DNA from: Leptolyngbya sp. Heron Island J
GTDB lineage: Bacteria > Cyanobacteriota > Cyanobacteriia > Phormidesmidales > Phormidesmidaceae
NCBI RefSeq assembly: GCF_000482245.1
Contig: NZ_AWNH01000105.1
Coordinates: 1-64,000, forward strand
Length of the DNA stretch: 64,000 bases
Direction: 5' to 3'
Position numbers and translations under genes: made by a program. Position 1 is the first letter of the stretch. Each line of letters opens with the position of its first letter. The notes under the pieces are model-generated. The model did not search any database and was not told where the DNA came from. It worked only from the letters and a program-made list of their open reading frames with translations. Positions 1 to 64,000 of the stretch are shown in pieces.

Positions 1-2
1 CT

Positions 3-389
3 CTGTTTTTTCAAGCCTTAGCTGCGCGCTATCCTAATGCGGACAAAATCCAGGTTGTGCAGGATAATCTCAACACCCATAATGTCAGTTCTTTCTATGA
101 ATACCTGACGGCTGAGGAGGCCTTTGCCCTTGCCCAACGGTTTGAGTTTCACTACACCCCAAAGTCAGCCAGTTGGCTCAATATGATTGAGATCGAGTTT
201 TCGGCACTGGCTAGAGGCTGTTTGCATCAGCGCATTCCCACACAAGACCAATTAGAGCAAGCGGTGCTCGCCTTGGTGCAAGAACGGCATGACCAGCGTA
301 TCCGCATCCATTGGCAATTTTCAGTTGAGGCCGCACGCGATAAATTTCAGAAGCATTATGTCAAAATTCGAGAAGATAAGACTCTCTAA
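3..389 (+). CDS. IS630-family transposase, C-terminal part (cut by window edge)
   Basis: The reading frame is open from the window edge, so this is the 3' end of a longer gene. It shows the last two catalytic blocks of the DDE domain of IS630/Tc1-type transposases: DNLNTH, with the second Asp, and SWLNMIEIEFSALARG, with the final Glu. The C-terminal tail HWQFSVEAARDKF is also usual for cyanobacterial copies. The enzyme would cut and join the ends of its own insertion sequence at TA targets. No clear terminal inverted repeat could be fixed downstream of the stop. Whether the copy is intact cannot be judged from this fragment. Confidence 0.88.
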   Translation: MFFQALAARYPNADKIQVVQDNLNTHNVSSFYEYLTAEEAFALAQRFEFHYTPKSASWLNMIEIEFSALARGCLHQRIPTQDQLEQAVLALVQERHDQRIRIHWQFSVEAARDKFQKHYVKIREDKTL

Positions 390-483
390 AACGGTAGAAA
401 ACTTACTTTCCAGTGTACTTACAGTTAATTCAAGATTATTTTCTACCACAGCACTCATCGTTATCTATCTGAATTGAAATCCT

Positions 484-1254
484 ATGCCGTTTACTCCAGC
501 GCATATTGTAGCTGTCCTCCCGTTTTGGCCGTTGCGACGTGTTGTGCCCTTTTCGGCCTTCGCAATTGGTGCCATGATTCCTGACCTGCCGCTGTTTTTT
601 CCAATTGTCGATTACACGCAAGCCCATTCCACGTCGGGGCTATTCTCTCTGTGTTTGCCGCTGGGTATGGGTGGATTCTTCCTATTCGAACTCGTGATGC
701 GAAAGCCAATGATCGCACTCTTGCCAGCATGGCTTGAATCTAGATTGTCATTCAAACCATATATTCCTAGCCTGCCGTTTGTGAGGACACAACTTTGCTA
801 CGTTATCGCCGTTGCATTTGCTATTTTAGTGGGTGCATACACGCATCAGATATGGGATGCGTTCACCCACAAAGGCCGATGGGGGACGTACTTAATTCCG
901 AGTCTGAATGCTGATATCGAAATTAGTGGTTTTCATGTACCCGGCTACCAAGCCTTCCAGTACGGCAGCGCTTTTTTGGGTTTGCCTCTATTGGTGATGC
1001 TGGCAGCGATCGCACTAAATCGAACGCCGCCAACTCTGCAGCAGAAAACCTTACACTCCAAATTAAAGATTTTGGCTGGGGCCTTGATGGTCATTGTGCC
1101 GATTTGCGTTGCAGTTCATGCTTATATAGTCTCGCCCGATGCCCATCAGCTATTGTTTCTGACGATTACGCGCTCGGGGGCAATTTTGATGGTAATGCTG
1201 CTGGCATATTGTCTCTTGTTTAATGCATTTGCGGATCGCAACTCGTCTGCATAA
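484..1254 (+). CDS. DUF4184 family integral membrane protein
   Basis: A 256-residue, strongly hydrophobic protein. Its start, MPFTPAHIVAVLPFWPLRR, is the hallmark of DUF4184: a His in an 'FTPAH' motif, followed by GAMIPDLPLF with conserved Asp. Further on are HQIWDAFTHKGRWG and several membrane segments (about residues 15-60, 95-120, 150-175, 195-215 and 220-245). The His/Asp pattern resembles that of membrane-bound metal-dependent hydrolases such as YdjM/YfhO-type proteins, but the function of DUF4184 is unknown. It stands alone between an IS end and another membrane protein. The family assignment is firm and the role is not. Confidence 0.8.
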   Translation: MPFTPAHIVAVLPFWPLRRVVPFSAFAIGAMIPDLPLFFPIVDYTQAHSTSGLFSLCLPLGMGGFFLFELVMRKPMIALLPAWLESRLSFKPYIPSLPFVRTQLCYVIAVAFAILVGAYTHQIWDAFTHKGRWGTYLIPSLNADIEISGFHVPGYQAFQYGSAFLGLPLLVMLAAIALNRTPPTLQQKTLHSKLKILAGALMVIVPICVAVHAYIVSPDAHQLLFLTITRSGAILMVMLLAYCLLFNAFADRNSSA

Positions 1255-1499
1255 CAGCGATTGAGCCAGAACACTCAAACCTGTGGGTTCCACAATCAAT
1301 CCCAATCGCGGCTACAGATTCAGATTAAAGCACCGGAGAAGAATTTTTGGGATCAAACCACAAAATATATGCTTTCTTATTTTCTCGATGCAGCTCATCG
1401 TCAGACAGGCGGTTGAAAAATTGCCACAAGTTTAAATTGACAAAATTGCGATGGACTCACAATAAAGTAATTTACGTCATTGTTAATTTGGCTCGTATC

Positions 1500-2030
1500 A
1501 TGAAACGATTTTTGGTCTGGAGCGCAATTGTATTCCCCCCTACCCTGCTGATTCTCCTATCCTTAAAACCATTAGAGATTTTTGCACTCCGTTTTTTCGG
1601 CTTGTTTGCGGCGGCATTCCTAGCAGCCTTGATTGTGGCCCTGATGGCAATGCCTGCCTTCGAGTCTCAAAAACGCTTTCGACGACAAGCAGCAGTGTCA
1701 CTGATCATGGTCGTTTCTATTATCACAGTCAACTGGCCGCTGAGAATAGCCTATGGTTTCTCCCGTCCTGCCTTTGACCAAGTAGCAGCACAGGTCATCA
1801 CAGGAGAAACCATAGCAGCACCCCAACGCATTGGCTGGTTCCGTATTGAACGTGTTGACGCCCCTGGCCTGGCCGCCAACGGGATTGATTACCAGGGACT
1901 GCGTCTGTGGACTGGCGTTCACCCCAATGGCAATACTGGCTTTGTACAAGCGAGTCCCGATAACCTGAAGTTTAATCTGTGGAGCCATTTCAGCTTAGAT
2001 CAGACCTGGCAGTTTATTGCTGAGGACTAA
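1500..2030 (+). CDS. hypothetical membrane-anchored protein
   Basis: The frame is open from a TTG at 1347. The ATG at 1500 begins MKRFLVWSAIVFPPTLL, a normal membrane start, whereas the extension upstream is rich in Lys, Arg and Ser and looks non-coding. From that start there are 176 residues. There are about three N-terminal transmembrane helices (residues 5-25, 30-52 and 65-85), then a soluble domain of about 95 residues containing IGWFRIERVDAPGLAANG and LWTGVHPNGNTGF. I do not recognise the family. The soluble part probably lies on one face of the membrane. Confidence 0.55.
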   Translation: MKRFLVWSAIVFPPTLLILLSLKPLEIFALRFFGLFAAAFLAALIVALMAMPAFESQKRFRRQAAVSLIMVVSIITVNWPLRIAYGFSRPAFDQVAAQVITGETIAAPQRIGWFRIERVDAPGLAANGIDYQGLRLWTGVHPNGNTGFVQASPDNLKFNLWSHFSLDQTWQFIAED

Positions 2031-2199
2031 TCAGTGAGAGAGGCAGCTCCCTCGTGGCTCAAACGTGAATATTCTTGCCAATTATTTGACACGCCAACAT
2101 TTTAATGGAAAGTATTTTTCTCCTAGAACCATAGATCAACTCTGATACGTGTATATTTTTGCTTTGTTTCCCTGTATATGGCTAGGTGTCAGACTGTTT

Positions 2200-3045
2200 C
2201 TACGCTTTGCCAGCACTGCCGAATAACCTGATTTTTTGGGCAATCACCTCTTGCATGGCACCCGTTGATGCTTTCTGACAGGCTAATAGATCGCTTTGAG
2301 AGCCTGTTTTTCCATACTCTCGCCAAAACTGGAGATATTTTTGTCGAACTTCAGTGTTGACGTTAAACTTGCTGACTCCCAACTCAATCGATCGCTGGAT
2401 CATGAGCGCAGGCAAACCCGACGCACCGTGTAACACTAGAGGAATATCAAGTCTCTGACGAATCTTGGCGAGACGATTAAAATCTAAGCGGGGCTCGCTG
2501 TAATACTGACCATGAACGTTGCCAATAGTAACCGCAAGAAAATCTACCCCCGATTCTGCTACAAATCTCTTTGCCTGGTTGGGGTCGGTCATTTTGGCCT
2601 CTTTTTCGGCCACCGTCATCCCATCCTCAGTACCACTAATTCTACCAATTTCCGCCTCGACAGTAGCCCCCTTAGCATGGGCTAGGATGGTCATTTCACG
2701 GGTGAAAGCAAGGTTCTCTTGTAAGGAAAATTTCGAGCCATCTGCTAAGACTGATTGCACTCCTGCTTCTAGGGCAGTTTTGATGATGGTGGGATCGTCA
2801 CAGTGGTCTAAGTGAACTGACATGGGCACCTTTGCCGAGGCTGCTGCTTCGATAAAGAGTTTAACCAGGGGCACTCCCCCATACTCCAGGATATTGGGTA
2901 AAATTTGGATAATTGCAGGACTATTGTCGGCTTCCGCTGCATTAACAACGGCTTTGACACCTTCGAGATTGTATAAATTGAAAGCGCCAACGGCGTAGGC
3001 TTGTTTTTGGGCAATCTCTAAAAGTTCTTTGGTAGATGTAAGCAT
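2200..3045 (-). CDS. class II fructose/tagatose-bisphosphate aldolase family protein
   Basis: A 281-residue class II (zinc-dependent) aldolase of the GatY/KbaY/FbaA-like group. Visible motifs are SVHLDHCDD (first zinc-ligand His and catalytic Asp), VEAEIG (Glu ligand), VTIGNVHGQY (zinc-ligand His), LVLHGASGLP (third His, glycine loop) and FNVNTEVR (phosphate binding). It would split fructose-1,6- or tagatose-1,6-bisphosphate into dihydroxyacetone phosphate and glyceraldehyde-3-phosphate. Cyanobacterial Calvin-cycle class II aldolase is longer, about 360 residues, so this short form is probably a catabolic paralogue. VLADGSKFSLQEN replaces the more usual DGSHLPFEEN. The substrate is not decided by sequence. 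It lies 9 kb from the glycolytic and PTS block. Confidence 0.85.
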   Translation of the reverse strand: MLTSTKELLEIAQKQAYAVGAFNLYNLEGVKAVVNAAEADNSPAIIQILPNILEYGGVPLVKLFIEAAASAKVPMSVHLDHCDDPTIIKTALEAGVQSVLADGSKFSLQENLAFTREMTILAHAKGATVEAEIGRISGTEDGMTVAEKEAKMTDPNQAKRFVAESGVDFLAVTIGNVHGQYYSEPRLDFNRLAKIRQRLDIPLVLHGASGLPALMIQRSIELGVSKFNVNTEVRQKYLQFWREYGKTGSQSDLLACQKASTGAMQEVIAQKIRLFGSAGKA

Positions 3046-3431
3046 GAAAGGAAACTGGGGTAAATGTTATTGAGCAGAACAGAGCTGACTCAATCTGGTT
3101 GCTTGCGAATAAGTTTGTGTATATAACCTATTGATATCATTGAGCTGTTCCATGGGTTAAACTGACACCGATAGCTAACCCACGGATTCCGTAGCAATCC
3201 ACAGGCTGGGGTCATTATGCCTTATCCTCTGCGTTACAGATCCTGGACCTCAATCTGAGCAGCCAAGTTGAGAAAGGTCGTGGGTGTGTCAATCCCTCAT
3301 GATCAAATCCCACCCACTGCCGGAGGTATTGGGCCAACAAAGCCAGTCCCCTGCAGAATCATCCCTGAGTTCAGCACGCCGTATTAGCTATTGGGCAATT
3401 TAAATTTTATGATGCAACTATCGAGCTTCTA
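3046..3431. other. intergenic region, 386 bp
   Basis: This is the divergent spacer between the aldolase (minus) and the PAS hybrid kinase (plus), so both promoters should lie here. On the minus strand, about 3215-3361 is open for nearly 50 codons and encodes a run including LLAQYLRQWVGF. It has no start codon and resembles a decayed gene remnant, but I cannot name it. No structured RNA was recognised. Confidence 0.4.
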
Positions 3432-6053
3432 ATGTCTCTTATGGAAGGCTTCATGCAGTCTAATGTTGAAGCAATTTTAGCTAAGGCATTTCATCTGAGT
3501 CCTAATCCAATTGCTATCAGCGGCTTAAATGATGGTCGCATTATTGAGGTAAATGATAGCTTTTTGCAGTTTTTTGGTTATGACCGTGGTGATGTGATTG
3601 GTCATTCCACGGCTGAGCTAAATATTTGGGTAAATCCGGCTGAACGGGATCAGGTTTCTCGTTTGTTGATAGACCAAGGCTCAATTCGGGGTCAAGAAGT
3701 TGAAATGCGGACACGGACGGGGCAACGAAAAACGGTGTTGTTTTCGGCGGAACCGCTTGAGATTGAACAGCGGCCTTGTTTGCTGGGGACGATTCAAGAT
3801 ATTACTGAGCGTAAGCAAGCAGAAGCGGCGTTGCGTTCACAGGAGGCTTCACTAAAAAAGAGTGAGGCAAAGTATCGAAATCTGTTGCAGACGGCTAACT
3901 GCATTATTGTGCGGACAGATCGACAGGGTCGTGTGCGATTTATGAATGATTTCGGTCAGCGATTCTTTGGCTACACGAATGATGAGATTGTGGGTTGCAA
4001 TTTGTTGGAAACGATTGTGCCTGCTGAAGATGCGACGGGCATTGATCAAGAAGTAATGATCGCAGAGCTGTTACAATCCCCTGATCAGTATGTGCTGAAT
4101 GAGAATGAAAACATTCGTCGCAATGGTGAGCGAGTTTGGGTGCTATGGGCCAATGAGCCGGTTTTGAATGACCAGGGAAAGCTGATAGAGGTTTTGTCAG
4201 TGGGAACAGATGTTACTGACCGTAAGCAAACAGAAATGGCGCTTTACCAAAGTGAAAAACGCTTTAGAACCTTAGTGGATAAGGTGCCAGGGGCAGTCTA
4301 TCGTTGTAGAGAAGATGCTGATTGGACGGTGGAGTTTATTAGCGATGCGATCGCATCCATTACTGGCTACCCAGCGTCTGACTATCTTCCTCCCAACAAT
4401 CGCAGTCTGAGTAGTTCGATTCATCCCGACGATCAGACTTTGGCGCAACAAGTCTTTACAGCTGCCGTCGCAGACCAAAAACACTTTCAGTTGGAATATC
4501 GCATGGTTCACGCTGACGGTAGTGTGCGTTGGGTTTACGAAGAAGGTGATTTTAGTCAAGAAGAGGATCAGCTTTGGCAAGATGGCGCATTATTTGACAT
4601 TACCCAAGCCAAAAACGGTGAGGCCACTCTGCAGCGGGCCAAAGAGGAGGCAGAAGTTGCGAATCGGGCCAAAAGTGAATTTTTGGCAAGTATGAGTCAT
4701 GAGCTGCGCACCCCCCTCAACGCTATTCTCGGCTTTACCCAGCTGATGAGTCGTGATGCCGATTTGTCTCCAGAACATCGCAATCATCTAAGAATTATCA
4801 ATCGTAGTGGGGAACATCTCCTAGATCTGATCAACGATGTGTTGGAGATGTCCAAAATTGAGGCAGGCAGAACCACCTTTAATGCCAGTGATTTTGACCT
4901 GTATCGATTGCTGGATACCCTGGAAGAAATGTTGAACCTCAAGGCTAAGTCTAAAGGGCTGCAGCTTAGATTTGAACGCACACCCATGGTGCCCCAATAT
5001 GTCATCACCGATGAAGGCAAACTGCGACAGGTACTGATTAACCTATTGGGAAATGCTATAAAGTTTACCGAGCAGGGGAGTATTGTTTTACGAGTGAGAG
5101 CACAGCCCTTAGATCAGTCCCTAGACAAGAGACTCCTATGTTTTGAGGTGGAGGACACTGGCCCTGGTATTGCGGCCCATGAAGTGGACAAACTGTTTGA
5201 AGCCTTTGGCCAAACCGCTGCAGGTCGTAAAGTACAACAGGGGACCGGGTTGGGGTTACCCATCAGTCGAAAATTTGTTCAGCTGATGGGAGGAGATATT
5301 ATCGTTAGCAGTCGATTGGGGTACGGGGCTGTTTTTCGGTTTGCTATCCAGGTTCGATTAGGAACAGCAACGGATCGTTCAGCGCAACTGCCCAGCCAGC
5401 AGGTAATTGGGCTAGTCCCCAACCAGCCCCCATGTCGAATTTTAGTCGTAGAAGACCGTTGGGAAAATCGGCTATTGTTGGTACAGTTACTGGCTCCCCT
5501 TGGGTTTGAGGTGCGTGAAGCCGTCGACGGTGAAGAGGCCGTCAGAATTTGGCAGCAGTGGTCCCCCCACCTGATCTGGATGGATATCCAAATGCCGGTG
5601 ATGGATGGCTATGAGGCAACACGACGCATTCGCGAACTGGAAACCCAAGACCATAGCCCTAAAATTATTGCCCTGACAGCTAGCGCCATGGATACTGACC
5701 GTGAGGCGGTTCTAGCAGTTGGCTGTGATGACTTTGTGCGCAAACCCTTTAAAGAAGAAATTTTGCTTGAGACAATTGCACAGCATTTAGGCATAACCTA
5801 CCGCTATGCAGCCGCGACAGAGACCAGCGTTAATGAGCAGTCTCAAGTGTTGTCACCAGAAGCTCTGCAGGTGATGCCAGTCGATTGGATCGCTCGGCTT
5901 AGTCAAGCGGCGATCAGCGGTGATGATGCCTTAGTGACTCAGCTAGTTCAGGAAATTCCAGCGGAGCATAGCTCTCTGGCCCAACAACTGATGGCCCTGG
6001 TCGATGATTTTCGCCTGGATGTGATTAGCGATTTAATCCAAGAATTAGGTTAA
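3432..6053 (+). CDS. PAS-rich hybrid sensor histidine kinase with receiver domain
   Basis: An 873-residue cytoplasmic hybrid kinase with no membrane segments. Domains in order are PAS (about 10-130), PAS (about 145-265), PAS (about 280-395), HisKA with phospho-acceptor His423 in [14 protein letters not shown], HATPase_c (about 525-640, with [19 protein letters not shown] and [11 protein letters not shown]), receiver (about 665-785, phospho-acceptor Asp718 in [13 protein letters not shown]), and a short helical tail. The signal is unknown; it is probably a small molecule or redox change sensed by a PAS domain. The response regulator at 6123 starts about 70 bp downstream and may be co-transcribed. 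The start at 3432 could instead be the Met at codon 4 or 8. Confidence 0.93.
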
Positions 6054-6122
6054 TCTTACGATTAATCAGGTTCAGACATCGTCTCTGGACCTCTAAATCT
6101 ACCCTGTGTGTTTACCAAGGTT

Positions 6123-6809
6123 ATGACTCTCTCCACCCAGACAGCCCCCACTGCAGATATTCTTATTGTTGATGACACTCCTGATAACCTGCGTCTGTTG
6201 TCTACCATGTTGCTGGAAAATGGTTATAAGGTACGTAAGGCAATTAATGGGGAACGAGCTCTACAGGCTGTTGAGGCGGTGCCCCCAGATCTGATTTTGC
6301 TCGATATTATGATGCCGGGCATGAATGGCTATGAAGTCTGCGGGCAGCTAAAGGCGTCGGAGAAAACCCAAAGGATTCCTGTAATTTTTGTGAGTGCCTT
6401 GGATGATGCCTTTGATAAGGTGTTGGCCTTTGATGTGGGGGGTGCCGATTACATTAGCAAGCCATTTCGAGTGCAAGAGGTACTGGCTCGGGTACAGCAT
6501 CAGCTAATTATTCGGCATCAAGAACAACAGCTGCTGCGACAAAATAAACAATTACGGTTGCGTAATGCTGAGTTGAAAAAGCTAGAAGCTAACCTGGATG
6601 CCTATATTCAAGTTGTGACCTACGAAGTTCGACCGACTATTGCCGATCTGTCGGATGGTTTGCAACAGCTGATGGACCAACCAGATCAAGATTTAAAAGC
6701 CGCTGCTGTATTAGAAGAAATGGATCAGGTTTTGGCTCGTCAAATGGGACTGTTGGATGATTTAGTGGAAGGCAATCAGGCTGAGATTGAGCAAATTCGC
6801 AATCCATAA
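6123..6809 (+). CDS. response regulator with C-terminal degenerate dimerisation helix
   Basis: The ATG at 6123 is preferred over the in-frame GTG at 6108. The protein has 228 residues. The receiver domain (about 10-130) shows LIVDDTPDNLRLL, the phospho-acceptor Asp61 in LILLDIMMPGMNG and a conserved Lys in DYISKPF. A coiled coil follows (about 135-165). The rest, AYIQVVTYEVRPTIADLSDG, aligns by eye with the DHp helix of histidine kinases, with Tyr in the place of the phospho-acceptor His and no ATPase domain after it. It probably receives phosphate from the hybrid kinase just upstream and signals through protein contacts, as no DNA-binding domain is present. Confidence 0.88.
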   Translation: MTLSTQTAPTADILIVDDTPDNLRLLSTMLLENGYKVRKAINGERALQAVEAVPPDLILLDIMMPGMNGYEVCGQLKASEKTQRIPVIFVSALDDAFDKVLAFDVGGADYISKPFRVQEVLARVQHQLIIRHQEQQLLRQNKQLRLRNAELKKLEANLDAYIQVVTYEVRPTIADLSDGLQQLMDQPDQDLKAAAVLEEMDQVLARQMGLLDDLVEGNQAEIEQIRNP

Positions 6810-7200
6810 GTGGGCTACCCTGTTTTAGAAAACTGGTCACCATCATTTTGTTGCATAATGGTTTGTGTAAGTCACTTCAAGGCTGACCGTTTTCAAGCGT
6901 ACATCGGTTGATTGCAGAGGGAAGGAATCCTTCCCATTGGTGCCAAGATCAGAGTCCGGTGATTCCTCATGATGTTTGGTATATATCGCTAGAAGTGATG
7001 CGTTACCAAACCTTTATTGAGAGTGATGCGAGATTTCAGTCACCGTAAAATCTCTGAATTCAGGAGTCTTAACAGAATGGCATAGTCTGGTGGAATGCCT
7101 GATTAAGTCTGGTGTTTTATTTCTTATCCTAGCAACAGTTTCCTCAGAAAAATCTACAGATAAAGTCAGGTTACTTCTTGGTAAGAATATATTATCAACC
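6810..7200. other. intergenic region, 391 bp
   Basis: This region should carry the promoter of the tpsA/tpsB pair. A near-perfect inverted repeat at 6919-6935 (GGGAAGGA and TCCTTCCC about a single base) could end the upstream transcript, although no T tract follows. The tpsA frame stays open upstream to 7090, but the signal peptide begins at 7201. Confidence 0.4.
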
Positions 7201-10485
<3,285 letters not shown>

Positions 10486-10541
10486 GAAAGAAGATATCCT
10501 GCTTGTCTTTGTCATTGATTAATGTCATTAGGTTCCTATCT

Positions 10542-12227
10542 ATGCGACAGAATATTCCTAAAATCACGCTTCTGCTTTCCATACTTTGCGTATCCCCAGT
10601 CCTTGCCCAACGCCCGAACCCGAACCAAGATCGCCTACCCCAATCCCTACCCAATCCTGAAGAAGCGATTCCACCTGCAACAACTCCTGAGATTACTCCA
10701 CCTGAATCTCCCACAGAGCAGCCGATACCAGATGAGGATGTCGTTATTGCTGTCAACCAAATTGAGGTATCAGGTAGTACTGTCTTTGGACCAGAAGACT
10801 TTGATCCGCTAGTCCAGCCTCTAGAAGGAAGAGACGTTTCTTTAGCAGAGCTACAGACCCTAGCTGATGCCATTACCCGTCTTTACTTTGATCAGGGCTA
10901 TCTCACGTCTCGGGCGATTCTACCAGAACAAGATATTACTGAAGGGTCTATTCTCATTCAGGTGATTGAAGGCAGTATTGGTAAGATTCAAATTGAAGGC
11001 AATCAACAAACTCAAAACCGTTATCTAGAGCAGCGCCTGGAGCTAGGAACCGATACCCCTGTTCAATTGGGGGCGATTGAAGATCAGCTCAGGTTATTAC
11101 AACTTAATCCTCTGTTTGACTCTGTAGAAGGCACCCTGCTCCCTGGAGAAAATCTGGGAGAAAGCACTCTGGCAGTCACCGTTGATGAGGCGAAACCGTT
11201 TAATGCCAATCTCTCCATCGATAACTATTCACCTCCCAGCGTCGGGGATGTGCGTACGGGCATCGGACTCAGTTACCGTAATCTGACCGGTTGGGGAGAC
11301 CAGATTTCCCTGGCTTATCACCGTTCCACCACTGGGGGCTCTAACCTGTACGATATCGGCTATCAAATTCCGTTAAATGCCATGGACGGAACGCTACAGC
11401 TACGGACGCTGATTAGCGATAGCACCCAAACCTTGACCAATCTGGATGTCAGCGGTGACTCTGAGTTTTATGAAGTTAACTTTCGTCAACCCCTCGTGCG
11501 TACACCACGAGAAGAACTGGCGCTCTCTTTAGGATTTGCCTATCGCGAAGGGCAGACCTTTTTGTTTGGTTCTCCTTTTCCCTTTGGCAGCGGCCCGGAT
11601 GCCAATGGCATTAGTCGTACCAGTGTGATTAAATTTGGTCAGGATTATATCCGGCGAGACCCCTCTGGCGCATGGGCATTTCAATCTCAATTCAGCCTGG
11701 GTACTAGCCTATTTAATGCTACCAATAATGGCTCCCCCACTCCCGATAGTCAATTTCTCAGTTGGCTAGGACAAGCTCAACGAGTCCAGCGGTTAGATAA
11801 CAACAATTTGCTGATTGTGCAAGCCAGCGGTCAACTAGCCTCTGATAGTTTACTGGCCTCAGAACAGTTTGTTATTGGGGGAGGGCAGTCCCTACGGGGA
11901 TATCGTCAAAATGTTCGTTCTGGGGATAATGGTTTTCGTCTATCAGTGGAAGATCGAATTACTGTTCTCCGCGATCAAGACACTCAAACATCTATCCTCC
12001 AAGTCATGCCATTCCTAGATATGGGATATGTATGGAATCAAAACGGCAATCCCAATGTAGAAGCCTCTCAGCGGTTTTTGGTGGGAGCAGGTCTCGGAGT
12101 TGCATATCAACCCTTGGAGGGGCTAAGTCTGCAACTTGATTATGGATTACCGTTAGTCGACCTGAGTGATCGAGGTGATAATGTCCAGGATGATGGTTTT
12201 TACTTTACTGTGAACTATGACTATTGA
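10542..12227 (+). CDS. TpsB-type outer-membrane transporter (ShlB/FhaC/HecB family)
   Basis: From ATG 10542 the protein has 561 residues; the frame also opens at a TTG inside the end of tpsA. It has a signal peptide (MRQNIPKITLLLSILCVSPVLAQ), then a Pro-rich stretch. A POTRA domain follows (about 60-185, with VNQIEVSGSTVFGPEDF and YFDQGYLTSRAILPEQ), then a FhaC-type beta-barrel ending in a strand with C-terminal aromatic residues (FYFTVNYDY). The conserved barrel motif region LRGYRQNVRSGDNGF is present. It would form the outer-membrane pore that exports the TpsA protein encoded just upstream. The 56-bp gap suggests one operon. Confidence 0.93.
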   Translation: MRQNIPKITLLLSILCVSPVLAQRPNPNQDRLPQSLPNPEEAIPPATTPEITPPESPTEQPIPDEDVVIAVNQIEVSGSTVFGPEDFDPLVQPLEGRDVSLAELQTLADAITRLYFDQGYLTSRAILPEQDITEGSILIQVIEGSIGKIQIEGNQQTQNRYLEQRLELGTDTPVQLGAIEDQLRLLQLNPLFDSVEGTLLPGENLGESTLAVTVDEAKPFNANLSIDNYSPPSVGDVRTGIGLSYRNLTGWGDQISLAYHRSTTGGSNLYDIGYQIPLNAMDGTLQLRTLISDSTQTLTNLDVSGDSEFYEVNFRQPLVRTPREELALSLGFAYREGQTFLFGSPFPFGSGPDANGISRTSVIKFGQDYIRRDPSGAWAFQSQFSLGTSLFNATNNGSPTPDSQFLSWLGQAQRVQRLDNNNLLIVQASGQLASDSLLASEQFVIGGGQSLRGYRQNVRSGDNGFRLSVEDRITVLRDQDTQTSILQVMPFLDMGYVWNQNGNPNVEASQRFLVGAGLGVAYQPLEGLSLQLDYGLPLVDLSDRGDNVQDDGFYFTVNYDY

Positions 12228-12341
12228 CTAGATACTACGCCTGTTGCGATCGCCTTTCCTCATGAGTCTGATTCCAGCGGTGAGTTTAACTCCGCTCTGG
12301 AAAAAATCAGAGGCAGTGGTGAACTGGATCTGCTAGCAAGT

Positions 12342-13370
12342 CTAGTTCAAAATTCTGTCTTTCTTGCCCATGGATATGATTAGATCAATCACTCGCATAG
12401 AGTAGCCCCATTCATTGTCATACCATGACAGCACCTTAAAGAAATTTGAGTTGAGTTCTATCCCTGCTCCAGCATCAAAAATGGTGGAGCGAGAATCAGT
12501 CAGGAAGTCTGTCGATACGACGGGGTCATCCGTATACCCTAAAATCCCTTTGAGGGGACCGTTCGAAGCTGCTGCCATCGCCTCACAGATTTCTGCATAG
12601 CTAGTGGACTTTTCTGTTTTAAAGGTTAAGTCCACGGCTGATACATTCGTTGTTGGTACTCGTACAGCCATACCAGTCAGCTTACCCTTAAGGTCTGGCA
12701 GAACTAGCGCTACAGCCTTGGCTGCGCCCGTAGATGAGGGAATCAAATTTTGAGATGCGGCTCGTCCTGCTCGCAGATCTTTTTTGCCAATGCCATCGAT
12801 GGTGTGCTGGGTGCCGGTTACAGCGTGGATGGTCGTCATCAGGCCTTCTGCCAGCCCAAATTGCTCGTTGATAACCATGGCAATGGGGGCCAAGCCATTG
12901 GTGGTACAACTGGCATTGGAGACAATTTTATCTTGCTCAGGGTCAAAGCTCTCATGGTTTACCCCCACCACAAACGTAGAAACTTTATCGGGATCTTTCG
13001 TAGGGGCAGAAATGACCACTCGCTTGGCTCCGGCGTCGATGTGATTGATGGCACCGTCATACTTGGTGAATAGACCGGTAGATTCAACCACATAATCCAC
13101 ACCCAACTCTCCCCAGGGTAGTGCTGCGGGATCTCGCTCGGACAAACACTTGACCATCGTGCCGTTGACAACCAGATCCTCACCACTCACCTCAACAGTG
13201 CCGGGAAATCGCCCGTGGGTAGAGTCGTACTTAAGCAAATAGGCCAAATTTTTAGCAGGGGCAAGATCGTTAACGGCAACAAATTCTAATTCTGGATGGT
13301 CGATGCCACCCCGTAGAACAAGGCTGCCGATTCTACCAAATCCGTTAATTCCGATCCGTAACTTAACCAT
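12342..13370 (-). CDS. gap1: glyceraldehyde-3-phosphate dehydrogenase, Gap1-like (glycolytic type)
   Basis: A 342-residue enzyme that oxidises glyceraldehyde-3-phosphate to 1,3-bisphosphoglycerate. It shows the Rossmann motif INGFGRIG, the catalytic Cys155 in SNASCTTN, the active-site His region and [32 protein letters not shown] and [15 protein letters not shown] match the NAD-specific Gap1 form rather than the photosynthetic Gap2 form, which has VVVNDTGG and LDASHRDLRRAR. That points to a role in sugar breakdown. It is divergent from gpmA across a 430-bp spacer and lies beside the PTS operon. Isozyme choice rests on eye comparison. Confidence 0.93.
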
Positions 13371-13801
13371 CAGTTTGTCTCCCTTAAAACATTTTAGTCG
13401 TTAGGGTCAGGGGTGTTGGATGATGAGGGATGTAAACACCATGACAAACCCTCAAGCCTAGAGCCTCGTACCTTAGGTATCTAAGTGTGATCTAGCCTAG
13501 TACTCTGTGGCATAAGTTTGCCCACTATCAAATGTGGATGAGTGGATGAAACAACTGCCAAGTTTTTGCCATCGGGTACTAGTCAGTCATTGTTGTGTAT
13601 GCTCCAATCTGGCTCCTACTGGCTGGGTCAAGTCAAAATGCGTGAACAATCATCGCCATCTCATTCTAGTGGTTCAATATCTCGATGTGTGTAAATCATG
13701 GCATAGTCCCAAGAAATAAACCATTAGAATGGTCTTAGTTTAAGTTACAAGTTACTTATCTCTCTTAGGTCCAAAACATAGGCAAGTGAACTATTATCGT
13801 T
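13371..13801. other. divergent intergenic region between gap1 and gpmA, 431 bp
   Basis: Both flanking glycolytic genes must have their promoters here, so shared control is likely. I see short palindromic stretches such as CCTTAGGTATCTAAG near 13471, but no recognisable riboswitch, RNA gene or clear consensus operator. Confidence 0.4.
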
Positions 13802-14500
13802 ATGCCTGAACTTATATTGACACGCCATGGCCAAAGCCTCTGGAATGCAGAGAATCGATTCACAGGTTGGGTTGATGTCCCTTTAAGCGAACGAGGGCGG
13901 GCTGAAGCAACAATTGCCTCGTGTAAGCTGCGCGACTATCGAGTGGATGTTTGCTACACTAGCTTGCTGTTTCGAGCTATGGAAACAGCGGTTATTTGTT
14001 TAACCGAGTGTGACGATATTTGCGGTGGTAAAACACCTATCTTTAAACATGATGCTGATGATCCTAATTGGCATGGTTGGGATCATTACAAGGTTGATCC
14101 CAGCAAAGAGTTGCCTATTTTTCCCAGCCCTGCATTAGATGAGCGCTACTATGGCGACCTGCAAGGATTAAACAAAACGGAAACAGCAGCGGAATTCGGG
14201 GCAGAACAAGTTCAGCGCTGGCGGCGTTCCTTTGATGTGCGGCCACCTGGTGGTGAGAGCCTGGAAGATACCATGCATCGGTCGGTTCCCTACTTTCAGA
14301 ATCGTATTCTCCCTCACATCAAACAAGGAGAAAACGTGTTAATTTCGGCCCATGGCAATTCTTTAAGGTCTATCTTGATGTATTTAGACGATCTCTCATC
14401 AGAAGAGGTGGTTAAGTTGGAATTGGCCACAGGGGTACCTATCGTTTATGAGCTTGACCAGACTGCTAAAGTTCTCAATAAAAAAATATTGGATCAGTAG
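13802..14500 (+). CDS. gpmA: 2,3-bisphosphoglycerate-dependent phosphoglycerate mutase
   Basis: A 232-residue dPGM, which interconverts 3- and 2-phosphoglycerate in glycolysis. The phosphohistidine motif is LILTRHGQSLWN with His9. ALDERYYGDLQGLNK carries the catalytic Glu, RRSFDVRPPGGESLEDT binds substrate, and the second active His184 lies in LISAHGNSLRSI. Length fits the family (230-250). Many cyanobacteria rely on the cofactor-independent enzyme or distant paralogues, so a clear dPGM next to a PTS operon fits a sugar-use cluster. It is convergent with the lactate permease. Confidence 0.95.
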   Translation: MPELILTRHGQSLWNAENRFTGWVDVPLSERGRAEATIASCKLRDYRVDVCYTSLLFRAMETAVICLTECDDICGGKTPIFKHDADDPNWHGWDHYKVDPSKELPIFPSPALDERYYGDLQGLNKTETAAEFGAEQVQRWRRSFDVRPPGGESLEDTMHRSVPYFQNRILPHIKQGENVLISAHGNSLRSILMYLDDLSSEEVVKLELATGVPIVYELDQTAKVLNKKILDQ

Positions 14501-14539
14501 GGAGAACACCCCAAGGATAGGGGTGAAAATATTGATTGT

Positions 14540-16201
14540 CTATGACGATGTGGAAACAAGGATTTGCAGCAGAATTCCTAACAATCCTGCCAAGCTAACG
14601 TAGTAGATCGTGGGAAATAGCACTTTACGAATCAGCGGGCCTTCATGGCCCACTAAACCTACGGTAGCTTCTGCGGCCACAATGTTTGATACACAAATAA
14701 TGTTACCGGCAGATGCTCCCACACACTGGAGGCCTAAAATCATGGCAGTGGGTACGCCAATTTGTATGGCAACTCCAAACTGAAATAGGGAAAACATCAT
14801 GTTGCTGACGGTGACACTACCGGCAACAAAGGAGCCGATGGTACCCACCACTGGTGCAAAGAGAGGCCAGGTTTGGCCGGCTAAGGCAGCCATGCCATCA
14901 GCCAGGGTGAGGGGCATGCTGGCCAAACCGGAGGTGTTCACACCTGAGTTAATAAACACTCGTGCCATTAGTATGGCTGCACCCAGGGCAAAGGCTGTTT
15001 TTTGTAACAGGGGCAGGGCCTGAACCATGGCTCGTTTCATGGCAGCAGGCTTCATCTGATGGAGAAAAAAGGTGATGGCTACTACTCCAATAAATACAGT
15101 GGGTGGCAGATAAAGAGGCTGGGTGGAAACCGTAATCTCTGTCCCCAAAATATGACTCCAGGTGAGACGTACTGACTGTAGCCAGCCGCGAATCGGTAGA
15201 AATTTTAAGCGTGATGCCATGAGCAATGTGCCTAACATGACATAGGGCAACCAGGCTTTAGCGGCAGATAAATGACTGGGAGGGCTTGTCTGGTTAAGAG
15301 GGGGCGAGCTAGAGGGTTGGGGTGGAAAATCCCAGGTCTGACGCGGGACTAAAAAGCCTCGGCGTGCAGCTGGGACAACAATGCCTAACCCCGTTAAGCC
15401 ACCGATGAGAGTGGGAAATTCTGGACCAAAAAACAACGCGGTTAAGGTGTAGGGCACCGTAAAGGCTAAACCAGCAAACAGCGCAAATTTCCAGGCTCCG
15501 AGACCGTCTCCCATGGACTTGCGCTCACCAAATCCTGCGGTAATTGTCATCACTAGTACCAGCGGGAGAAAGGTGCCGATAATGCCATGAAAGATACCGG
15601 CCCAGCGCCCAATGGCAAATAGATAGTCGGACTGGCTCAGGCCCAGGTCTAGTAGATGCTGCTCTACAGTTGGAACGCCGGTTAACCCTGCATCAGCGCC
15701 AATCATAATTGGCGTACCTACGGCTCCAAAGGTGGACGGAGTACTTTGAATAATTAGGGCGGCAACGACGGCGGCCATGGCTGGGAAACCAATGGCCACC
15801 ATGAGTGGCACGGTAATCACGGCTGGGGTACCAAAGCCAGAAGCGCCTTCGATAAAGCTGCCAAAGAGCCAGGCGATAATGATGACTTGCACGCGGCGGT
15901 CTTGGGAGATACCTAGGAGACTTTGACGGATGGTTGCGATCGCACCCGATTCCTGCAGCGTATTCAATAATAAAATTGCTCCAAAGACAATGTAAAGAAT
16001 TTCAGCGGCAGCTACCAGACCTTGAATACTGGCAGCAGCTACCTGCACCATAGGCACACGCCATACCAGCAAAGCGATGCCAACTGTTACCAAATAAGCG
16101 GCTGGCATCACCTGTCCGGCAGGACGTCGGGCGATGACCAACAGAACAAAAACGGTGATCAGTGGTAGTAAGGCCACTAAAGGGTATAAAAGCAAAGCCA
16201 T
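14540..16201 (-). CDS. L-lactate permease (LctP/LldP family)
   Basis: A 553-residue membrane carrier with about 12-14 transmembrane helices. Family motifs are [22 protein letters not shown] and the C-terminal [19 protein letters not shown] and [12 protein letters not shown]. The family moves lactate or glycolate with protons across the inner membrane. It lies last in a run of minus-strand genes after the PTS and HAD genes, with a 126-bp gap, and may be part of that operon. A role in lactate or glycolate uptake or release alongside sugar metabolism is inferred. No truncation is seen. Confidence 0.92.
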
Positions 16202-16327
16202 AACTGAGAGTTTAGACAGTGGGTCCGAGGCCGGTTCTCAGATTAAGCGTAGTCCTTTATGGGGCTTTAGATGACAGAAAGTCTGACTTGGGGGCGTTAT
16301 AGTAGAATAACGGCCAGTCGACAGTGG

Positions 16328-16984
16328 CTATAGCAATTGTCGGGGGTTAAATGCCGAATAATCCTGGATAATGTACGCAACAGCTGACTGACCTGTAAAC
16401 ATTGAGGCTGGCACTGAAGTTGTTAAGGCAACTGCTTTCATGCCTGCATTTTGAGCAGCTTCAATCCCAATCACACTGTCCTCAAAAACAATACAACACT
16501 CTGGCTGAATATCTAGCTGTTGGGCAACGGTCAAAAAGGTTTCAGGGTGAGGTTTACCCAATGTGACATCGTCGCCACCAACACAGGTAGTGAAATAGGC
16601 CGCAATGTCTAATCCATCGAGCACTAAGTCGATATTGGGCTGCATTGCTGACGTTCCCAGCGCCATAGTAATATCCAGAGATTGAGCTGCCTGTAAAAAA
16701 TCTCTGAGTCCATTGATAGGTTGAAGATGGGGTTGATATAGCTCTCGATAAAGAGATTCTTTCTGGTTAGCCAGGGTCGTCACAGCGGCATCGGATAGCT
16801 CTTCACCACAAATGCGGCGAATGCCTTGCTCAATGGTGCCATGGGTTTGCTGACATACCTCAGCCTCTGTCATTTCCATCCCCAGGCTTGACAGAAATTT
16901 TTGCCAAGCCTGCATATGAAAAGCCATATTGTCGACAAGTGTGCCATCCATGTCAAAGATGAAGGCAGCGCGCTGCTGAGGCAT
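16328..16984 (-). CDS. HAD-superfamily phosphatase/phosphomutase, beta-phosphoglucomutase-like
   Basis: A 218-residue HAD enzyme with the nucleophile motif FIFDMDGTLVDN (Asp11, general acid Asp13). A helical cap (about 18-90) follows, then motif II GTSA, the motif III Lys in LGKPHPETF, and motif IV FEDSVIGIEAAQNAGM. The cap type and motifs fit beta-phosphoglucomutase or sugar-phosphate phosphatases. Its ATG shares one base with the stop of the PTS IICBB gene (TAATG), so the two are translationally coupled. It probably acts on a sugar phosphate made by the PTS. Mutase or phosphatase activity cannot be decided by sequence. Confidence 0.87.
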   Translation of the reverse strand: MPQQRAAFIFDMDGTLVDNMAFHMQAWQKFLSSLGMEMTEAEVCQQTHGTIEQGIRRICGEELSDAAVTTLANQKESLYRELYQPHLQPINGLRDFLQAAQSLDITMALGTSAMQPNIDLVLDGLDIAAYFTTCVGGDDVTLGKPHPETFLTVAQQLDIQPECCIVFEDSVIGIEAAQNAGMKAVALTTSVPASMFTGQSAVAYIIQDYSAFNPRQLL

Positions 16985-18876
16985 TAAACACTTGCTCCAA
17001 GATGTTTGCTAATTTCTCCAGCGTATTGCTCAGCATTGAGCCCCACCACTAAATGCAATACCTGGTCCTGTATCCGCATCATGGCTTCCACACCGGCTGT
17101 TTTCAGGGCCTCTTCATTGATGGCATTAGGGTCAGTGATTTCCACCCGCAGTCGAGTCATGGCGACGGCAGCTACTGTGCGAATATTATTGGCACCCCCG
17201 AGAGCTGTAACCATACCCTGCGCTTTTTCAGCTGCAGCTGGATCGGCTGTCACTTCAGGTATAGCAGCAGCAACCATGGATTCTTCTGGTACGGGAGCAA
17301 CCACCTCATCAGCTTCAGGTCCAGCTGTTTTGAGATATTCAACCATATCCGTTTTGAGATTTTCAGAGCGAGGACCAAAAATAGCCTGGGCGTTGTTGCC
17401 TACCTGCAGTACTCCTGATGCACCCAGGGCTTTGAGGCGGGCAATGTTGACTTTGCCCATGTCTTTAACACCGATGCGCAGACGGGTAATGCAGGCATCG
17501 AGACTCTCGATGTTGCTACGTCCACCAAAAGCCAGAGTTAATTCTTTGGACATAGCGGCAGCATCCTGGGGCAAATTGCTCGCGAGTTCTTCGCTGTCCT
17601 CTTCGCGACCGGGGGTGATCAGGTTAAAACGCTTGATCACAAATCGGAAACTGAAATAGTAAAGAGCAGCAAACAGGGGACCAAAGGCGAGAATCAGCCA
17701 GACCTTGGTACCCAAGGCGTTAAAGAGAAAAAAGTCGATAAACCCGTGGGAAAAGGTAAAGCCCATGCGTCCGCCCAGGGTAACAAAGAGAAAGTCGGCA
17801 AACCCGGCTAGGACAGCATGGAGTAAAAATAAAACCGGCGCGACAAAGACAAATGAAAATTCGATAGGTTCGGTAATGCCGGTGAGAAAAGATGTCAGGG
17901 CAGCAGAAATCATGATGCCGCCAATTGCTTTGCGCTTCTTGGGCTTAGCACAGTGCCACATGGCCACCGCCGCCGCTGGCAGACCAAACATCTTGAACCA
18001 ATAGGCTCCACCGATAATACCGGCGGTGGGGTCTCCGGCAAAGAAGCGGGTGATGTCGCCTGTGACCGTTTCATTAGTAATGGGATCGGTAAAAGAGCCA
18101 ATCTGGAAAAAGAAGGGTACATTCCACACGTGGTGCAGGCCAAAGGGAATGAGCAGCCGTTCAATAAAGCCATAAATAGCCACGGTAACGGGAACGTTAT
18201 CCCCAGCAGCAGCGGCGTTGGCAAAGCTGTTAATGGCACCTCCCACCGGGGGCCAGATAAAGCTCATGAGGATACCGACGATGATGGCTGCGATCGCAGT
18301 AATAATCGGCACAAACCGCTTACCTGCAAAGAAGCCCAGGTATTGGGGTAACTTAATGCGGAAAAACCGATTGAACATATAGGCGGCCACACAGCCCATA
18401 ATCAAACCGCCAAACACCCCTGTATCCAGCGAGGGAATGCCCATAATGGGTTTGAGGGTGCTGGGATCGATGTTGGCAAACAGAATTGAGGAGACTCCCA
18501 GGGAGGCCAGGAACACCACAAAGCCAACAATGGCGGCCAGGGCAGAGACACCATCATTAGCGGTATAGCCGATGGCCACAGCCACGGCAAACAGAATGGG
18601 CAGATTGGCAAAGATGGCATCCCCTGAGGCTTTCATAATCTCTGCCAGGGGCGCAGGCAACCAGCCAAATTTGGCACTGGTTAAAACACCTTCTTGAATT
18701 TTCTGAATCTCAATCAGGCGAGCACTCCCCAGGCCCAACAAAATACCGGCCACAGGCAGCACTGAGACGGGCAGCATGAGCGCCTTGCCCATTTTTTGCA
18801 GGAGACCAAAGGCTTGGTTACGCCATTGTTGTTGTGACGGATGTTGTGACGGAGAAGAGGGGGCGATTGTGGTCAT
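16984..18876 (-). CDS. ptsG: PTS glucose-family enzyme IICBB (permease with two IIB domains)
   Basis: A 630-residue sugar permease and phosphotransferase of the glucose/GlcNAc PTS family. The IIC domain (about 20-400) has MGKALMLPVSVLPVAGILLG, GFIERLLIPFGLHHVWNVPF and GITEPIEFSFVF, very close to E. coli PtsG. The first IIB domain (about 435-515) carries the phosphorylated Cys462 in LDACITRLRI. After an acidic Ala/Pro/Glu linker a second IIB-like domain (about 545-628) has AVAMTRLRVEI, with Ala572 where Cys should be. It should take up and phosphorylate glucose, using phosphate from the IIA-HPr-EI protein encoded 99 bp upstream. The gene symbol reflects similarity, and GlcNAc remains possible. 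Confidence 0.93.
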   Translation of the reverse strand: MTTIAPSSPSQHPSQQQWRNQAFGLLQKMGKALMLPVSVLPVAGILLGLGSARLIEIQKIQEGVLTSAKFGWLPAPLAEIMKASGDAIFANLPILFAVAVAIGYTANDGVSALAAIVGFVVFLASLGVSSILFANIDPSTLKPIMGIPSLDTGVFGGLIMGCVAAYMFNRFFRIKLPQYLGFFAGKRFVPIITAIAAIIVGILMSFIWPPVGGAINSFANAAAAGDNVPVTVAIYGFIERLLIPFGLHHVWNVPFFFQIGSFTDPITNETVTGDITRFFAGDPTAGIIGGAYWFKMFGLPAAAVAMWHCAKPKKRKAIGGIMISAALTSFLTGITEPIEFSFVFVAPVLFLLHAVLAGFADFLFVTLGGRMGFTFSHGFIDFFLFNALGTKVWLILAFGPLFAALYYFSFRFVIKRFNLITPGREEDSEELASNLPQDAAAMSKELTLAFGGRSNIESLDACITRLRIGVKDMGKVNIARLKALGASGVLQVGNNAQAIFGPRSENLKTDMVEYLKTAGPEADEVVAPVPEESMVAAAIPEVTADPAAAEKAQGMVTALGGANNIRTVAAVAMTRLRVEITDPNAINEEALKTAGVEAMMRIQDQVLHLVVGLNAEQYAGEISKHLGASV

Positions 18877-18984
18877 AGGGGTAGAAAAAATTAGAACCGT
18901 AGGGGTTGGGCTGATGTAGGGGGCATCCGCACCCTGACAAATTGGGGAATATTCTTGTCTTGGGCATCTGTGCCCTTACAAATC
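18877..18984. repeat. paired GC-rich repeat in the PTS intergenic spacer
   Basis: Read on the minus strand, two similar stretches, TTTGTAAGGGCACAGATGCC (18965-18984) and TTTGTCAGGGTGCGGATGCC (18923-18942), lie between the EI and IIC genes. They resemble the dispersed 'TTGTAGGGGC' elements common in cyanobacterial genomes. The first copy overlaps the last codons and stop of the EI gene. They may affect stability or relative expression of the two PTS proteins. Confidence 0.5.
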
Positions 18985-21528
18985 CGGTAGTGGCACCAGA
19001 CTGCGCACCTCGGCAGCGGTTTCTAACCCCAGGGCCTGGGCTGCCAGTTTCTTACAATGGCTGAGTTTAAGAGAACGGACCTGGGCCTTAATGCTGGGAA
19101 TCATCGAAACGCTGACGCTGAGTTCTTTAACACCGAGGCCAATCAGGAGAGGAATGGCTTGAGGGTCGCTGCCAATACCGCCGCAGACGCCCACCCATTT
19201 GTCATGAAGACCCGCTCCTTTGACCGCATGACCAATTAATCGCAACACAGCTGGATGGAGACCGTCGACAAAAGGAGCCAATTTGGGATGGCCTCGATCC
19301 ATGGCCAGGGTGTACTGGGTGAGGTCATTGGTACCCACGGAGAAGAAATCAACTTCCTTGGCAAACTGCTCAGCCATAACGGCGGCGGCAGGCACTTCAA
19401 TCATAATACCCACCTCCACAGGTGGGAGGTTGAGGGCCTGGCGTTCTTCCTCTAGCATGGCTTTGGCCATGCGCAGTTCTTCGATGCGGCCAATCATGGG
19501 AAACATCACCCGCAGTTTACCTGCGGATGCCGAGCGCAAAATGGCCCGCAGCTGGGTGCGCTGTAGTTCAGGCTGGTCAAACCCTAAACGAATACCCCGT
19601 TCTCCCAAAAAGGGATTCTCCTCTGGAGCCATGGTCAGGTAGGGCAAAGGTTTGTCGCCACCAACATCAAGGGTGCGAATAATCATCGGTTTGTCGGGGC
19701 CTAACACTTCGGCAATGCTGCGATAAATGCCGGTTTGTTCATCTTCCGTGGGGGCCTGGGGCCGCTCCATAAAGATAAATTCAGTGCGCAGTAGACCGAC
19801 GCCTTCGGTCCCCAGGGAGACGGCTTCCTCCGCATCCTGCAGCCCCCCGATGTTGGCGACAATCTCAACCGGATGCCCATCCTGGGTAATGGCCGGTTCA
19901 AAGGCATTCTTGAGGTCAGCAGCCTGTTTGGCCTTTTGGTTGGCAATATGGGTTCGGGTGCGCTCAATCTCGTCAGCGGGGGCATTTAATCGGAGGGTGC
20001 CTTTAGTGCCATCTAAAATCACCGGGGTGCCATCGGCCAAGTCCAATACCCGTGGCTCTGCCCCAGCAATGGCTGGAATCCCCATGGACCGGGCCAAAAT
20101 GGCCACATGGGAGGTGGCTCCACCCGCCAGGGTGCAAAAGCCAACCACCCGCTCACGGTCTAGATTCGCCATGTCAGACGGGGTCAGGTCTTCTGCCAGT
20201 AAAATTGTATTGTGGGGATACTTTATCTCTGTGGCCTCAACACCTGTGAGAATTCGCAACACTCGCATGCCCACGTCACGAATATCATTGGCGCGCTCCG
20301 CCAGTAGCTCGTTGTTTAGCTGGGCCAGCTGATCCGCCTGGGTCGTGTAGGTTTGTTTCCAGGCAAAGTTTGCACTTTTACCTTTATTGATGGCGCTGGT
20401 GGCAATGTCCATTAACTCAGGGTCATCCAGGATTTCCTGGTGGGCGGCAAAAATAGCCGCTTTACCCGGATTGCCCTGACCGTGGACCTTAGCACGAATG
20501 GATTCAATCTCTAGGGCTGCTTTTGCGATCGCATCCTCCAACTTGCGTCGCTCTTTACCGGGTGATTCTCCCACTTCCTCAATTACCAAGGTTTGCTCAC
20601 GTACTCGATATGTGTTGCCTACAGTGAGGCCAGAGGACGCCGCCACCCCCAAAATAATGTTGGGATCATCAGACTTAGGCTGAGGTGGTGGGGCCTTGAG
20701 CGCCGACTGATCGATGCTGGCAGGTGCTGGAGCTGCCCCAGCTTCTCCTAACCCAGACCGCACCGCTTCAGTTAATTCCGTAATCGCCCCCTTAGCGTCT
20801 GAGCCAGTAGCTTCCAGGGTCACCGAGTCCCCATGGGCCACCTGCATGGCCATAATTGCCACAACACTTTTCCCATTGGCCCGGACACTCCCCCGTACCA
20901 GAGACACCTGAGACTGATACTGTTTAGCCAGATTGACCAAGACTGCCGCCGGACGGGCGTGCAGCCCTTGGGGGTTGCCAATAATAATGGGTTCTGACGT
21001 AACCTTCTCTCCAGTGGCCACCGCCAAGGGCGACTGGTCTGCCGCCAGCACCAGCTCTAAAACAATATCCTGTCCCGCATTCACCAGCCCTTGCTGAAAG
21101 ACAAATCCTGCAATGCGTTCGGTATTCGTAATAATGATTTGAGTCAATAAACTTTTGGCATGGAGAGCCACATAGTCAATATCAAACTCCAGCAGCGCGT
21201 CTCCTGATGTCACCCGGTCACCCAGATTCACCTGAGGTGAAAACCCTTCTCCTCGCAGCTCAACAGTATCCAACCCCACATGCATCAAAATCTCTATCCC
21301 TTCTGTAGTCTTTAGGGTCACAGCGTGATGGGAGGGATGAATCTGAATGATCTCACCGTCACAGGGGGCTCTGAGAATATTGGATATGGGGTCAACAGAA
21401 ATACCATCGCCCACCATCTTTTGAGCAAACACTGGATCGGGCACCGATTCAAGGGGCATCAAGTAGCCGGACAGGGGAGCCGTTAATCGTAGAGTGGTTT
21501 GCACTTGGGAGCGAGTGTCTAGGGCCAT
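18976..21528 (-). CDS. fused PTS phosphocarrier IIA(Glc)-HPr-enzyme I
   Basis: An 850-residue protein joining all soluble PTS steps. The IIA(Glc)/Crr-like domain (about 10-150) has active His83 in ILMHVGLDTVEL and partner His68 in SHHAVTL. HPr (about 170-255) has active His190 in GLHARPAA. Enzyme I (about 285-850) has the phosphohistidine His474 in GGATSHVAILARSMGIPAIAG, the PEP-site FLRTEF-like LLRTEFIFM, and VCGGIGSDPQAIPLL near the C-terminus. The same order is known in proteobacterial NagF-type proteins. It would pass phosphate from PEP to the IICBB permease encoded next. With it the window holds a whole PTS. HIP1 sites inside (near 20526) suggest long residence. Confidence 0.95.
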   Translation of the reverse strand: MALDTRSQVQTTLRLTAPLSGYLMPLESVPDPVFAQKMVGDGISVDPISNILRAPCDGEIIQIHPSHHAVTLKTTEGIEILMHVGLDTVELRGEGFSPQVNLGDRVTSGDALLEFDIDYVALHAKSLLTQIIITNTERIAGFVFQQGLVNAGQDIVLELVLAADQSPLAVATGEKVTSEPIIIGNPQGLHARPAAVLVNLAKQYQSQVSLVRGSVRANGKSVVAIMAMQVAHGDSVTLEATGSDAKGAITELTEAVRSGLGEAGAAPAPASIDQSALKAPPPQPKSDDPNIILGVAASSGLTVGNTYRVREQTLVIEEVGESPGKERRKLEDAIAKAALEIESIRAKVHGQGNPGKAAIFAAHQEILDDPELMDIATSAINKGKSANFAWKQTYTTQADQLAQLNNELLAERANDIRDVGMRVLRILTGVEATEIKYPHNTILLAEDLTPSDMANLDRERVVGFCTLAGGATSHVAILARSMGIPAIAGAEPRVLDLADGTPVILDGTKGTLRLNAPADEIERTRTHIANQKAKQAADLKNAFEPAITQDGHPVEIVANIGGLQDAEEAVSLGTEGVGLLRTEFIFMERPQAPTEDEQTGIYRSIAEVLGPDKPMIIRTLDVGGDKPLPYLTMAPEENPFLGERGIRLGFDQPELQRTQLRAILRSASAGKLRVMFPMIGRIEELRMAKAMLEEERQALNLPPVEVGIMIEVPAAAVMAEQFAKEVDFFSVGTNDLTQYTLAMDRGHPKLAPFVDGLHPAVLRLIGHAVKGAGLHDKWVGVCGGIGSDPQAIPLLIGLGVKELSVSVSMIPSIKAQVRSLKLSHCKKLAAQALGLETAAEVRSLVPLPDL

Positions 21529-21749
21529 GGCAATGCTGATTTAAGAGAATACTTAAGAAGCGTGAAACTAAACAAAAAAGGACCAAATCAAGATTGAAAA
21601 CAGTGATCTGTCTGCTGGTGTGATCGTAGGGGTGGCATATCTACCAATGACTGCAGATATTTGTAACGCTGTATAGAGTCCTATTTTGGAAAACAATAGG
21701 CAAACTTCGATGGTCGAAGCTGCTGTCTGCATAAGAGAACAATGCCTGT

Positions 21750-21780
21750 CTTTACCTAAGATCGGGATGTCTAGGTAAAG
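21750..21780. promoter_or_regulatory. inverted repeat, candidate operator upstream of the PTS operon
   Basis: Perfect 9-bp arms CTTTACCTA and TAGGTAAAG are separated by 13 bp, about 220 bp upstream of the IIA-HPr-EI start. The geometry suits a dimeric repressor or a leader hairpin. The binding protein is unknown. Confidence 0.45.
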
Positions 21781-21867
21781 GGTATAAACAAGTAGTTTAG
21801 TTCATTTTTATACAGCTCAATTTTATTCATGACTAGGCGTATAAAAAATACATATAAGCGGCTGTTT

Positions 21868-21882
21868 TGATGTCAGACATCA
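21868..21882. promoter_or_regulatory. 15-bp palindrome TGATGTC-A-GACATCA
   Basis: Perfect 7-bp arms flank one base in the PTS/YbaY spacer. The size and symmetry are typical of an operator for a dimeric helix-turn-helix regulator. Which gene it controls is not clear. Confidence 0.45.
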
Positions 21883-22126
21883 ACATTGTCCTTGCTAAAT
21901 TGTCCTTACTAAGAATCAAAAGAGTAGTCTCGTTACGTTACACTTTTTTGAGCTGACAACAGTTAGGCGTTAAGTGTGCTAGGGCGAATAGGCTATCTCC
22001 AGCGGCGATAATAGCAGCATAGTCGCAGTGTGTGAATGAATGAATGACTTTTGTCATGTAGTCGACTCAGGCGGATGGTCTAGTATGCAGAAAGAGTGGA
22101 AGTGCATCTTCCTCATTTAGCCCACT

Positions 22127-22162
22127 ATGTGAACTGTATGGTCCATGTGAACTGTATGGTCC
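22127..22162 (+). repeat. two tandem copies of an 18-bp unit
   Basis: ATGTGAACTGTATGGTCC occurs twice in direct succession with no mismatch, about 85 bp upstream of the YbaY-like gene start. It may be a slippage product or a tandem protein-binding site. Confidence 0.7.
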
Positions 22163-22246
22163 ATCGAGATTAATAATGAGATCGTCTATGCCCATAAAAA
22201 CTATCGTTACTGTCGTGTTTATAGGTCAGTGCCATTAGGAGCGAGC

Positions 22247-23221
22247 ATGATAGGTTTAAGAAACGTTGGCTATGTGTTGTTGGCCGGAATCACGACTGTT
22301 ATCGCTGTTGGTGAGCAGCCAGCCGTCGCTCAGGAGGAGACCCTGGTTCTCTGCGAAACCAGTGGTACAGCGTTAAGGGTTTATGAGAAAGATGATCAGA
22401 TATTAATGCGAGCTTATAATCGTCGACTATCTCAAGTCTGGATGAATGGCACAGAGGCCGATATCCAAGTCAGTGCCAATGGCATTGAATACACAAATCT
22501 GTCGGGAGAGTTGGCCACACGGTTGAGCGTCGATACGAAAGCAGGGGATTGTAGGATTCAAATTGAAGATCAGACCGAACGAGGTATGCTCTTGAGCAAT
22601 GAAACTGCTGCTGCTGTGATTGGCAGAGTGACCTATCAAGGGCGGATTGGTCTGCAGCCGGGTGTTGTTGTGAAGGCGATACTGGTGGATCTTGACAGTG
22701 ATCTGTCCATTGCTGAACAAACAATTGTCACCACGGGACAACAGGTGCCAATTCCGTTTCATTTGCTCTATAGTCCGAGGGATATCGATCCTGACCATCG
22801 CTATGGGGTGAGGGCTGAGATTTTTGTTGAAGAGGAGCAACGATGGAGTACAGTCGCCGATTATCCGGTGATTACCCAGGGGGCACCTGCCGCTGTGGAA
22901 CTGGTGGTGGAGATGGCTGGGGTGACACCTGCTCCGGTTGACAAGCCAGCTAATGGTGAGACTTTGCCGGATGCGATCGCAACTGCCGTCAAAACAGCCC
23001 TCAGCCAAGAATTGGCTGATGCGGCCCTTCAAGTCGAGAGCTACAGTTGCGAAACCTGGTCCGATGGGTGTTTGGGATTGGGTGGTCCGGCTGAGCTTTG
23101 TCTTGCCGCCTTAACCGAAGGGTGGCGAGTAGAACTGCTCGATCCAACCACAGGCGAAAGTTATTTCTATCGCACGAATCATGATGGGACGCAGGTTAGA
23201 CGGGAAGACAAATTGCTGTAA
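22247..23221 (+). CDS. YbaY-domain envelope protein with C-terminal cyanobacterial domain
   Basis: The ATG at 22247 is chosen because an AGGAGCG ribosome site lies just before it; an in-frame GTG at 22229 is less likely. The 324-residue protein has a signal peptide (to about VAQEE). A YbaY/YscW-like domain (about 130-225) includes VIGRVTYQGRIGLQPG and PIPFHLLYSPRDIDPDHRYG. A C-terminal part contains SYSCETWSDGCLGLGG, a motif seen in many cyanobacterial secreted proteins. It lacks a lipobox Cys at the signal cleavage site, so it is probably soluble in the periplasm. Its stop overlaps the glgX start by one base (TAATG), so the two are coupled. Function is unknown. Confidence 0.75.
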   Translation: MIGLRNVGYVLLAGITTVIAVGEQPAVAQEETLVLCETSGTALRVYEKDDQILMRAYNRRLSQVWMNGTEADIQVSANGIEYTNLSGELATRLSVDTKAGDCRIQIEDQTERGMLLSNETAAAVIGRVTYQGRIGLQPGVVVKAILVDLDSDLSIAEQTIVTTGQQVPIPFHLLYSPRDIDPDHRYGVRAEIFVEEEQRWSTVADYPVITQGAPAAVELVVEMAGVTPAPVDKPANGETLPDAIATAVKTALSQELADAALQVESYSCETWSDGCLGLGGPAELCLAALTEGWRVELLDPTTGESYFYRTNHDGTQVRREDKLL

Positions 23222-25311
23222 TGGAATTCCATATCTCACCAGGGAAAAGTGATCCCCTTGGAGCAACGGTTCAGCCCCACGGCGTCAACTTTAGCCTTTT
23301 TTCTAAAAATGCGACTGCGGTGGATTTATTGCTGTTTGATCACCCCAGCGCTGCCCAGCCTGCTCAAACCATCCACCTCGATCCACAACACAACAGAACC
23401 TTTTTTTACTGGCATGTTTTTGTTGCCGATATTGGTGCCGGACAAATCTATGCTTACCGTGTCCATGGCCCCTTTAACTTAGACCAGGGACTGCGATTTG
23501 ACAGTGATAAAGTGCTCCTAGATCCCTATGCCTTAGCCATCGTTGGTGATAAAAATTATAGTCGTTCAGCCGCAATTGCCCCCGGTGATAATTGCGCTCA
23601 GGCATTAAAGGGGGTTGTCGTCGATCCAAGCACCTACGATTGGGAGAACGATACCTCTCCCCGGATACCCTATGCCGCCAGTGTCATTTATGAACTGCAC
23701 GTGGGGGGCTTTACTCGCAATCCTAATTCTGGAGTGACGCCAGAAAAGCGAGGAACCTATGCTGGCTTGATCGAGAAAATTCCCTATCTGAAGTCTTTAG
23801 GCATCACCGCAGTAGAACTCTTACCGATTCATTACTTTGATGCGGAGGACGCTCGACCTGGCCTAACCAACTACTGGGGGTATAGCACCCTGGGCTTTTT
23901 TGCTCCCCATCGTGCCTATAGTTCTTGCCAAGATCCCCTTGGCCCCCTGAATGAATTTCGTGATATGGTCAAAGCGCTACATCGAGCTGACATCGAAGTC
24001 ATTCTGGACGTCGTTTTCAACCATACGGCGGAGGGCGGGCACCAGGGACCGACCTTATCCTTCCGAGGCTTAGAGAATTCTGTTTATTACCTCCTAGAAG
24101 ACTCTCCAGCTTACTACCGTAACTACAGCGGCTGTGGCAATACCTTTAATGGAAACCATCCCATTGGCGGCAGACTGATCATCGATTGTCTCCGGTATTG
24201 GGTTGGGGAAATGCATGTGGATGGGTTTCGCTTTGATTTAGCGTCTGTCCTGACCCGCGACAATAAAGGGCAACTACCCAACGGAGAAATTACAGCCACC
24301 AATGTTTTGTGGACCATTGAAGCAGATCCGATTCTAGCGGGGACAAAGCTGATCGCTGAAGCCTGGGATGCGGCTGGCCTCTACCATGTCGGCGAATTTG
24401 TGGGCACAGCAGATTGGTTCTCCGAATGGAATGGCCCGTTTCGAGACGATGCCCGCCGCTTTATTAAAGGCGACAGAAACACTGTTAAACAACTTGCTGC
24501 TCGCCTTTTAGGCAGTCCAGATATCTATCAAAAACAGGGGATTGATATTAACCGCAGTGTTAATTTTGTCACCTGTCACGATGGCTTTACTTTAAATGAT
24601 CTAGTGTCCTATAACGATAAGCATAATGATACTAATGGAGAGAACAATCAGGATGGAACCAATGATAATTACAGCTGGAACTGCGGAGAAGAAGGCCCCA
24701 CTACAACTCCTGAGATAGAGCTACTGCGGCTACGACAGACAAAAAATCTGTTGACATTATTACTGATGTCTCAGGGAACGCCTATGTTACTCATGGGGGA
24801 TGAAATCCGTCGGACACAGCTAGGTAACAATAATGGTTACTGCCAGGACAATACTCTCAGCTGGTTTGACTGGAGTGCTGTCGAGCAACACTCAGGCTTA
24901 CTACGATTTGTGGCGAGGCTGATTCACTTTATTCAGGCCCGCGAAATCTTCAAACTAGAATACCTGCTAGAAGTCACTGATATGAGTCAGAGCCCCCATG
25001 TCACCTGGCATGGCATTCATCTCGGTCAGCCTGATTGGAGTAAAGATTCTCATAGCTTAGCGTTTACTTTGCATCATCCCCAAGCTCATGAGCAGCTATA
25101 CGTAGCCTTTAATGCCTACTGGCAGCCCCTGAGGTTTGAACTGCCGGTTCTCCAGAAAACCGACAGCTGGCATCGCATTATCAACACGGCTCTCGATGCC
25201 CCTGAGGATTTTTGTGACCTGGAGATCGCTCCCATTGTGCAGAGCCAGACTTACAAAGTAGACCCTAGAGCAGCCATCGTTTTGATGGCAAAACCGAATC
25301 CTACCAGCTGA
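23221..25311 (+). CDS. glgX: glycogen debranching enzyme, isoamylase type
   Basis: A 696-residue GH13 enzyme that cuts alpha-1,6 branches of glycogen. An N-terminal CBM48-like domain begins HISPGKSDPLGATVQPHGVNFS. The catalytic barrel shows EVILDVVFNHTAEGG (region I), DGFRFDLASVL (region II, nucleophile Asp), LIAEAWDAAGLY (region III, acid Glu) and NFVTCHDGFTLNDLVSYN (region IV). Length fits the family of about 690-710. It starts at the last base of the YbaY-like gene. With the nearby PTS and glycolytic genes it fits glycogen-to-hexose metabolism. Substrate-chain preference cannot be seen. Confidence 0.94.
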   Translation: MEFHISPGKSDPLGATVQPHGVNFSLFSKNATAVDLLLFDHPSAAQPAQTIHLDPQHNRTFFYWHVFVADIGAGQIYAYRVHGPFNLDQGLRFDSDKVLLDPYALAIVGDKNYSRSAAIAPGDNCAQALKGVVVDPSTYDWENDTSPRIPYAASVIYELHVGGFTRNPNSGVTPEKRGTYAGLIEKIPYLKSLGITAVELLPIHYFDAEDARPGLTNYWGYSTLGFFAPHRAYSSCQDPLGPLNEFRDMVKALHRADIEVILDVVFNHTAEGGHQGPTLSFRGLENSVYYLLEDSPAYYRNYSGCGNTFNGNHPIGGRLIIDCLRYWVGEMHVDGFRFDLASVLTRDNKGQLPNGEITATNVLWTIEADPILAGTKLIAEAWDAAGLYHVGEFVGTADWFSEWNGPFRDDARRFIKGDRNTVKQLAARLLGSPDIYQKQGIDINRSVNFVTCHDGFTLNDLVSYNDKHNDTNGENNQDGTNDNYSWNCGEEGPTTTPEIELLRLRQTKNLLTLLLMSQGTPMLLMGDEIRRTQLGNNNGYCQDNTLSWFDWSAVEQHSGLLRFVARLIHFIQAREIFKLEYLLEVTDMSQSPHVTWHGIHLGQPDWSKDSHSLAFTLHHPQAHEQLYVAFNAYWQPLRFELPVLQKTDSWHRIINTALDAPEDFCDLEIAPIVQSQTYKVDPRAAIVLMAKPNPTS

Positions 25312-25333
25312 GCTTACTACAGCCTTACCCATG

Positions 25334-25361
25334 GGCCATGGCTGTTAAACAAGCCATGGCC
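25334..25361. terminator. perfect hairpin between convergent glgX and DUF1400 gene
   Basis: Ten-bp arms GGCCATGGCT and AGCCATGGCC enclose an 8-nt loop, just after glgX. It lacks a following T tract, so it may be a weak or two-way terminator or an mRNA-end stabiliser. Confidence 0.5.
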
Positions 25362-25399
25362 AGCAGCACCAAAATAGCGATTCGGTTACTAACATGGGG

Positions 25400-26773
25400 T
25401 TATGAAACATCGTGCCTATTCACTGCTTGATGTCCAGGTATTCCATGGAACGCCTCTTCTGTTTGAGGCGGCTCACAGTTGCAAATGTCGGCGGCAATGG
25501 CAGCCTGGATATCGACTAAGAGATCTTCAATACTTGCTGTGGCTGTGCCCACTCCACCTCTGGCATTGAGGGCGCGTCCCAGGCGACTCAGGGTGGCGAG
25601 ATCGACAAACAATGCGCGGGCTGGGTATTTTTGCAAAATTTCCAACAGTGAGCCTTTGTTATCATCCGCTGCCGATAGCAGAATTGCCCCCCGCAACGCC
25701 TGGATATTTCCCTGTCGAGACGGGGTGTGAATAATCCGTCCTAGCTGAAACAGGGCATATTCTCCCGGCAGCTGATTGAGAAACTGATCCAATGACAGCA
25801 AATCCAGTTCAAATTCAGACGTGAGAATCTGTCGTAAGTCCTCTTTGTCCAGACCAGCTATTTTCATATATAGGGGCCAGCTGGGCGGCAGGTCTCCCGT
25901 TTCTACCAACGTGGCCAACTCATCCGTCGAGATCGATACTAGTATCGGTCCCAGGGTGGTAGTCACTTCCACTGGATGGCGCGGCTGGGTTGTGGTGCGA
26001 TCGCGAGTTTCTTGGCTAATCAGCTGGCTGATGTTCCCTGGCTCCGATGCTCTAGGCCTGTCAGCTAAGGCGGTGAGGGCTTTAGTTCGTGCTTGCTCTG
26101 AGAGATTACAGTGGGCCGCATCTGTATAGGTTGCATCTGCATAAGTTGCATCTGTATAGGCCACGTCTGTGGCATCACATTCACAAACCAAGTCGGGCAG
26201 CAGCTCACTAAAAAAGTTAAACAGAGGGGTGAGCCGCTCTACAAACAGATCTACATCTCGATAGACAATACCCAGCTTGCGAATATCAAAACGAACCTCA
26301 TCCGCCGGATAGCGCTTGATTAATTCCAGCATCGACATATTGTTGTCTAAATAGGCTGAATTCAGGGCCTGGGCCAATGGGGCCAAATTCGCCCTGACAG
26401 AAGGGTTTCCTACTATTTTGTTGAGCTGGTACAAGAGAAACTGAATATCGCTATCCCCCAGGGGAATACCCGTGTCGGGGATGGCGGTATCCAGCAGCAC
26501 TGGTAGGGCTTCTACGGGAATAGGAGTTTGCTCCAAAAACTCCTGTAGCTCTGGGGATAGGGTACCATCGGCGACAAAGTCTTCAAGATCGCTGACGGGT
26601 AAACTAGCCCGTAGATCAAGAAACTGGATATTTACGATGTCGGCGGCCTGGGCAACGCCACCAAACAGGCAAGAAATGCCCAGAATAATGCCCGTAACTA
26701 GCCCCGCCGCTAGATTTTTCACGGCAGGCCGATTAGGGGGCGATAGCGCCAGCGCTAACGTGTCAGTTCGCAT
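25400..26773 (-). CDS. exported protein with two DUF1400 domains
   Basis: A 457-residue protein with a signal peptide (LVTGIILGISCLFGGVAQA). Two copies of the cyanobacterial DUF1400 domain follow. Copy one (about 45-190) has IQFLDLRASLPVSDLEDF and ELIKRYPADEVRFD. Copy two (about 265-420) has LGPILVSISTDELATLVETG and EILQKYPARALFVDLATLSR. DUF1400 normally precedes an alpha/beta-hydrolase domain, and none is present here. The linker holds a DATYx repeat and several Cys. It starts 11 bp after the C45 hydrolase gene, so the two are in one operon and may act together in the periplasm. Function is unknown. Confidence 0.75.
   Translation of the reverse strand: MRTDTLALALSPPNRPAVKNLAAGLVTGIILGISCLFGGVAQAADIVNIQFLDLRASLPVSDLEDFVADGTLSPELQEFLEQTPIPVEALPVLLDTAIPDTGIPLGDSDIQFLLYQLNKIVGNPSVRANLAPLAQALNSAYLDNNMSMLELIKRYPADEVRFDIRKLGIVYRDVDLFVERLTPLFNFFSELLPDLVCECDATDVAYTDATYADATYTDAAHCNLSEQARTKALTALADRPRASEPGNISQLISQETRDRTTTQPRHPVEVTTTLGPILVSISTDELATLVETGDLPPSWPLYMKIAGLDKEDLRQILTSEFELDLLSLDQFLNQLPGEYALFQLGRIIHTPSRQGNIQALRGAILLSAADDNKGSLLEILQKYPARALFVDLATLSRLGRALNARGGVGTATASIEDLLVDIQAAIAADICNCEPPQTEEAFHGIPGHQAVNRHDVS
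26117..26176 (-). repeat. 15-bp tandem repeat encoding TDATY-like pentapeptides
   Basis: About four imperfect tandem copies of a 15-bp unit lie inside the DUF1400 gene, encoding TDVAY-TDATY-ADATY-TDAAH. The tract sits in the linker between the two DUF1400 domains beside Cys residues, and looks like a recent in-frame expansion. Confidence 0.75.
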
Positions 26774-26784
26774 AGTTAACTTCC

Positions 26785-28170
26785 TTAATTAATGGCAGAT
26801 GCAGTACAGGCTTGAGCATTGGGCAGACCCAGCATTTCGCCCAATGAGAAACAGGTAAATGGATTTTCAGGAATGGGGACTTCTCCAGCAGCCACCCAAA
26901 ACCGTAGCCCTTCTGGATCAAAGACCACCTGGCGTAGGGAGCCATTGCCGCCGATGCTGGCATTATCGTCGTAGACCGATGGGGCACTGACTGCACCTGT
27001 ATTGGGATTGGTGCGATCGCGCAGGACCTGTACCGCTTTCTCAGGGCTGATCTGGCCATAGAGCGACCGGGAGCCACCGGGCTCTAACAGCTGCTGAAAA
27101 CTTTTGAAACGGCTAAAACTAGACTCACCAGAGGTGCGATCGCGACCCACATAGTCGGGATCAGCAAAGTGATTGGTCATATACAACACCCCCTCCTCAC
27201 TCAGCTCCCGCAGCCCCATTTCATTTCCCAGCAGTTCAAACACCCCTGCCTGATTAGACTTGTAGTCCGAAATAATCACCAGGTTAGACCGCATCCGCTC
27301 ATGGGAGGCCATAATCGCTTTAGCTTCGTCGTAGGTGCTGGCATACTGCGCCACCTGTGACATCAGCTGCACCGTACTACGCCCTTGCAGCGATACCTCT
27401 TCATAGTCTGCCGGGCGCGACGTGTTGTTAGACACAATGATGCCCTCCGCATTGAACCCCGCATTGGGCCACACCACACCCGGAATAGCAATAAAGGCAT
27501 GGGGAATGCCCTCATTGGGCTGACGGATCATAATCGTTGGATGCTCAATCCAGTAGGGAATCGGCTCTCCTCCATTGTCCAGGGTCCAGCCGTGGTACAT
27601 TTTGCCGTCCACCGTGGCGCTGCCGGCAGTAATAAAGTGGGCGCAGCCAACATTAAACAAAACGTTGGGGATCAAGTAGGTGAAATAATCCTGATACACA
27701 TCTCCAAAGGCTAAAACCATGCAGCCATGGTAGTTGAGACCACTGCCCTCAGCCCCGTCAGCCAGACCTCGACATTCTTCAGCGACACCCGGAAACGACC
27801 GTTTTCGCGCCAGACGAGAAAGGGCCAATCCACGTCCCAAAAAATTTAGTGATGAAATCACCTCACGCCCCATGGAAGCAATCTCATCCTTGAGTAAACT
27901 CCCCTGTTGATAGCCCATTTCATAGGGCGTACCCTGGAGCCAGACAACCTTGATCTTGCCAAAGTCCTCCCGATGGGACGGCACGGGTTGCCAGGTACCT
28001 GCTTGGGGTTGCCAAAGGCTGGGTTCTGGGACAACAGTTTCGTCAACTTCTACCTGTGAGAAAACCGGCGCATTGGATATAGCAACCAAGCCGACAACCA
28101 GAAGTATACTGACTAGAAACCTGAGCCTGCGTAAACGGCCCAACAAATGATGAATGCCCGGCATAAGCAT
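26785..28170 (-). CDS. C45-family autoproteolytic acyltransferase/hydrolase (Ntn type), exported
   Basis: A 461-residue protein with an N-terminal signal or anchor (LVSILLVVGLVAISNAPVFS). The core matches C45/acyl-CoA:6-aminopenicillanate acyltransferase and related phospholipase-B-like Ntn hydrolases. It has LQGTPYEMGYQQGSLLKDEI, then VGCAHFITAGSATVDGKMY, where the Cys is the expected autocleavage nucleophile. NEGIPHAFIAIPGVVWPNAGFNAEGIIV and the late YMTNHF follow. It would hydrolyse an amide or ester bond of an unknown substrate outside the cytoplasm. It is the first gene of a two-gene operon with the DUF1400 protein. Confidence 0.82.
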   Translation of the reverse strand: MLMPGIHHLLGRLRRLRFLVSILLVVGLVAISNAPVFSQVEVDETVVPEPSLWQPQAGTWQPVPSHREDFGKIKVVWLQGTPYEMGYQQGSLLKDEIASMGREVISSLNFLGRGLALSRLARKRSFPGVAEECRGLADGAEGSGLNYHGCMVLAFGDVYQDYFTYLIPNVLFNVGCAHFITAGSATVDGKMYHGWTLDNGGEPIPYWIEHPTIMIRQPNEGIPHAFIAIPGVVWPNAGFNAEGIIVSNNTSRPADYEEVSLQGRSTVQLMSQVAQYASTYDEAKAIMASHERMRSNLVIISDYKSNQAGVFELLGNEMGLRELSEEGVLYMTNHFADPDYVGRDRTSGESSFSRFKSFQQLLEPGGSRSLYGQISPEKAVQVLRDRTNPNTGAVSAPSVYDDNASIGGNGSLRQVVFDPEGLRFWVAAGEVPIPENPFTCFSLGEMLGLPNAQACTASAIN

Positions 28171-28270
28171 GGTTCGCCTCAGCTGTGTGTTCTTCTTTTA
28201 CGTGAGCAGTGTAAACTACGGTTCGTAGCACAAATCAATAGAAAAAAGTGATTACGCACTAATCCCAAGT

Positions 28271-28289
28271 CTTAAATTTTTCTTAAGCG
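28271..28289. promoter_or_regulatory. Pho-box-like direct repeat
   Basis: CTTAAATT-TTT-CTTAAGCG gives two 8-bp half-sites with an 11-bp period, as in cyanobacterial PhoB/SphR boxes. It lies about 100 bp upstream of the C45 hydrolase start. Only two half-sites are seen, where three are usual, so this is tentative. Confidence 0.3.
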
Positions 28290-28316
28290 CATAGAGACTT
28301 TTGAGGAAAAGAAACT

Positions 28317-28365
28317 CTCTCCAGGTAACGTAACCATTATCTATTAGTGATAATACCTGGAAAGA
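28317..28365. other. bulged hairpin in spacer
   Basis: Outer arms CCAGGT (28321-28326) and ACCTGG (28355-28360), with flanking CTCT and AGAG, enclose inner arms ATTATC (28336-28341) and GATAAT (28349-28354). The sides differ by a 9-nt bulge. It could be a leader structure, a small RNA or a protein site. Confidence 0.45.
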
Positions 28366-28706
28366 GCAACTCTCTAGAAAGCAGTTACTATACAGAACTC
28401 TTATGGTTTGCTCTTGTGGGCAGTCATAGGGGTTTTGTTGTTGTTTAAAGAGCAGCTTTCCACCCTACCTGATAAAATCTCGGATGTCCGCTTACTCTTT
28501 AGCAATGGTGTGGTAGAAAATTAACAGCTTGGCCGAGGGACTGTCAGAGAGCTGAGCTCACTCCCCATTGCACCTTAAGTAAATATGGAGAAATCGTATG
28601 TCGAGGCTAGGGCCTTATAGCTGTCAAGCCTGGTTGGATAGGGCTTAGACCCAGCCCCATCATTTGACTCTAAATGTACAATGAGCAGAACTAACGGTAG
28701 CAGGCT

Positions 28707-29690
28707 ATGTTTCAAAACAAACATCAAAAAGTGGGTGTGAATGCCCCAGAAGCCTTGAACCAGTCTCTGTCTAAACCTCTGCTATATGTGCTGGCCCATG
28801 GTGAAGCTTCCGGTGATCCTGGCCAGATTAACCAATCCGTTTTTAACGGTCAAACTGATGTATCGATTGCCCGTGGAGAGCTTGAGCTGAGAAAGGCGAT
28901 CCAATCTTTGGCCTTTATCACTGAGGCCAGTATTAATTCATTGCCAACGCTAACGGCGTTGTCATTACCGGGGGCTGCAATTCCATTATTTTGGACGATT
29001 CACACGTTTCTTCAACAGCAGTATGAGAAACCTGGTTTAGACAACCCCATTAATCGTCGTAACCACGATGCCCGACTATTGTTTAAGCAACTAGCCCAGC
29101 TAGATTTTTCACCCTGGTATGCCCAGTCGGTCATTCAGGTTGCACCTGATCACCTACCTGCTGAGGTGCATTTTCCCCCTGAGCATCCGATTCCAGGTCA
29201 AATGTATCGACATTATCCCTACAGTATCAAAGATAAGGGCCACCTTTACTATCCGGTTAACAACTATTTCTCAATGTTGTTTGAGGAACGAGAACAGGAA
29301 CTAATCACGCTATTAAGTGATTTAGGGGCGACTAAAATTGTTATTGAATCGGTTCGTAGTGATGCAACCGTTGCGGATAAAGAGGGTGATCGCAAAGTCT
29401 TTGAGTATGCTCCCCGTCCCCTTACGGCTCCCAATGCTATCAAGGTTAAGGGCTATCACTGGTTAGCCTATGAGCCCACATGGCAGTCGGTGCTGAATGA
29501 GCGTTTTCGGGGGCTAACATCGATTGAGTTTTCGTTTGATATGGATGTGATGGGGCTACTGAAAACACAAATTCGCTCTATTGACCAGCTGATGGTTGAG
29601 CTGGATTCAATCATGCCTCCCGCTAACTACAAAGATATCCTTTACCAGCAGGTAATTCCAACTCGCCGCGTACAGGTGCAGTTTGGATGA
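28707..29690 (+). CDS. unrecognised 327-residue protein, operon partner of an ion channel
   Basis: I do not recognise the family. The N-terminus is soluble, with LLYVLAHGEASGDPGQ. One moderately hydrophobic stretch (about 87-107, SLPTLTALSLPGAAIPLFWT) could be a buried or membrane helix. The rest looks globular and mixed alpha/beta, with YYPVNNYFSMLFEEREQEL followed by LLSDLGATKIVIESV, and a C-terminal part ending in a Val/Gln-rich strand. There is no signal peptide and there are no Cys clusters. The last four bases overlap the start of the channel gene (ATGA), so the two are translationally coupled. A role in gating, sensing or cell-envelope stress is only a guess. Confidence 0.65.
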   Translation: MFQNKHQKVGVNAPEALNQSLSKPLLYVLAHGEASGDPGQINQSVFNGQTDVSIARGELELRKAIQSLAFITEASINSLPTLTALSLPGAAIPLFWTIHTFLQQQYEKPGLDNPINRRNHDARLLFKQLAQLDFSPWYAQSVIQVAPDHLPAEVHFPPEHPIPGQMYRHYPYSIKDKGHLYYPVNNYFSMLFEEREQELITLLSDLGATKIVIESVRSDATVADKEGDRKVFEYAPRPLTAPNAIKVKGYHWLAYEPTWQSVLNERFRGLTSIEFSFDMDVMGLLKTQIRSIDQLMVELDSIMPPANYKDILYQQVIPTRRVQVQFG

Positions 29691-30352
29691 AACAATTGCA
29701 CAAACCCCATGGGCTGAAATATCGACAGCTGCTGGCGGTTTTAATCATTACATTTGTGGCCACTCCGTTTTTGTCCGGCAGCCTGGGGGGCATACTTTCA
29801 GCCCTGTTGCTGATGTACACCATGATTGTGATTGTCATGAGTTTGCCGTTACCGAAGTGGTGGGTTGTAGGGTACGTTGCGATCGCAATCAGCGCCTTTA
29901 CCATTCAGCTCAGTGCCTCTATGGGCTGGCGAGACAACAGCGTCCAAAGCTTATCCCTCTTGCCCCAAGCGATTTTTGTGCTTTACTTTGGTGCTGCCAT
30001 CTACTGGATTGGACGAGATATTTTTACCACCCGTACCGTGACCGCCGATACCGTTCGCGGAGGCATCAGCATATACTTCATGATTGGTTACCTGTGGGCT
30101 TTTCTTTACGGCATGGTGGCTACCTTAAATATCGATGCTTTTTCCCAACCGCTTCTGATCGACGACTCCTATCTAAGAGTGTTTCACTTCAGTTTCACCA
30201 CCTTGACTACCCTGGGCTATGGTGACATTGTGCCCATTAGCGACGTGGCCTTGGTTCTCACCAATTTAGAAGCGATTACAGGACAAATGTATTCCACAGT
30301 ATTCATTGCCATTTTGGTAGGAGGATATTTGTCACAGTCACCCGACAGATAA
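29687..30352 (+). CDS. potassium-channel-family protein
   Basis: A 221-residue membrane protein with about six hydrophobic segments. The last pair flanks a pore loop with the K+ selectivity filter TLTTLGYGDIVP. The preceding helices (residues 15-55, 62-80, 88-108 and 125-145) do not show an arginine-rich voltage sensor. There is no C-terminal RCK/TrkA domain, so gating must come from elsewhere. Its ATG overlaps the stop of the upstream unrecognised gene, which makes that protein a likely partner. It probably conducts K+ across the inner membrane; ion choice is inferred from GYG. Confidence 0.88.
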   Translation: MKQLHKPHGLKYRQLLAVLIITFVATPFLSGSLGGILSALLLMYTMIVIVMSLPLPKWWVVGYVAIAISAFTIQLSASMGWRDNSVQSLSLLPQAIFVLYFGAAIYWIGRDIFTTRTVTADTVRGGISIYFMIGYLWAFLYGMVATLNIDAFSQPLLIDDSYLRVFHFSFTTLTTLGYGDIVPISDVALVLTNLEAITGQMYSTVFIAILVGGYLSQSPDR

Positions 30353-30402
30353 CCCTATATTTCTTGGCAAAAAAGGTGAGGGATTAAGGGGTTCCCTGCG
30401 GG

Positions 30403-32940
30403 TCATGTAGAAGGTGCTCGTGCGACTAAAAGTTGTTCGATGGTAATGACCAATTGGCCTAAATTCACCGGTTTGCTCACGTATTCATTCGCACCGGCTG
30501 CCAGACATCGCTCTCGATCTCCTTTCATCGCTAATGCTGTCAGCGCAATAATGGGGATATCAGCTGACGTCGGCTGATGCCGGATACGTTCCATGGCTTC
30601 GAGTCCATCCATGCCTGGCATTTGTATATCCATTAATATCAGATCAGGAACAGTGACTAATACGGCAGAAATTGCCTGATGACCATTGTTAGCCACGCAG
30701 ACAGTATAGCCTTTGGCGGTGAGATAACTTCTGAAGACAGTGATATTATCGACATCATCTTCAACCAATAAGATAGTTGGGAGTTCTTCTCTATCGGCAG
30801 CACTGAGGTTCTGATGGTCAAGCCTTGGCGGCGGCTGACTAGGCAGAGGTGAAGCCATCGCTTTACAGGGAAGTTCAACAGTGAAGGTGCTGCCGATGCC
30901 CACTTCACTTGTGACGGTGACGGTGCCTCCATGGAGTTCGGTGATCCGTTTAACTAAGGCTAGTCCCAGACCTGTACCTGCGTATTGGCGGTTGAGTGCA
31001 CTATCAATCTGAACAAAGGGTTTAAATAGTTTGTCGATATAGTCAGGCTGAATGCCAATGCCAGTATCACTAACAATAAATTTTAAGGTATCTTGAGATG
31101 AACCATCTGTTTCCTCTGAAAGAGAAGGTTGCTGTTGATGAACAACTTCTAGAGTGATGCATCCCCCAGCTGGTGTAAATTTAACTGCGTTGCTTAAGAG
31201 ATTGATCAACACTTCACGGATACGCCGTTCATCCATGACAAAGGCTGGCAGGGTATGAGATAGCTTAGAGTTGAGCTGCAGTCCCTTTTTATGAGCCTGT
31301 TGTTTGACGATGGTTAGACAAAAATGACACAAAGGAATAACGGCTGTTGGAGCACAGTTTAGATCTAGCACGCCTGACTCAACCCGAGCTAGATCTAGAA
31401 TGTCGTTGATCAGCTCTAATAAATGGTGAGCACTGCGTTCAGTTGCCTGTAATGCTCTAATTTGTCTGGGGTTGAGGTCACCTAGAATTTGTTCTTCCAG
31501 GGCCTGGGTCATACCAAGAATGGTGTTGAGGGGGGTACGCAGCTCATGACTCATGTTGGCTAGAAAGTCATTTTTAGTTCGATTAGCTTGATCAGCCGTT
31601 TCTTTGGCAACTAGGAGATCGATGGTGCGTGCGTCTACTTTTTGTTCTAGCGTTTGGGAATAGTCTGCTAGCTGTTGGTTGGCCTGTTCCAATTCTCGAT
31701 AAGAGAGCTTGAGATTTTTCCAGAGTAAGTAAGTGGTGCTAACAACGGTGGTCCCTGTCAGGGCCATCAGTGGAGGGACAACGGGAATCCACCACCCGAC
31801 TAAAAAGGCTAGATAGGCCCCTATGACTAGGCTACTGAGTAGTAGTATGAGCGTTCCGATCAGCCATAAAAGACCAATATTGATGCGTCGCCGATTCAAG
31901 CATAGGCTACCCAATAGGGTGCCACCGCTGGACCACAGCAAAATCCACAGATATTCAAGCGGTTCAGGCCATGTGCGAATCAGAGCCCGTCCATCTAATG
32001 TGGCGCTGATAATCTGACTGGTCACGTGGGCATGGACTTCAACCCCAGAGATCGATATTGCTTCACCATAGCTGTAGGGATTGTAAAAGTGATCTTGCAG
32101 ACTGGGAGCCGTAGCACCAATCAGAACAATCCGATCTTGCAGCAGATCGGCAGGTAGCTGGCCGGATAAAAACTCTCCTTTAGAGATCATTTGGAACGGG
32201 CAGTTTAAGGAGATATCGGTGCAGCTGCCGCTTCTAAAGTTAAGTAGGAGTTGATAGCCAGCATCGTCTGCTCTGACATAGCCACCATCATGGGTCTCAA
32301 AGCGTCGCAAGACAGCATTACCCAACTGGTAGTTTTCTAATGATTGATTGAGTTCTTGCAGTGAGATATCTTCGGCGGCTAAGTAGGTGAGGGCTAGTCT
32401 CGCCCCTAAACTCACTTTGATTTGATTATCCGGCGTGCGTAATGAAAAGAGGCCTCGGCGAATCTTGCCATCCGCATCTAGTACAAAATCAGCAATGCCG
32501 ACTTGATCTTTTTGTTCCAGGCTAGGCGGTGGTGCTACAGGCATGTCTAACACTTTCTCCACCCCAATCAGCTGTGGGGTTGTTTCCATCACCTGTACCA
32601 GGTCTTGATGGCCAGGTTCTATAGGCACATCTCGGTAAAGGTCTAGACCAATAGCTCTAGGGTTCTGAGCGGCTACCTGGTTGATTAGTTTGGCCATGAG
32701 AGCGTCGGTGAGAGGCCAGCCTATGCCTTCAGCCATATCTTGCTCGCTAATGCCAATAATGACAATTCGCGGATCGCGCTCTTCGGGGGGCCGTAATCGG
32801 AAACAGCTATCAAGGGCAGCCCATTCTAATAGCTGAAACGCTCCTAAGAATTGTAGACCTACAACCAGGCCGGTAATACTGCAGGTAGATATGACAGAAA
32901 GTCGCCATTTCCAAATTCTCCGTCCCTGCTGAGACCACAT
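30403..32940 (-). CDS. CHASE2-domain hybrid sensor histidine kinase
   Basis: An 845-residue membrane kinase. After an N-terminal helix (about 17-37) comes an extracytoplasmic CHASE2 domain (about 40-330) with DSCFRLRPPEERDPRIVIIGI and QDRIVLIGATAPSLQDHFYNPY. Three membrane helices follow (about 335-400) and a coiled coil. Then come HisKA with His465 in [15 protein letters not shown], HATPase_c (NLLSNAVKFTPAGG, DTGIGI, GTGLGLALVKR) and a receiver with Asp771 in LILMDIQMPGMDG. The external signal is unknown. Upstream on the same strand are a small open frame and a CHAT remnant; CHAT and CHASE2 genes often travel together in cyanobacteria. Confidence 0.94.
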   Translation of the reverse strand: MWSQQGRRIWKWRLSVISTCSITGLVVGLQFLGAFQLLEWAALDSCFRLRPPEERDPRIVIIGISEQDMAEGIGWPLTDALMAKLINQVAAQNPRAIGLDLYRDVPIEPGHQDLVQVMETTPQLIGVEKVLDMPVAPPPSLEQKDQVGIADFVLDADGKIRRGLFSLRTPDNQIKVSLGARLALTYLAAEDISLQELNQSLENYQLGNAVLRRFETHDGGYVRADDAGYQLLLNFRSGSCTDISLNCPFQMISKGEFLSGQLPADLLQDRIVLIGATAPSLQDHFYNPYSYGEAISISGVEVHAHVTSQIISATLDGRALIRTWPEPLEYLWILLWSSGGTLLGSLCLNRRRINIGLLWLIGTLILLLSSLVIGAYLAFLVGWWIPVVPPLMALTGTTVVSTTYLLWKNLKLSYRELEQANQQLADYSQTLEQKVDARTIDLLVAKETADQANRTKNDFLANMSHELRTPLNTILGMTQALEEQILGDLNPRQIRALQATERSAHHLLELINDILDLARVESGVLDLNCAPTAVIPLCHFCLTIVKQQAHKKGLQLNSKLSHTLPAFVMDERRIREVLINLLSNAVKFTPAGGCITLEVVHQQQPSLSEETDGSSQDTLKFIVSDTGIGIQPDYIDKLFKPFVQIDSALNRQYAGTGLGLALVKRITELHGGTVTVTSEVGIGSTFTVELPCKAMASPLPSQPPPRLDHQNLSAADREELPTILLVEDDVDNITVFRSYLTAKGYTVCVANNGHQAISAVLVTVPDLILMDIQMPGMDGLEAMERIRHQPTSADIPIIALTALAMKGDRERCLAAGANEYVSKPVNLGQLVITIEQLLVARAPST

Positions 32941-33136
32941 AAGAGGATATTGTAAGTTTGAATTTTGCTCTTGGCGGTAGGGATAAAAACACGTTGTTAG
33001 TTAGTGCTAATTTATCTTTTCACCCTGGAGTACACCTTAGTCGACAGGATTCAGTAGTGGTACAGTTCCCATCATGTTGAGCCCAACGGACGGGAGTCAT
33101 TCATCCCAGGCTGCGATCGCATCTAAGGCTGGCATA

Positions 33137-33301
33137 CTAGGCCCCCAGCTCAAACGTAGTTCCCTTGGCTGGCTGAAATGCAGGGACAGTGTCGGGGGCA
33201 ATGGGTTTAATCCAGCTTTCTATGGCCGGGCCATTGGGCTCAAGGGTTTGCCCACAGATCCGCGTTAGCGAGACCTTGTCATCTTTATCGAGTTCTAGCA
33301 T
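33137..33301 (-). CDS. possible small protein, 54 residues
   Basis: An ATG-started frame beginning MLELDKDDKVSLTRICGQ and ending at TAG 33137. It sits between the CHAT remnant and the CHASE2 kinase on the same strand. No strong ribosome site is seen. It may be a fragment of a larger decayed gene of the CHAT/CHASE2 module rather than a working gene. The rest of the 32941-33371 spacer shows nothing else that I can support. Confidence 0.3.
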   Translation of the reverse strand: MLELDKDDKVSLTRICGQTLEPNGPAIESWIKPIAPDTVPAFQPAKGTTFELGA

Positions 33302-33371
33302 GGGAATTGTTTCAGGACTAATTAAGGTTTTTTGAATACACGTCTAGCAGATTGACAAGCATGTCCATCCT

Positions 33372-33626
33372 TCATTTCTTTTTATAGACCCTATTACTTT
33401 TTTCTATCCATGAAAGCCAATTGCCAACCATGATAAAGGCGGCCCAGAAAAATGGGTACTCATAGTCTTCTGGCTGTAATACGGCCAGCTGAGCCTGTTG
33501 TAATACGGCGACTTGGGTGGTGCCTAACTGCTGAAGGGCGTTATAGAACTTAACCATGGCTCCTGTTGTCACCAGGATTTTCACTATCAATCTCTTCAAC
33601 GTCGGTTTTACCATGGCCACCATCAA
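33372..33626 (-). pseudogene. C-terminal remnant of a CHAT-domain protein
   Basis: The 84-residue frame contains MVKFYNALQQLGT, then LQQAQLAVLQPEDYEYPFFW and AAFIMVGNW. This is the conserved end of cyanobacterial CHAT (caspase-like) domains, where an 'ALRQAQ-HPYYWAPFILVGNW' pattern follows the catalytic part. The His/Cys catalytic blocks and the usual N-terminal TPR or haemagglutination regions are missing, and the first 25 residues look unrelated. It is therefore a leftover of a gene whose 5' part was lost, probably together with the functional link to the CHASE2 kinase. Confidence 0.7.
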
Positions 33627-33683
33627 GCGATAATAGAGTCCATGATGATGGTTGTTTACTCGGTGAGGTAGTTGCAGGTTTTT

Positions 33684-34334
33684 ATGTCTTTGACTGAGAT
33701 TTTTCAGGCTGGTGGAATTGTCATGTGGCCATTGACTCTGTTTTCACTGATTGCGATCGCACTTTCCGTTGAACGATTAGTGTTCTGGGTACGTATTAAC
33801 CGTAGTCAGCGAAAAGTAATCAAGAAAATTTTGGCAATCTACCGTCGTCAGCCCATGGACGTCTTTGCTATCCTGCGACAAAATATCCACCTGCCCATCT
33901 CCCGTATTTTTCTTGAAGCCCTAGAGCTGGAAAAACCTTCTCCTAACCAATTTCGGTTGGCCCTAGAAAGTGCCACTCAAGCAGAGTTACCAATTCTCAA
34001 GCGATTTAACACTGTTTTTCAAACAATTATCACAGTCTCACCGCTGCTCGGTCTATTAGGGACTATTTTGGGGCTGATCCGCTCATTTGATGCGATTGAA
34101 ATTGGCGGCATTGGCTCTAATGCAGAAGTGGTCACTGGTGGTATCAGTGAAGCGTTAGTCTCAACAGCAGCGGGGATGGTTGTTGCAATTTTTACGTTGC
34201 TGTTTGCCAACTTATTTCGTGGTCTCTACAAACGACAGCTCGCCCTTTTACAAGAACATGGTGGTCAACTTGAGCTGCTCTACGAAGATCACTACACCCA
34301 TAAATTAGGAATGCCAGAACATGCAAATTATTGA
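33684..34334 (+). CDS. exbB: MotA/TolQ/ExbB-family proton channel protein
   Basis: ATG 33684 starts MSLTEIFQAGGIVMWPLTL; a TTG at 33672 would add four residues. The 216-residue protein has three membrane helices (about 10-30, 105-130 and 145-170). The family motif is PLLGLLGTILGLIRSFDAI, followed by GGISEALVSTAAGMVVAI. Such proteins form the proton channel that energises TonB-dependent outer-membrane import when paired with ExbD. The next frame overlaps it by 14 bp and encodes only the first part of an ExbD. The nearby B12 riboswitch genes suggest a metal or cobalamin import context. Confidence 0.9.
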   Translation: MSLTEIFQAGGIVMWPLTLFSLIAIALSVERLVFWVRINRSQRKVIKKILAIYRRQPMDVFAILRQNIHLPISRIFLEALELEKPSPNQFRLALESATQAELPILKRFNTVFQTIITVSPLLGLLGTILGLIRSFDAIEIGGIGSNAEVVTGGISEALVSTAAGMVVAIFTLLFANLFRGLYKRQLALLQEHGGQLELLYEDHYTHKLGMPEHANY

Positions 34335-34482
34335 GCATGAACAGGATGACGACTTTAAAATTAACATTTTGCTGATGATCGATGTGATTTTTGCAATTCT
34401 TGCATTTTTCATCGTTTCAACGCTTTTTCTCACTCGTACTGAAGGACTACCGGTCAACAGTAGACCCATCACAAATGATTAA
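34321..34482 (+). pseudogene. exbD: truncated ExbD (53 residues, membrane helix only)
   Basis: The frame begins MQIIEHEQDDDFKINILLMI and runs DVIFAILAFFIVSTLFLTRT before EGLPVN, which matches the N-terminus of cyanobacterial ExbD. The proton-carrying Asp in MIDVIF and the single membrane helix are kept. It stops after the unrelated tail SRPITND, where about 80 residues of periplasmic domain should follow. The ATG overlaps exbB by 14 bp, as in an intact operon. It is most likely a pseudogene cut by a rearrangement just before the riboswitch, though a membrane-only product could still be made. Confidence 0.8.
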
Positions 34483-34535
34483 TGGTGTAGAGCTTCAATG
34501 TGCAAACCTAATAAAAGGTGATAAGTTTAATCTGC

Positions 34536-34694
34536 TTAGCATCGGTTCTAGTGGGGAGCAGCCGCTAGAAGAAATGGGGAAAGCGCAGTGAAAATCTGCC
34601 ACTGTCCCGCAGCTGTGAAGGGAGTTTTATACTTCCCAGTCAGAATGCCCGCCGATGGTGAACCTACCGTTTCATAATCTGCGAGGTACAGATG
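34536..34694 (+). promoter_or_regulatory. cobalamin (B12) riboswitch upstream of hupE-cobW
   Basis: The conserved core is visible: GGGGAAAGCGCAGTGAAAAT, then CTGCCACTGTCCCGCAGCTG, then the B12 box AGTCAGAATGCCCGCC (34639-34654). Closing arms CATCGG (34540-34545) and CCGATG (34652-34657) pair. No T-tailed terminator follows. A short stem TCTG/CAGA (34678-34681 with 34689-34692) encloses the GAGG ribosome site of hupE, so control is probably translational: bound cobalamin would lower HupE and CobW. B12 riboswitches before hupE are known in cyanobacteria and imply cobalt uptake. Confidence 0.9.
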
Positions 34695-35279
34695 AGGTCA
34701 TATTTTGCCGCCTTGAATTGTTTCAAGGTTAAGAGTCTTTGGCGTTCGATTGAGCTAGGTTTTGTTGCGATCGTAACGGTGCTTTGCACCACGCTGCCTG
34801 CCCTGGCTCACCATCCCTTGGGTGGCAAGACACCGGGCAATTTCATCGAAGGCTTTTTATCCGGTGTCGGGCATCCGGTCATCGGCCTGGATCACCTGAT
34901 TTTTGTGATTGCATCAGGGCTGCTAGCCGCCGCCATGGGCCGTAATTTAATGGTGCCGATTGCCTTTGTGCTGGCCTCTCTTTTGGGTACGGGCATGCAC
35001 TTGATGAGTATTGATCTGCCACTTCCCGAGCTGGTGATTTCGGCATCGGTTTTGGTGTTTGGTGTCCTGCTGGCGCTCAAAGAACGACCCAATAGTACGA
35101 TTATTACGACCCTGGCCGCTGTTGCCGGACTGTTTCATGGCTTTGCCTATGGCGAAGCCATCTTTGGGGCTGAAATGGGGCCACTGGTAGCCTATCTGTT
35201 GGGGTTTGCCGGGATTCAACTTGCGATCGCGATCACCGCCTATGGGCTTGGCGGACGCATGTTTAAAAAAATCACCTGA
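34692..35279 (+). CDS. hupE: HupE/UreJ-family cobalt (nickel) transporter, shortened by a frameshift
   Basis: The 195-residue frame has a signal peptide (to about LPALA) and the metal-site start HHPLGGKTPGNF. HPVIGLDHLIFVIASGLLAA, AGLFHGFAYGEAIFG and several membrane helices follow. Under a B12 riboswitch the likely cargo is cobalt. The frame ends at TGA 35277 right after a run of seven A (35265-35271). The sequence from 35281 in the next frame encodes the expected last helix, so a one-base slip at the A tract has cut the protein. CobW follows 39 bp after that second part. Transport probably needs the last helix, so the product of this frame alone may be impaired. Confidence 0.85.
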   Translation: MRSYFAALNCFKVKSLWRSIELGFVAIVTVLCTTLPALAHHPLGGKTPGNFIEGFLSGVGHPVIGLDHLIFVIASGLLAAAMGRNLMVPIAFVLASLLGTGMHLMSIDLPLPELVISASVLVFGVLLALKERPNSTIITTLAAVAGLFHGFAYGEAIFGAEMGPLVAYLLGFAGIQLAIAITAYGLGGRMFKKIT

Positions 35280-35280
35280 T

Positions 35281-35379
35281 TCCCCCAGTCTCATGCCACG
35301 CTTTGTGGGGTTGATCATTTGCGGTGTGGGCGGTACCTTCGTCTCCACATTGATTATGGAATCTATCTTTCTGGCTTAA
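35281..35379 (+). pseudogene. C-terminal helix of HupE in the +1 frame
   Basis: This frame encodes SPSLMPRFVGLIICGVGGTF and then VSTLIMESIFLA, a typical final HupE transmembrane helix, ending at TAA 35377. It is continuous with the hupE frame if one A is removed from the A7 tract at 35265-35271. It could be reached by transcriptional slippage or ribosomal frameshifting, or the shift could be a sequencing or mutational loss of frame. Confidence 0.7.
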
Positions 35380-35418
35380 ATTCGCCATCAGCTTTTTAGA
35401 AGAATTTAGGAAAAATCC

Positions 35419-36459
35419 ATGCATAAAATTCCTGTAACTGTAGTTACCGGGTTTCTCGGTTCCGGTAAAACCACGCTAGTACGTCATCTATTACAAAATA
35501 ATCAAGGACGACGCATTGCGGTACTAGTCAATGAGTTTGGCGAAGTCGGTATTGATGGCGAAATCCTCAAATCCTGTCAGGTTTGTGACGAAGATGAGAC
35601 TCCTAATACCAACATTCTGGAGTTGACCAACGGCTGTCTCTGCTGCACCGTTCAAGAAGAGTTTTTGCCCACCATGCAAACTCTACTCAAACGACGGGAA
35701 GACATTGACTGCATTGTCATCGAAACCTCAGGTTTAGCCCTGCCTAAGCCGTTAGTCCAGGCCTTTCGCTGGCCTGAAATCCGTACTGGAGCAACCGTAG
35801 ATGGTGTGGTCACAGTAGTAGACGGTGATGCCCTGGCCAACGGGCAAATTGTTGGCGATCTAGAGGCCCTAGAAGCACAACGACAGGCCGATGATTCCTT
35901 AGATCACGAGACACCCATTGAGGAACTGTTTGAAGATCAGCTGGCCTGTGCCGATATGGTGCTGCTGACCAAGACTGATGTGATGGCGGCGGATAGCAGT
36001 CAGCGAGTGCAAGCATGGCTGCAGCAACAGGCACCCACCGGGGTCAAGGTTGTTTCCTGTCAGCAGGGCGCGATTAGTCCAGATATTTTGCTAGGCTTTA
36101 ATGCCGCCGTGGAAGATAATCTCGATAGTCGTCCGAGCCATCACGATCACGAAGCAGACCACGAGCACGATGACAACATTGAGTCGGTTTACCTGGAGCT
36201 GGATCAAGCCTTCGAACCCAGTGCCCTCATTAAGCGCCTGCAGGCTTTAGTGCAACAGCAAGAAATCTATCGTATTAAGGGCTTTGTTGCTGTGCCCAAT
36301 AAAGCGATGCGCTTGGTTTTACAGGGCGTAGGACAGCGGTTTGATCACTTTTATGATCGTCTCTGGCAAGCAGATGAAACACGCCAGACCCAGTTAGTCG
36401 TGATTGGTACTGATCTAGATAGGGAGACCATTACTCAGACCATGGCAGGCACTGCCTAA
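35419..36459 (+). CDS. cobW: CobW-type GTPase (COG0523 metallochaperone)
   Basis: A 346-residue G3E GTPase. It has a Walker A motif GFLGSGKTTLV (about 10-20), a metal site GCLCCTVQ with the CxCC motif, and Walker B-like IVIETSGLALP. LLTKTDV is the guanine-specificity NKxD-like motif. A His/Asp-rich insert HHDHEADHEHDD comes before the CobW C-terminal domain (about 255-340). It would bind and deliver a metal, most likely cobalt for cobalamin, using GTP. It follows hupE in one transcript under the B12 riboswitch. Confidence 0.92.
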   Translation: MHKIPVTVVTGFLGSGKTTLVRHLLQNNQGRRIAVLVNEFGEVGIDGEILKSCQVCDEDETPNTNILELTNGCLCCTVQEEFLPTMQTLLKRREDIDCIVIETSGLALPKPLVQAFRWPEIRTGATVDGVVTVVDGDALANGQIVGDLEALEAQRQADDSLDHETPIEELFEDQLACADMVLLTKTDVMAADSSQRVQAWLQQQAPTGVKVVSCQQGAISPDILLGFNAAVEDNLDSRPSHHDHEADHEHDDNIESVYLELDQAFEPSALIKRLQALVQQQEIYRIKGFVAVPNKAMRLVLQGVGQRFDHFYDRLWQADETRQTQLVVIGTDLDRETITQTMAGTA

Positions 36460-36614
36460 GCTCCAGGGTGAGCCATTGACTGTCTATCAGGCTTTGCTCT
36501 AAGCAGTTCTCAAAAATGACCTGCCAAAGTTTAAGACTTTGTGGGGCTGGGCCTGAGTCACGGTCAAGAATTTGTATTGGGACATAATGGAAAAGTCAAA
36601 CCCCATAGCTTGGT

Positions 36615-37439
36615 ATGACTGACTCATCCCTAACTGTTTACAAACAGCACATTCTTAATGACTTTAATAACCGTCCAAACTACGAGAATGAGTTCCATAA
36701 ACGGGCTGCAACTCGATTAGTAGAGCTAGCAAAATTGCAATCGGGGCAACATATTTTAGATATTGCCACTGGAACTGGTTTAGCGGCTATTGCTGCAGCT
36801 CAAATTGTCGGTTCTAGAGGGCATGTCTTAGGAACTGACTTTGCTTTAGGCATGTTGCAGCAAGCTCAGCAAAAGGTTGATATTTTAGGGTTGACGAATA
36901 TCAAATTTGAGGAAGCAGACGCTAATGAACAAGACCTGCCAGGGGCTCAATTTGATGCCATCCTCTGTTCCTCGGCCATCGTCTATTTGACAGATATTCC
37001 AACCTCACTGCGTCAGTGGCACAATGCCTTAAAACCAGGGGGAATAGTAGCATTTTCCTGTCTTGCCGAAACCTCTCCAAGTGCATCAGTTTTGTTTCGA
37101 ACAGTAGTGCAAAGGCACGGTATTACTATCTCGAATCCGAATCAGCTACTGGGAACACCTGAGCGCTGTTATCAACTGCTGGCAGCAATTGGGTTTCAGG
37201 AGATTTCAGTCACAACCGAACAATTAGGATTTTACTGTCAAGATCCGGAAGCTATGTGGATAGGCAATGCTAAGAGTGCATTTGGGCTGCAGGCTGCAAA
37301 TTGGACAGAGGAACAATTGGAGAGGTGTAAGCAGGAGTATTTTGTGGAGATAGATAAAGCTGCAAGTGAAGCCGGTTACTGGAACGATATCACCATGTTC
37401 TTTGTAACAGGTGGAAGACCCAGTGAAGTAGCAATGTAA
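36615..37439 (+). CDS. class I SAM-dependent methyltransferase
   Basis: A 274-residue methyltransferase of the UbiE/Methyltransf_11 type. Motif I is HILDIATGTGLAAIAAAQIV. The acidic loop GTDFALGMLQQAQQKV binds SAM, and FDAILCSSAIVYLTDIPTSL and LKPGGIVAFS are the later motifs. The acceptor is unknown. The gene is separated by 155 bp from cobW and 72 bp from the next hydrolase gene; both face the same way and may form a small unit. There is no sign of truncation. Confidence 0.85.
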   Translation: MTDSSLTVYKQHILNDFNNRPNYENEFHKRAATRLVELAKLQSGQHILDIATGTGLAAIAAAQIVGSRGHVLGTDFALGMLQQAQQKVDILGLTNIKFEEADANEQDLPGAQFDAILCSSAIVYLTDIPTSLRQWHNALKPGGIVAFSCLAETSPSASVLFRTVVQRHGITISNPNQLLGTPERCYQLLAAIGFQEISVTTEQLGFYCQDPEAMWIGNAKSAFGLQAANWTEEQLERCKQEYFVEIDKAASEAGYWNDITMFFVTGGRPSEVAM

Positions 37440-37511
37440 TTATCCAAACAGGCACAGTACTTCTTTTAGCAGCAGTGAGCGATTAGGTTATAGGGATAGG
37501 TGGACTGAATC

Positions 37512-38357
37512 ATGATGCTTGATAGTGAAACCATTACGCAGGTAGTTTTTTACCCGAAACCTGAACCCTTGAATTATGTTCCCACTGGGATAGCAACAAC
37601 AACACTTGCCAATGGGGTTGAAATTGCTGGATATCTACACGAATGTCAAGCAAGTCATACCCTGCTGATCATCTTTCACGGTAACGGTGAGATGGCAGTA
37701 GACTATGATGCACTGGTCTCAATGTATCTTGATTGTGGCGTTTCTTGTTGGGTCGTAGACTATCGAGGATATGGACGAAGCACAGGTATGCCCTCAATCT
37801 CAGCAATGTTTAGGGATGCAGAAGCTATTCTTGCTGATGTTCCCCGAATTGGGAAGACAATTGGCCGAGATTTTAGTCAAGTTATCGTTATGGGGCGTTC
37901 TCTGGGGAGTGCATCTGCAATTCACCTGGCTGCAAAAGGGTCACCAGCTCTAGCTGGTCTGATCCTGGATAGTGCATATGCTGATGGGCTAGCCTTAATT
38001 GCCAGACTGGGCGGTCCCTATATTCTCAAAAAACATGCATTTGTCTATGAGACTAGGAGAGATGAGTTAGAACCTGAACCATCGGTTTTAGATCCTAATC
38101 AGCCTCAGATTTACCAATGTCCCTTTGAAGACAACGTTGATAAGATGCAGCGATGTCATCTGCCGATATTGGTCATTCATGGTACAGACGATCATATTAT
38201 TCCTTTGAGTGATGCCATATATCTCTTTAAGATTTGCCCAAGCGAAGATAAACAAATAGTTAAAGTTAAAGGAGCCGGTCACAATACTCTTTTCTCTGTT
38301 GGTTTCTCGGAGTATCGTCAGGCGCTGAGAGCCTATCTGTCTCGTTTAATTGGTTAG
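37512..38357 (+). CDS. alpha/beta-hydrolase family protein
   Basis: A 281-residue serine hydrolase of the bem46/YfhR-like type. The oxyanion motif is IIFHGNGEMAVDY. The nucleophile elbow is VMGRSLGSAS (Ser), the acid is in VIHGTDDHIIP (Asp), and the base is His in GAGHNTLFS. There is no signal peptide, so it is probably cytoplasmic. Substrate is unknown; related proteins act on esters or lysophospholipids. The start at ATG 37512 is followed by a second Met. Confidence 0.86.
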   Translation: MMLDSETITQVVFYPKPEPLNYVPTGIATTTLANGVEIAGYLHECQASHTLLIIFHGNGEMAVDYDALVSMYLDCGVSCWVVDYRGYGRSTGMPSISAMFRDAEAILADVPRIGKTIGRDFSQVIVMGRSLGSASAIHLAAKGSPALAGLILDSAYADGLALIARLGGPYILKKHAFVYETRRDELEPEPSVLDPNQPQIYQCPFEDNVDKMQRCHLPILVIHGTDDHIIPLSDAIYLFKICPSEDKQIVKVKGAGHNTLFSVGFSEYRQALRAYLSRLIG

Positions 38358-38791
38358 ATATCCCCATCGATACCCTCATCTAGTTGAGTCAAGTGTCTAG
38401 ATGAACAGATGATGCTGATGTAGCCGACCGTATTCAGGGTGTCTATTGAGCTAAAACGACTATTGATTCTGGCCGATTAGAGACAATTAAAACAATAATC
38501 TCAACTTAGGCAGGAATTTAGAAGCGGCAGACTTCTCCTGAGGAATACATGAGGTTTTCCTGGGTGGCTATTGGGGTCTGTACGAAATCCTGGTTACCTG
38601 CCCACAGTTCCTAGTGCACCGTCAACCCTAATTCTTAGTCTTGACGGTGCACTAGTCGCGTACAAGTTAAAGAAGTACACGACGTCTCGACAAATTTAAT
38701 CGATTTCGGGATATGGCGTGGAATATACCTTTTCGGGGAGATATGAAAATAACCCCAAATTCACTCGCCCTCGGTCCGCTAGGCTAGGCGT
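38358..38791. other. intergenic region between convergent genes, 434 bp
   Basis: This spacer lies between the convergent hydrolase (plus) and CBS/GAF kinase (minus). Apart from the perfect 15-bp inverted repeat listed separately I see no gene. It carries several short AT-rich stretches and no recognised RNA. Confidence 0.45.
38611..38655. repeat. perfect 15-bp inverted repeat with 15-nt loop
   Basis: CTAGTGCACCGTCAA at 38611-38625 pairs fully with TTGACGGTGCACTAG at 38641-38655. It lies well inside the spacer, more than 250 bp after the hydrolase stop and 136 bp after the kinase stop, and has no T tract. It may be a mobile hairpin, a two-way terminator or the core of a small RNA. Confidence 0.75.
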
Positions 38792-41113
38792 CTAGCCTGA
38801 TGTCAAAAGAGATTGCATTGTGGCGATCAGCTGCTTGAGCTTAACCGGCTTGGCCAGATAATCATTTGCACCAGCGGCAACGCAGCGTTCCAAGTCCCCT
38901 TTCATAGCGAGGGCTGTCAGGGCAATGATCGGAGTATACTGTAACGTCTCATCTTGGCGAATCTTAGTCATCGCCTCTATCCCATCCATGCGCGGCATCT
39001 GAATATCCATCAAGATCAAGTCGGGAGTTTGGGCTTGGGCCAGGGCAATTGCCTCCCGTCCATCTTTGGCAATAATCACTTGGTAGCCTTTCGCAGCAAG
39101 GTAACCCTGAATCACATCAATGTTGTCTTTGTTATCCTCTGCCAATAGGATTAGGGGCTTGACAGCCTGAGGAGATTGAGGTTCCCCACTACCGGAGCGC
39201 TGAGTCTCTGAATCCATAAACTGCGAGTCACCACTGCTGGTACAGGGCAATTCCACCGTAAAACAACTGCCCACATTGAGCTGGCTCGTCGCGCTCACCT
39301 CCCCACCATGGAGGTCAACGATGCGCTTCACCAATGCAAGTCCTAGCCCAGTACCGGTATATTGACGGTTCAACGCGGTATCCACCTGCACAAAGGGCTG
39401 AAAGAGCCGGTTTAACTGGTTGGCCTCAATGCCAATACCGGTATCTTCAACGGTGAATTTGAGCCAATATTCGTCTGTTTCGGTCGTGGATTTAGTCAGG
39501 CTGATAGTCAGGGTGACATGGCCTCCCTCTGGGGTAAATTTCACAGCATTGTTGAGTAGGTTAATCAGGACTTGCCGGATGCGGCGTTCATCCAGCATTA
39601 AATCTGGAATGGAATCACCGGTGCGTTGTTCTGTTAATTGGATCCTTTTTTGATTAGCCAGTTGTTTCACAAAGGCCAAGCTGGAGCGGCAAAGGGGGCC
39701 GATCTGGGTAGGCACCCGTTCCAGCGACAGTGCGCCAGCTTCGACCTTAGCCAGATCAAGGATGTCATCAATCAGTGCTAGTAGGTGATTGCCACTACGT
39801 TCAATGGTGTTCAAGGATGTGATCTGCTGCTCATTAAGTGGCCCGAAGATCTGCTCGACTAAGGATTCAGTCATACCCAAAATGGCATTGAGCGGCGTCC
39901 GTAGTTCGTGGCTCATATTGGCCAGAAATTCATCTTTGAGACGGGTAGCACGGGCCAGCTCAATATTGGAAATTGCTAGCTGTTGGTTGCGCTGGGTGAG
40001 GAGTTGCTGATCCTGTTCTCGTTGGGTGAGCTGCTGGTGTAATTGCTCTACTAGATGGGCCTGCTGAATGGCGATCGCAACCTGCACCCCGAGCTGCCGC
40101 ACCAGTTCAACTTCTGCGGGCTGCCATTGTCGAGGGATGTCCTGCTCGCTCGCCAGCAGCAAGCCCCAAATTTCACCTTCAACCACAATGGGGACCATCA
40201 TCTTTGAGCGAATGCCAAAACCCACTAGCATTTGCTGGTGGCACACGGTCATTTCTGTCTCGTGAATGTCATTAACGATGCGGACTTTCCCTTGGAGGTA
40301 AGGCTCAAGCCACTCAGGGGTGACGCAGGGATCACTAACTTCGCTGTGGAGCACCGATCGTGACGGATGATCCACCGACTCTGCAATAACTTTGCCGGTC
40401 AGATCAGAACGCAATTGATAGGTGATGACGCGATCGCACTCCAAAACAGCGCGTAATTCAGTCACTGCTGTATCTAAAACCGTTTGCACATCCAGTGAGG
40501 AATGCACTTGAGCGATGATCTTATTCATCACTTGATTTCGCTGCGTAGCAATGCTGGGATTTGGTGATAGAGGGGGTTGGGGTTCGGCCTTGGCGATAAA
40601 GTTAGAGGAAGCAGGCGAGCCGGTCGATGGTTGCACCTGGCTGGCCAAAGCAATGGCATGAACTTCTTCGTAGGACAGCAAGCCCACGAGTTGGCCGTGC
40701 TCATCGAGGATCACAATGGGGCGCAGCTGATGCTGTCGCAGCAAATTTAGCGGGGTGTAGAGGTTTGTTAACGCTGATTCGGCTAGTGTGGCGAAGGACT
40801 GTAGGACACAATGGCTAATCGTGTGGTCAGTCGGATCGTTGTCTGGATATGTGCAAGCCAGGAGATCGGATGCGGTCAAGATTCCCAGAATTTTGGGATT
40901 ATCAACGACGACTAAATAGCGCGATCTGATCTCATCGTGCAGTTCTCGGGTGACAAAATCAACCCGATAGGTGTTGAGGTCTGCTTGGGGAACTTGGCAA
41001 GGTTCATGAGGGTTCCCCATATGGGCGATCGCTTCCGCAACTAGAGTTTGTGGCGTTATCAGCTTGGGGTTGCGCGTGATCGCAGATCTGAGTTTGAGGA
41101 TGTTAGCAGACAT
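38792..41113 (-). CDS. hybrid sensor kinase with CBS pair and GAF domain
   Basis: A 773-residue soluble hybrid kinase. The N-terminal CBS pair (about 10-160) has ILGILTASDLLACTYPDN and PIVILDEHGQLVGLLSYEEV. A phytochrome-related GAF domain follows (about 205-355, with VLECDRVITYQLRSDLTGKV). Its chromophore Cys is not evident, so light sensing is uncertain. HisKA has His402 in [15 protein letters not shown]. HATPase_c motifs are NLLNNAVKFTPEGG, DTGIGI and GTGLGLALVKR. The receiver (about 655-770) has Asp703 in LILMDIQMPRMDG. CBS domains often bind adenosine nucleotides, so energy state could be one input. Confidence 0.94.
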   Translation of the reverse strand: MSANILKLRSAITRNPKLITPQTLVAEAIAHMGNPHEPCQVPQADLNTYRVDFVTRELHDEIRSRYLVVVDNPKILGILTASDLLACTYPDNDPTDHTISHCVLQSFATLAESALTNLYTPLNLLRQHQLRPIVILDEHGQLVGLLSYEEVHAIALASQVQPSTGSPASSNFIAKAEPQPPLSPNPSIATQRNQVMNKIIAQVHSSLDVQTVLDTAVTELRAVLECDRVITYQLRSDLTGKVIAESVDHPSRSVLHSEVSDPCVTPEWLEPYLQGKVRIVNDIHETEMTVCHQQMLVGFGIRSKMMVPIVVEGEIWGLLLASEQDIPRQWQPAEVELVRQLGVQVAIAIQQAHLVEQLHQQLTQREQDQQLLTQRNQQLAISNIELARATRLKDEFLANMSHELRTPLNAILGMTESLVEQIFGPLNEQQITSLNTIERSGNHLLALIDDILDLAKVEAGALSLERVPTQIGPLCRSSLAFVKQLANQKRIQLTEQRTGDSIPDLMLDERRIRQVLINLLNNAVKFTPEGGHVTLTISLTKSTTETDEYWLKFTVEDTGIGIEANQLNRLFQPFVQVDTALNRQYTGTGLGLALVKRIVDLHGGEVSATSQLNVGSCFTVELPCTSSGDSQFMDSETQRSGSGEPQSPQAVKPLILLAEDNKDNIDVIQGYLAAKGYQVIIAKDGREAIALAQAQTPDLILMDIQMPRMDGIEAMTKIRQDETLQYTPIIALTALAMKGDLERCVAAGANDYLAKPVKLKQLIATMQSLLTSG

Positions 41114-41302
41114 CTATAGGAGAAGATTTCAGAGTAAGGCAATTAACAATTTAAGAGTAATCCTTGCAATAGTGGGCTTAACCTTGCATGGATACAAGAA
41201 TTAGCGAATTTGTTCCAAAATTTATGAAAGGTTCGGATTTGGGATGAATCCCCTTTAACTAACTCTAGGACATGCTGTCACCGTAACTGTCCCACCGATA
41301 CC

Positions 41303-41344
41303 GTTGTCTGCAGAGGGGTTCCATGGAACCCCTCTGCAGACAAC
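41303..41344 (+). terminator. perfect 42-bp palindrome followed by ATTTTT
   Basis: Both strands read the same over 42 bases, centred on CCATGG. Each arm contains TTGTCTGCAGAGGGGTTCC and its complement. As RNA it folds to a long hairpin with a T-rich tail on the plus strand (41345-41350), like an intrinsic terminator. No plus-strand gene lies directly upstream; the kinase is on the minus strand. It may end an antisense or small RNA, or act in the leader of the lycopene cyclase gene. Confidence 0.7.
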
Positions 41345-41415
41345 ATTTTTGGATCTGATCAAATCCTGATCCCTTAGAGCATCAATCCTAATTTCCTCCC
41401 CCGTCATAGTTAATA

Positions 41416-42699
41416 ATGATTATGGGGATCAATACATTTGGGAGAACCAAAACGGTGTTTGACGTCTTAATCATCGGGGCAGGGCCTGCCGCACTCATCA
41501 TGGCATCCGCCTTAGCCAAACATGGGGTCTCCCTCCAGGGGCTAGCTCCTACACCTCCCGACACTCCCTGGCCCAATACCTACGGTGTCTGGTGTGATGA
41601 GTTAGAAACCCTTGGCCTTAGCGGTCTTCTGGGTTCCTGTTGGCAAAACACCGTCAGTTATTTTGGTCAAGCAGCGGCGACAGCACCTACTCGCCACCAT
41701 CGCGATTATGGTCTATTTGACAAGCATCACCTGCAGCAACATTTTCTAGACCGGCTGCAGTCTATGCACTGGCACCGGGGTAAAGCGGTCAGCGTGATCC
41801 ATAACGCTGACCATAGCTGCGTTACAACTGAAGCTGGCGCAGACCTGAAGGCCAAGCTGGTGATTGATACCACGGGCCATAATGCGGCCCTCATCGAACG
41901 GCCTCAACCCAAGCATCATCCTGTCGCATATCAGGTGGCCTATGGTATGGTCGGAAAATTTTCAAAACCTCCCGTCGCTCCTGGCCAGTTTTCGCTGATG
42001 GATTATCGGGCGGAGCATCTCTCTGAGGAAGAACTAGCCGGTCCACCCACCTTTCTCTATGCTATGGACCTGGGTGAGGATGTCTATTTTGTTGAAGAAA
42101 CGTCCCTGGCCCTGGCTCCAGCCATGGCCTATGACACCCTCAAAAAACGGTTGCAAAAGCGTCTGGGTGCTGATGGTGTGACGGTCAGTGAAATCCATCA
42201 TACGGAATATTGTTTGTTTCCGATGAATCAACCGCTGCCAAAGTTGAAGCAGCGGGTACTGGGGTTTGGTGGCTCAGCTAGCATGGTGCATCCGGCAACG
42301 GGATATATGGTGGGGGCAATGCTGCGACGGGCTCCAGATGTGGCAGCTGCGATCGCAACCGCCATTGCCAGTGGCGCTGTGGGAGCTGCGATCGCCCAAG
42401 CTGGCTGGCAGAGCCTCTGGTCTACAGAGCGCGTCCGTAAACATCACATTTACCAATTTGGACTAGAAACCCTCATGCGATTTAACCATCGCGAACTATG
42501 CCAATTTTTCGATAGCTTCTTTCAGTTATCCCAGTCAAAATGGTCCGGCTTTTTAGCCGACACCCTATCCCCATTAGAACTCGTGATGGCCATGGCCACC
42601 ATGTTTAGCCATACCACTAATCCAGTCCGCGTTGGTCTGATGGGCGGCGTCGGTATCGACGGCCAGCTGCTGTTAAAGTCATTAATCGGCACCCCATAG
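41416..42699 (+). CDS. crtL: lycopene cyclase, CrtL type
   Basis: A 427-residue flavoprotein of the plant and cyanobacterial CrtL family. The N-terminal dinucleotide motif is VLIIGAGPAALIMASALAKHG. NTYGVWCDELETLGL is the typical CrtL signature, DYGLFDKHHLQQHFLDR follows, and YFVEETSLALAPAM and MVHPATGYMVGAMLRRAPDVA are the later conserved blocks. It closes the ends of lycopene to make beta- or epsilon-rings, at the membrane. A second Met lies two codons into the frame. Ring type cannot be decided here. Confidence 0.9.
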   Translation: MIMGINTFGRTKTVFDVLIIGAGPAALIMASALAKHGVSLQGLAPTPPDTPWPNTYGVWCDELETLGLSGLLGSCWQNTVSYFGQAAATAPTRHHRDYGLFDKHHLQQHFLDRLQSMHWHRGKAVSVIHNADHSCVTTEAGADLKAKLVIDTTGHNAALIERPQPKHHPVAYQVAYGMVGKFSKPPVAPGQFSLMDYRAEHLSEEELAGPPTFLYAMDLGEDVYFVEETSLALAPAMAYDTLKKRLQKRLGADGVTVSEIHHTEYCLFPMNQPLPKLKQRVLGFGGSASMVHPATGYMVGAMLRRAPDVAAAIATAIASGAVGAAIAQAGWQSLWSTERVRKHHIYQFGLETLMRFNHRELCQFFDSFFQLSQSKWSGFLADTLSPLELVMAMATMFSHTTNPVRVGLMGGVGIDGQLLLKSLIGTP

Positions 42700-42722
42700 C
42701 TCAAAAACACTGATGGCCTGCC

Positions 42723-42765
42723 AATAATTGCTGGAACTAGCCATAAACTAATTCCAGCAATTATT
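42723..42765. terminator. 14-bp-arm hairpin after crtL
   Basis: AATAATTGCTGGAA (42723-42736) pairs perfectly with TTCCAGCAATTATT (42752-42765) about a 15-nt loop that can itself pair in part. It starts 24 bp after the crtL stop. No T run follows, so termination is probable but not certain. Confidence 0.6.
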
Positions 42766-42875
42766 AATCCACATCATAATTCCGTATTCCTTAACACAAA
42801 ACCCTGCGATTTTCGTTCATCCGGTTACATGGAATGCGAAAATATCCCTTGACGACGCCACAAGGGAGATACGAC

Positions 42876-44777
42876 ATGGCTGCATTTCCGATCGACTTAG
42901 GCGCTTACCAGCGCATTAGTCTTGATCCGTCCACCCCAACGCTGACCGATGAGCAGCGCGAGACCATCAAAGCAAATATTCAACTTTGCCGCGATGCCAT
43001 TGTCTTCTTTACCGCAACCGGCGCGGCACGAGGTGTTGGCGGTCATACTGGCGGCCCTTACGATACTGTCCCTGAGGTGATGCTTCTGGATGCTATTTTC
43101 CGAGGTGCTCCTGACAGCTACGTTCCTACCTTCTTTGATGAAGCCGGTCACCGCGTAGGCACCCAGTATTTGATGTCTGCCCTGAATGGCGATTTGCCAG
43201 CAGAGCAGCTCATGAATTACCGAGCTGCAGGTTCCCATCTACCTGGACACCCTGAGCTAGGGCTCACCCCTGGTGTAAAATTTAGCTCTGGTCGTCTGGG
43301 TCACATGTGGCCTTACGTCAACGGCGTTGCCCTAGCCAATCCTGGTAAAGCAGTCTTCTGTCTCGGTTCCGACGGTTCTCAGCAAGAAGGTAACGACGCA
43401 GAAGCGGCCCGTCTAGCCGTTGCTCAGCACATCAACGTTAAGCTGCTGATTGACGATAACGATGTCACCATTGCCGGTAACCCCTCTAAGTATCTACCTG
43501 GCTACAGCGTTAAGAGAACCTTAGAAGGCCACGGTCTTAAGGTCCTGGAGTGCAATGGTGAAGACATCGACGTGCTTTATGCCAACATTTGCGAAGCCAT
43601 CAACACCCCTGGTCCCATCGCCGTAATTCTCAAGCGCCCCATGTGTCCCGGCATTGAGGGTCTAGAGGGGTCCAACCACGGTCACGATGTGATTTCTGTT
43701 CCTGCAGCTATTAAGTATCTAGAAGCTCGCGGTCACCAGGCCGCCGCCGACATTCTCAAGAATACTGAGGCTCCTAAGAATCCCAACAAGTACGCTGGCT
43801 CCACTGACAAGATGGATGCCAACCGCAAGGTCTTTGGTGCCGCTGTAGTAGACATACTGGCTAGCATGGGTGAAGAAGAACGCAAGAATAGCGTTTTGGT
43901 TGTTGATAGCGACCTGGAAGGCTCCTGCGGTCTCAACACTATCCGTGAAGCGCACCCAGAAATCTTTATCAGCGGTGGTATTCAAGAGCGCGGCAACCTT
44001 TCTGCTGCCGCTGGTTTCGGCATGGAGAAAGGCAAGCAGGGTATCTTTGCCACATTTAGTGCGTTCTTGGAAATGTGTATTTCCGAGATCACCATGGCTC
44101 GTCTAAACTACTCCAACCTGCTGTGTCACTTCTCCCATGCCGGCATTGACGACATGGCCGACAACACCTGCCACTTCGGTATGAACAACCTGTTCGCCGA
44201 CAATGGTTTAGATGACAGTCACCCCACTAACATCTATTTCCCCGCTGATGCCAACCAGATGCGGGCCTGCGTTAAGTCTGTCTTTAACGACCCCGGTCTG
44301 CGTTTTATCTTCTCCACCCGGTCTAAGGTGCCGATGATTCTCGATACTGAGGGTAACGAGATGTTTGCTGGCGACTACACCTTCACCTCTGGTAAAGATG
44401 ATATCGTCCGCGAAGGCACCGCTGGCTATGTTGTTTCGTTTGGGGCTGCCCTCTACCGGGCTCTGGATGCCGTTGAAAAACTTAAGGCACAAGGCATTGA
44501 TGTGGGGTTGATTAACAAGGGCACCCTCAATGTAGTCGATGAAGAGACTATGGCGAAAATTGGCGCATCTCCCATGGTAGTGGTGGTGGAAGCCTTTAAC
44601 CGTAGGACTGGTTTGGGTAGCCGCATGGGTTCCTGGTTGCTGGAGCGCGGTCTGACTCCTAAGTATGGCTACATTGGCACCCACATTGAAGGTGGCGGTG
44701 GCCTTTGGGAACAGTTCCCTCACCAGGGCATTGATTCTACCGGCGTTGTTGCCAAGGTAAAAGAGCTGCTGGGTTAA
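42876..44777 (+). CDS. transketolase-family enzyme (full length, TPP dependent)
   Basis: ATG 42876 is preferred because AAGGGAG lies just before it; an in-frame ATG at 42834 would add 14 residues. The 633-residue protein has the TPP pyrophosphate domain with CLGSDGSQQEGNDAEAA (about 162-178) and the DDNDVTIAG end of the TPP motif. It also has a pyrimidine and C-terminal transketolase part (LINKGTLNVVDEETM, VVVEAFNRRTGLGSRMGSW). It is shorter than Calvin-cycle transketolase (about 670) and has GGHTGGPYDT in place of the usual GHPG loop, so it may be a paralogue with another substrate. A good terminator follows. Confidence 0.85.
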   Translation: MAAFPIDLGAYQRISLDPSTPTLTDEQRETIKANIQLCRDAIVFFTATGAARGVGGHTGGPYDTVPEVMLLDAIFRGAPDSYVPTFFDEAGHRVGTQYLMSALNGDLPAEQLMNYRAAGSHLPGHPELGLTPGVKFSSGRLGHMWPYVNGVALANPGKAVFCLGSDGSQQEGNDAEAARLAVAQHINVKLLIDDNDVTIAGNPSKYLPGYSVKRTLEGHGLKVLECNGEDIDVLYANICEAINTPGPIAVILKRPMCPGIEGLEGSNHGHDVISVPAAIKYLEARGHQAAADILKNTEAPKNPNKYAGSTDKMDANRKVFGAAVVDILASMGEEERKNSVLVVDSDLEGSCGLNTIREAHPEIFISGGIQERGNLSAAAGFGMEKGKQGIFATFSAFLEMCISEITMARLNYSNLLCHFSHAGIDDMADNTCHFGMNNLFADNGLDDSHPTNIYFPADANQMRACVKSVFNDPGLRFIFSTRSKVPMILDTEGNEMFAGDYTFTSGKDDIVREGTAGYVVSFGAALYRALDAVEKLKAQGIDVGLINKGTLNVVDEETMAKIGASPMVVVVEAFNRRTGLGSRMGSWLLERGLTPKYGYIGTHIEGGGGLWEQFPHQGIDSTGVVAKVKELLG

Positions 44778-44815
44778 ATCACAGTAGAACAGTCTCTGAA
44801 CTCCTGTTCAGCAAG

Positions 44816-44850
44816 GCGGCAGAGTCTCGCAGGGGCTCTGCCGCTTTTTG
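44816..44850 (+). terminator. intrinsic terminator of the transketolase gene
   Basis: Perfect 9-bp GC-rich arms GCGGCAGAG (44816-44824) and CTCTGCCGC (44836-44844) are followed at once by TTTTTG. It lies 38 bp after the stop codon. Confidence 0.88.
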
Positions 44851-44871
44851 TTAGCTTATGAATCCATAAAG

Positions 44872-45576
44872 ATGGCATTAACTGATTCTTTGCTCACTGC
44901 ACTTCCTGATATTCCTCGTTGGGTAGAGGTTCGAGGCATGTTGCTTGCAGGCCGTGGTCATGCCTATGGTGTTGAACTTACCCCAACACCAACAGGCGTC
45001 GTATTGCAGCCGGACATCAAACTTGCGGCTGTTGTTGGGCAACCAGACTTGGAGCTGATCAGAGAGATTGCTCAGAGGGCTACTGAAATCCTCGCAGTGC
45101 CGGAAAATGCCGATTGGGTGACAAGAGCGCTGCCAAACTGGACTTCCGAGCTAGCTACTCTGCATAGGCTCAGTGATCCCAATCCATTGCTAGACTCTGC
45201 GTCGGAGTCTGTGCGTTTGCTTGAGCCTGGAGAGGTGCAATCGATTCGCGATCGCACCCTTCGCGAGGAACTTGAAATTGCAACTTGTACCGGCACAACA
45301 ATCGCCACAACCCTATTAGCCGACCAGCCTGTGGCGTTTTGCTATGCCGGTGCTATTACAGAAACCCTATGGGATGTGGCGATCGATACTCTACCTTCTT
45401 ACCGCCGTAGAGGATACGCGACCCAGTGCTTCCACTATCTGGCACGTCTGATGGCTCAGAATGGGAAACAACCCGTCTGGGGAGCCACCGAGTCCAATCA
45501 GGCATCTACTCGACTGGCCGCTAAACTCGGTTTTATGGCCATTGATTCCCTTTTTGTTTATTCTCGTGTCGCCTAA
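44872..45576 (+). CDS. GNAT-family N-acetyltransferase, probable integron-type cassette gene
   Basis: ATG 44872 is preferred over a TTG at 44848. The 234-residue protein has a variable N-terminal half and a C-terminal GNAT fold. The acetyl-CoA loop is seen in IDTLPSYRRRGYATQCFHYL, and ATESNQASTRLAAKLGF closes the fold. Acceptor substrate is unknown. Its stop codon TAA lies inside GCCTAAC, the first box of an attC-like site (45571-45657), which is the usual arrangement in integron gene cassettes. A broken integron integrase follows 236 bp later. Confidence 0.82.
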   Translation: MALTDSLLTALPDIPRWVEVRGMLLAGRGHAYGVELTPTPTGVVLQPDIKLAAVVGQPDLELIREIAQRATEILAVPENADWVTRALPNWTSELATLHRLSDPNPLLDSASESVRLLEPGEVQSIRDRTLREELEIATCTGTTIATTLLADQPVAFCYAGAITETLWDVAIDTLPSYRRRGYATQCFHYLARLMAQNGKQPVWGATESNQASTRLAAKLGFMAIDSLFVYSRVA

Positions 45577-45657
45577 CGAGGCTAAACCAGGTAAAAGATA
45601 AAAGTACCCTCATGGGTACTATGTTTTGTGGATTATGTGCCTAGCGAACTGTTAGGA
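45571..45657 (+). repeat. attC-like integron recombination site 1
   Basis: The left box GCCTAAC (45571-45577) fits RYYYAAC, and the right box GTTAGGA (45651-45657) nearly fits GTTRRRY. CCTAAC pairs with GTTAGG, inner AGGC (45579-45582) pairs with GCCT (45639-45642), and AGTACCC/GGGTACT (45603-45620) forms the central stem. It overlaps the stop of the acetyltransferase, as expected for a cassette. Confidence 0.6.
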
Positions 45658-45663
45658 CTACCG

Positions 45664-45795
45664 ATGTCGATTCATGTTATTGCTGCGGTAGATATTGATA
45701 TGATCAATGGCAGAGTAGAGTGGGAGACTCTTTCTGATGGTAACAAGGTCAGCAGGCATCTGCAGCGGTGTAAGATGTCTCATGATGGTCCCTGA
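45664..45795 (+). CDS. possible 43-residue cassette remnant
   Basis: The ATG-started frame begins MSIHVIAAVDIDMINGRVEW and ends at TGA 45793. It starts six bases after the right box of attC-like site 1, with AGGA just before it, as a following cassette gene would. No family is recognised. It probably represents the cut end of a cassette. Confidence 0.35.
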   Translation: MSIHVIAAVDIDMINGRVEWETLSDGNKVSRHLQRCKMSHDGP

Positions 45796-45811
45796 ACATT
45801 GCTTGTTTAGA

Positions 45812-46153
45812 TTAGGTATCTAATGGGCTTTTAACTCCACGACCACCGTGATTAAGCACGTGGGTATCAATCATAGTTGTTTTTATATCCTTATGACCTA
45901 ATAGCTCTTGTACGGTGCGGATATCATAGCCATTTTCCAAAAGATGGGTGGCAAAGCTATGGCGAGTTGATACCGCCACATTACGGTGAAGAGCTAGATG
46001 TGATAAGTAAGCCCTAATTTCAGGCGCTCCCATATCCTTTGGATATCGCTTGTTATGAAACAGGATGAAATCCCGAATGTAGTGGATATAAGACTTTTCA
46101 GTTGAAAGGCTGAAATGCTTTAATCGAGAGACTTCTCTAACTTGATCTAACAA
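45812..46153 (-). pseudogene. integron-type tyrosine recombinase (IntI-like) with internal deletion
   Basis: The N-terminal part [40 protein letters not shown] and [15 protein letters not shown] matches the SAM-like domain of IntI. It is joined in frame to the C-terminal end [38 protein letters not shown] and GGRGVKSP. About 180-190 middle residues, with the first catalytic Arg and the Lys, are gone. The catalytic Tyr of MIYTHV is Asp here (codon 45866-45868). No ATG is seen at the 5' end, only a TTG. The protein of 113 residues cannot be an active recombinase. Confidence 0.85.
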
Positions 46154-46183
46154 GCGTGGCGGCTGGGGTGGTGCCGTGGTAAG

Positions 46184-46365
46184 TGCTGTATAACTCCCTC
46201 ATAGGGGTGCTTATCTGTCAGATCTGCTGGATAAGATCCCTATTTCCTATACTTAACTGTCAAAAGTGCTGGATAACACCCTGGATTCCCGGAGTTATAC
46301 AGCAAAAATTCGGTATAAGTTCTATGAATAGGGGGGGATCACGCAGATCTTATCCAGCAGATCTG
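46184..46365. repeat. interlocked inverted repeats beside the integrase remnant
   Basis: Repeat A, TGCTGTATAACTCC (46184-46197), has its exact complement at 46291-46304. Repeat B, CAGATCTGCTGGATAAGATC (46219-46238), has its exact complement at 46346-46365. The order A-B-A'-B' is interlocked. GCTGGATAA also recurs directly at 46226 and 46268. This occupies the place where attI and the integrase promoter should be. The rest of the 46154-46461 spacer holds a weak hairpin (GGGTGAA/TTCACCC then TTTT, about 46403-46444). Confidence 0.75.
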
Positions 46366-46461
46366 CTGCTGAATATATAGTTAGATTGCTATTGGTTTCC
46401 TAGGGTGAAGGGGTTGCGCTTGAGTATGAGTTCACCCCCTTTTACGTCTGAGTCAACGCAG

Positions 46462-46776
46462 CTACGGCGCGATTTTAGTTGCCGTCATATAGGTAGCGTC
46501 AGTTATTCGGCTCTCGATGTCAGCGATAAAGACTTCCCACACGGGGTCAGCCATTTCTCTTTCTACTGCCTCTGGGCTATCGATTTCGATAACAACAACA
46601 TATTTGTATGGGGGTAATTTGCCCTCACCCCGAAGGGCCGCAGCTCGAAAATAAGTGGGGTTACGCATTGATGACATTTTTGTATAGGCAGGAATGTCGA
46701 TTTCGTTCAACCAGGTTTCAAAGTCTTTTTCATTTTGATCTTCAGCAAGGTTATACATAACGATCATCGTATTCAT
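46462..46776 (-). CDS. HapK/REDY-like dimeric alpha/beta-barrel protein
   Basis: A 104-residue protein beginning MNTMIVMYNLAEDQNEKDFE. NEIDIPAYTKMSSMRNPTYF and YKYVVVIEIDSPEAVEREM follow. The length and pattern fit small ferredoxin-like dimeric barrel proteins of the REDY-like/HapK group. Such proteins bind or modify small aromatic or polyketide-like molecules, but no activity can be assigned. It starts 11 bp after the acetyltransferase gene and is the second gene of that operon. Confidence 0.65.
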   Translation of the reverse strand: MNTMIVMYNLAEDQNEKDFETWLNEIDIPAYTKMSSMRNPTYFRAAALRGEGKLPPYKYVVVIEIDSPEAVEREMADPVWEVFIADIESRITDATYMTATKIAP

Positions 46777-46787
46777 TGTTCTTTCTC

Positions 46788-47468
46788 CTAGTGATTAAGG
46801 TTGGCTCGATACTTAGTTAGACCAGGAAATGTGCCATCAAAGAAAGCAGAGTGAAAAGAAATAAACGGTTCGAAGTACTTTTCATAAAGCGCTTTTGCTG
46901 GGTCATTACCATGGATCACCATGACACCTAATGAGGAAGCCCCTGCTTCACGAGCGCGTTTGAAGGCTGCCTTCATTAAGCTATGTCCGAGCCCCGAGCC
47001 TCGGTGCCCAGGGGCAACCGCGACGGTCTCAACAATCAGCTCAGCCTGGGGTTTAAGAAAATAGTTGTCGTTTCCCCAGACCTTGATATAAGCCTGTTCA
47101 AACCTTTTAGCTGTAGAAGTATTCCAGTCAAGCATTTCAGCAATTTCGGGCAGCTTGCTAAGATTGAACGGGCCATTTATGACTGGCGTTGATGAGGGGC
47201 GATACACCGCACAGGTCGCAACCGGTTGCTTATCTCTTTCAATGATCAAAAAATCTTCGATACGCCCCCATAGGGATGCGCCACATCGAAACATTGATTC
47301 AAGGAGCTGAACTGAAGACGTTCCGGTTGGCGCTAGCAGCTCGTCCCAAAAGGAATGCGCGAAAGGTGACCGTGAGGCTTCTAAATCCATCAGCGCCAGA
47401 AAGGGAATATCCTGACGATTTGCTGAACGCACTGTCTCAAGAAGACTTGCTTGCCTATACATATCCAA
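46788..47468 (-). CDS. GNAT-family N-acetyltransferase
   Basis: A 226-residue acetyltransferase. The acetyl-CoA motif is VAVAPGHRGSGLGHSLMKAA, with flanking IVETVAV, and the end of the fold is MVIHGNDPAKALYEKYFEPF. The N-terminal part has no known domain. It is divergent from a TetR regulator across 70 bp with a palindrome, so it is probably repressed by it. A small HapK-like gene follows in the same operon. The acceptor is unknown; a detoxification role is inferred from context. Confidence 0.85.
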   Translation of the reverse strand: MDMYRQASLLETVRSANRQDIPFLALMDLEASRSPFAHSFWDELLAPTGTSSVQLLESMFRCGASLWGRIEDFLIIERDKQPVATCAVYRPSSTPVINGPFNLSKLPEIAEMLDWNTSTAKRFEQAYIKVWGNDNYFLKPQAELIVETVAVAPGHRGSGLGHSLMKAAFKRAREAGASSLGVMVIHGNDPAKALYEKYFEPFISFHSAFFDGTFPGLTKYRANLNH

Positions 47469-47501
47469 TGATTTAACCTACGTTATGTATGTGATAACTC
47501 G

Positions 47502-47516
47502 CATACGTTTCGTATG
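47502..47516. promoter_or_regulatory. palindromic operator candidate between GNAT and TetR
   Basis: CATACG-TTT-CGTATG is a perfect inverted repeat with 6-bp arms in the 70-bp divergent spacer. A related half GTTATGTATG lies 20 bp to the left. It is the natural site for the adjacent TetR protein. Confidence 0.6.
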
Positions 47517-47538
47517 TCAAGATAAAAGCGACTGTTTC

Positions 47539-48129
47539 ATGTCAAAATCCCGAGCCCAAAAAAAAGCAGAGACCTCAGCGCAGCTCATTGCAGCAGCCCG
47601 CAAGAGCTTCTTTGAAGTCGGTTACACCGAAACCTCTATGGATAAGCTTTGTGCCAGCGTTGGCGTCACGAGAGGAGCGCTTTATCACAACTTTGGTGGC
47701 AAAGAAGGGTTATTTGAGGCCGTTGTGCGAGAGATTGATCACGAAATGGGTGAACGTCTCCTAGAAATCGGCGGCGATGACACCTCGCTGGAGTCTTTTG
47801 TGAGAGTCTGCCGAGCCTATCTAACGTTTGCGCTTGAGCCAGAAATACAGCGCATCGTTTTTAAGGATGCGCCTTCTGTTCTCGGTCAAAGGCTACGTGA
47901 TATTGACGCGCAAAGTAGTCTTGATCCGCTGACTGAAGCGATCGCTGATTTGATGAATCGAAAGATCTTACCGAGTGTTGATCCGCAAGCCCTTGCGGTA
48001 CTGCTAAACGGTGCCATGATCGATGCGGCGCTCTGGATTGCAGCTCAATCAGACAAGGACGAGAGCTTGAACGCTGCGGCAAACGTATTAGAGCAAATTA
48101 TTAGGCAGCTAGCCACCTGTCAGGGATAA
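47539..48129 (+). CDS. TetR/AcrR-family transcriptional regulator
   Basis: From ATG 47539 the protein has 196 residues. The DNA-binding domain (about 10-60) has LIAAARKSFFEVGYTETSMD and the helix-turn-helix ASVGVTRGALYHNFGGKEGL. The C-terminal ligand domain resembles the TetR_C group with DPLTEAIADLM. It is divergent from the GNAT/HapK operon and probably represses it, and itself, through the palindrome at 47502. A longer frame from 47485 is possible but begins inside the operator. Confidence 0.9.
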   Translation: MSKSRAQKKAETSAQLIAAARKSFFEVGYTETSMDKLCASVGVTRGALYHNFGGKEGLFEAVVREIDHEMGERLLEIGGDDTSLESFVRVCRAYLTFALEPEIQRIVFKDAPSVLGQRLRDIDAQSSLDPLTEAIADLMNRKILPSVDPQALAVLLNGAMIDAALWIAAQSDKDESLNAAANVLEQIIRQLATCQG

Positions 48130-48328
48130 GACTGATGTTCCGGAAAAAGTTATGGGATTATTTTGTTTTCAGAAGAATATAAACTACTTGCTAACATGCA
48201 TCTGTCCATCAACCTAACTATTCAAATGCAGCGGGCGATTGAAATTCATTGGTACTGAGTTCAAGTTTCATGGCTGCCGCTGATTTGAGACGTTATGAAG
48301 CCTAAGTTACTGAGATCGTATCCGCTCA

Positions 48329-49336
48329 TCAAGCGTTGAATCGTGCGTTTTGGCCCTGCGAGATGTCAAAAACTTCTCCAGTAACCATCGCCGTAGCTTG
48401 ACCACAAAACATCTTGACTACTCGTGCGATATCAACAGGTTCGTAAGCTCCCATGGGTAAAGGATGGTAGCTTGCTGCGGCTGCCTCTGACACAGCTTCA
48501 AAGTTTGGATTTTCTGGGGACACAGCGTTGAGAATATAGTCGTTGTCTGCCAGTTTTGTCCGCACCCATCCTGGGCACACCGAATTGCATGTCACATTAT
48601 GTGTGGCCATCGCGAGAGCCGTGCTCTTAGCGAAACCGATTAATCCCCATTTCGTTGATGCATAGACCGAGAAGTTCTCGTTGCCAATCCGTCCCAAGAT
48701 TGAGGAAATCATCACAATGCGGCCAGCGTTCTGCCTGCGCATGATCGGTAATGCTGCTTGAGTGGTTTTGATGGCTCCAGTGAGGTTGATGTCAATGACC
48801 GTTTGGACTTCTTCATCAGGAAACTCATCGAGCACGCCAACGTGTGTGACACCCGCATTGACGACTAGTATGTCTAGACGACCGAATTCGCTGATTGTAC
48901 GTGCAACACTCTCTTCCAGCTTTATACTGTCGCGAACATCGCCCTTAATCGCGATGCATTTGACGCCAAGGGCTTCGATATTCGATTTTGTCGTTGCCAA
49001 GTCTTGCTCGGTTGCCAGTGGATAGTTGACTGTATCGATATTGCCTGCGATGTCGTAGAGAACAATATTTGCACCCGCTCTAGCAAACTCTTCAGCACAG
49101 GCATAGCCGATGCCCCGAGCACCCCCTGTTATAAAAGCGCATTGACCTGAAAATTCACCCGTCGGTTCTAGCGATGGCTGTGCGGTCACACCAGTAGAAG
49201 TGTCCTGTGCGGCGGCAGGTGTGCCTAGAGCGCCAGCAGCAGTAGCAGCAGCTGCTACACCAATGGCACCGGTCGAGAGGAGTTTGCGACGGGTTGTCGC
49301 TGAAGATCCAGAAGAACGGTGTTGATCACGAGACAT
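48329..49336 (-). CDS. short-chain dehydrogenase with a Tat signal peptide
   Basis: A 335-residue SDR. The first 45 residues hold a twin-arginine signal (TTRRKLLSTGAIGVAAAATA, then ending near PAAAQD), so the folded enzyme is probably exported with its cofactor. The SDR core has FITGGARGIGYACAEEFARA (cofactor loop), LVVNAGVTHVG (NAG motif), MISSILG (Ser) and SVYASTKWGLIGFA (catalytic Tyr and Lys). The acid in VLYDIAG suggests NAD. The related loop lengths fit mycofactocin-like or dehydrogenase SDRs. Substrate is unknown. It is the last of three SDR-type frames on the minus strand. Confidence 0.88.
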   Translation of the reverse strand: MSRDQHRSSGSSATTRRKLLSTGAIGVAAAATAAGALGTPAAAQDTSTGVTAQPSLEPTGEFSGQCAFITGGARGIGYACAEEFARAGANIVLYDIAGNIDTVNYPLATEQDLATTKSNIEALGVKCIAIKGDVRDSIKLEESVARTISEFGRLDILVVNAGVTHVGVLDEFPDEEVQTVIDINLTGAIKTTQAALPIMRRQNAGRIVMISSILGRIGNENFSVYASTKWGLIGFAKSTALAMATHNVTCNSVCPGWVRTKLADNDYILNAVSPENPNFEAVSEAAAASYHPLPMGAYEPVDIARVVKMFCGQATAMVTGEVFDISQGQNARFNA

Positions 49337-49399
49337 AGTTAATTCTCCGTTATCTGTATTGTTTCGGGGATTAATTCAGAAGAGGATACGTGCTGCAAC

Positions 49400-50215
49400 T
49401 TACAGCCCTATCTGTTTTTTTATATTGCCGATAAAGAATTCGTCGTCCTGGGCTTTGCGGTTATCCAGCAATTCAACAGCATCTTTGCCAGCTCGATAGC
49501 GCAGTGTACTGGTACCGTCGGTCACGGCAGTCCAAATTACCTCTGCCACGACACTGGGTTCAGAGGCATGTTCACCAACGCTACCCCAGTGGGCAAAGAG
49601 CTTTTGCACGGTACCCTGGTATTCTTCTATCGTCTCGTTATTGACAAAATCAAAAGAACGACCACCAAAATCTGTGCGAATCATGCCGGGCTCGACAATC
49701 TTCACCTTTACGCCAAAGGGTTCTAACTCATAATGCAATGCTTCGGAAAGACCCTCGACCGCAAATTTGGTGCCGTGATAGAGCGTGCTGAGGGGAAACG
49801 TCATCTGTCCACCAATTGAGCTAATGTTCACAATTATCCCAGCCTTGTTTGCGCGGAAATGGGGCAGTATCGCTTTTGTTGTTTCCAGGAGGCCAATCAC
49901 GTTGGTGTTAAACTGGCGACAGATGTTCTCCATTGGGAAGGCTTCAAGGGGGCCGTAGGCACCGTATCCTGCGTTATTCAGCAGTACGTCAATGCGTCCG
50001 AATTTCTGGATACCCTCGGCCATGGACCCATGGATTGAACTGCTTTCAGTCACGTCTAAACGAGTAATCAGAATATTGTCTAACTGAGTTAGCTCTTCTT
50101 CCTTTTCCGGTGTGCGCATGGTGGCGATTACGTTCCAGCCTTTCGTCTGGAAGAACTTCGCCGTTTCCTTACCGATGCCACTGGAGGCCCCAGTAATTAA
50201 AATTGTCTTGCTCAT
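49400..50215 (-). CDS. SDR-family oxidoreductase
   Basis: A 271-residue cytoplasmic SDR. ILITGASSGIGKETAKFFQT binds the cofactor, LLNNAGYGAYGPLEAFP is the NAG motif, IVNISSIGGQ carries the Ser, and LYHGTKFAVEGLSEAL carries the Tyr and Lys. ATMRTPEKEEEL suggests NADP use because of the Arg after the second strand. It starts 27 bp after a cut SDR fragment and lies opposite an AraC-type regulator that probably controls it. Substrate is unknown. Confidence 0.9.
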   Translation of the reverse strand: MSKTILITGASSGIGKETAKFFQTKGWNVIATMRTPEKEEELTQLDNILITRLDVTESSSIHGSMAEGIQKFGRIDVLLNNAGYGAYGPLEAFPMENICRQFNTNVIGLLETTKAILPHFRANKAGIIVNISSIGGQMTFPLSTLYHGTKFAVEGLSEALHYELEPFGVKVKIVEPGMIRTDFGGRSFDFVNNETIEEYQGTVQKLFAHWGSVGEHASEPSVVAEVIWTAVTDGTSTLRYRAGKDAVELLDNRKAQDDEFFIGNIKKQIGL

Positions 50216-50242
50216 GTTTTAGCTGTTTCTATCTTTAAAGGT

Positions 50243-50383
50243 TCATGCTGCCGGAAACTTCGATACGCTCGAACGGCTTAGGTATGTGAGCACGACACCA
50301 ACACCTTTCTCGGCCAGATACACGGCACTGCTACGGCCAAGACCGCCGCTACCGCCAGTGATGAGAGCGATTTTGTCAGTCAT
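50243..50383 (-). pseudogene. N-terminal fragment of another SDR
   Basis: The 46-residue frame begins MTDKIALITGGSGGLGRSSA and continues VYLAEKGVGVVLTY, which is a full first Rossmann unit of an SDR. After LTY the sequence becomes unrelated and stops at 50243. All catalytic parts are missing. It lies just before an intact SDR on the same strand and may be the stump of a tandem copy. Confidence 0.75.
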
Positions 50384-50545
50384 AGTCATCCCTAAACTGG
50401 TTATGTTCCAAATTTAGGTCTAATCAATCCAGACTGCCTGCCGCATCCTCCGAAAGATCTGCCTGATCCTCCGAGCTATTGATTGTTTTACGATCCACAT
50501 GCGTATCTTGGTCTATGTGACCTATGGACTGAAAAGGAAGCGTTT

Positions 50546-51430
50546 ATGCAGAACCAAGATCTCATTGCCCATGTTTGTGCTTATGCAGATCGCCACGCAG
50601 CTTGCCAACAGGCTGACATGGAGTTGTATTCCACTGACCTTGCCGGACTTACCATTCTACGAAGCCGCAAACCTACAGCTTTGGAAGCAGTGCTTTACAA
50701 TCCCCTGTTCTGCTTAATCCTCCAGGGACGTAAGGAAACCCATTTGGGCATGCGCCGAGTGAGTTTTACGGCGGGCGAGTCCCTGATTGTCAGCCATCAA
50801 CTGCCGGTTATCTCGCGCGTGACCGAGGCAACCGAGATGAAGCCCTACGTGGCAATCGTATTGGAACTTGACATGGGTATAGTACGCAGTCTCTACGACG
50901 AGGTGAGCGAAGTCGAAATTGAAGAAGAGCATGCTTGGGCACTCAATGTTGGCAAGACAGATGGGGCGCTGCTCGATGCGATGGGGCGGCTTGTCGATTT
51001 GATTGATCGACCTTTTGAAGCAAAGGTAATACTTCCGCTGGTCCTACGTGAAATCCATTTCCGACTGCTCCTAGCACAGCACGGCGGCATACTGCGTCAG
51101 TTGCTTCGGCGTGGGAGCCAGGCTGACCGCATAGCTAAGGTGATCGCCCGCATTAAGCAGGACTACTCCAACCCCCTCACCGTGGCAGAGTTGGCCAGTG
51201 TTGCGGGGCTTAGCCCGTCATCCTTTCACGAGCATTTCAAGGCGCTTACAGCGACGACGCCATTGCAATATCAGAAAGAGCTCAGGCTCCTCGAAGCCCG
51301 TCGATTGTTGATGAATGGGACCCATAGCGTTTCCACTGCTGCGTTCGAGGTTGGGTATGAAAGCCCCACACAGTTCAGTCGCGAATATTCTCGCAAGTTC
51401 GGCAACTCACCGCGCAAAGACTTAGCTTAA
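50546..51430 (+). CDS. AraC-family transcriptional regulator
   Basis: ATG 50546 follows a GGAAG ribosome site and is preferred over a longer frame from 50483. The 294-residue protein has an AraC-type N-terminal cupin-like domain (about 25-180, with LQGRKETHLGMRRVSFTAGE) and a C-terminal double helix-turn-helix (about 190-290). The HTH part shows LTVAELASVAGLSPSSFHEH and VSTAAFEVGYESPTQFSREY. It is divergent from the SDR genes and is their likely activator. An attC-like site lies 79 bp after its stop. Confidence 0.91.
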   Translation: MQNQDLIAHVCAYADRHAACQQADMELYSTDLAGLTILRSRKPTALEAVLYNPLFCLILQGRKETHLGMRRVSFTAGESLIVSHQLPVISRVTEATEMKPYVAIVLELDMGIVRSLYDEVSEVEIEEEHAWALNVGKTDGALLDAMGRLVDLIDRPFEAKVILPLVLREIHFRLLLAQHGGILRQLLRRGSQADRIAKVIARIKQDYSNPLTVAELASVAGLSPSSFHEHFKALTATTPLQYQKELRLLEARRLLMNGTHSVSTAAFEVGYESPTQFSREYSRKFGNSPRKDLA

Positions 51431-51508
51431 ACATACGAGAAGGTATTGTTGCGCAAGATTTCCAGCGCCTTCCTAGTCATTGAAAAGTTACTCTTTGCCC
51501 AAACGTAT

Positions 51509-51595
51509 CATAACGTTGCCCATGCACACCGACCGCCGAGAGTCGATCGGTTAAAATGCAAAGGTGATTTACGGCGGTTGATGGGCAACGTTATG
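51509..51595 (+). repeat. attC-like site 2
   Basis: CATAACGTTGCCCAT (51509-51523) pairs perfectly with ATGGGCAACGTTATG (51581-51595). Inside, ACCGCCG (51532-51538) pairs with CGGCGGT (51572-51578). Eight unpaired bases on the left arm against two on the right give the asymmetry (extrahelical bases) expected in an attC fold. The ends do not fit the box consensus exactly. It lies between the AraC gene and the hydrolase gene, in the position of a cassette border. Confidence 0.55.
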
Positions 51596-51628
51596 CGTCG
51601 AAATCATCCCTCTCATGTATAGAAGCGT

Positions 51629-52552
51629 ATGATTGATCGTCAACTCCCTTACATCGATTTCCAGGCAATCAACACGCAATGCCACACACTTGCTGATGGG
51701 CGAATCTTAGCTTTCGCCCGCTACGGAAAAGAAGGCGGAACGCCCATTTATTACTTTCACGGGTGTCCGGGATCCCGATTTGAGGCAGCGCCGAGTCACC
51801 CATGGGCGCTCGCATCCGGCTTTGAGATTTTCGCCCTCGATAGACCGGGTTGCGGTCGCTCCTCTCACGCAATGAACTATCATGTGCTCGACTGGCCGAA
51901 AGACGTCATCGACTTTGCTGATTATAGGTCGCACGAACGATTCGGTCTCATCGGCTTGTCTGGGGGTGGCGCGTACATCAATGCCTGTGCCTATGCAATC
52001 CCTAATCGGCTGCTTTTTGCCTACGATGTGGCGGGCTGGGCACCTGTGGCCCAAGTCGAAGACCTGCGAAGCTCACTGGCACCCCTGGATCGCTTCTTCT
52101 TGAGGATCGCGCTAAGCTTCAAACTCTTGTTTCAGATTCCCTTTTCGCTCATAGGGCTGGCTGCCCGACATTTAAGCGACCGAGGCTTCGCAAACTTGTT
52201 ACGCTCGTCAATGAGTGACGACGATAAAGCGTTGATTCTTGGTTCCGACAATAATGCGCACTTTTTCCGCAACATAGTCAAAGAGAGTTTTGCCCAAGGG
52301 AGTCGTGGTCCTGCAGACGATGCGATCCGATGTTATCGAGATTGGGGATTTCACCTAGAGGAGATAAGCTACCCGGTGCAGATCTGGCACGGAACGGATG
52401 ACTTTTTTGCGAGCTTTTGCTTTGCTCAGTATAAGCATCAGGCCATTAGGGGCAGTGTGCTGCGAGTCTTCAAGGAACGGGGCCATCTTCATCCGGTAAC
52501 AGAGTATGAGGCTTTGTTTAAAGACATTAGACGATACCTGTCCAAGTGTTAA
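51629..52552 (+). CDS. alpha/beta-hydrolase family protein
   Basis: A 307-residue hydrolase. The oxyanion loop is IYYFHGCPGSRFEAAPSHPW. The nucleophile elbow is GLIGLSGGGAYINA (Ser), the acid lies in IWHGTDDFFASF (Asp) and the base is His in FKERGHLHPVTEY. A helical lid covers about residues 150-230. No signal peptide is present. It starts only 33 bp after attC-like site 2, as the first gene of a cassette would. Substrate is unknown. Confidence 0.85.
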   Translation: MIDRQLPYIDFQAINTQCHTLADGRILAFARYGKEGGTPIYYFHGCPGSRFEAAPSHPWALASGFEIFALDRPGCGRSSHAMNYHVLDWPKDVIDFADYRSHERFGLIGLSGGGAYINACAYAIPNRLLFAYDVAGWAPVAQVEDLRSSLAPLDRFFLRIALSFKLLFQIPFSLIGLAARHLSDRGFANLLRSSMSDDDKALILGSDNNAHFFRNIVKESFAQGSRGPADDAIRCYRDWGFHLEEISYPVQIWHGTDDFFASFCFAQYKHQAIRGSVLRVFKERGHLHPVTEYEALFKDIRRYLSKC

Positions 52553-52615
52553 ATGGCGATCAAAGAAAAAGAGTTTAAGAGGGTATACGTTACGCTAGAG
52601 CCAGTCAAATTTAAC

Positions 52616-52735
52616 TGTAGTGACCCCCAAAATTAGAACAGGACTGAAAGAGCGTAAGCTAGAGTCCAATAGGGGTAAGGAGGTGCCAAATGTTCTCTCA
52701 TATTGCAATCAACGCCTCTGGTTAGTGACAATTCT
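52616..52735 (+). mobile_element. solo end of an IS3-like insertion sequence
   Basis: TGTAGTGACCCCCAAAATTA (52616-52635) resembles the terminal repeat of IS3-family elements. About 70 bp later AAGGAGGTGCC precedes an ATG frame (52690) of only 11 codons, in the place of orfA. No transposase or right end follows. This is probably a deletion remnant. Confidence 0.4.
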
Positions 52736-52804
52736 CCCAATGATCTAATGATTACTTGTTTAAAATTGTCGCTGATCCGTTCTTCATAATTTCAGGATCA
52801 TGAC

Positions 52805-53644
52805 ATGTTTGAAAAACTTAAGCTGATTAATCAACGGCCTGCGATATGGTCGCGTTATACTGCTGCCTTACTTTGGGATGACAAGCACACCTCCGAGCAG
52901 ATGCTGCAGCTTCATCTCAACCATGATGTTGATATTGCTTCACGCCGCACCTCGTTCATCGATCGTTCTGTGGGGTGGATGAACACCCAGTTCAACATCA
53001 ACACAAACACCAAAATCTGTGACTTCGGTTGCGGCCCCGGGCTCTACACCATCCGTTTTGCTCAGCTGGGAGCTGAGGTGACCGGAGTCGACTTCTCAAC
53101 TCGTTCTATCGATTATGCCAGGACACAGGCAGAAAAGGCATCTCTGTCGATAAACTACGTTAATCAGGACTATCTTCAGTTCGAAGGTGATATACAGTAC
53201 AACCTGATCACGCTGTTAATGTGTGATTTTTGTGCGCTAAGCCCACAACAACGCTCGCAGCTGCTGAATAAGTTCCATGCATTGTTGGATGACAGCGGTC
53301 ATGTTGTGTTTGACGTCTACAGCCTTGCTGGTTTTGGGCGACGTGAAGAAGTCACTCAGTATGCTCACAACCTACTAAATGGCTTTTGGGCTGTAGAAGA
53401 GTACTACGGCTTTTTGAACACCTTTCTGTATACAGAGGAACATGTCGCTCTCGATAAGTACGCACTCTTTACTAAAGAGCGTGAATGGGAGGTCTACAAC
53501 TGGCTACAGTATTTTAGTCTGGATTCGTTACGCAAAGAAATTGAACTAGCGGGTTTCACGATTACAGCGACCTACAGCGATGTTGCGGGTGGAAACTATG
53601 ATGATGACAAGAGTGAGTTCGCTGTTGGCATAAGGAAACAGTAG
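52805..53644 (+). CDS. class I SAM-dependent methyltransferase
   Basis: A 279-residue methyltransferase. Motif I is KICDFGCGPGLYTIRFAQLG, followed by AEVTGVDFSTRSIDYARTQA (SAM ribose acid). YNLITLLMCDFCALSPQQRS is motif II, and LLDDSGHVVFDVYS follows. The N-terminal helix region includes a Trp-rich start (IWSRYTAALLWDD). The acceptor is unknown. It lies in the accessory island and is followed 85 bp later by attC-like site 3, so it may be a cassette gene. Confidence 0.85.
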   Translation: MFEKLKLINQRPAIWSRYTAALLWDDKHTSEQMLQLHLNHDVDIASRRTSFIDRSVGWMNTQFNINTNTKICDFGCGPGLYTIRFAQLGAEVTGVDFSTRSIDYARTQAEKASLSINYVNQDYLQFEGDIQYNLITLLMCDFCALSPQQRSQLLNKFHALLDDSGHVVFDVYSLAGFGRREEVTQYAHNLLNGFWAVEEYYGFLNTFLYTEEHVALDKYALFTKEREWEVYNWLQYFSLDSLRKEIELAGFTITATYSDVAGGNYDDDKSEFAVGIRKQ

Positions 53645-53729
53645 TCTGGGGGGCTGTCATTGGGCAGGCCACCTTAATATCCCGTCCACAAAATCAGCGT
53701 GTATTTTAAAGGTCAGCGCCTCTAGCAGC

Positions 53730-53802
53730 GGCTAACAAATCAATCAACTCAGACAGGCACTCCGCTACGCTCCATGCCTGCCGGTTATTTCAGTTGTTAG
53801 AC
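53730..53802 (+). repeat. attC-like site 3
   Basis: The left box GGCTAAC (53730-53736) and the right box GTTAGAC (53796-53802, fits GTTRRRY) pair as CTAACA/TGTTAG. Inner AACT pairs with AGTT, and CAGGCA (about 53753-53758) pairs with TGCCTG about a 15-nt loop. The total of 73 bp and the asymmetric arms fit integron attC sites. This is the clearest of the three. Confidence 0.65.
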
Positions 53803-53830
53803 TTTTCCAGCCCAGCAACCCAAGCTCGTC

Positions 53831-53938
53831 TACCAAATTCGATGTGTTGCATACACCAGAAATAAGTTGCTAGAGAGATACAGCAATCAAAAGCTGCTGG
53901 ATCTGGCAATTCAGGGTCAGGTAACCTCGAATTTGGTA
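53831..53938. repeat. 12-bp inverted repeat spanning 108 bp
   Basis: TACCAAATTCGA (53831-53842) and TCGAATTTGGTA (53927-53938) are exact complements in the spacer between attC-like site 3 and the acetyltransferase gene. The sequence between them has no open frame. It could bound a small non-coding cassette or miniature element. The rest of 53645-54025 holds nothing else recognised. Confidence 0.5.
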
Positions 53939-54025
53939 TTAGTTGTTCTCGAAAGTGCGATCGCAAATCTTGTCGGATGCGCTACCCTGAGCTAGCGTGC
54001 CTTATAAGCGTTGTTGCAAGGGAGA

Positions 54026-54484
54026 ATGGTGATCAACATACGTCCTTATAAATCTACAGACTGGCCTAGGCTGTGCGAGATCCATGATGTATCACGTCTT
54101 GATGAATTGGCTTTAAGTGTAGGTACAGATGCGTTTCTTACCCTTGAACAAACTGCTGACAATGAGGGCCTTTTTGATAACAAACTCTTTGTCGCAGAAG
54201 TCGATCATGTCGTGCAAGGGTTTATCGCTTATGGAGATGAAGAACTCGCCTGGCTGTATGTTGATCCTAAATTTTATCGAAAAGGGGTGGGACGGGCATT
54301 AGTTCAACATGCTGTTGCCAACTCAGCACCAACCATGGAAATTGAACTGCTTGAAGGCAATACACCTGCTCTAGAGCTTTATCTTTCTGAAGGCTTTAAG
54401 GTGATAGAGCGCGTAGAAGGTCGGCTTGAAGGTAATGAGGAGTTTGCCGCAGCAGGGTTGGTTTTGAGACGTGAAAATACTTGA
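54026..54484 (+). CDS. GNAT-family N-acetyltransferase
   Basis: ATG 54026 follows AAGGGA and is preferred over an upstream TTG. The 152-residue protein is a full-length GNAT: MVINIRPYKSTDWPRLCEIH is the first strand and helix, LAWLYVDPKFYRKGVGRALV binds acetyl-CoA, and LELYLSEGFKVIERVEGR ends the fold. It is compact, as are cassette-borne acetyltransferases. The acceptor is unknown. It is the last gene of the accessory island. Confidence 0.88.
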   Translation: MVINIRPYKSTDWPRLCEIHDVSRLDELALSVGTDAFLTLEQTADNEGLFDNKLFVAEVDHVVQGFIAYGDEELAWLYVDPKFYRKGVGRALVQHAVANSAPTMEIELLEGNTPALELYLSEGFKVIERVEGRLEGNEEFAAAGLVLRRENT

Positions 54485-54632
54485 AACGATAAACAATAGG
54501 GCGATGGTTGCCTCACTATTCGATTGCACCTGATGAAATAGTCAGTTCTGGCTGAAATTGAATAGTTATCTGATATGGGTGAACCTGAGCCTTATACTGC
54601 TGCGCTTGCCGAGGTTGGCAGTAGTGTGAAGA

Positions 54633-55289
54633 CTATTGGTGATCACTTGAGGTTTGAACACCCTTTAGGATCAAGTTGATTGCGGCTTGTGTATACTGCT
54701 CAACCATTTCCTCACTTAATAGATCCTGATTCGGAGTCAGATGCTTCAGGTTTTCATGGGCATTGCCATAAAAAACGCAAACCCCAATGATATTGAGCGT
54801 AGTCATCTGGAGATTTAGCGGACGAAAAACACCAGTTTGTATTCCTTGCTCTAGCAGGCCGGTGAGCAGATCCATTGCTTGTTGCCAGTTGGTTTGCATA
54901 AAGTATTTTCCCTGGTTTTGACTGGCCTCCTGGAATAAGAGCATGCCTCGATGTCGATGCTTGGTCTCGTAGGCGATTGCTGCTCGGATCACAGCCGCTA
55001 AAGCTTGATCAGCAGATAACGAGTCAAAATCAATTTGGGCGATCGCATCCTGAACCTCGGTGGCTGGACGCTGCAGCACCGCTTGATATAAGCCCACCTT
55101 ATTCTCGAAGTAGTAGTAAATCATGCGAGAGGCGACACCCGCACCTTTGGCGATTGCCTCAGTTCTCGCCCCTTGCAATCCATGCTTGGCAAATTCAAGC
55201 TCAGCAGCATCTAAAATTTGTTGCTTGGTTTGTTCCGCATCTCGTCCCGTCCGCTTAGACGTCGGCTTTTGAGTCGATTTCTTGGCCAC
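54633..55289 (-). CDS. TetR/AcrR-family transcriptional regulator
   Basis: A 218-residue regulator starting at GTG 55289. A basic N-terminal tail (KKSTQKPTSKRTGRD) precedes the DNA-binding domain, with ILDAAELEFAKHGLQGARTE and the helix-turn-helix AKGAGVASRMIYYYFENKVG. The C-terminal part fits the TetR_C group near CerR/NicS. It is divergent from the FAD monooxygenase gene across 138 bp and probably represses it. Confidence 0.9.
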   Translation of the reverse strand: MAKKSTQKPTSKRTGRDAEQTKQQILDAAELEFAKHGLQGARTEAIAKGAGVASRMIYYYFENKVGLYQAVLQRPATEVQDAIAQIDFDSLSADQALAAVIRAAIAYETKHRHRGMLLFQEASQNQGKYFMQTNWQQAMDLLTGLLEQGIQTGVFRPLNLQMTTLNIIGVCVFYGNAHENLKHLTPNQDLLSEEMVEQYTQAAINLILKGVQTSSDHQ

Positions 55290-55359
55290 ACAGATTTCTT
55301 AAGTTGTCCAATCCCCATCATAACCGGAATCACTATTGAACTAAAAAATTAATTCATAG

Positions 55360-55388
55360 TTGACATGGGTCCGCGACCTCAGTAAGTT
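55360..55388 (+). promoter_or_regulatory. sigma70-type promoter of the FAD monooxygenase gene
   Basis: TTGACA (55360-55365) is followed after 17 bp by TAAGTT (55383-55388), 40 bp before the start codon. An AT-rich near-palindrome TTAATTAATTAA lies just downstream and could bind the divergent TetR protein. Confidence 0.5.
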
Positions 55389-55427
55389 AATGAATGGAAT
55401 TTTTAATTAATTAAATACGGAGCGGCT

Positions 55428-56831
55428 ATGGCGCAGATTTCTTCAGTAGATCGGCATGCCATTGTGATTGGTGGCAGTATCGCAGGATTGCTGACGGCAA
55501 GGGTTTTGACAGATCACTTTGAACGGGTCACGATTTTGGAGCGCGATAGCTTGCCAATGGCAGCACCGGCTCCACGCAAAGGCATACCCCAATGCACCCA
55601 GCTGCACATTTTGCTCACTCGGGGGCGTCAAATCATGGAAGAGTTGTTTCCGGGATTGGAGGCAGAACTGATTGATGCGGGTGCCGCTGTCTTAGACATG
55701 GGTACAGATGTGGAATGGCTGAATCCCTTTGGTTGGGGAGTACGTTTCCCATCTGGATTTAAGGCGTTATCTTTCAGTCGATACATTCTCGATTGGCTGA
55801 TTTATCGGCGATTATCCCAGTTCGACCAAATCCAAGTACTGGAATCAAGCTATGTCACAGACTTGCTGACCAACGCGGCTCAAACCGCTGTGACGGGTGT
55901 GCGGATGCGCCAAAGAGACTTGGATAATCCACGGCAGGTACAGTACAAAGATCTGACCGCAGCTTTAGTCGTTGATGCCAGTGGCTATAGTTCTCAAGCA
56001 CCCAAGTGGTTGCAAAAGATTGGTTATGAGCCCCCCGAAGAGACGGTCATCACCACCTCAATGGGCTATGCCAGCCGCCTCTATGAAATTCCTGCTGAGT
56101 TTAATGAGAACTGGAGAGGAGTCTATATTCAGGCAGCACCTCCTGAGCGCACATCCATGGGAGTCATCTATCCGATTGAAAATAACCGTTGGATTGTTGG
56201 AGTGTGCGCAACAGCTCCTCAACGACCTGCTAACAACGAAGCTGATTTTCTAGATGCTTTGCAAAATTTGCCGAGCCCGCATATTTACGATGCTGTTAAA
56301 GCGGCCAAACCTGCGACTGAGATCGGGATATATCATCCCCCCGGAAATCGATTACGCCACTATGAACGCCTCAGCCGCCAGCCACAAGGCTTTATTGCCA
56401 TCGGCGATTCTGTTTGCTGCTTCACGCCGATTTATGGACAGGGAATGACAGTGGCGGCGTTAGGGGCTGTACTGTTGCAACAGTGTTTATCAGAAACTGC
56501 ACTAACAGAACTGCCAAGCCGTTTTCAAAGCGAGCTTGCTAAGGTGAATGCGATCCCTTGGATTGCCGCGACCAGTCAAGATGCAAAGTATCCTAGCGTC
56601 AAGGGATTGGAGCGGCCGCCAACCCTAATGGAAAAGGCCATTGGCTGGTACATGGATCGACTCATACAGCTAACAACAAAAGAGCCGCAAGTGACTTTGT
56701 TGTTGTTTAATGTTTTTCATATGGTGCAGTCATCTGATGCCTTGTTTCAGCCATCGATGCTGTTGCGAGTGATGCAACAGCTATTAATGCCTTCATCAGC
56801 TAAAACTGCGCCTAAAACTCATAGTAGTTAG
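55428..56831 (+). CDS. FAD-dependent monooxygenase/oxidoreductase
   Basis: A 467-residue flavoprotein of the PHBH/UbiH-like fold. The FAD motif is AIVIGGSIAGLLTARVLTDH (about 11-30), then ILERDSLP. The second FAD motif is FIAIGDSVCCFTPIYGQGMT (about 322-341), with the GD pair and the loop over the flavin. AALVVDASGYSSQAPKWL is the DG motif region. Substrate is unknown. Control by the divergent TetR gene suggests response to a small hydrophobic compound. It is soluble, with no signal peptide. Confidence 0.88.
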   Translation: MAQISSVDRHAIVIGGSIAGLLTARVLTDHFERVTILERDSLPMAAPAPRKGIPQCTQLHILLTRGRQIMEELFPGLEAELIDAGAAVLDMGTDVEWLNPFGWGVRFPSGFKALSFSRYILDWLIYRRLSQFDQIQVLESSYVTDLLTNAAQTAVTGVRMRQRDLDNPRQVQYKDLTAALVVDASGYSSQAPKWLQKIGYEPPEETVITTSMGYASRLYEIPAEFNENWRGVYIQAAPPERTSMGVIYPIENNRWIVGVCATAPQRPANNEADFLDALQNLPSPHIYDAVKAAKPATEIGIYHPPGNRLRHYERLSRQPQGFIAIGDSVCCFTPIYGQGMTVAALGAVLLQQCLSETALTELPSRFQSELAKVNAIPWIAATSQDAKYPSVKGLERPPTLMEKAIGWYMDRLIQLTTKEPQVTLLLFNVFHMVQSSDALFQPSMLLRVMQQLLMPSSAKTAPKTHSS

Positions 56832-56832
56832 C

Positions 56833-56859
56833 TGTGCGATCGCGCTACGATTGCACAGC
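56833..56859 (+). terminator. hairpin right after the monooxygenase gene
   Basis: CTGTGCGATCG (56833-56843) pairs with CGATTGCACAG (56849-56859) with one mismatch and a 5-nt loop. It includes a HIP1 octamer. It starts one base after the stop codon and has no T tract. Confidence 0.5.
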
Positions 56860-57052
56860 CCAGGTATCGCTTCAGCCTGATGGTGAGTTGCTGTCAGGTG
56901 ACTCATTTACGGCCTAATCCGGAACATTTTGCTCACAATCACCAATCGTTGACATTTGAGAGGGTGTTAAAAGTAGCATTCCGCCCTGGATCAGCAGACA
57001 CTTTTTACACAACCTCTGAAGCCCCTTATATTAGTTACTTAGCAATCAGGCT

Positions 57053-58369
57053 ATGCTCTCCACCCTATCTACCGCTTTGCCAACCCAGACTATGTCGTCC
57101 GCTCATCTGCTGCAAGACTTATTTGCGGCTGCTGTGGCAGCTGCCATGCCTCAAGAACAAGTAGCCCGTGCTTTAGCACCCTATTTAAAGACCAGGCCCA
57201 CAGGACGGGTGGTGGTAGTTGGCATTGGTAAATCCGCAGCAGCCATGGCCAAAGCTGTGGAGGATACCTGGGCTCAAGCCGGAAATTCTGACCCGATCCC
57301 AGGGTTAGTGATTACTCGCTATGGCCATGGAGTAGCCACTAACTCCATCGAGGTGATTGAAGCGGGGCACCCGGTGCCGGATGCAAATGGGATGCGTGGA
57401 GCCCGGCAGATTTTACAACGGGTCGAGTCTTTGACCGCTGATGATCTGGTGATTTGCTTGATTTCGGGAGGCGGCTCAGCGCTGTTTACTCTGCCCCCAG
57501 ATGGCATTAATCTGGCAAATTTGGCAGATATTAATCGGCAACTGCTAGCCTCGGGTGCAGATATTACGGCGATGAATACGGTACGTAAGGCTCTGTCTTG
57601 TTCATCAGGAGGACGGCTGGCGGCAGCGGCGTATCCAGCTAAAGTGGTGTCGCTGATTATTTCGGATGTGGCGGGGGATAGTCTGAGCGCGATCGCATCG
57701 GGTCCCACCGTCGGCGATGGCGCTACTGCCGCTGATGCCCTGGATATTTTAGACCGCTATCAGATGACGATCCCCCATCCAGTGCGGGACTATCTAAAGC
57801 GCAATCCCAACCCGGTCATTGCCCCTAACGACCCGCGCCTGAGTACAACCACCAATCATCTGATTGCCACGCCTCAGCAGTCCTTAGAAGCCGCAGCTCA
57901 AGTTGCGATCGCCCACGGCTATACCCCGCTGATCCTCAGCGATGCCATTGAAGGCGAAGCCCGCGATGTGGCCCTGGTCCATGGAGCCATCGCCCGGCAA
58001 GCCAAACGTCATCACCAACCCGTTGCGCCCCCCTGCGTCATCCTCTCGGGGGGGGAAACTACGGTTACGGTGCAGCAAAACTTTGTCGGCAAAGGGGGGC
58101 GTAATAGCGAGTTTTTACTGGCCCTGGCCAGCTATCTAGATGGTGAGCCTGGTATCACCGCCATTGCCTGTGATACCGATGGCATCGATGGCAGTGAAGA
58201 CAACGCCGGTGCTTTGATTACACCCGAGCTATGGCAACAGGGCCACAACGCCCAGAAATATCTCAATACCCACGATAGCTATAGCTTTTTTGAATCCATT
58301 GGCGCGTTGGTCGTGACGGGGCCAACCCTGACGAATGTGAATGATTTTCGGGCCATCGTGATTGAATAA
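57053..58369 (+). CDS. glycerate 2-kinase, DUF4147/MOFRL type
   Basis: A 438-residue protein of the GckA/TtuD family, which phosphorylates D-glycerate to 2-phosphoglycerate. The N-terminal DUF4147 part (about 18-255) has VVVVGIGKSAAAMAKAVED with the catalytic Lys, GHPVPDANGMRGARQIL, CLISGGGSALFTLPP, and IISDVAGDSLSAIASGPTVG. The C-terminal MOFRL part (about 320-430) has ILSGGETTVTVQ, GGRNSEFLLALA and ACDTDGIDGSEDNAGA. KALSCSSGGRLA replaces the more usual KHLS-x-KGGRLA. It could feed photorespiratory or catabolic glycerate into glycolysis. A later start at 57092 is possible. Confidence 0.88.
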   Translation: MLSTLSTALPTQTMSSAHLLQDLFAAAVAAAMPQEQVARALAPYLKTRPTGRVVVVGIGKSAAAMAKAVEDTWAQAGNSDPIPGLVITRYGHGVATNSIEVIEAGHPVPDANGMRGARQILQRVESLTADDLVICLISGGGSALFTLPPDGINLANLADINRQLLASGADITAMNTVRKALSCSSGGRLAAAAYPAKVVSLIISDVAGDSLSAIASGPTVGDGATAADALDILDRYQMTIPHPVRDYLKRNPNPVIAPNDPRLSTTTNHLIATPQQSLEAAAQVAIAHGYTPLILSDAIEGEARDVALVHGAIARQAKRHHQPVAPPCVILSGGETTVTVQQNFVGKGGRNSEFLLALASYLDGEPGITAIACDTDGIDGSEDNAGALITPELWQQGHNAQKYLNTHDSYSFFESIGALVVTGPTLTNVNDFRAIVIE

Positions 58370-58377
58370 TGTGGGCG

Positions 58378-58704
58378 TTATTCATCACATACTTCAATGT
58401 CAGTCGCTGCCGCCAGCACTGACGGCAGCACCCCTGGGAACCGGGCTTCTAACTCATCTAGGCGCAATGAGTTCAAATGCTGGGTGCCGACCTTCTGGGT
58501 ATGAACAATGCCAGCTTCACGCAGAATCTTAAAATGGTGGGACAGCGTAGACTTAGCGATGTCATCACCACCGCAGCTACGACAAGCTTGCTCGCCTTTT
58601 TGGGCGATGGTTTTCACAATTTTGAGCCTGACTGGATCGCCCAGGGCGTACAGTACGTCTGCCAGGGTTATTTGAGTTGTATCTGGATGGAAAATTGGAC
58701 GCAT
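58378..58704 (-). CDS. ArsR-family transcriptional regulator
   Basis: A 108-residue winged-helix repressor with LADVLYALGDPVRLKIVKTI and the recognition helix AKSTLSHHFKILREAGIVHT. EQACRSCGG contributes two Cys near the helix-turn-helix that could sense metal or redox change, although the classic ELCVCDL motif is absent. C-terminal EVCDE adds another Cys. It is divergent from thioredoxin, with a palindrome between them, so it may control trxA and itself. Confidence 0.87.
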   Translation of the reverse strand: MRPIFHPDTTQITLADVLYALGDPVRLKIVKTIAQKGEQACRSCGGDDIAKSTLSHHFKILREAGIVHTQKVGTQHLNSLRLDELEARFPGVLPSVLAAATDIEVCDE

Positions 58705-58768
58705 ACCTGCATTATGACATGGGTCTATGCCTGGCAGACCGGGTTAAAGGGTAGATGACCGCCCATAT

Positions 58769-58789
58769 TAGTTCGATATTTTGGAACTA
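58769..58789. promoter_or_regulatory. operator candidate between arsR-type gene and trxA
   Basis: TAGTTC (58769-58774) and GAACTA (58784-58789) are perfect inverted arms 9 bp apart, 65 bp upstream of the arsR start codon and 84 bp upstream of trxA. The spacing of arms suits a dimeric ArsR protein. Confidence 0.5.
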
Positions 58790-58872
58790 TAATTAGGTCA
58801 TCGAGAAAATGCAGAGTTACCTTGATAGGGCTACTGTATTACTGATGAGTTGGTTTTTAAGGAGATCAAAAA

Positions 58873-59208
58873 ATGGCTGAAAGTGTTTTGGTAAACGAGG
58901 TGTCTGACGCCAATTTTCAAACTGATGTACTGGGTAGCGAAGTGCCCGTATTGGTAGATTTTTGGGCACCCTGGTGCGGTCCTTGTCGGATGGTAGCGCC
59001 CGTTGTCGATGAGGTGGCGGCCAAGTTTGAAGGTCGAGTCAAGGTGCTCAAGCTCAACGTGGATGATAATCCTAACAGTGCCAGCAACTATGGTGTCCGC
59101 AGCATTCCCACCCTGCTGGTGTTTAAGAATGGTGAGGTGGCTGACACTGTGGTCGGTGCTGTCCCAGCGAGCACCTTATCAAGCACCCTGGAGAAATATC
59201 TGGATTAA
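58873..59208 (+). CDS. trxA: thioredoxin
   Basis: A 111-residue thioredoxin with the active site [12 protein letters not shown] and the cis-Pro motif [25 protein letters not shown] is the typical third strand. It reduces protein disulphides in the cytosol. A strong ribosome site AAGGAG lies nine bases before the ATG. The divergent ArsR gene and the palindrome suggest it is regulated rather than the housekeeping copy. Confidence 0.96.
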
Positions 59209-59357
59209 GACAGACGCTGCGTAATCCTGGCGGTGCAAAACTAAAAAGAAGGTTTAGAATGACGGCCTGTTCCTGGATATACCCGGTATCACAGGAGCAG
59301 GTTTGTCGTTAGACATCCGGTTTGTTCACTAACGTTAGGTCAATCTTTAAACATCCT

Positions 59358-59660
59358 ATGAGCTACTCTGACCCCGATCCGTCTACTCCTAATCCCCCCC
59401 CTGGTCATGAATCGTCAACTGAAGAGTTTTCGGTGAATAGTGAGACTCTGGTGAGTAAGGTACAAGAATTACTCAATGAGAGTAATATCCGACGAATTGT
59501 GATTAAAAATGCTGAAGGTCGCACCTTGCTGGAGATTCCCCTCACTGCAGGTCTAATCGGTGGTGCGGTGGGTCTGGCATATTTTTCGCCGCTGGTTGCG
59601 ATCGCATCGATTGGTATGCTCGCTGCTCGCTTTACCCTGGTGGTTGAACGACGAGTTTAG
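59358..59660 (+). CDS. DUF4342-domain membrane protein
   Basis: ATG 59358 is chosen; the longer frame from 59322 has no better start. The 100-residue protein has a Pro/Ser-rich N-terminus. The DUF4342 core follows, with SKVQELLNESNIRRIVIKNA, then GRTLLEIPLTAGLIGG, and one or two C-terminal membrane segments (about 58-95). DUF4342 is common in cyanobacteria and Firmicutes and has no known function. Confidence 0.8.
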   Translation: MSYSDPDPSTPNPPPGHESSTEEFSVNSETLVSKVQELLNESNIRRIVIKNAEGRTLLEIPLTAGLIGGAVGLAYFSPLVAIASIGMLAARFTLVVERRV

Positions 59661-59680
59661 GGCAATACTTGGCCGTATCT

Positions 59681-59756
59681 GGACAGGTGCTTGAGCCCCC
59701 AAGTTTGGCAAGAAACACACTTCAAACTTGCCCAAGCGTCGGGGGCTAACCTGTCC
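59681..59756. repeat. nested three-stem inverted repeat
   Basis: Outer arms GGACAGGT (59681-59688) and ACCTGTCC (59749-59756), middle arms AGCCCCC (59694-59700) and GGGGGCT (59741-59747), and inner arms CAAGTTTG (59700-59707) and CAAACTTG (59723-59730) all pair. Together they make one long bulged hairpin of 76 bp, between the DUF4342 gene and a membrane protein gene. It has no T tract. It could be a terminator, a mobile hairpin or a structured RNA. Confidence 0.7.
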
Positions 59757-59821
59757 TGTTAGTGGCATACTGGAGCCTTAAACTATGCCCAAGTTGCATT
59801 CTGTTGTTTCAGGCATTCACT

Positions 59822-60838
59822 ATGTCCAGGTTATCTAGAGGAAATCAGCTGTACTGGCTGATTTTCTTACCATTGGCATTTGCTGGCTTTTTTATTCACT
59901 ACCACTTTTGGCAAACCCCAGCTACTGAGCTGCAGGGCCACGATATGTACTATATCTGGCTAGAGGGGAAACGTATTCTGGCTGGAGAAAATCCCTATGC
60001 CAGGATTTTGGCAGGCAACCTCAGGGAAAATGACAAATATGCCACCTATTTTCCCATCGCTTATCTGTTATCGGCCCTGGTGCAAAAGCTGGGATTTCTA
60101 GAGTATCGCGACTGGCTCTATTTTTGGCGGCCCCTGTCTTTGCTCTGTCATATGGGTATTGTTGGTCTGACGCTGCAATACTTTCAAAAGCGAGGAGTCT
60201 TGCTGCTAGGCATCGCCGCATCTACGGTTATTTTGTTAGGCCGCTGGAGCATTTATATTGTTCGCGTCCATCATCTAGAGTTTGCGGCCATTGTCTTTTT
60301 GGTATTTTCGTTAGCTCTTTTAAGCAAAAAAACTCCCTTAGCGTTGTTACTGTTTAGTATCTCCTTGGGGATCAAACAGATTGCTGTCTTCTTATTGCCG
60401 CTATATCTGGTTTATCTGTGGAAAAAGCGGGACAGGTATGCCAAGAATTGCTTGATTGGATTGCTAATTATTGTCAGTGTGCCCCTGGTCACATCGCTGC
60501 CGTTTATTCTGTGGAATGCGGAGGGCTTCTTCAAGTCCGTTTTGTTTTCTGCCACACGCTTAGGGGATTTACATATTAGCGGTGCTCCGTCTATTGATGT
60601 CATTTTTGCTGTGGATTATCCATGGTTAGTGGGTCTCAGGGCTAAATTGTTGATGCTATTGCTGATGGCCCTGGTTTATCTAAGTTTTTGGAAGGAAAGG
60701 GTGGGTGTCTTTACGGCATCGACCCTGGTGATGATGGCGTTTTTGTATTTTAATTCTGTTCTGTTTTTACAGTATTTTATTTGGCCCCTGTGTTTGGCAC
60801 TCTTTGCTATGGTAGAAGGCAAAAGAGCCCGAGGATAA
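59822..60838 (+). CDS. GT87/DUF2029-like membrane glycosyltransferase
   Basis: ATG 59822 gives 338 residues; an upstream frame from 59762 includes the same gene. About nine membrane helices are seen. The family start is present: after the first helix come GHDMYYIWLEGKRILAGENP and YARILAG, with the acidic loop residue typical of GT-C enzymes, then YATYFPIAYLLSALV. Such proteins move mannose or related sugars from lipid carriers. Donor and acceptor are not known here. It is not closely linked to other sugar genes. Confidence 0.7.
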   Translation: MSRLSRGNQLYWLIFLPLAFAGFFIHYHFWQTPATELQGHDMYYIWLEGKRILAGENPYARILAGNLRENDKYATYFPIAYLLSALVQKLGFLEYRDWLYFWRPLSLLCHMGIVGLTLQYFQKRGVLLLGIAASTVILLGRWSIYIVRVHHLEFAAIVFLVFSLALLSKKTPLALLLFSISLGIKQIAVFLLPLYLVYLWKKRDRYAKNCLIGLLIIVSVPLVTSLPFILWNAEGFFKSVLFSATRLGDLHISGAPSIDVIFAVDYPWLVGLRAKLLMLLLMALVYLSFWKERVGVFTASTLVMMAFLYFNSVLFLQYFIWPLCLALFAMVEGKRARG

Positions 60839-61035
60839 CGATAAAAAGAATAGGAAATTGGCTTGTGAGTTGCTTTCTAGGGGCTGGCTGATAAACTCTT
60901 GAGCCTTGCCTGAGGGGTTAGTTGGTGAATTTTAAGTAAACCCTCAGCCTAACTGAGGTTGGATTTAGGTCAGTATTGGGAATCTCTTAGATTAGGTCTT
61001 TAATTTAGGTAGCATTGTTGTCTAAGTGGTTTTCA

Positions 61036-61659
61036 ATGGAATCATTGGATAGTTATATGCGGGCGTTTAATCGCTTGTTTGAACAGAGGCTAATCGATAG
61101 GACTCCAAGTCTTTTAACCCTCAAAGCAGGTGAGGTTGTTTTTCATGCTGAAGATCCGGCTGAGAGAATCTTTGGGGTAAAAACTGGGAAGATTCAGCTG
61201 GTTCGCTATCTGGACAATGGTCAGATGAGTTATCAATACCCTGTAAACAATGGTGCCTGGTTTGGTGAAAGAGCGTTATTTAATGACGTTTATTCAAGTT
61301 CTGCGATCGCAACTACCCCCTCTCAACTCATTGCTATCCCCAAGCAAAACTTTCTCGCCCTGTTACGGTATGAGCCTGAAATGTCCGTACACTTTACAGA
61401 GCAGCTTACAGAACAGCTCCACATCGCTAAAAACCTAATGACCGTGCGCTGTATCCGTTCCGCCCGTGACCGCGTACTCGTTTATCTTCATAGCCTCAAA
61501 CGACCGGGTCAAAACACCTGTGTGCTTGAGTCACCGCTCAAAGCGATTGCTGAGCAAATTTGCCTAACCCCCGAAGTGGTGTCACGTTCGCTACGAAAAT
61601 TGCAGGATGATGGCACTATTCAAAGAAATCAGAGAAAAATCACCTTTTTGAAGGGATAA
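61036..61659 (+). CDS. Crp/Fnr-family transcriptional regulator
   Basis: ATG 61036 is preferred over TTG 61015. The 207-residue protein has a cyclic-nucleotide-binding fold (about 15-120, with GEVVFHAEDPAERIFGVKTG and GAWFGERALFNDVYSSSAI) and a C-terminal helix-turn-helix (LKAIAEQICLTPEVVSRSLR). The Arg/Ser pair for cAMP (RxxSA) is replaced by SSSAIAT, so cAMP binding is doubtful. No Fnr-type Cys cluster is seen. The effector may be another molecule. Target genes are unknown. Confidence 0.9.
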   Translation: MESLDSYMRAFNRLFEQRLIDRTPSLLTLKAGEVVFHAEDPAERIFGVKTGKIQLVRYLDNGQMSYQYPVNNGAWFGERALFNDVYSSSAIATTPSQLIAIPKQNFLALLRYEPEMSVHFTEQLTEQLHIAKNLMTVRCIRSARDRVLVYLHSLKRPGQNTCVLESPLKAIAEQICLTPEVVSRSLRKLQDDGTIQRNQRKITFLKG

Positions 61660-61785
61660 ATCCTATGAAATCAAGGATTTTTATGTCAGTCTAAAAATTC
61701 AAATTTATTAACGAACTTGATTTGAATCATAGATTCTCAGGAAGTACTCATCTAAAATTCTGGCAAATCTCATCTGAGTACTGCT

Positions 61786-63525
61786 ATGGCTTCAATCAAT
61801 CAGACTCAGCTCCAAGTTGCCTGTCTCCCCAGCCATCAAATGCAACCCCGATGGTTGTCAGCCCTAGCGTCATTGCACTATAGGGCTGGCTATCTAACGG
61901 TCTATTTAGAAGAACTGGTTTCAGGTTTACGCCATGGTCTGGGAGCCAGTCGCGTCATGCTGGGTCAACGTTTAGAGGCTGGCAGCTATCACTTTATTGT
62001 CAGTCCAGAACTGCAGCCAGACGAACCAGAAAACCCTAACCTTTGGAGCAACTTAGCCCAAGGCATTGTAACCCAGAAAATTTCGGGAACAGGGGTGTGT
62101 GCCCTCCAGGCCAACCTGAGTGTGGCCTATTGTGGGGTACCACTAGAAACACCCCAGGGCGAAAATTGTGGCATTTTATTAGCCCTCAGACCCACTATAG
62201 AGCCCTTTCAAGTTGAAGATGTCCATGTTTTAACCCTGATGGCCACCCAGGCGGCCATGGCAATAGAACTAGAACGCTGTTGCTCGGCAGCACATCGGCC
62301 ATCCATAGCAGCACCAGGATCAGGTCATCCTTTGCAACTACGACAGGGTGAGCTGCTGGCAGTAAATCAACAGCTCACCCAAAAACTCGACCACTATCGC
62401 GCTGAGCTGCAACGAGTTTCCGCCCGATTACAAGTGGAAACCATTGCCCATTCTTCATTAGAACAGCGCTTTCGCAAAATTTTTGAGGGCTCTAACGATG
62501 CCATCTTTGTGATTGATCCAAGCCAGGATCAGATTTTAGAAGCCAATCCTCGGGCCACAAAGTTACTCAACTACTCACGTCAGGAGCTGCTCAACTCCAT
62601 CAAAATTTCCCAGGTGCATCCCGATGAAATGCCCAAGCTGATTGCCTTTACATCAGATGTTTTCCGTAACGGCCAAGGCTGGACGGATGAGCTCACCTGT
62701 CTGACCAAGACTAAGCATAAGCTAGCAGCTGAAATTTCAGCCGCTCCCATTGACTTTGATGGCCGTCAATGTATTTTGGCCATGGTGCGGGATATTAGTA
62801 CAAGAAAACGACTTAACGCTGAACGCAAACGAGCTGAAGCAAATGCCCAAAAAGCGCTCTCACATCTAGCTGAGGTGGGAGAACTCGCATCCATGATTGT
62901 CCACGAAATTCGTAATCCGCTGACTACGGTTCTCATGGGGCTGACCAGCTTCCAGAAGTTAGAGCTAGACAGTCGCTTCCAGGCGCGGCTAAATATGGCC
63001 TTAGAAGAAGCTGAACGGCTAAAACGACTGCTCAATGAGATTCTGCTTTTCTCAAAACCACAAATGCTGGACCATAAACCCCTGGAGCTAAACAGTTGGA
63101 GTGCAGATCTGCTGGCCGCCATTGAGTCTCATCCGTTAGTGGTAGATCGGGTGATTCAATTTACGCCCAACCCCAGTTCAGTGATTGTGTCTGCTGATGC
63201 TGACAAACTAAAGCAGGTGTTTATCAATCTGTTAACCAATGCCTGTGAGGCAATTGCCCCAGGTGAGACCGTGACCTGGGAAATTCTCCATCCATCTAAG
63301 GCCGATTACCTGACTGTACAAATTAATAATGGAGGTAAGCCCATTCCTCCGTCGATTGTGGAGAAAATGACCACACCTTTCTTTACTACCAAGTCCCATG
63401 GTAATGGTCTGGGGTTAGCCATTGTTAAACGGATTGTGACCACCCATCAAGGTCAGCTGAGAGTTACTTCAGATGCGCAATCGGGTACCACTGTGACGGT
63501 GAAACTACCCATCCTCAAACATTAG
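61786..63525 (+). CDS. GAF-PAS sensor histidine kinase
   Basis: A 579-residue soluble kinase. A GAF-like domain (about 30-165) is followed by a coiled coil (about 185-225). A PAS domain (about 228-350) has IFEGSNDAIFVIDPSQDQIL. HisKA has His373 in SMIVHEIRNPLTTVLMGL. HATPase_c (about 465-575) has NLLTNACEAIAPGE, then TPFFTTKSHGNGLGLAIVKR. The HEIRNP H-box groups it with NtrB/KinA-like kinases. No receiver domain or adjacent response regulator is present. The signal is unknown. Confidence 0.93.
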   Translation: MASINQTQLQVACLPSHQMQPRWLSALASLHYRAGYLTVYLEELVSGLRHGLGASRVMLGQRLEAGSYHFIVSPELQPDEPENPNLWSNLAQGIVTQKISGTGVCALQANLSVAYCGVPLETPQGENCGILLALRPTIEPFQVEDVHVLTLMATQAAMAIELERCCSAAHRPSIAAPGSGHPLQLRQGELLAVNQQLTQKLDHYRAELQRVSARLQVETIAHSSLEQRFRKIFEGSNDAIFVIDPSQDQILEANPRATKLLNYSRQELLNSIKISQVHPDEMPKLIAFTSDVFRNGQGWTDELTCLTKTKHKLAAEISAAPIDFDGRQCILAMVRDISTRKRLNAERKRAEANAQKALSHLAEVGELASMIVHEIRNPLTTVLMGLTSFQKLELDSRFQARLNMALEEAERLKRLLNEILLFSKPQMLDHKPLELNSWSADLLAAIESHPLVVDRVIQFTPNPSSVIVSADADKLKQVFINLLTNACEAIAPGETVTWEILHPSKADYLTVQINNGGKPIPPSIVEKMTTPFFTTKSHGNGLGLAIVKRIVTTHQGQLRVTSDAQSGTTVTVKLPILKH

Positions 63526-63552
63526 CTCTAGCGGCGGCCAGCCCCATGATCT

Positions 63553-64000
63553 CTAAAATTCTCCAGATTTGGAGGTTTGCCCTCTAACCTCTGTTGTCAA
63601 ACTTGCCAATACCTGATGTATTGGTAAGCGATAAAGAGGGCTGATCAGACTATGGACCAACAACGTGCGTTCACAGGTGGTGACAATATCGGTGGGCTGT
63701 AGCTGTTGGGTTTGCAGGATATGGATAATTAGTTTGCGCAGGTCATTGAGCCCATGGAGGATGAGCATCCCAGGGCGTTGCCAGGGACGATAGCGGGCCC
63801 AGCGTAAGGCGTAGCGGTTGACACCAATGGCTTGAAACAGGGGTAGCAAATAGGCAGGGCGTAACCGAGTCGCTGGAATCCGATGGGTTAAGCGCATTTG
63901 GGGATGATGCCAAATTGGCCAACCGCCTTGACGGATGTAGCTGAGAGTTTCTACATCTTCTCCTTTAGTGGTTAAGCTGGTGCCACACACGCCACTCAGG
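63553..64000 (-). CDS. HpsE-like glycosyltransferase, C-terminal part (cut by window edge)
   Basis: The frame is open to the right edge, so this is the 3' end. SLTTKGEDVETLSYIRQGGW, PIWHHPQMRLTHRIPATRLR and PAYLLPLFQAIGVNRYALRW match the end of cyanobacterial GT2 enzymes of hormogonium-polysaccharide synthesis (HpsE-like). GEDVE is the acidic acceptor-site motif of this group. It would add sugars to an exported polysaccharide. The N-terminal nucleotide-sugar domain lies beyond the window. Confidence 0.75.
   Translation of the reverse strand, partial: LSGVCGTSLTTKGEDVETLSYIRQGGWPIWHHPQMRLTHRIPATRLRPAYLLPLFQAIGVNRYALRWARYRPWQRPGMLILHGLNDLRKLIIHILQTQQLQPTDIVTTCERTLLVHSLISPLYRLPIHQVLASLTTEVRGQTSKSGEF

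Follow-up and report, generated by a model that had tools for sequence, protein, structure and literature searches.

The window analysed here comprises 64,000 nucleotides of the genome of Leptolyngbya sp. Heron Island J. Three adjacent genes on its minus strand encode a IIA-HPr-EI fusion protein, a PTS permease and a HAD hydrolase (Table 1). The start of the HAD gene overlaps the stop codon of the permease gene (TAATG), and by its position the HAD gene is part of the permease operon. The stretch between the fusion gene and the permease gene gave no sign of a structured RNA (z-score -0.07), and this idea was rejected. Elsewhere in the window, at 7090-12227, a candidate two-partner secretion pair was seen by eye, in which a large protein resembling filamentous haemagglutinin precedes an outer-membrane transporter.

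Table 1. Features of the permease operon in the window, and free cysteine-less IIB ORFs at other loci (L188 to L191).
Feature	Position	Strand	Basis
IIA-HPr-EI fusion, 850 aa, likely phosphate donor, just upstream of permease	18976..21528	-	PF00358, PF00381, PF05524, PF00391, PF02896
Permease gene, IIC-IIB1-linker-IIB*, 630 aa	16984..18876	-	ORF and profile matches
IIC membrane domain, about residues 20-425	17602..18819	-	PF02378, 274 bits; 8qsr, Z 38.5
IIB1, active, about residues 437-517	17326..17568	-	PF00367; 3bp3, Z 15.4; Cys in 53/53 relatives
Codon of Cys462, in LDACITRLRI of IIB1	17491-17493	-	
Linker, residues 518-546, poorly conserved	17239..17325	-	mean identity to relatives 41%
IIB*, cysteine-less second IIB, about residues 547-628	16993..17238	-	profile, alignment, model
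Codon of Ala572 in IIB*	17161-17163	-	
Codon of His608 in IIB*	17053-17055	-	
HAD hydrolase, beta-phosphoglucomutase family	16328..16984	-	TIGR02009, 164 bits (cut-off 153)
Free cysteine-less IIB ORF directly after IIA-HPr-EI gene, L188	12398-12805	+	
The same, L189	1006-1317	-	
The same, L190	1412-1882	-	
The same, L191	1384-1701	-	

The permease matches the glucose permease/PtsG model TIGR02002 with 675.9 bits (cut-off 591.8) over residues 21-516, and the phosphorylatable cysteine of PtsG-type IIB domains is present as Cys462 of IIB1. By sequence the permease is glucose-type, and GlcNAc or another sugar is a possible substrate. The fusion protein contains the active-site motifs EILMHVG, GLHARPA and GGATSHVAI; because IIA, HPr and EI thus have their phosphorylation motifs, the chain looks complete. 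The whole genome contains exactly two EIIB domains, one IIA_1 domain and one HPr domain, all in the permease operon, and the system is, as judged from the genome sequence, the only complete glucose-type PTS of Leptolyngbya sp. Heron Island J.

The initial annotation had described a normal IIB domain with Cys462 in LDACITRLRI and, behind it, a second IIB-like domain with Ala572 in the position of the cysteine. Both descriptions were confirmed in the minus-strand ORF of 630 amino acids. The conserved His608 and the IIA-HPr-EI fusion encoded next to the permease go beyond that annotation. The Pfam profile PF00367 matches the permease twice, and the C-terminal 106 amino acids alone still score 33.9 bits (E 2e-8, cut-off 27). 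The matches of IIB* are to glucose-class EIIB models, and no fructose-class model is among the matches listed. A model of IIB* (IIB2) built from a 51-row alignment (pLDDT 83) superposes on E. coli EIIB-Glc, both on 3bp3 (Foldseek E 2.3e-6, TM 0.77/0.87, rmsd 1.2) and on 1o2f_B (VIA Z 13.6, rmsd 1.1 over 77 residues); the best unrelated fold in the VIA list reached Z 6.5. The model of the full-length permease had a pTM of only 0.65, and, therefore, the placement of the domains was not read from it.

The TRLR motif of active IIB domains is retained in IIB* (AVAMTRLRVEI), and with this anchor the register of the cysteine-to-alanine exchange is unambiguous. No cysteine occurs anywhere after residue 462 of the permease; the phosphocysteine of EIIB domains is replaced by Ala572, and IIB* can therefore not take up phosphate on a cysteine. 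Thus, the second domain is an EIIB-fold domain, but not a cysteine phosphocarrier, and the earlier view of it as a dead IIB copy holds, from the sequence, as far as phosphate on a cysteine is concerned.

The exchange is conserved in the homologues. Cys462 is present in 53/53 non-redundant rows of the alignment and Ala572 in 52/52 rows that reach this position. Ten residues of IIB* are invariant in 51 relatives (A558, G560, N564, A572, T574, R575, R577, G595, H608 and G612), and the mean identity to the relatives is 78% for IIB1 and 58% for IIB*. His608 lies at the place of Gln497 in the adjacent active IIB1. In a wider table, 90 of the 93 second domains have Ala at the cysteine site and 87 have His at the His608 site; four single-domain ORFs that are IIB* also have Ala at the cysteine site. 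All 110 active IIB domains of the same table (86 first IIBs and 24 cysteine-bearing single IIBs) have Cys and Gln. For close pairs, the dN/dS values of IIB* were mostly 0.04-0.12 with a maximum of 0.24, and the maximum for IIB1 was 0.09. These values indicate that IIB* is under purifying selection, and a decaying domain was ruled out by dN/dS for the cyanobacteria. Decayed copies were found at four other loci (L127, L138, L167 and L168), and the Ala/TRLR surface is therefore not always needed.

In a tree of 122 IIB domains all 56 IIB* domains were on one side of a single branch (support 98/100). One IIB* clade was also obtained after removal of the two diagnostic columns and of 18 long or unstable rows (100/99); in a quick tree from which only the two diagnostic columns had been removed, the IIB* label needs four changes. 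The trees rest on 82-84 columns, which do not settle the branch order inside the IIB* clade. The clade joins the IIB* of PtsG-type permeases, of NagE-type permeases and of the free forms, and it is separate from the adjacent IIB1 domains. A recent local duplication of IIB1 was thus ruled out, and IIB* is an old domain in its own right rather than a newly made copy of the adjacent IIB.

The layout was found in Cyanobacteria (e.g., Leptolyngbya, Nodosilinea, Planktothrix, Stenomitos and Chroococcus), in beta- and alphaproteobacteria (Niveibacterium, Accumulibacter, Paraburkholderia and Azospirillum) and in NagE-type permeases of Pseudomonas-like genomes. Serratia-type PtsG is devoid of IIB*. In the cyanobacterial phylum the layout is uncommon, with 6 of 386 evenly drawn genomes. 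In the filamentous cyanobacterium CCP2 two IIC-IIB-IIB* permeases lie side by side (L058 5001-6878 and a 605-aa ORF just upstream). A HAD hydrolase gene is located near the IIB*-type permease not only in Leptolyngbya sp. Heron Island J, but also in Azospirillum (L122 6814-7482; L123 6659-7327).

The occurrence of IIB* was compared with the architecture of the phosphate donor in 398 evenly drawn Pseudomonadota genomes, 68 of which hold IIA_1. In 22 of these 68 genomes the IIA is part of an ORF of at least 840 amino acids, and all of these ORFs that were read comprised IIA, HPr and EI. IIB* or a C-terminal remnant of it was present in all 22 genomes with a fused donor. Four candidate exceptions to this rule (G681, G863, G757 and G912) were rejected, since each has extra C-terminal sequence when read; the score of this sequence is only 13.9 bits in G863, and the remnant in G912 was recognised by its place, its length and a His-Leu-Leu only. 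The other 46 genomes, one of which (G877) has a sub-threshold IIA match, mostly encode the IIA as a free protein (about 160-200 aa) or as part of the permease (about 620-690 aa). No IIB* was found in these 46 genomes: no ORF with two IIB matches was among the matches listed, a list that stops short of the weakest matches and that a strongly decayed IIB* could escape, and the seven small IIB ORFs read in them all have the cysteine. The Fisher p of 2.5e-18 for the co-occurrence ignores ancestry and overstates the evidence, because whole families share one layout.

Conversely, all 50 genomes that had been picked for a second IIB, 19 of them cyanobacterial, have a fused donor; in one of them, G036, it is read as a pair of overlapping ORFs. 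In a Leptolyngbya SIOISBB MAG (L187 2032-4625) IIA-HPr and EI of the donor are on overlapping ORFs, through a real split or a frameshift. In a Niveibacterium genome (G529 contig C27 12328-13179) a donor ORF of 1023 amino acids matches IIA twice, side by side.

In the trehalose operons of Pseudomonas-like genomes IIB* is encoded apart from the permease. Their permease is of the type IIB-IIC, with one N-terminal IIB and without IIB*. At L188, L189 and L190 the gene order is permease, glycoside hydrolase, porin-like gene, IIA-HPr-EI and free IIB*, and at L191 the PTS parts are placed in the same way; the hydrolase, porin and organism labels at these operons rest on inspection by eye of the sequences and of adjacent genes. 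At two further loci, L176 and L192, a free IIB* ORF lies between the fusion gene and the gene of a permease that already has an IIB*. IIB* can thus be detached from the permease and encoded next to the donor, and it is therefore most simply a partner of the donor.

These comparisons and the analogy to fructose systems suggest that IIB* serves the fused donor as a docking domain without being phosphorylated itself, with a probability of roughly 0.6. Phosphate would pass from PEP along the 850-aa fusion, via its EI and HPr to its IIA, then from this IIA to Cys462 of IIB1, and from there to the sugar in IIC. IIB* would bind the large fusion, perhaps via its IIA, perhaps via HPr or EI, and would hold it beside IIB1, so that the transfer to Cys462 would be spared the free diffusion of a 90-kDa partner. 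We infer the contact itself, the part of the fusion that is bound and any effect on the rate. The evidence for a link to the donor would also fit an IIB* that serves the fusion-driven system without touching the fusion, which could be the case. The initial annotation had offered three roles for the second domain, and the comparative evidence favours one of them, the binding of the IIA-bearing donor, over the tuning of the active IIB and the sensing of the phosphorylation state.

For tuning, IIB* would regulate the permease itself: it would compete with or shield IIB1 at IIC, or hold the dimer, and thereby adjust transport. Such a role is in line with the covalent attachment to the permease in most cases and with the retained TRLR motif, but the free gene beside the IIA-HPr-EI gene in the trehalose-type operons points to the donor, and IIB* is absent from permeases that are fed by a free IIA. 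Regulation of the permease is thus considered unlikely. As a sensor or signalling platform, IIB* would bind a regulator or the unphosphorylated donor and report the state of the PTS, as E. coli EIIB-Glc binds the repressor Mlc. The fold of IIB* indeed agrees with that of EIIB in the Mlc/EIIB crystal structure 3bp8 (Z 13.0). However, in the trehalose, GlcNAc and glucose operons looked at, no regulator gene was seen to travel with IIB*, and these operons have different neighbours, so that we regard signalling, too, as rather improbable.

The conserved histidine raises the question whether IIB* could be a phosphocarrier after all, with a relay from IIA via His608 of IIB* to IIB1. Its conservation agrees with such a relay, as it is retained even in decayed IIB* that have lost TRLR, but five IIB* have Asp at this site and one has Gln. 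In addition, free cysteine-bearing IIB ORFs at L193, L195 and L199 have His (VHAIFG) at the site at which Gln is usual in active IIBs; the His is therefore not special to IIB*, a new phosphate site is not favoured, and the relay is very improbable. Least credible of all is an IIB* that is merely left over from an old duplication and has no present function, for although some copies are degenerate, purifying selection in cyanobacteria, the ten invariant residues and the persistence of IIB* in different phyla and as a gene of its own speak against this view.

The single-origin, cysteine-less IIB* family could be a general accessory of glucose-class PTS driven by IIA-HPr-EI fusions, on the permease or free, that arose in parallel with the fructose IIB', and a dead IIB would be a usual companion of fused donors; this generalization is tentative and has somewhat less than even odds. 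The free-gene form, a protein of about 100 amino acids, makes the docking idea directly testable in a defined phosphotransfer assay.

Among the closest known systems is E. coli PtsG (IICB-Glc), with which IIC and IIB1 of the permease align over their whole length. It differs in having a single IIB, and it takes its phosphate from a free IIA (Crr). A fused donor beside a glucose-superfamily permease is described for the NagF/NagE GlcNAc PTS of Ralstonia eutropha, with EI, HPr and IIA on the fusion; the permease is described there as EIIBC (PMC3222305), and the likeness is to this description. In the nag operon of a Pseudomonas-like genome (L177) the NagE-type permease carries an IIB*.

As far as descriptions can be likened, FruA IIB' of E. 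coli and others is similar to IIB*. It is also an extra IIB, and its donors are fusions of IIA with HPr and, in some species, also with EI (PMC2405797). Both IIBs of the fructose permease are needed for full activity (PMC2405797), and the extra one is reported to serve contact between proteins rather than phosphotransfer (PMC6872149). In contrast, FruA IIB' is of the fructose class, whereas IIB* and the IIA of its donor are of the glucose class, and IIB* is C-terminal or a free gene. The parts are thus known; a dead IIB of the glucose class, C-terminal or free and tied to IIA-HPr-EI fusions, is apparently new, as no glucose-class double IIB was found described in the literature searched, the scope of which excluded most subscription journals, so that a prior description is possible. 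According to a paper of 2019, an extra contact IIB is confined to the fructose permease (PMC6872149), whereas glucose-class permeases of Cyanobacteria and Pseudomonadota carry an extra dead IIB, and according to a survey of 2008 the Cyanobacteria are without PTS (PMC2405797), whereas several of them hold a complete-looking PTS.
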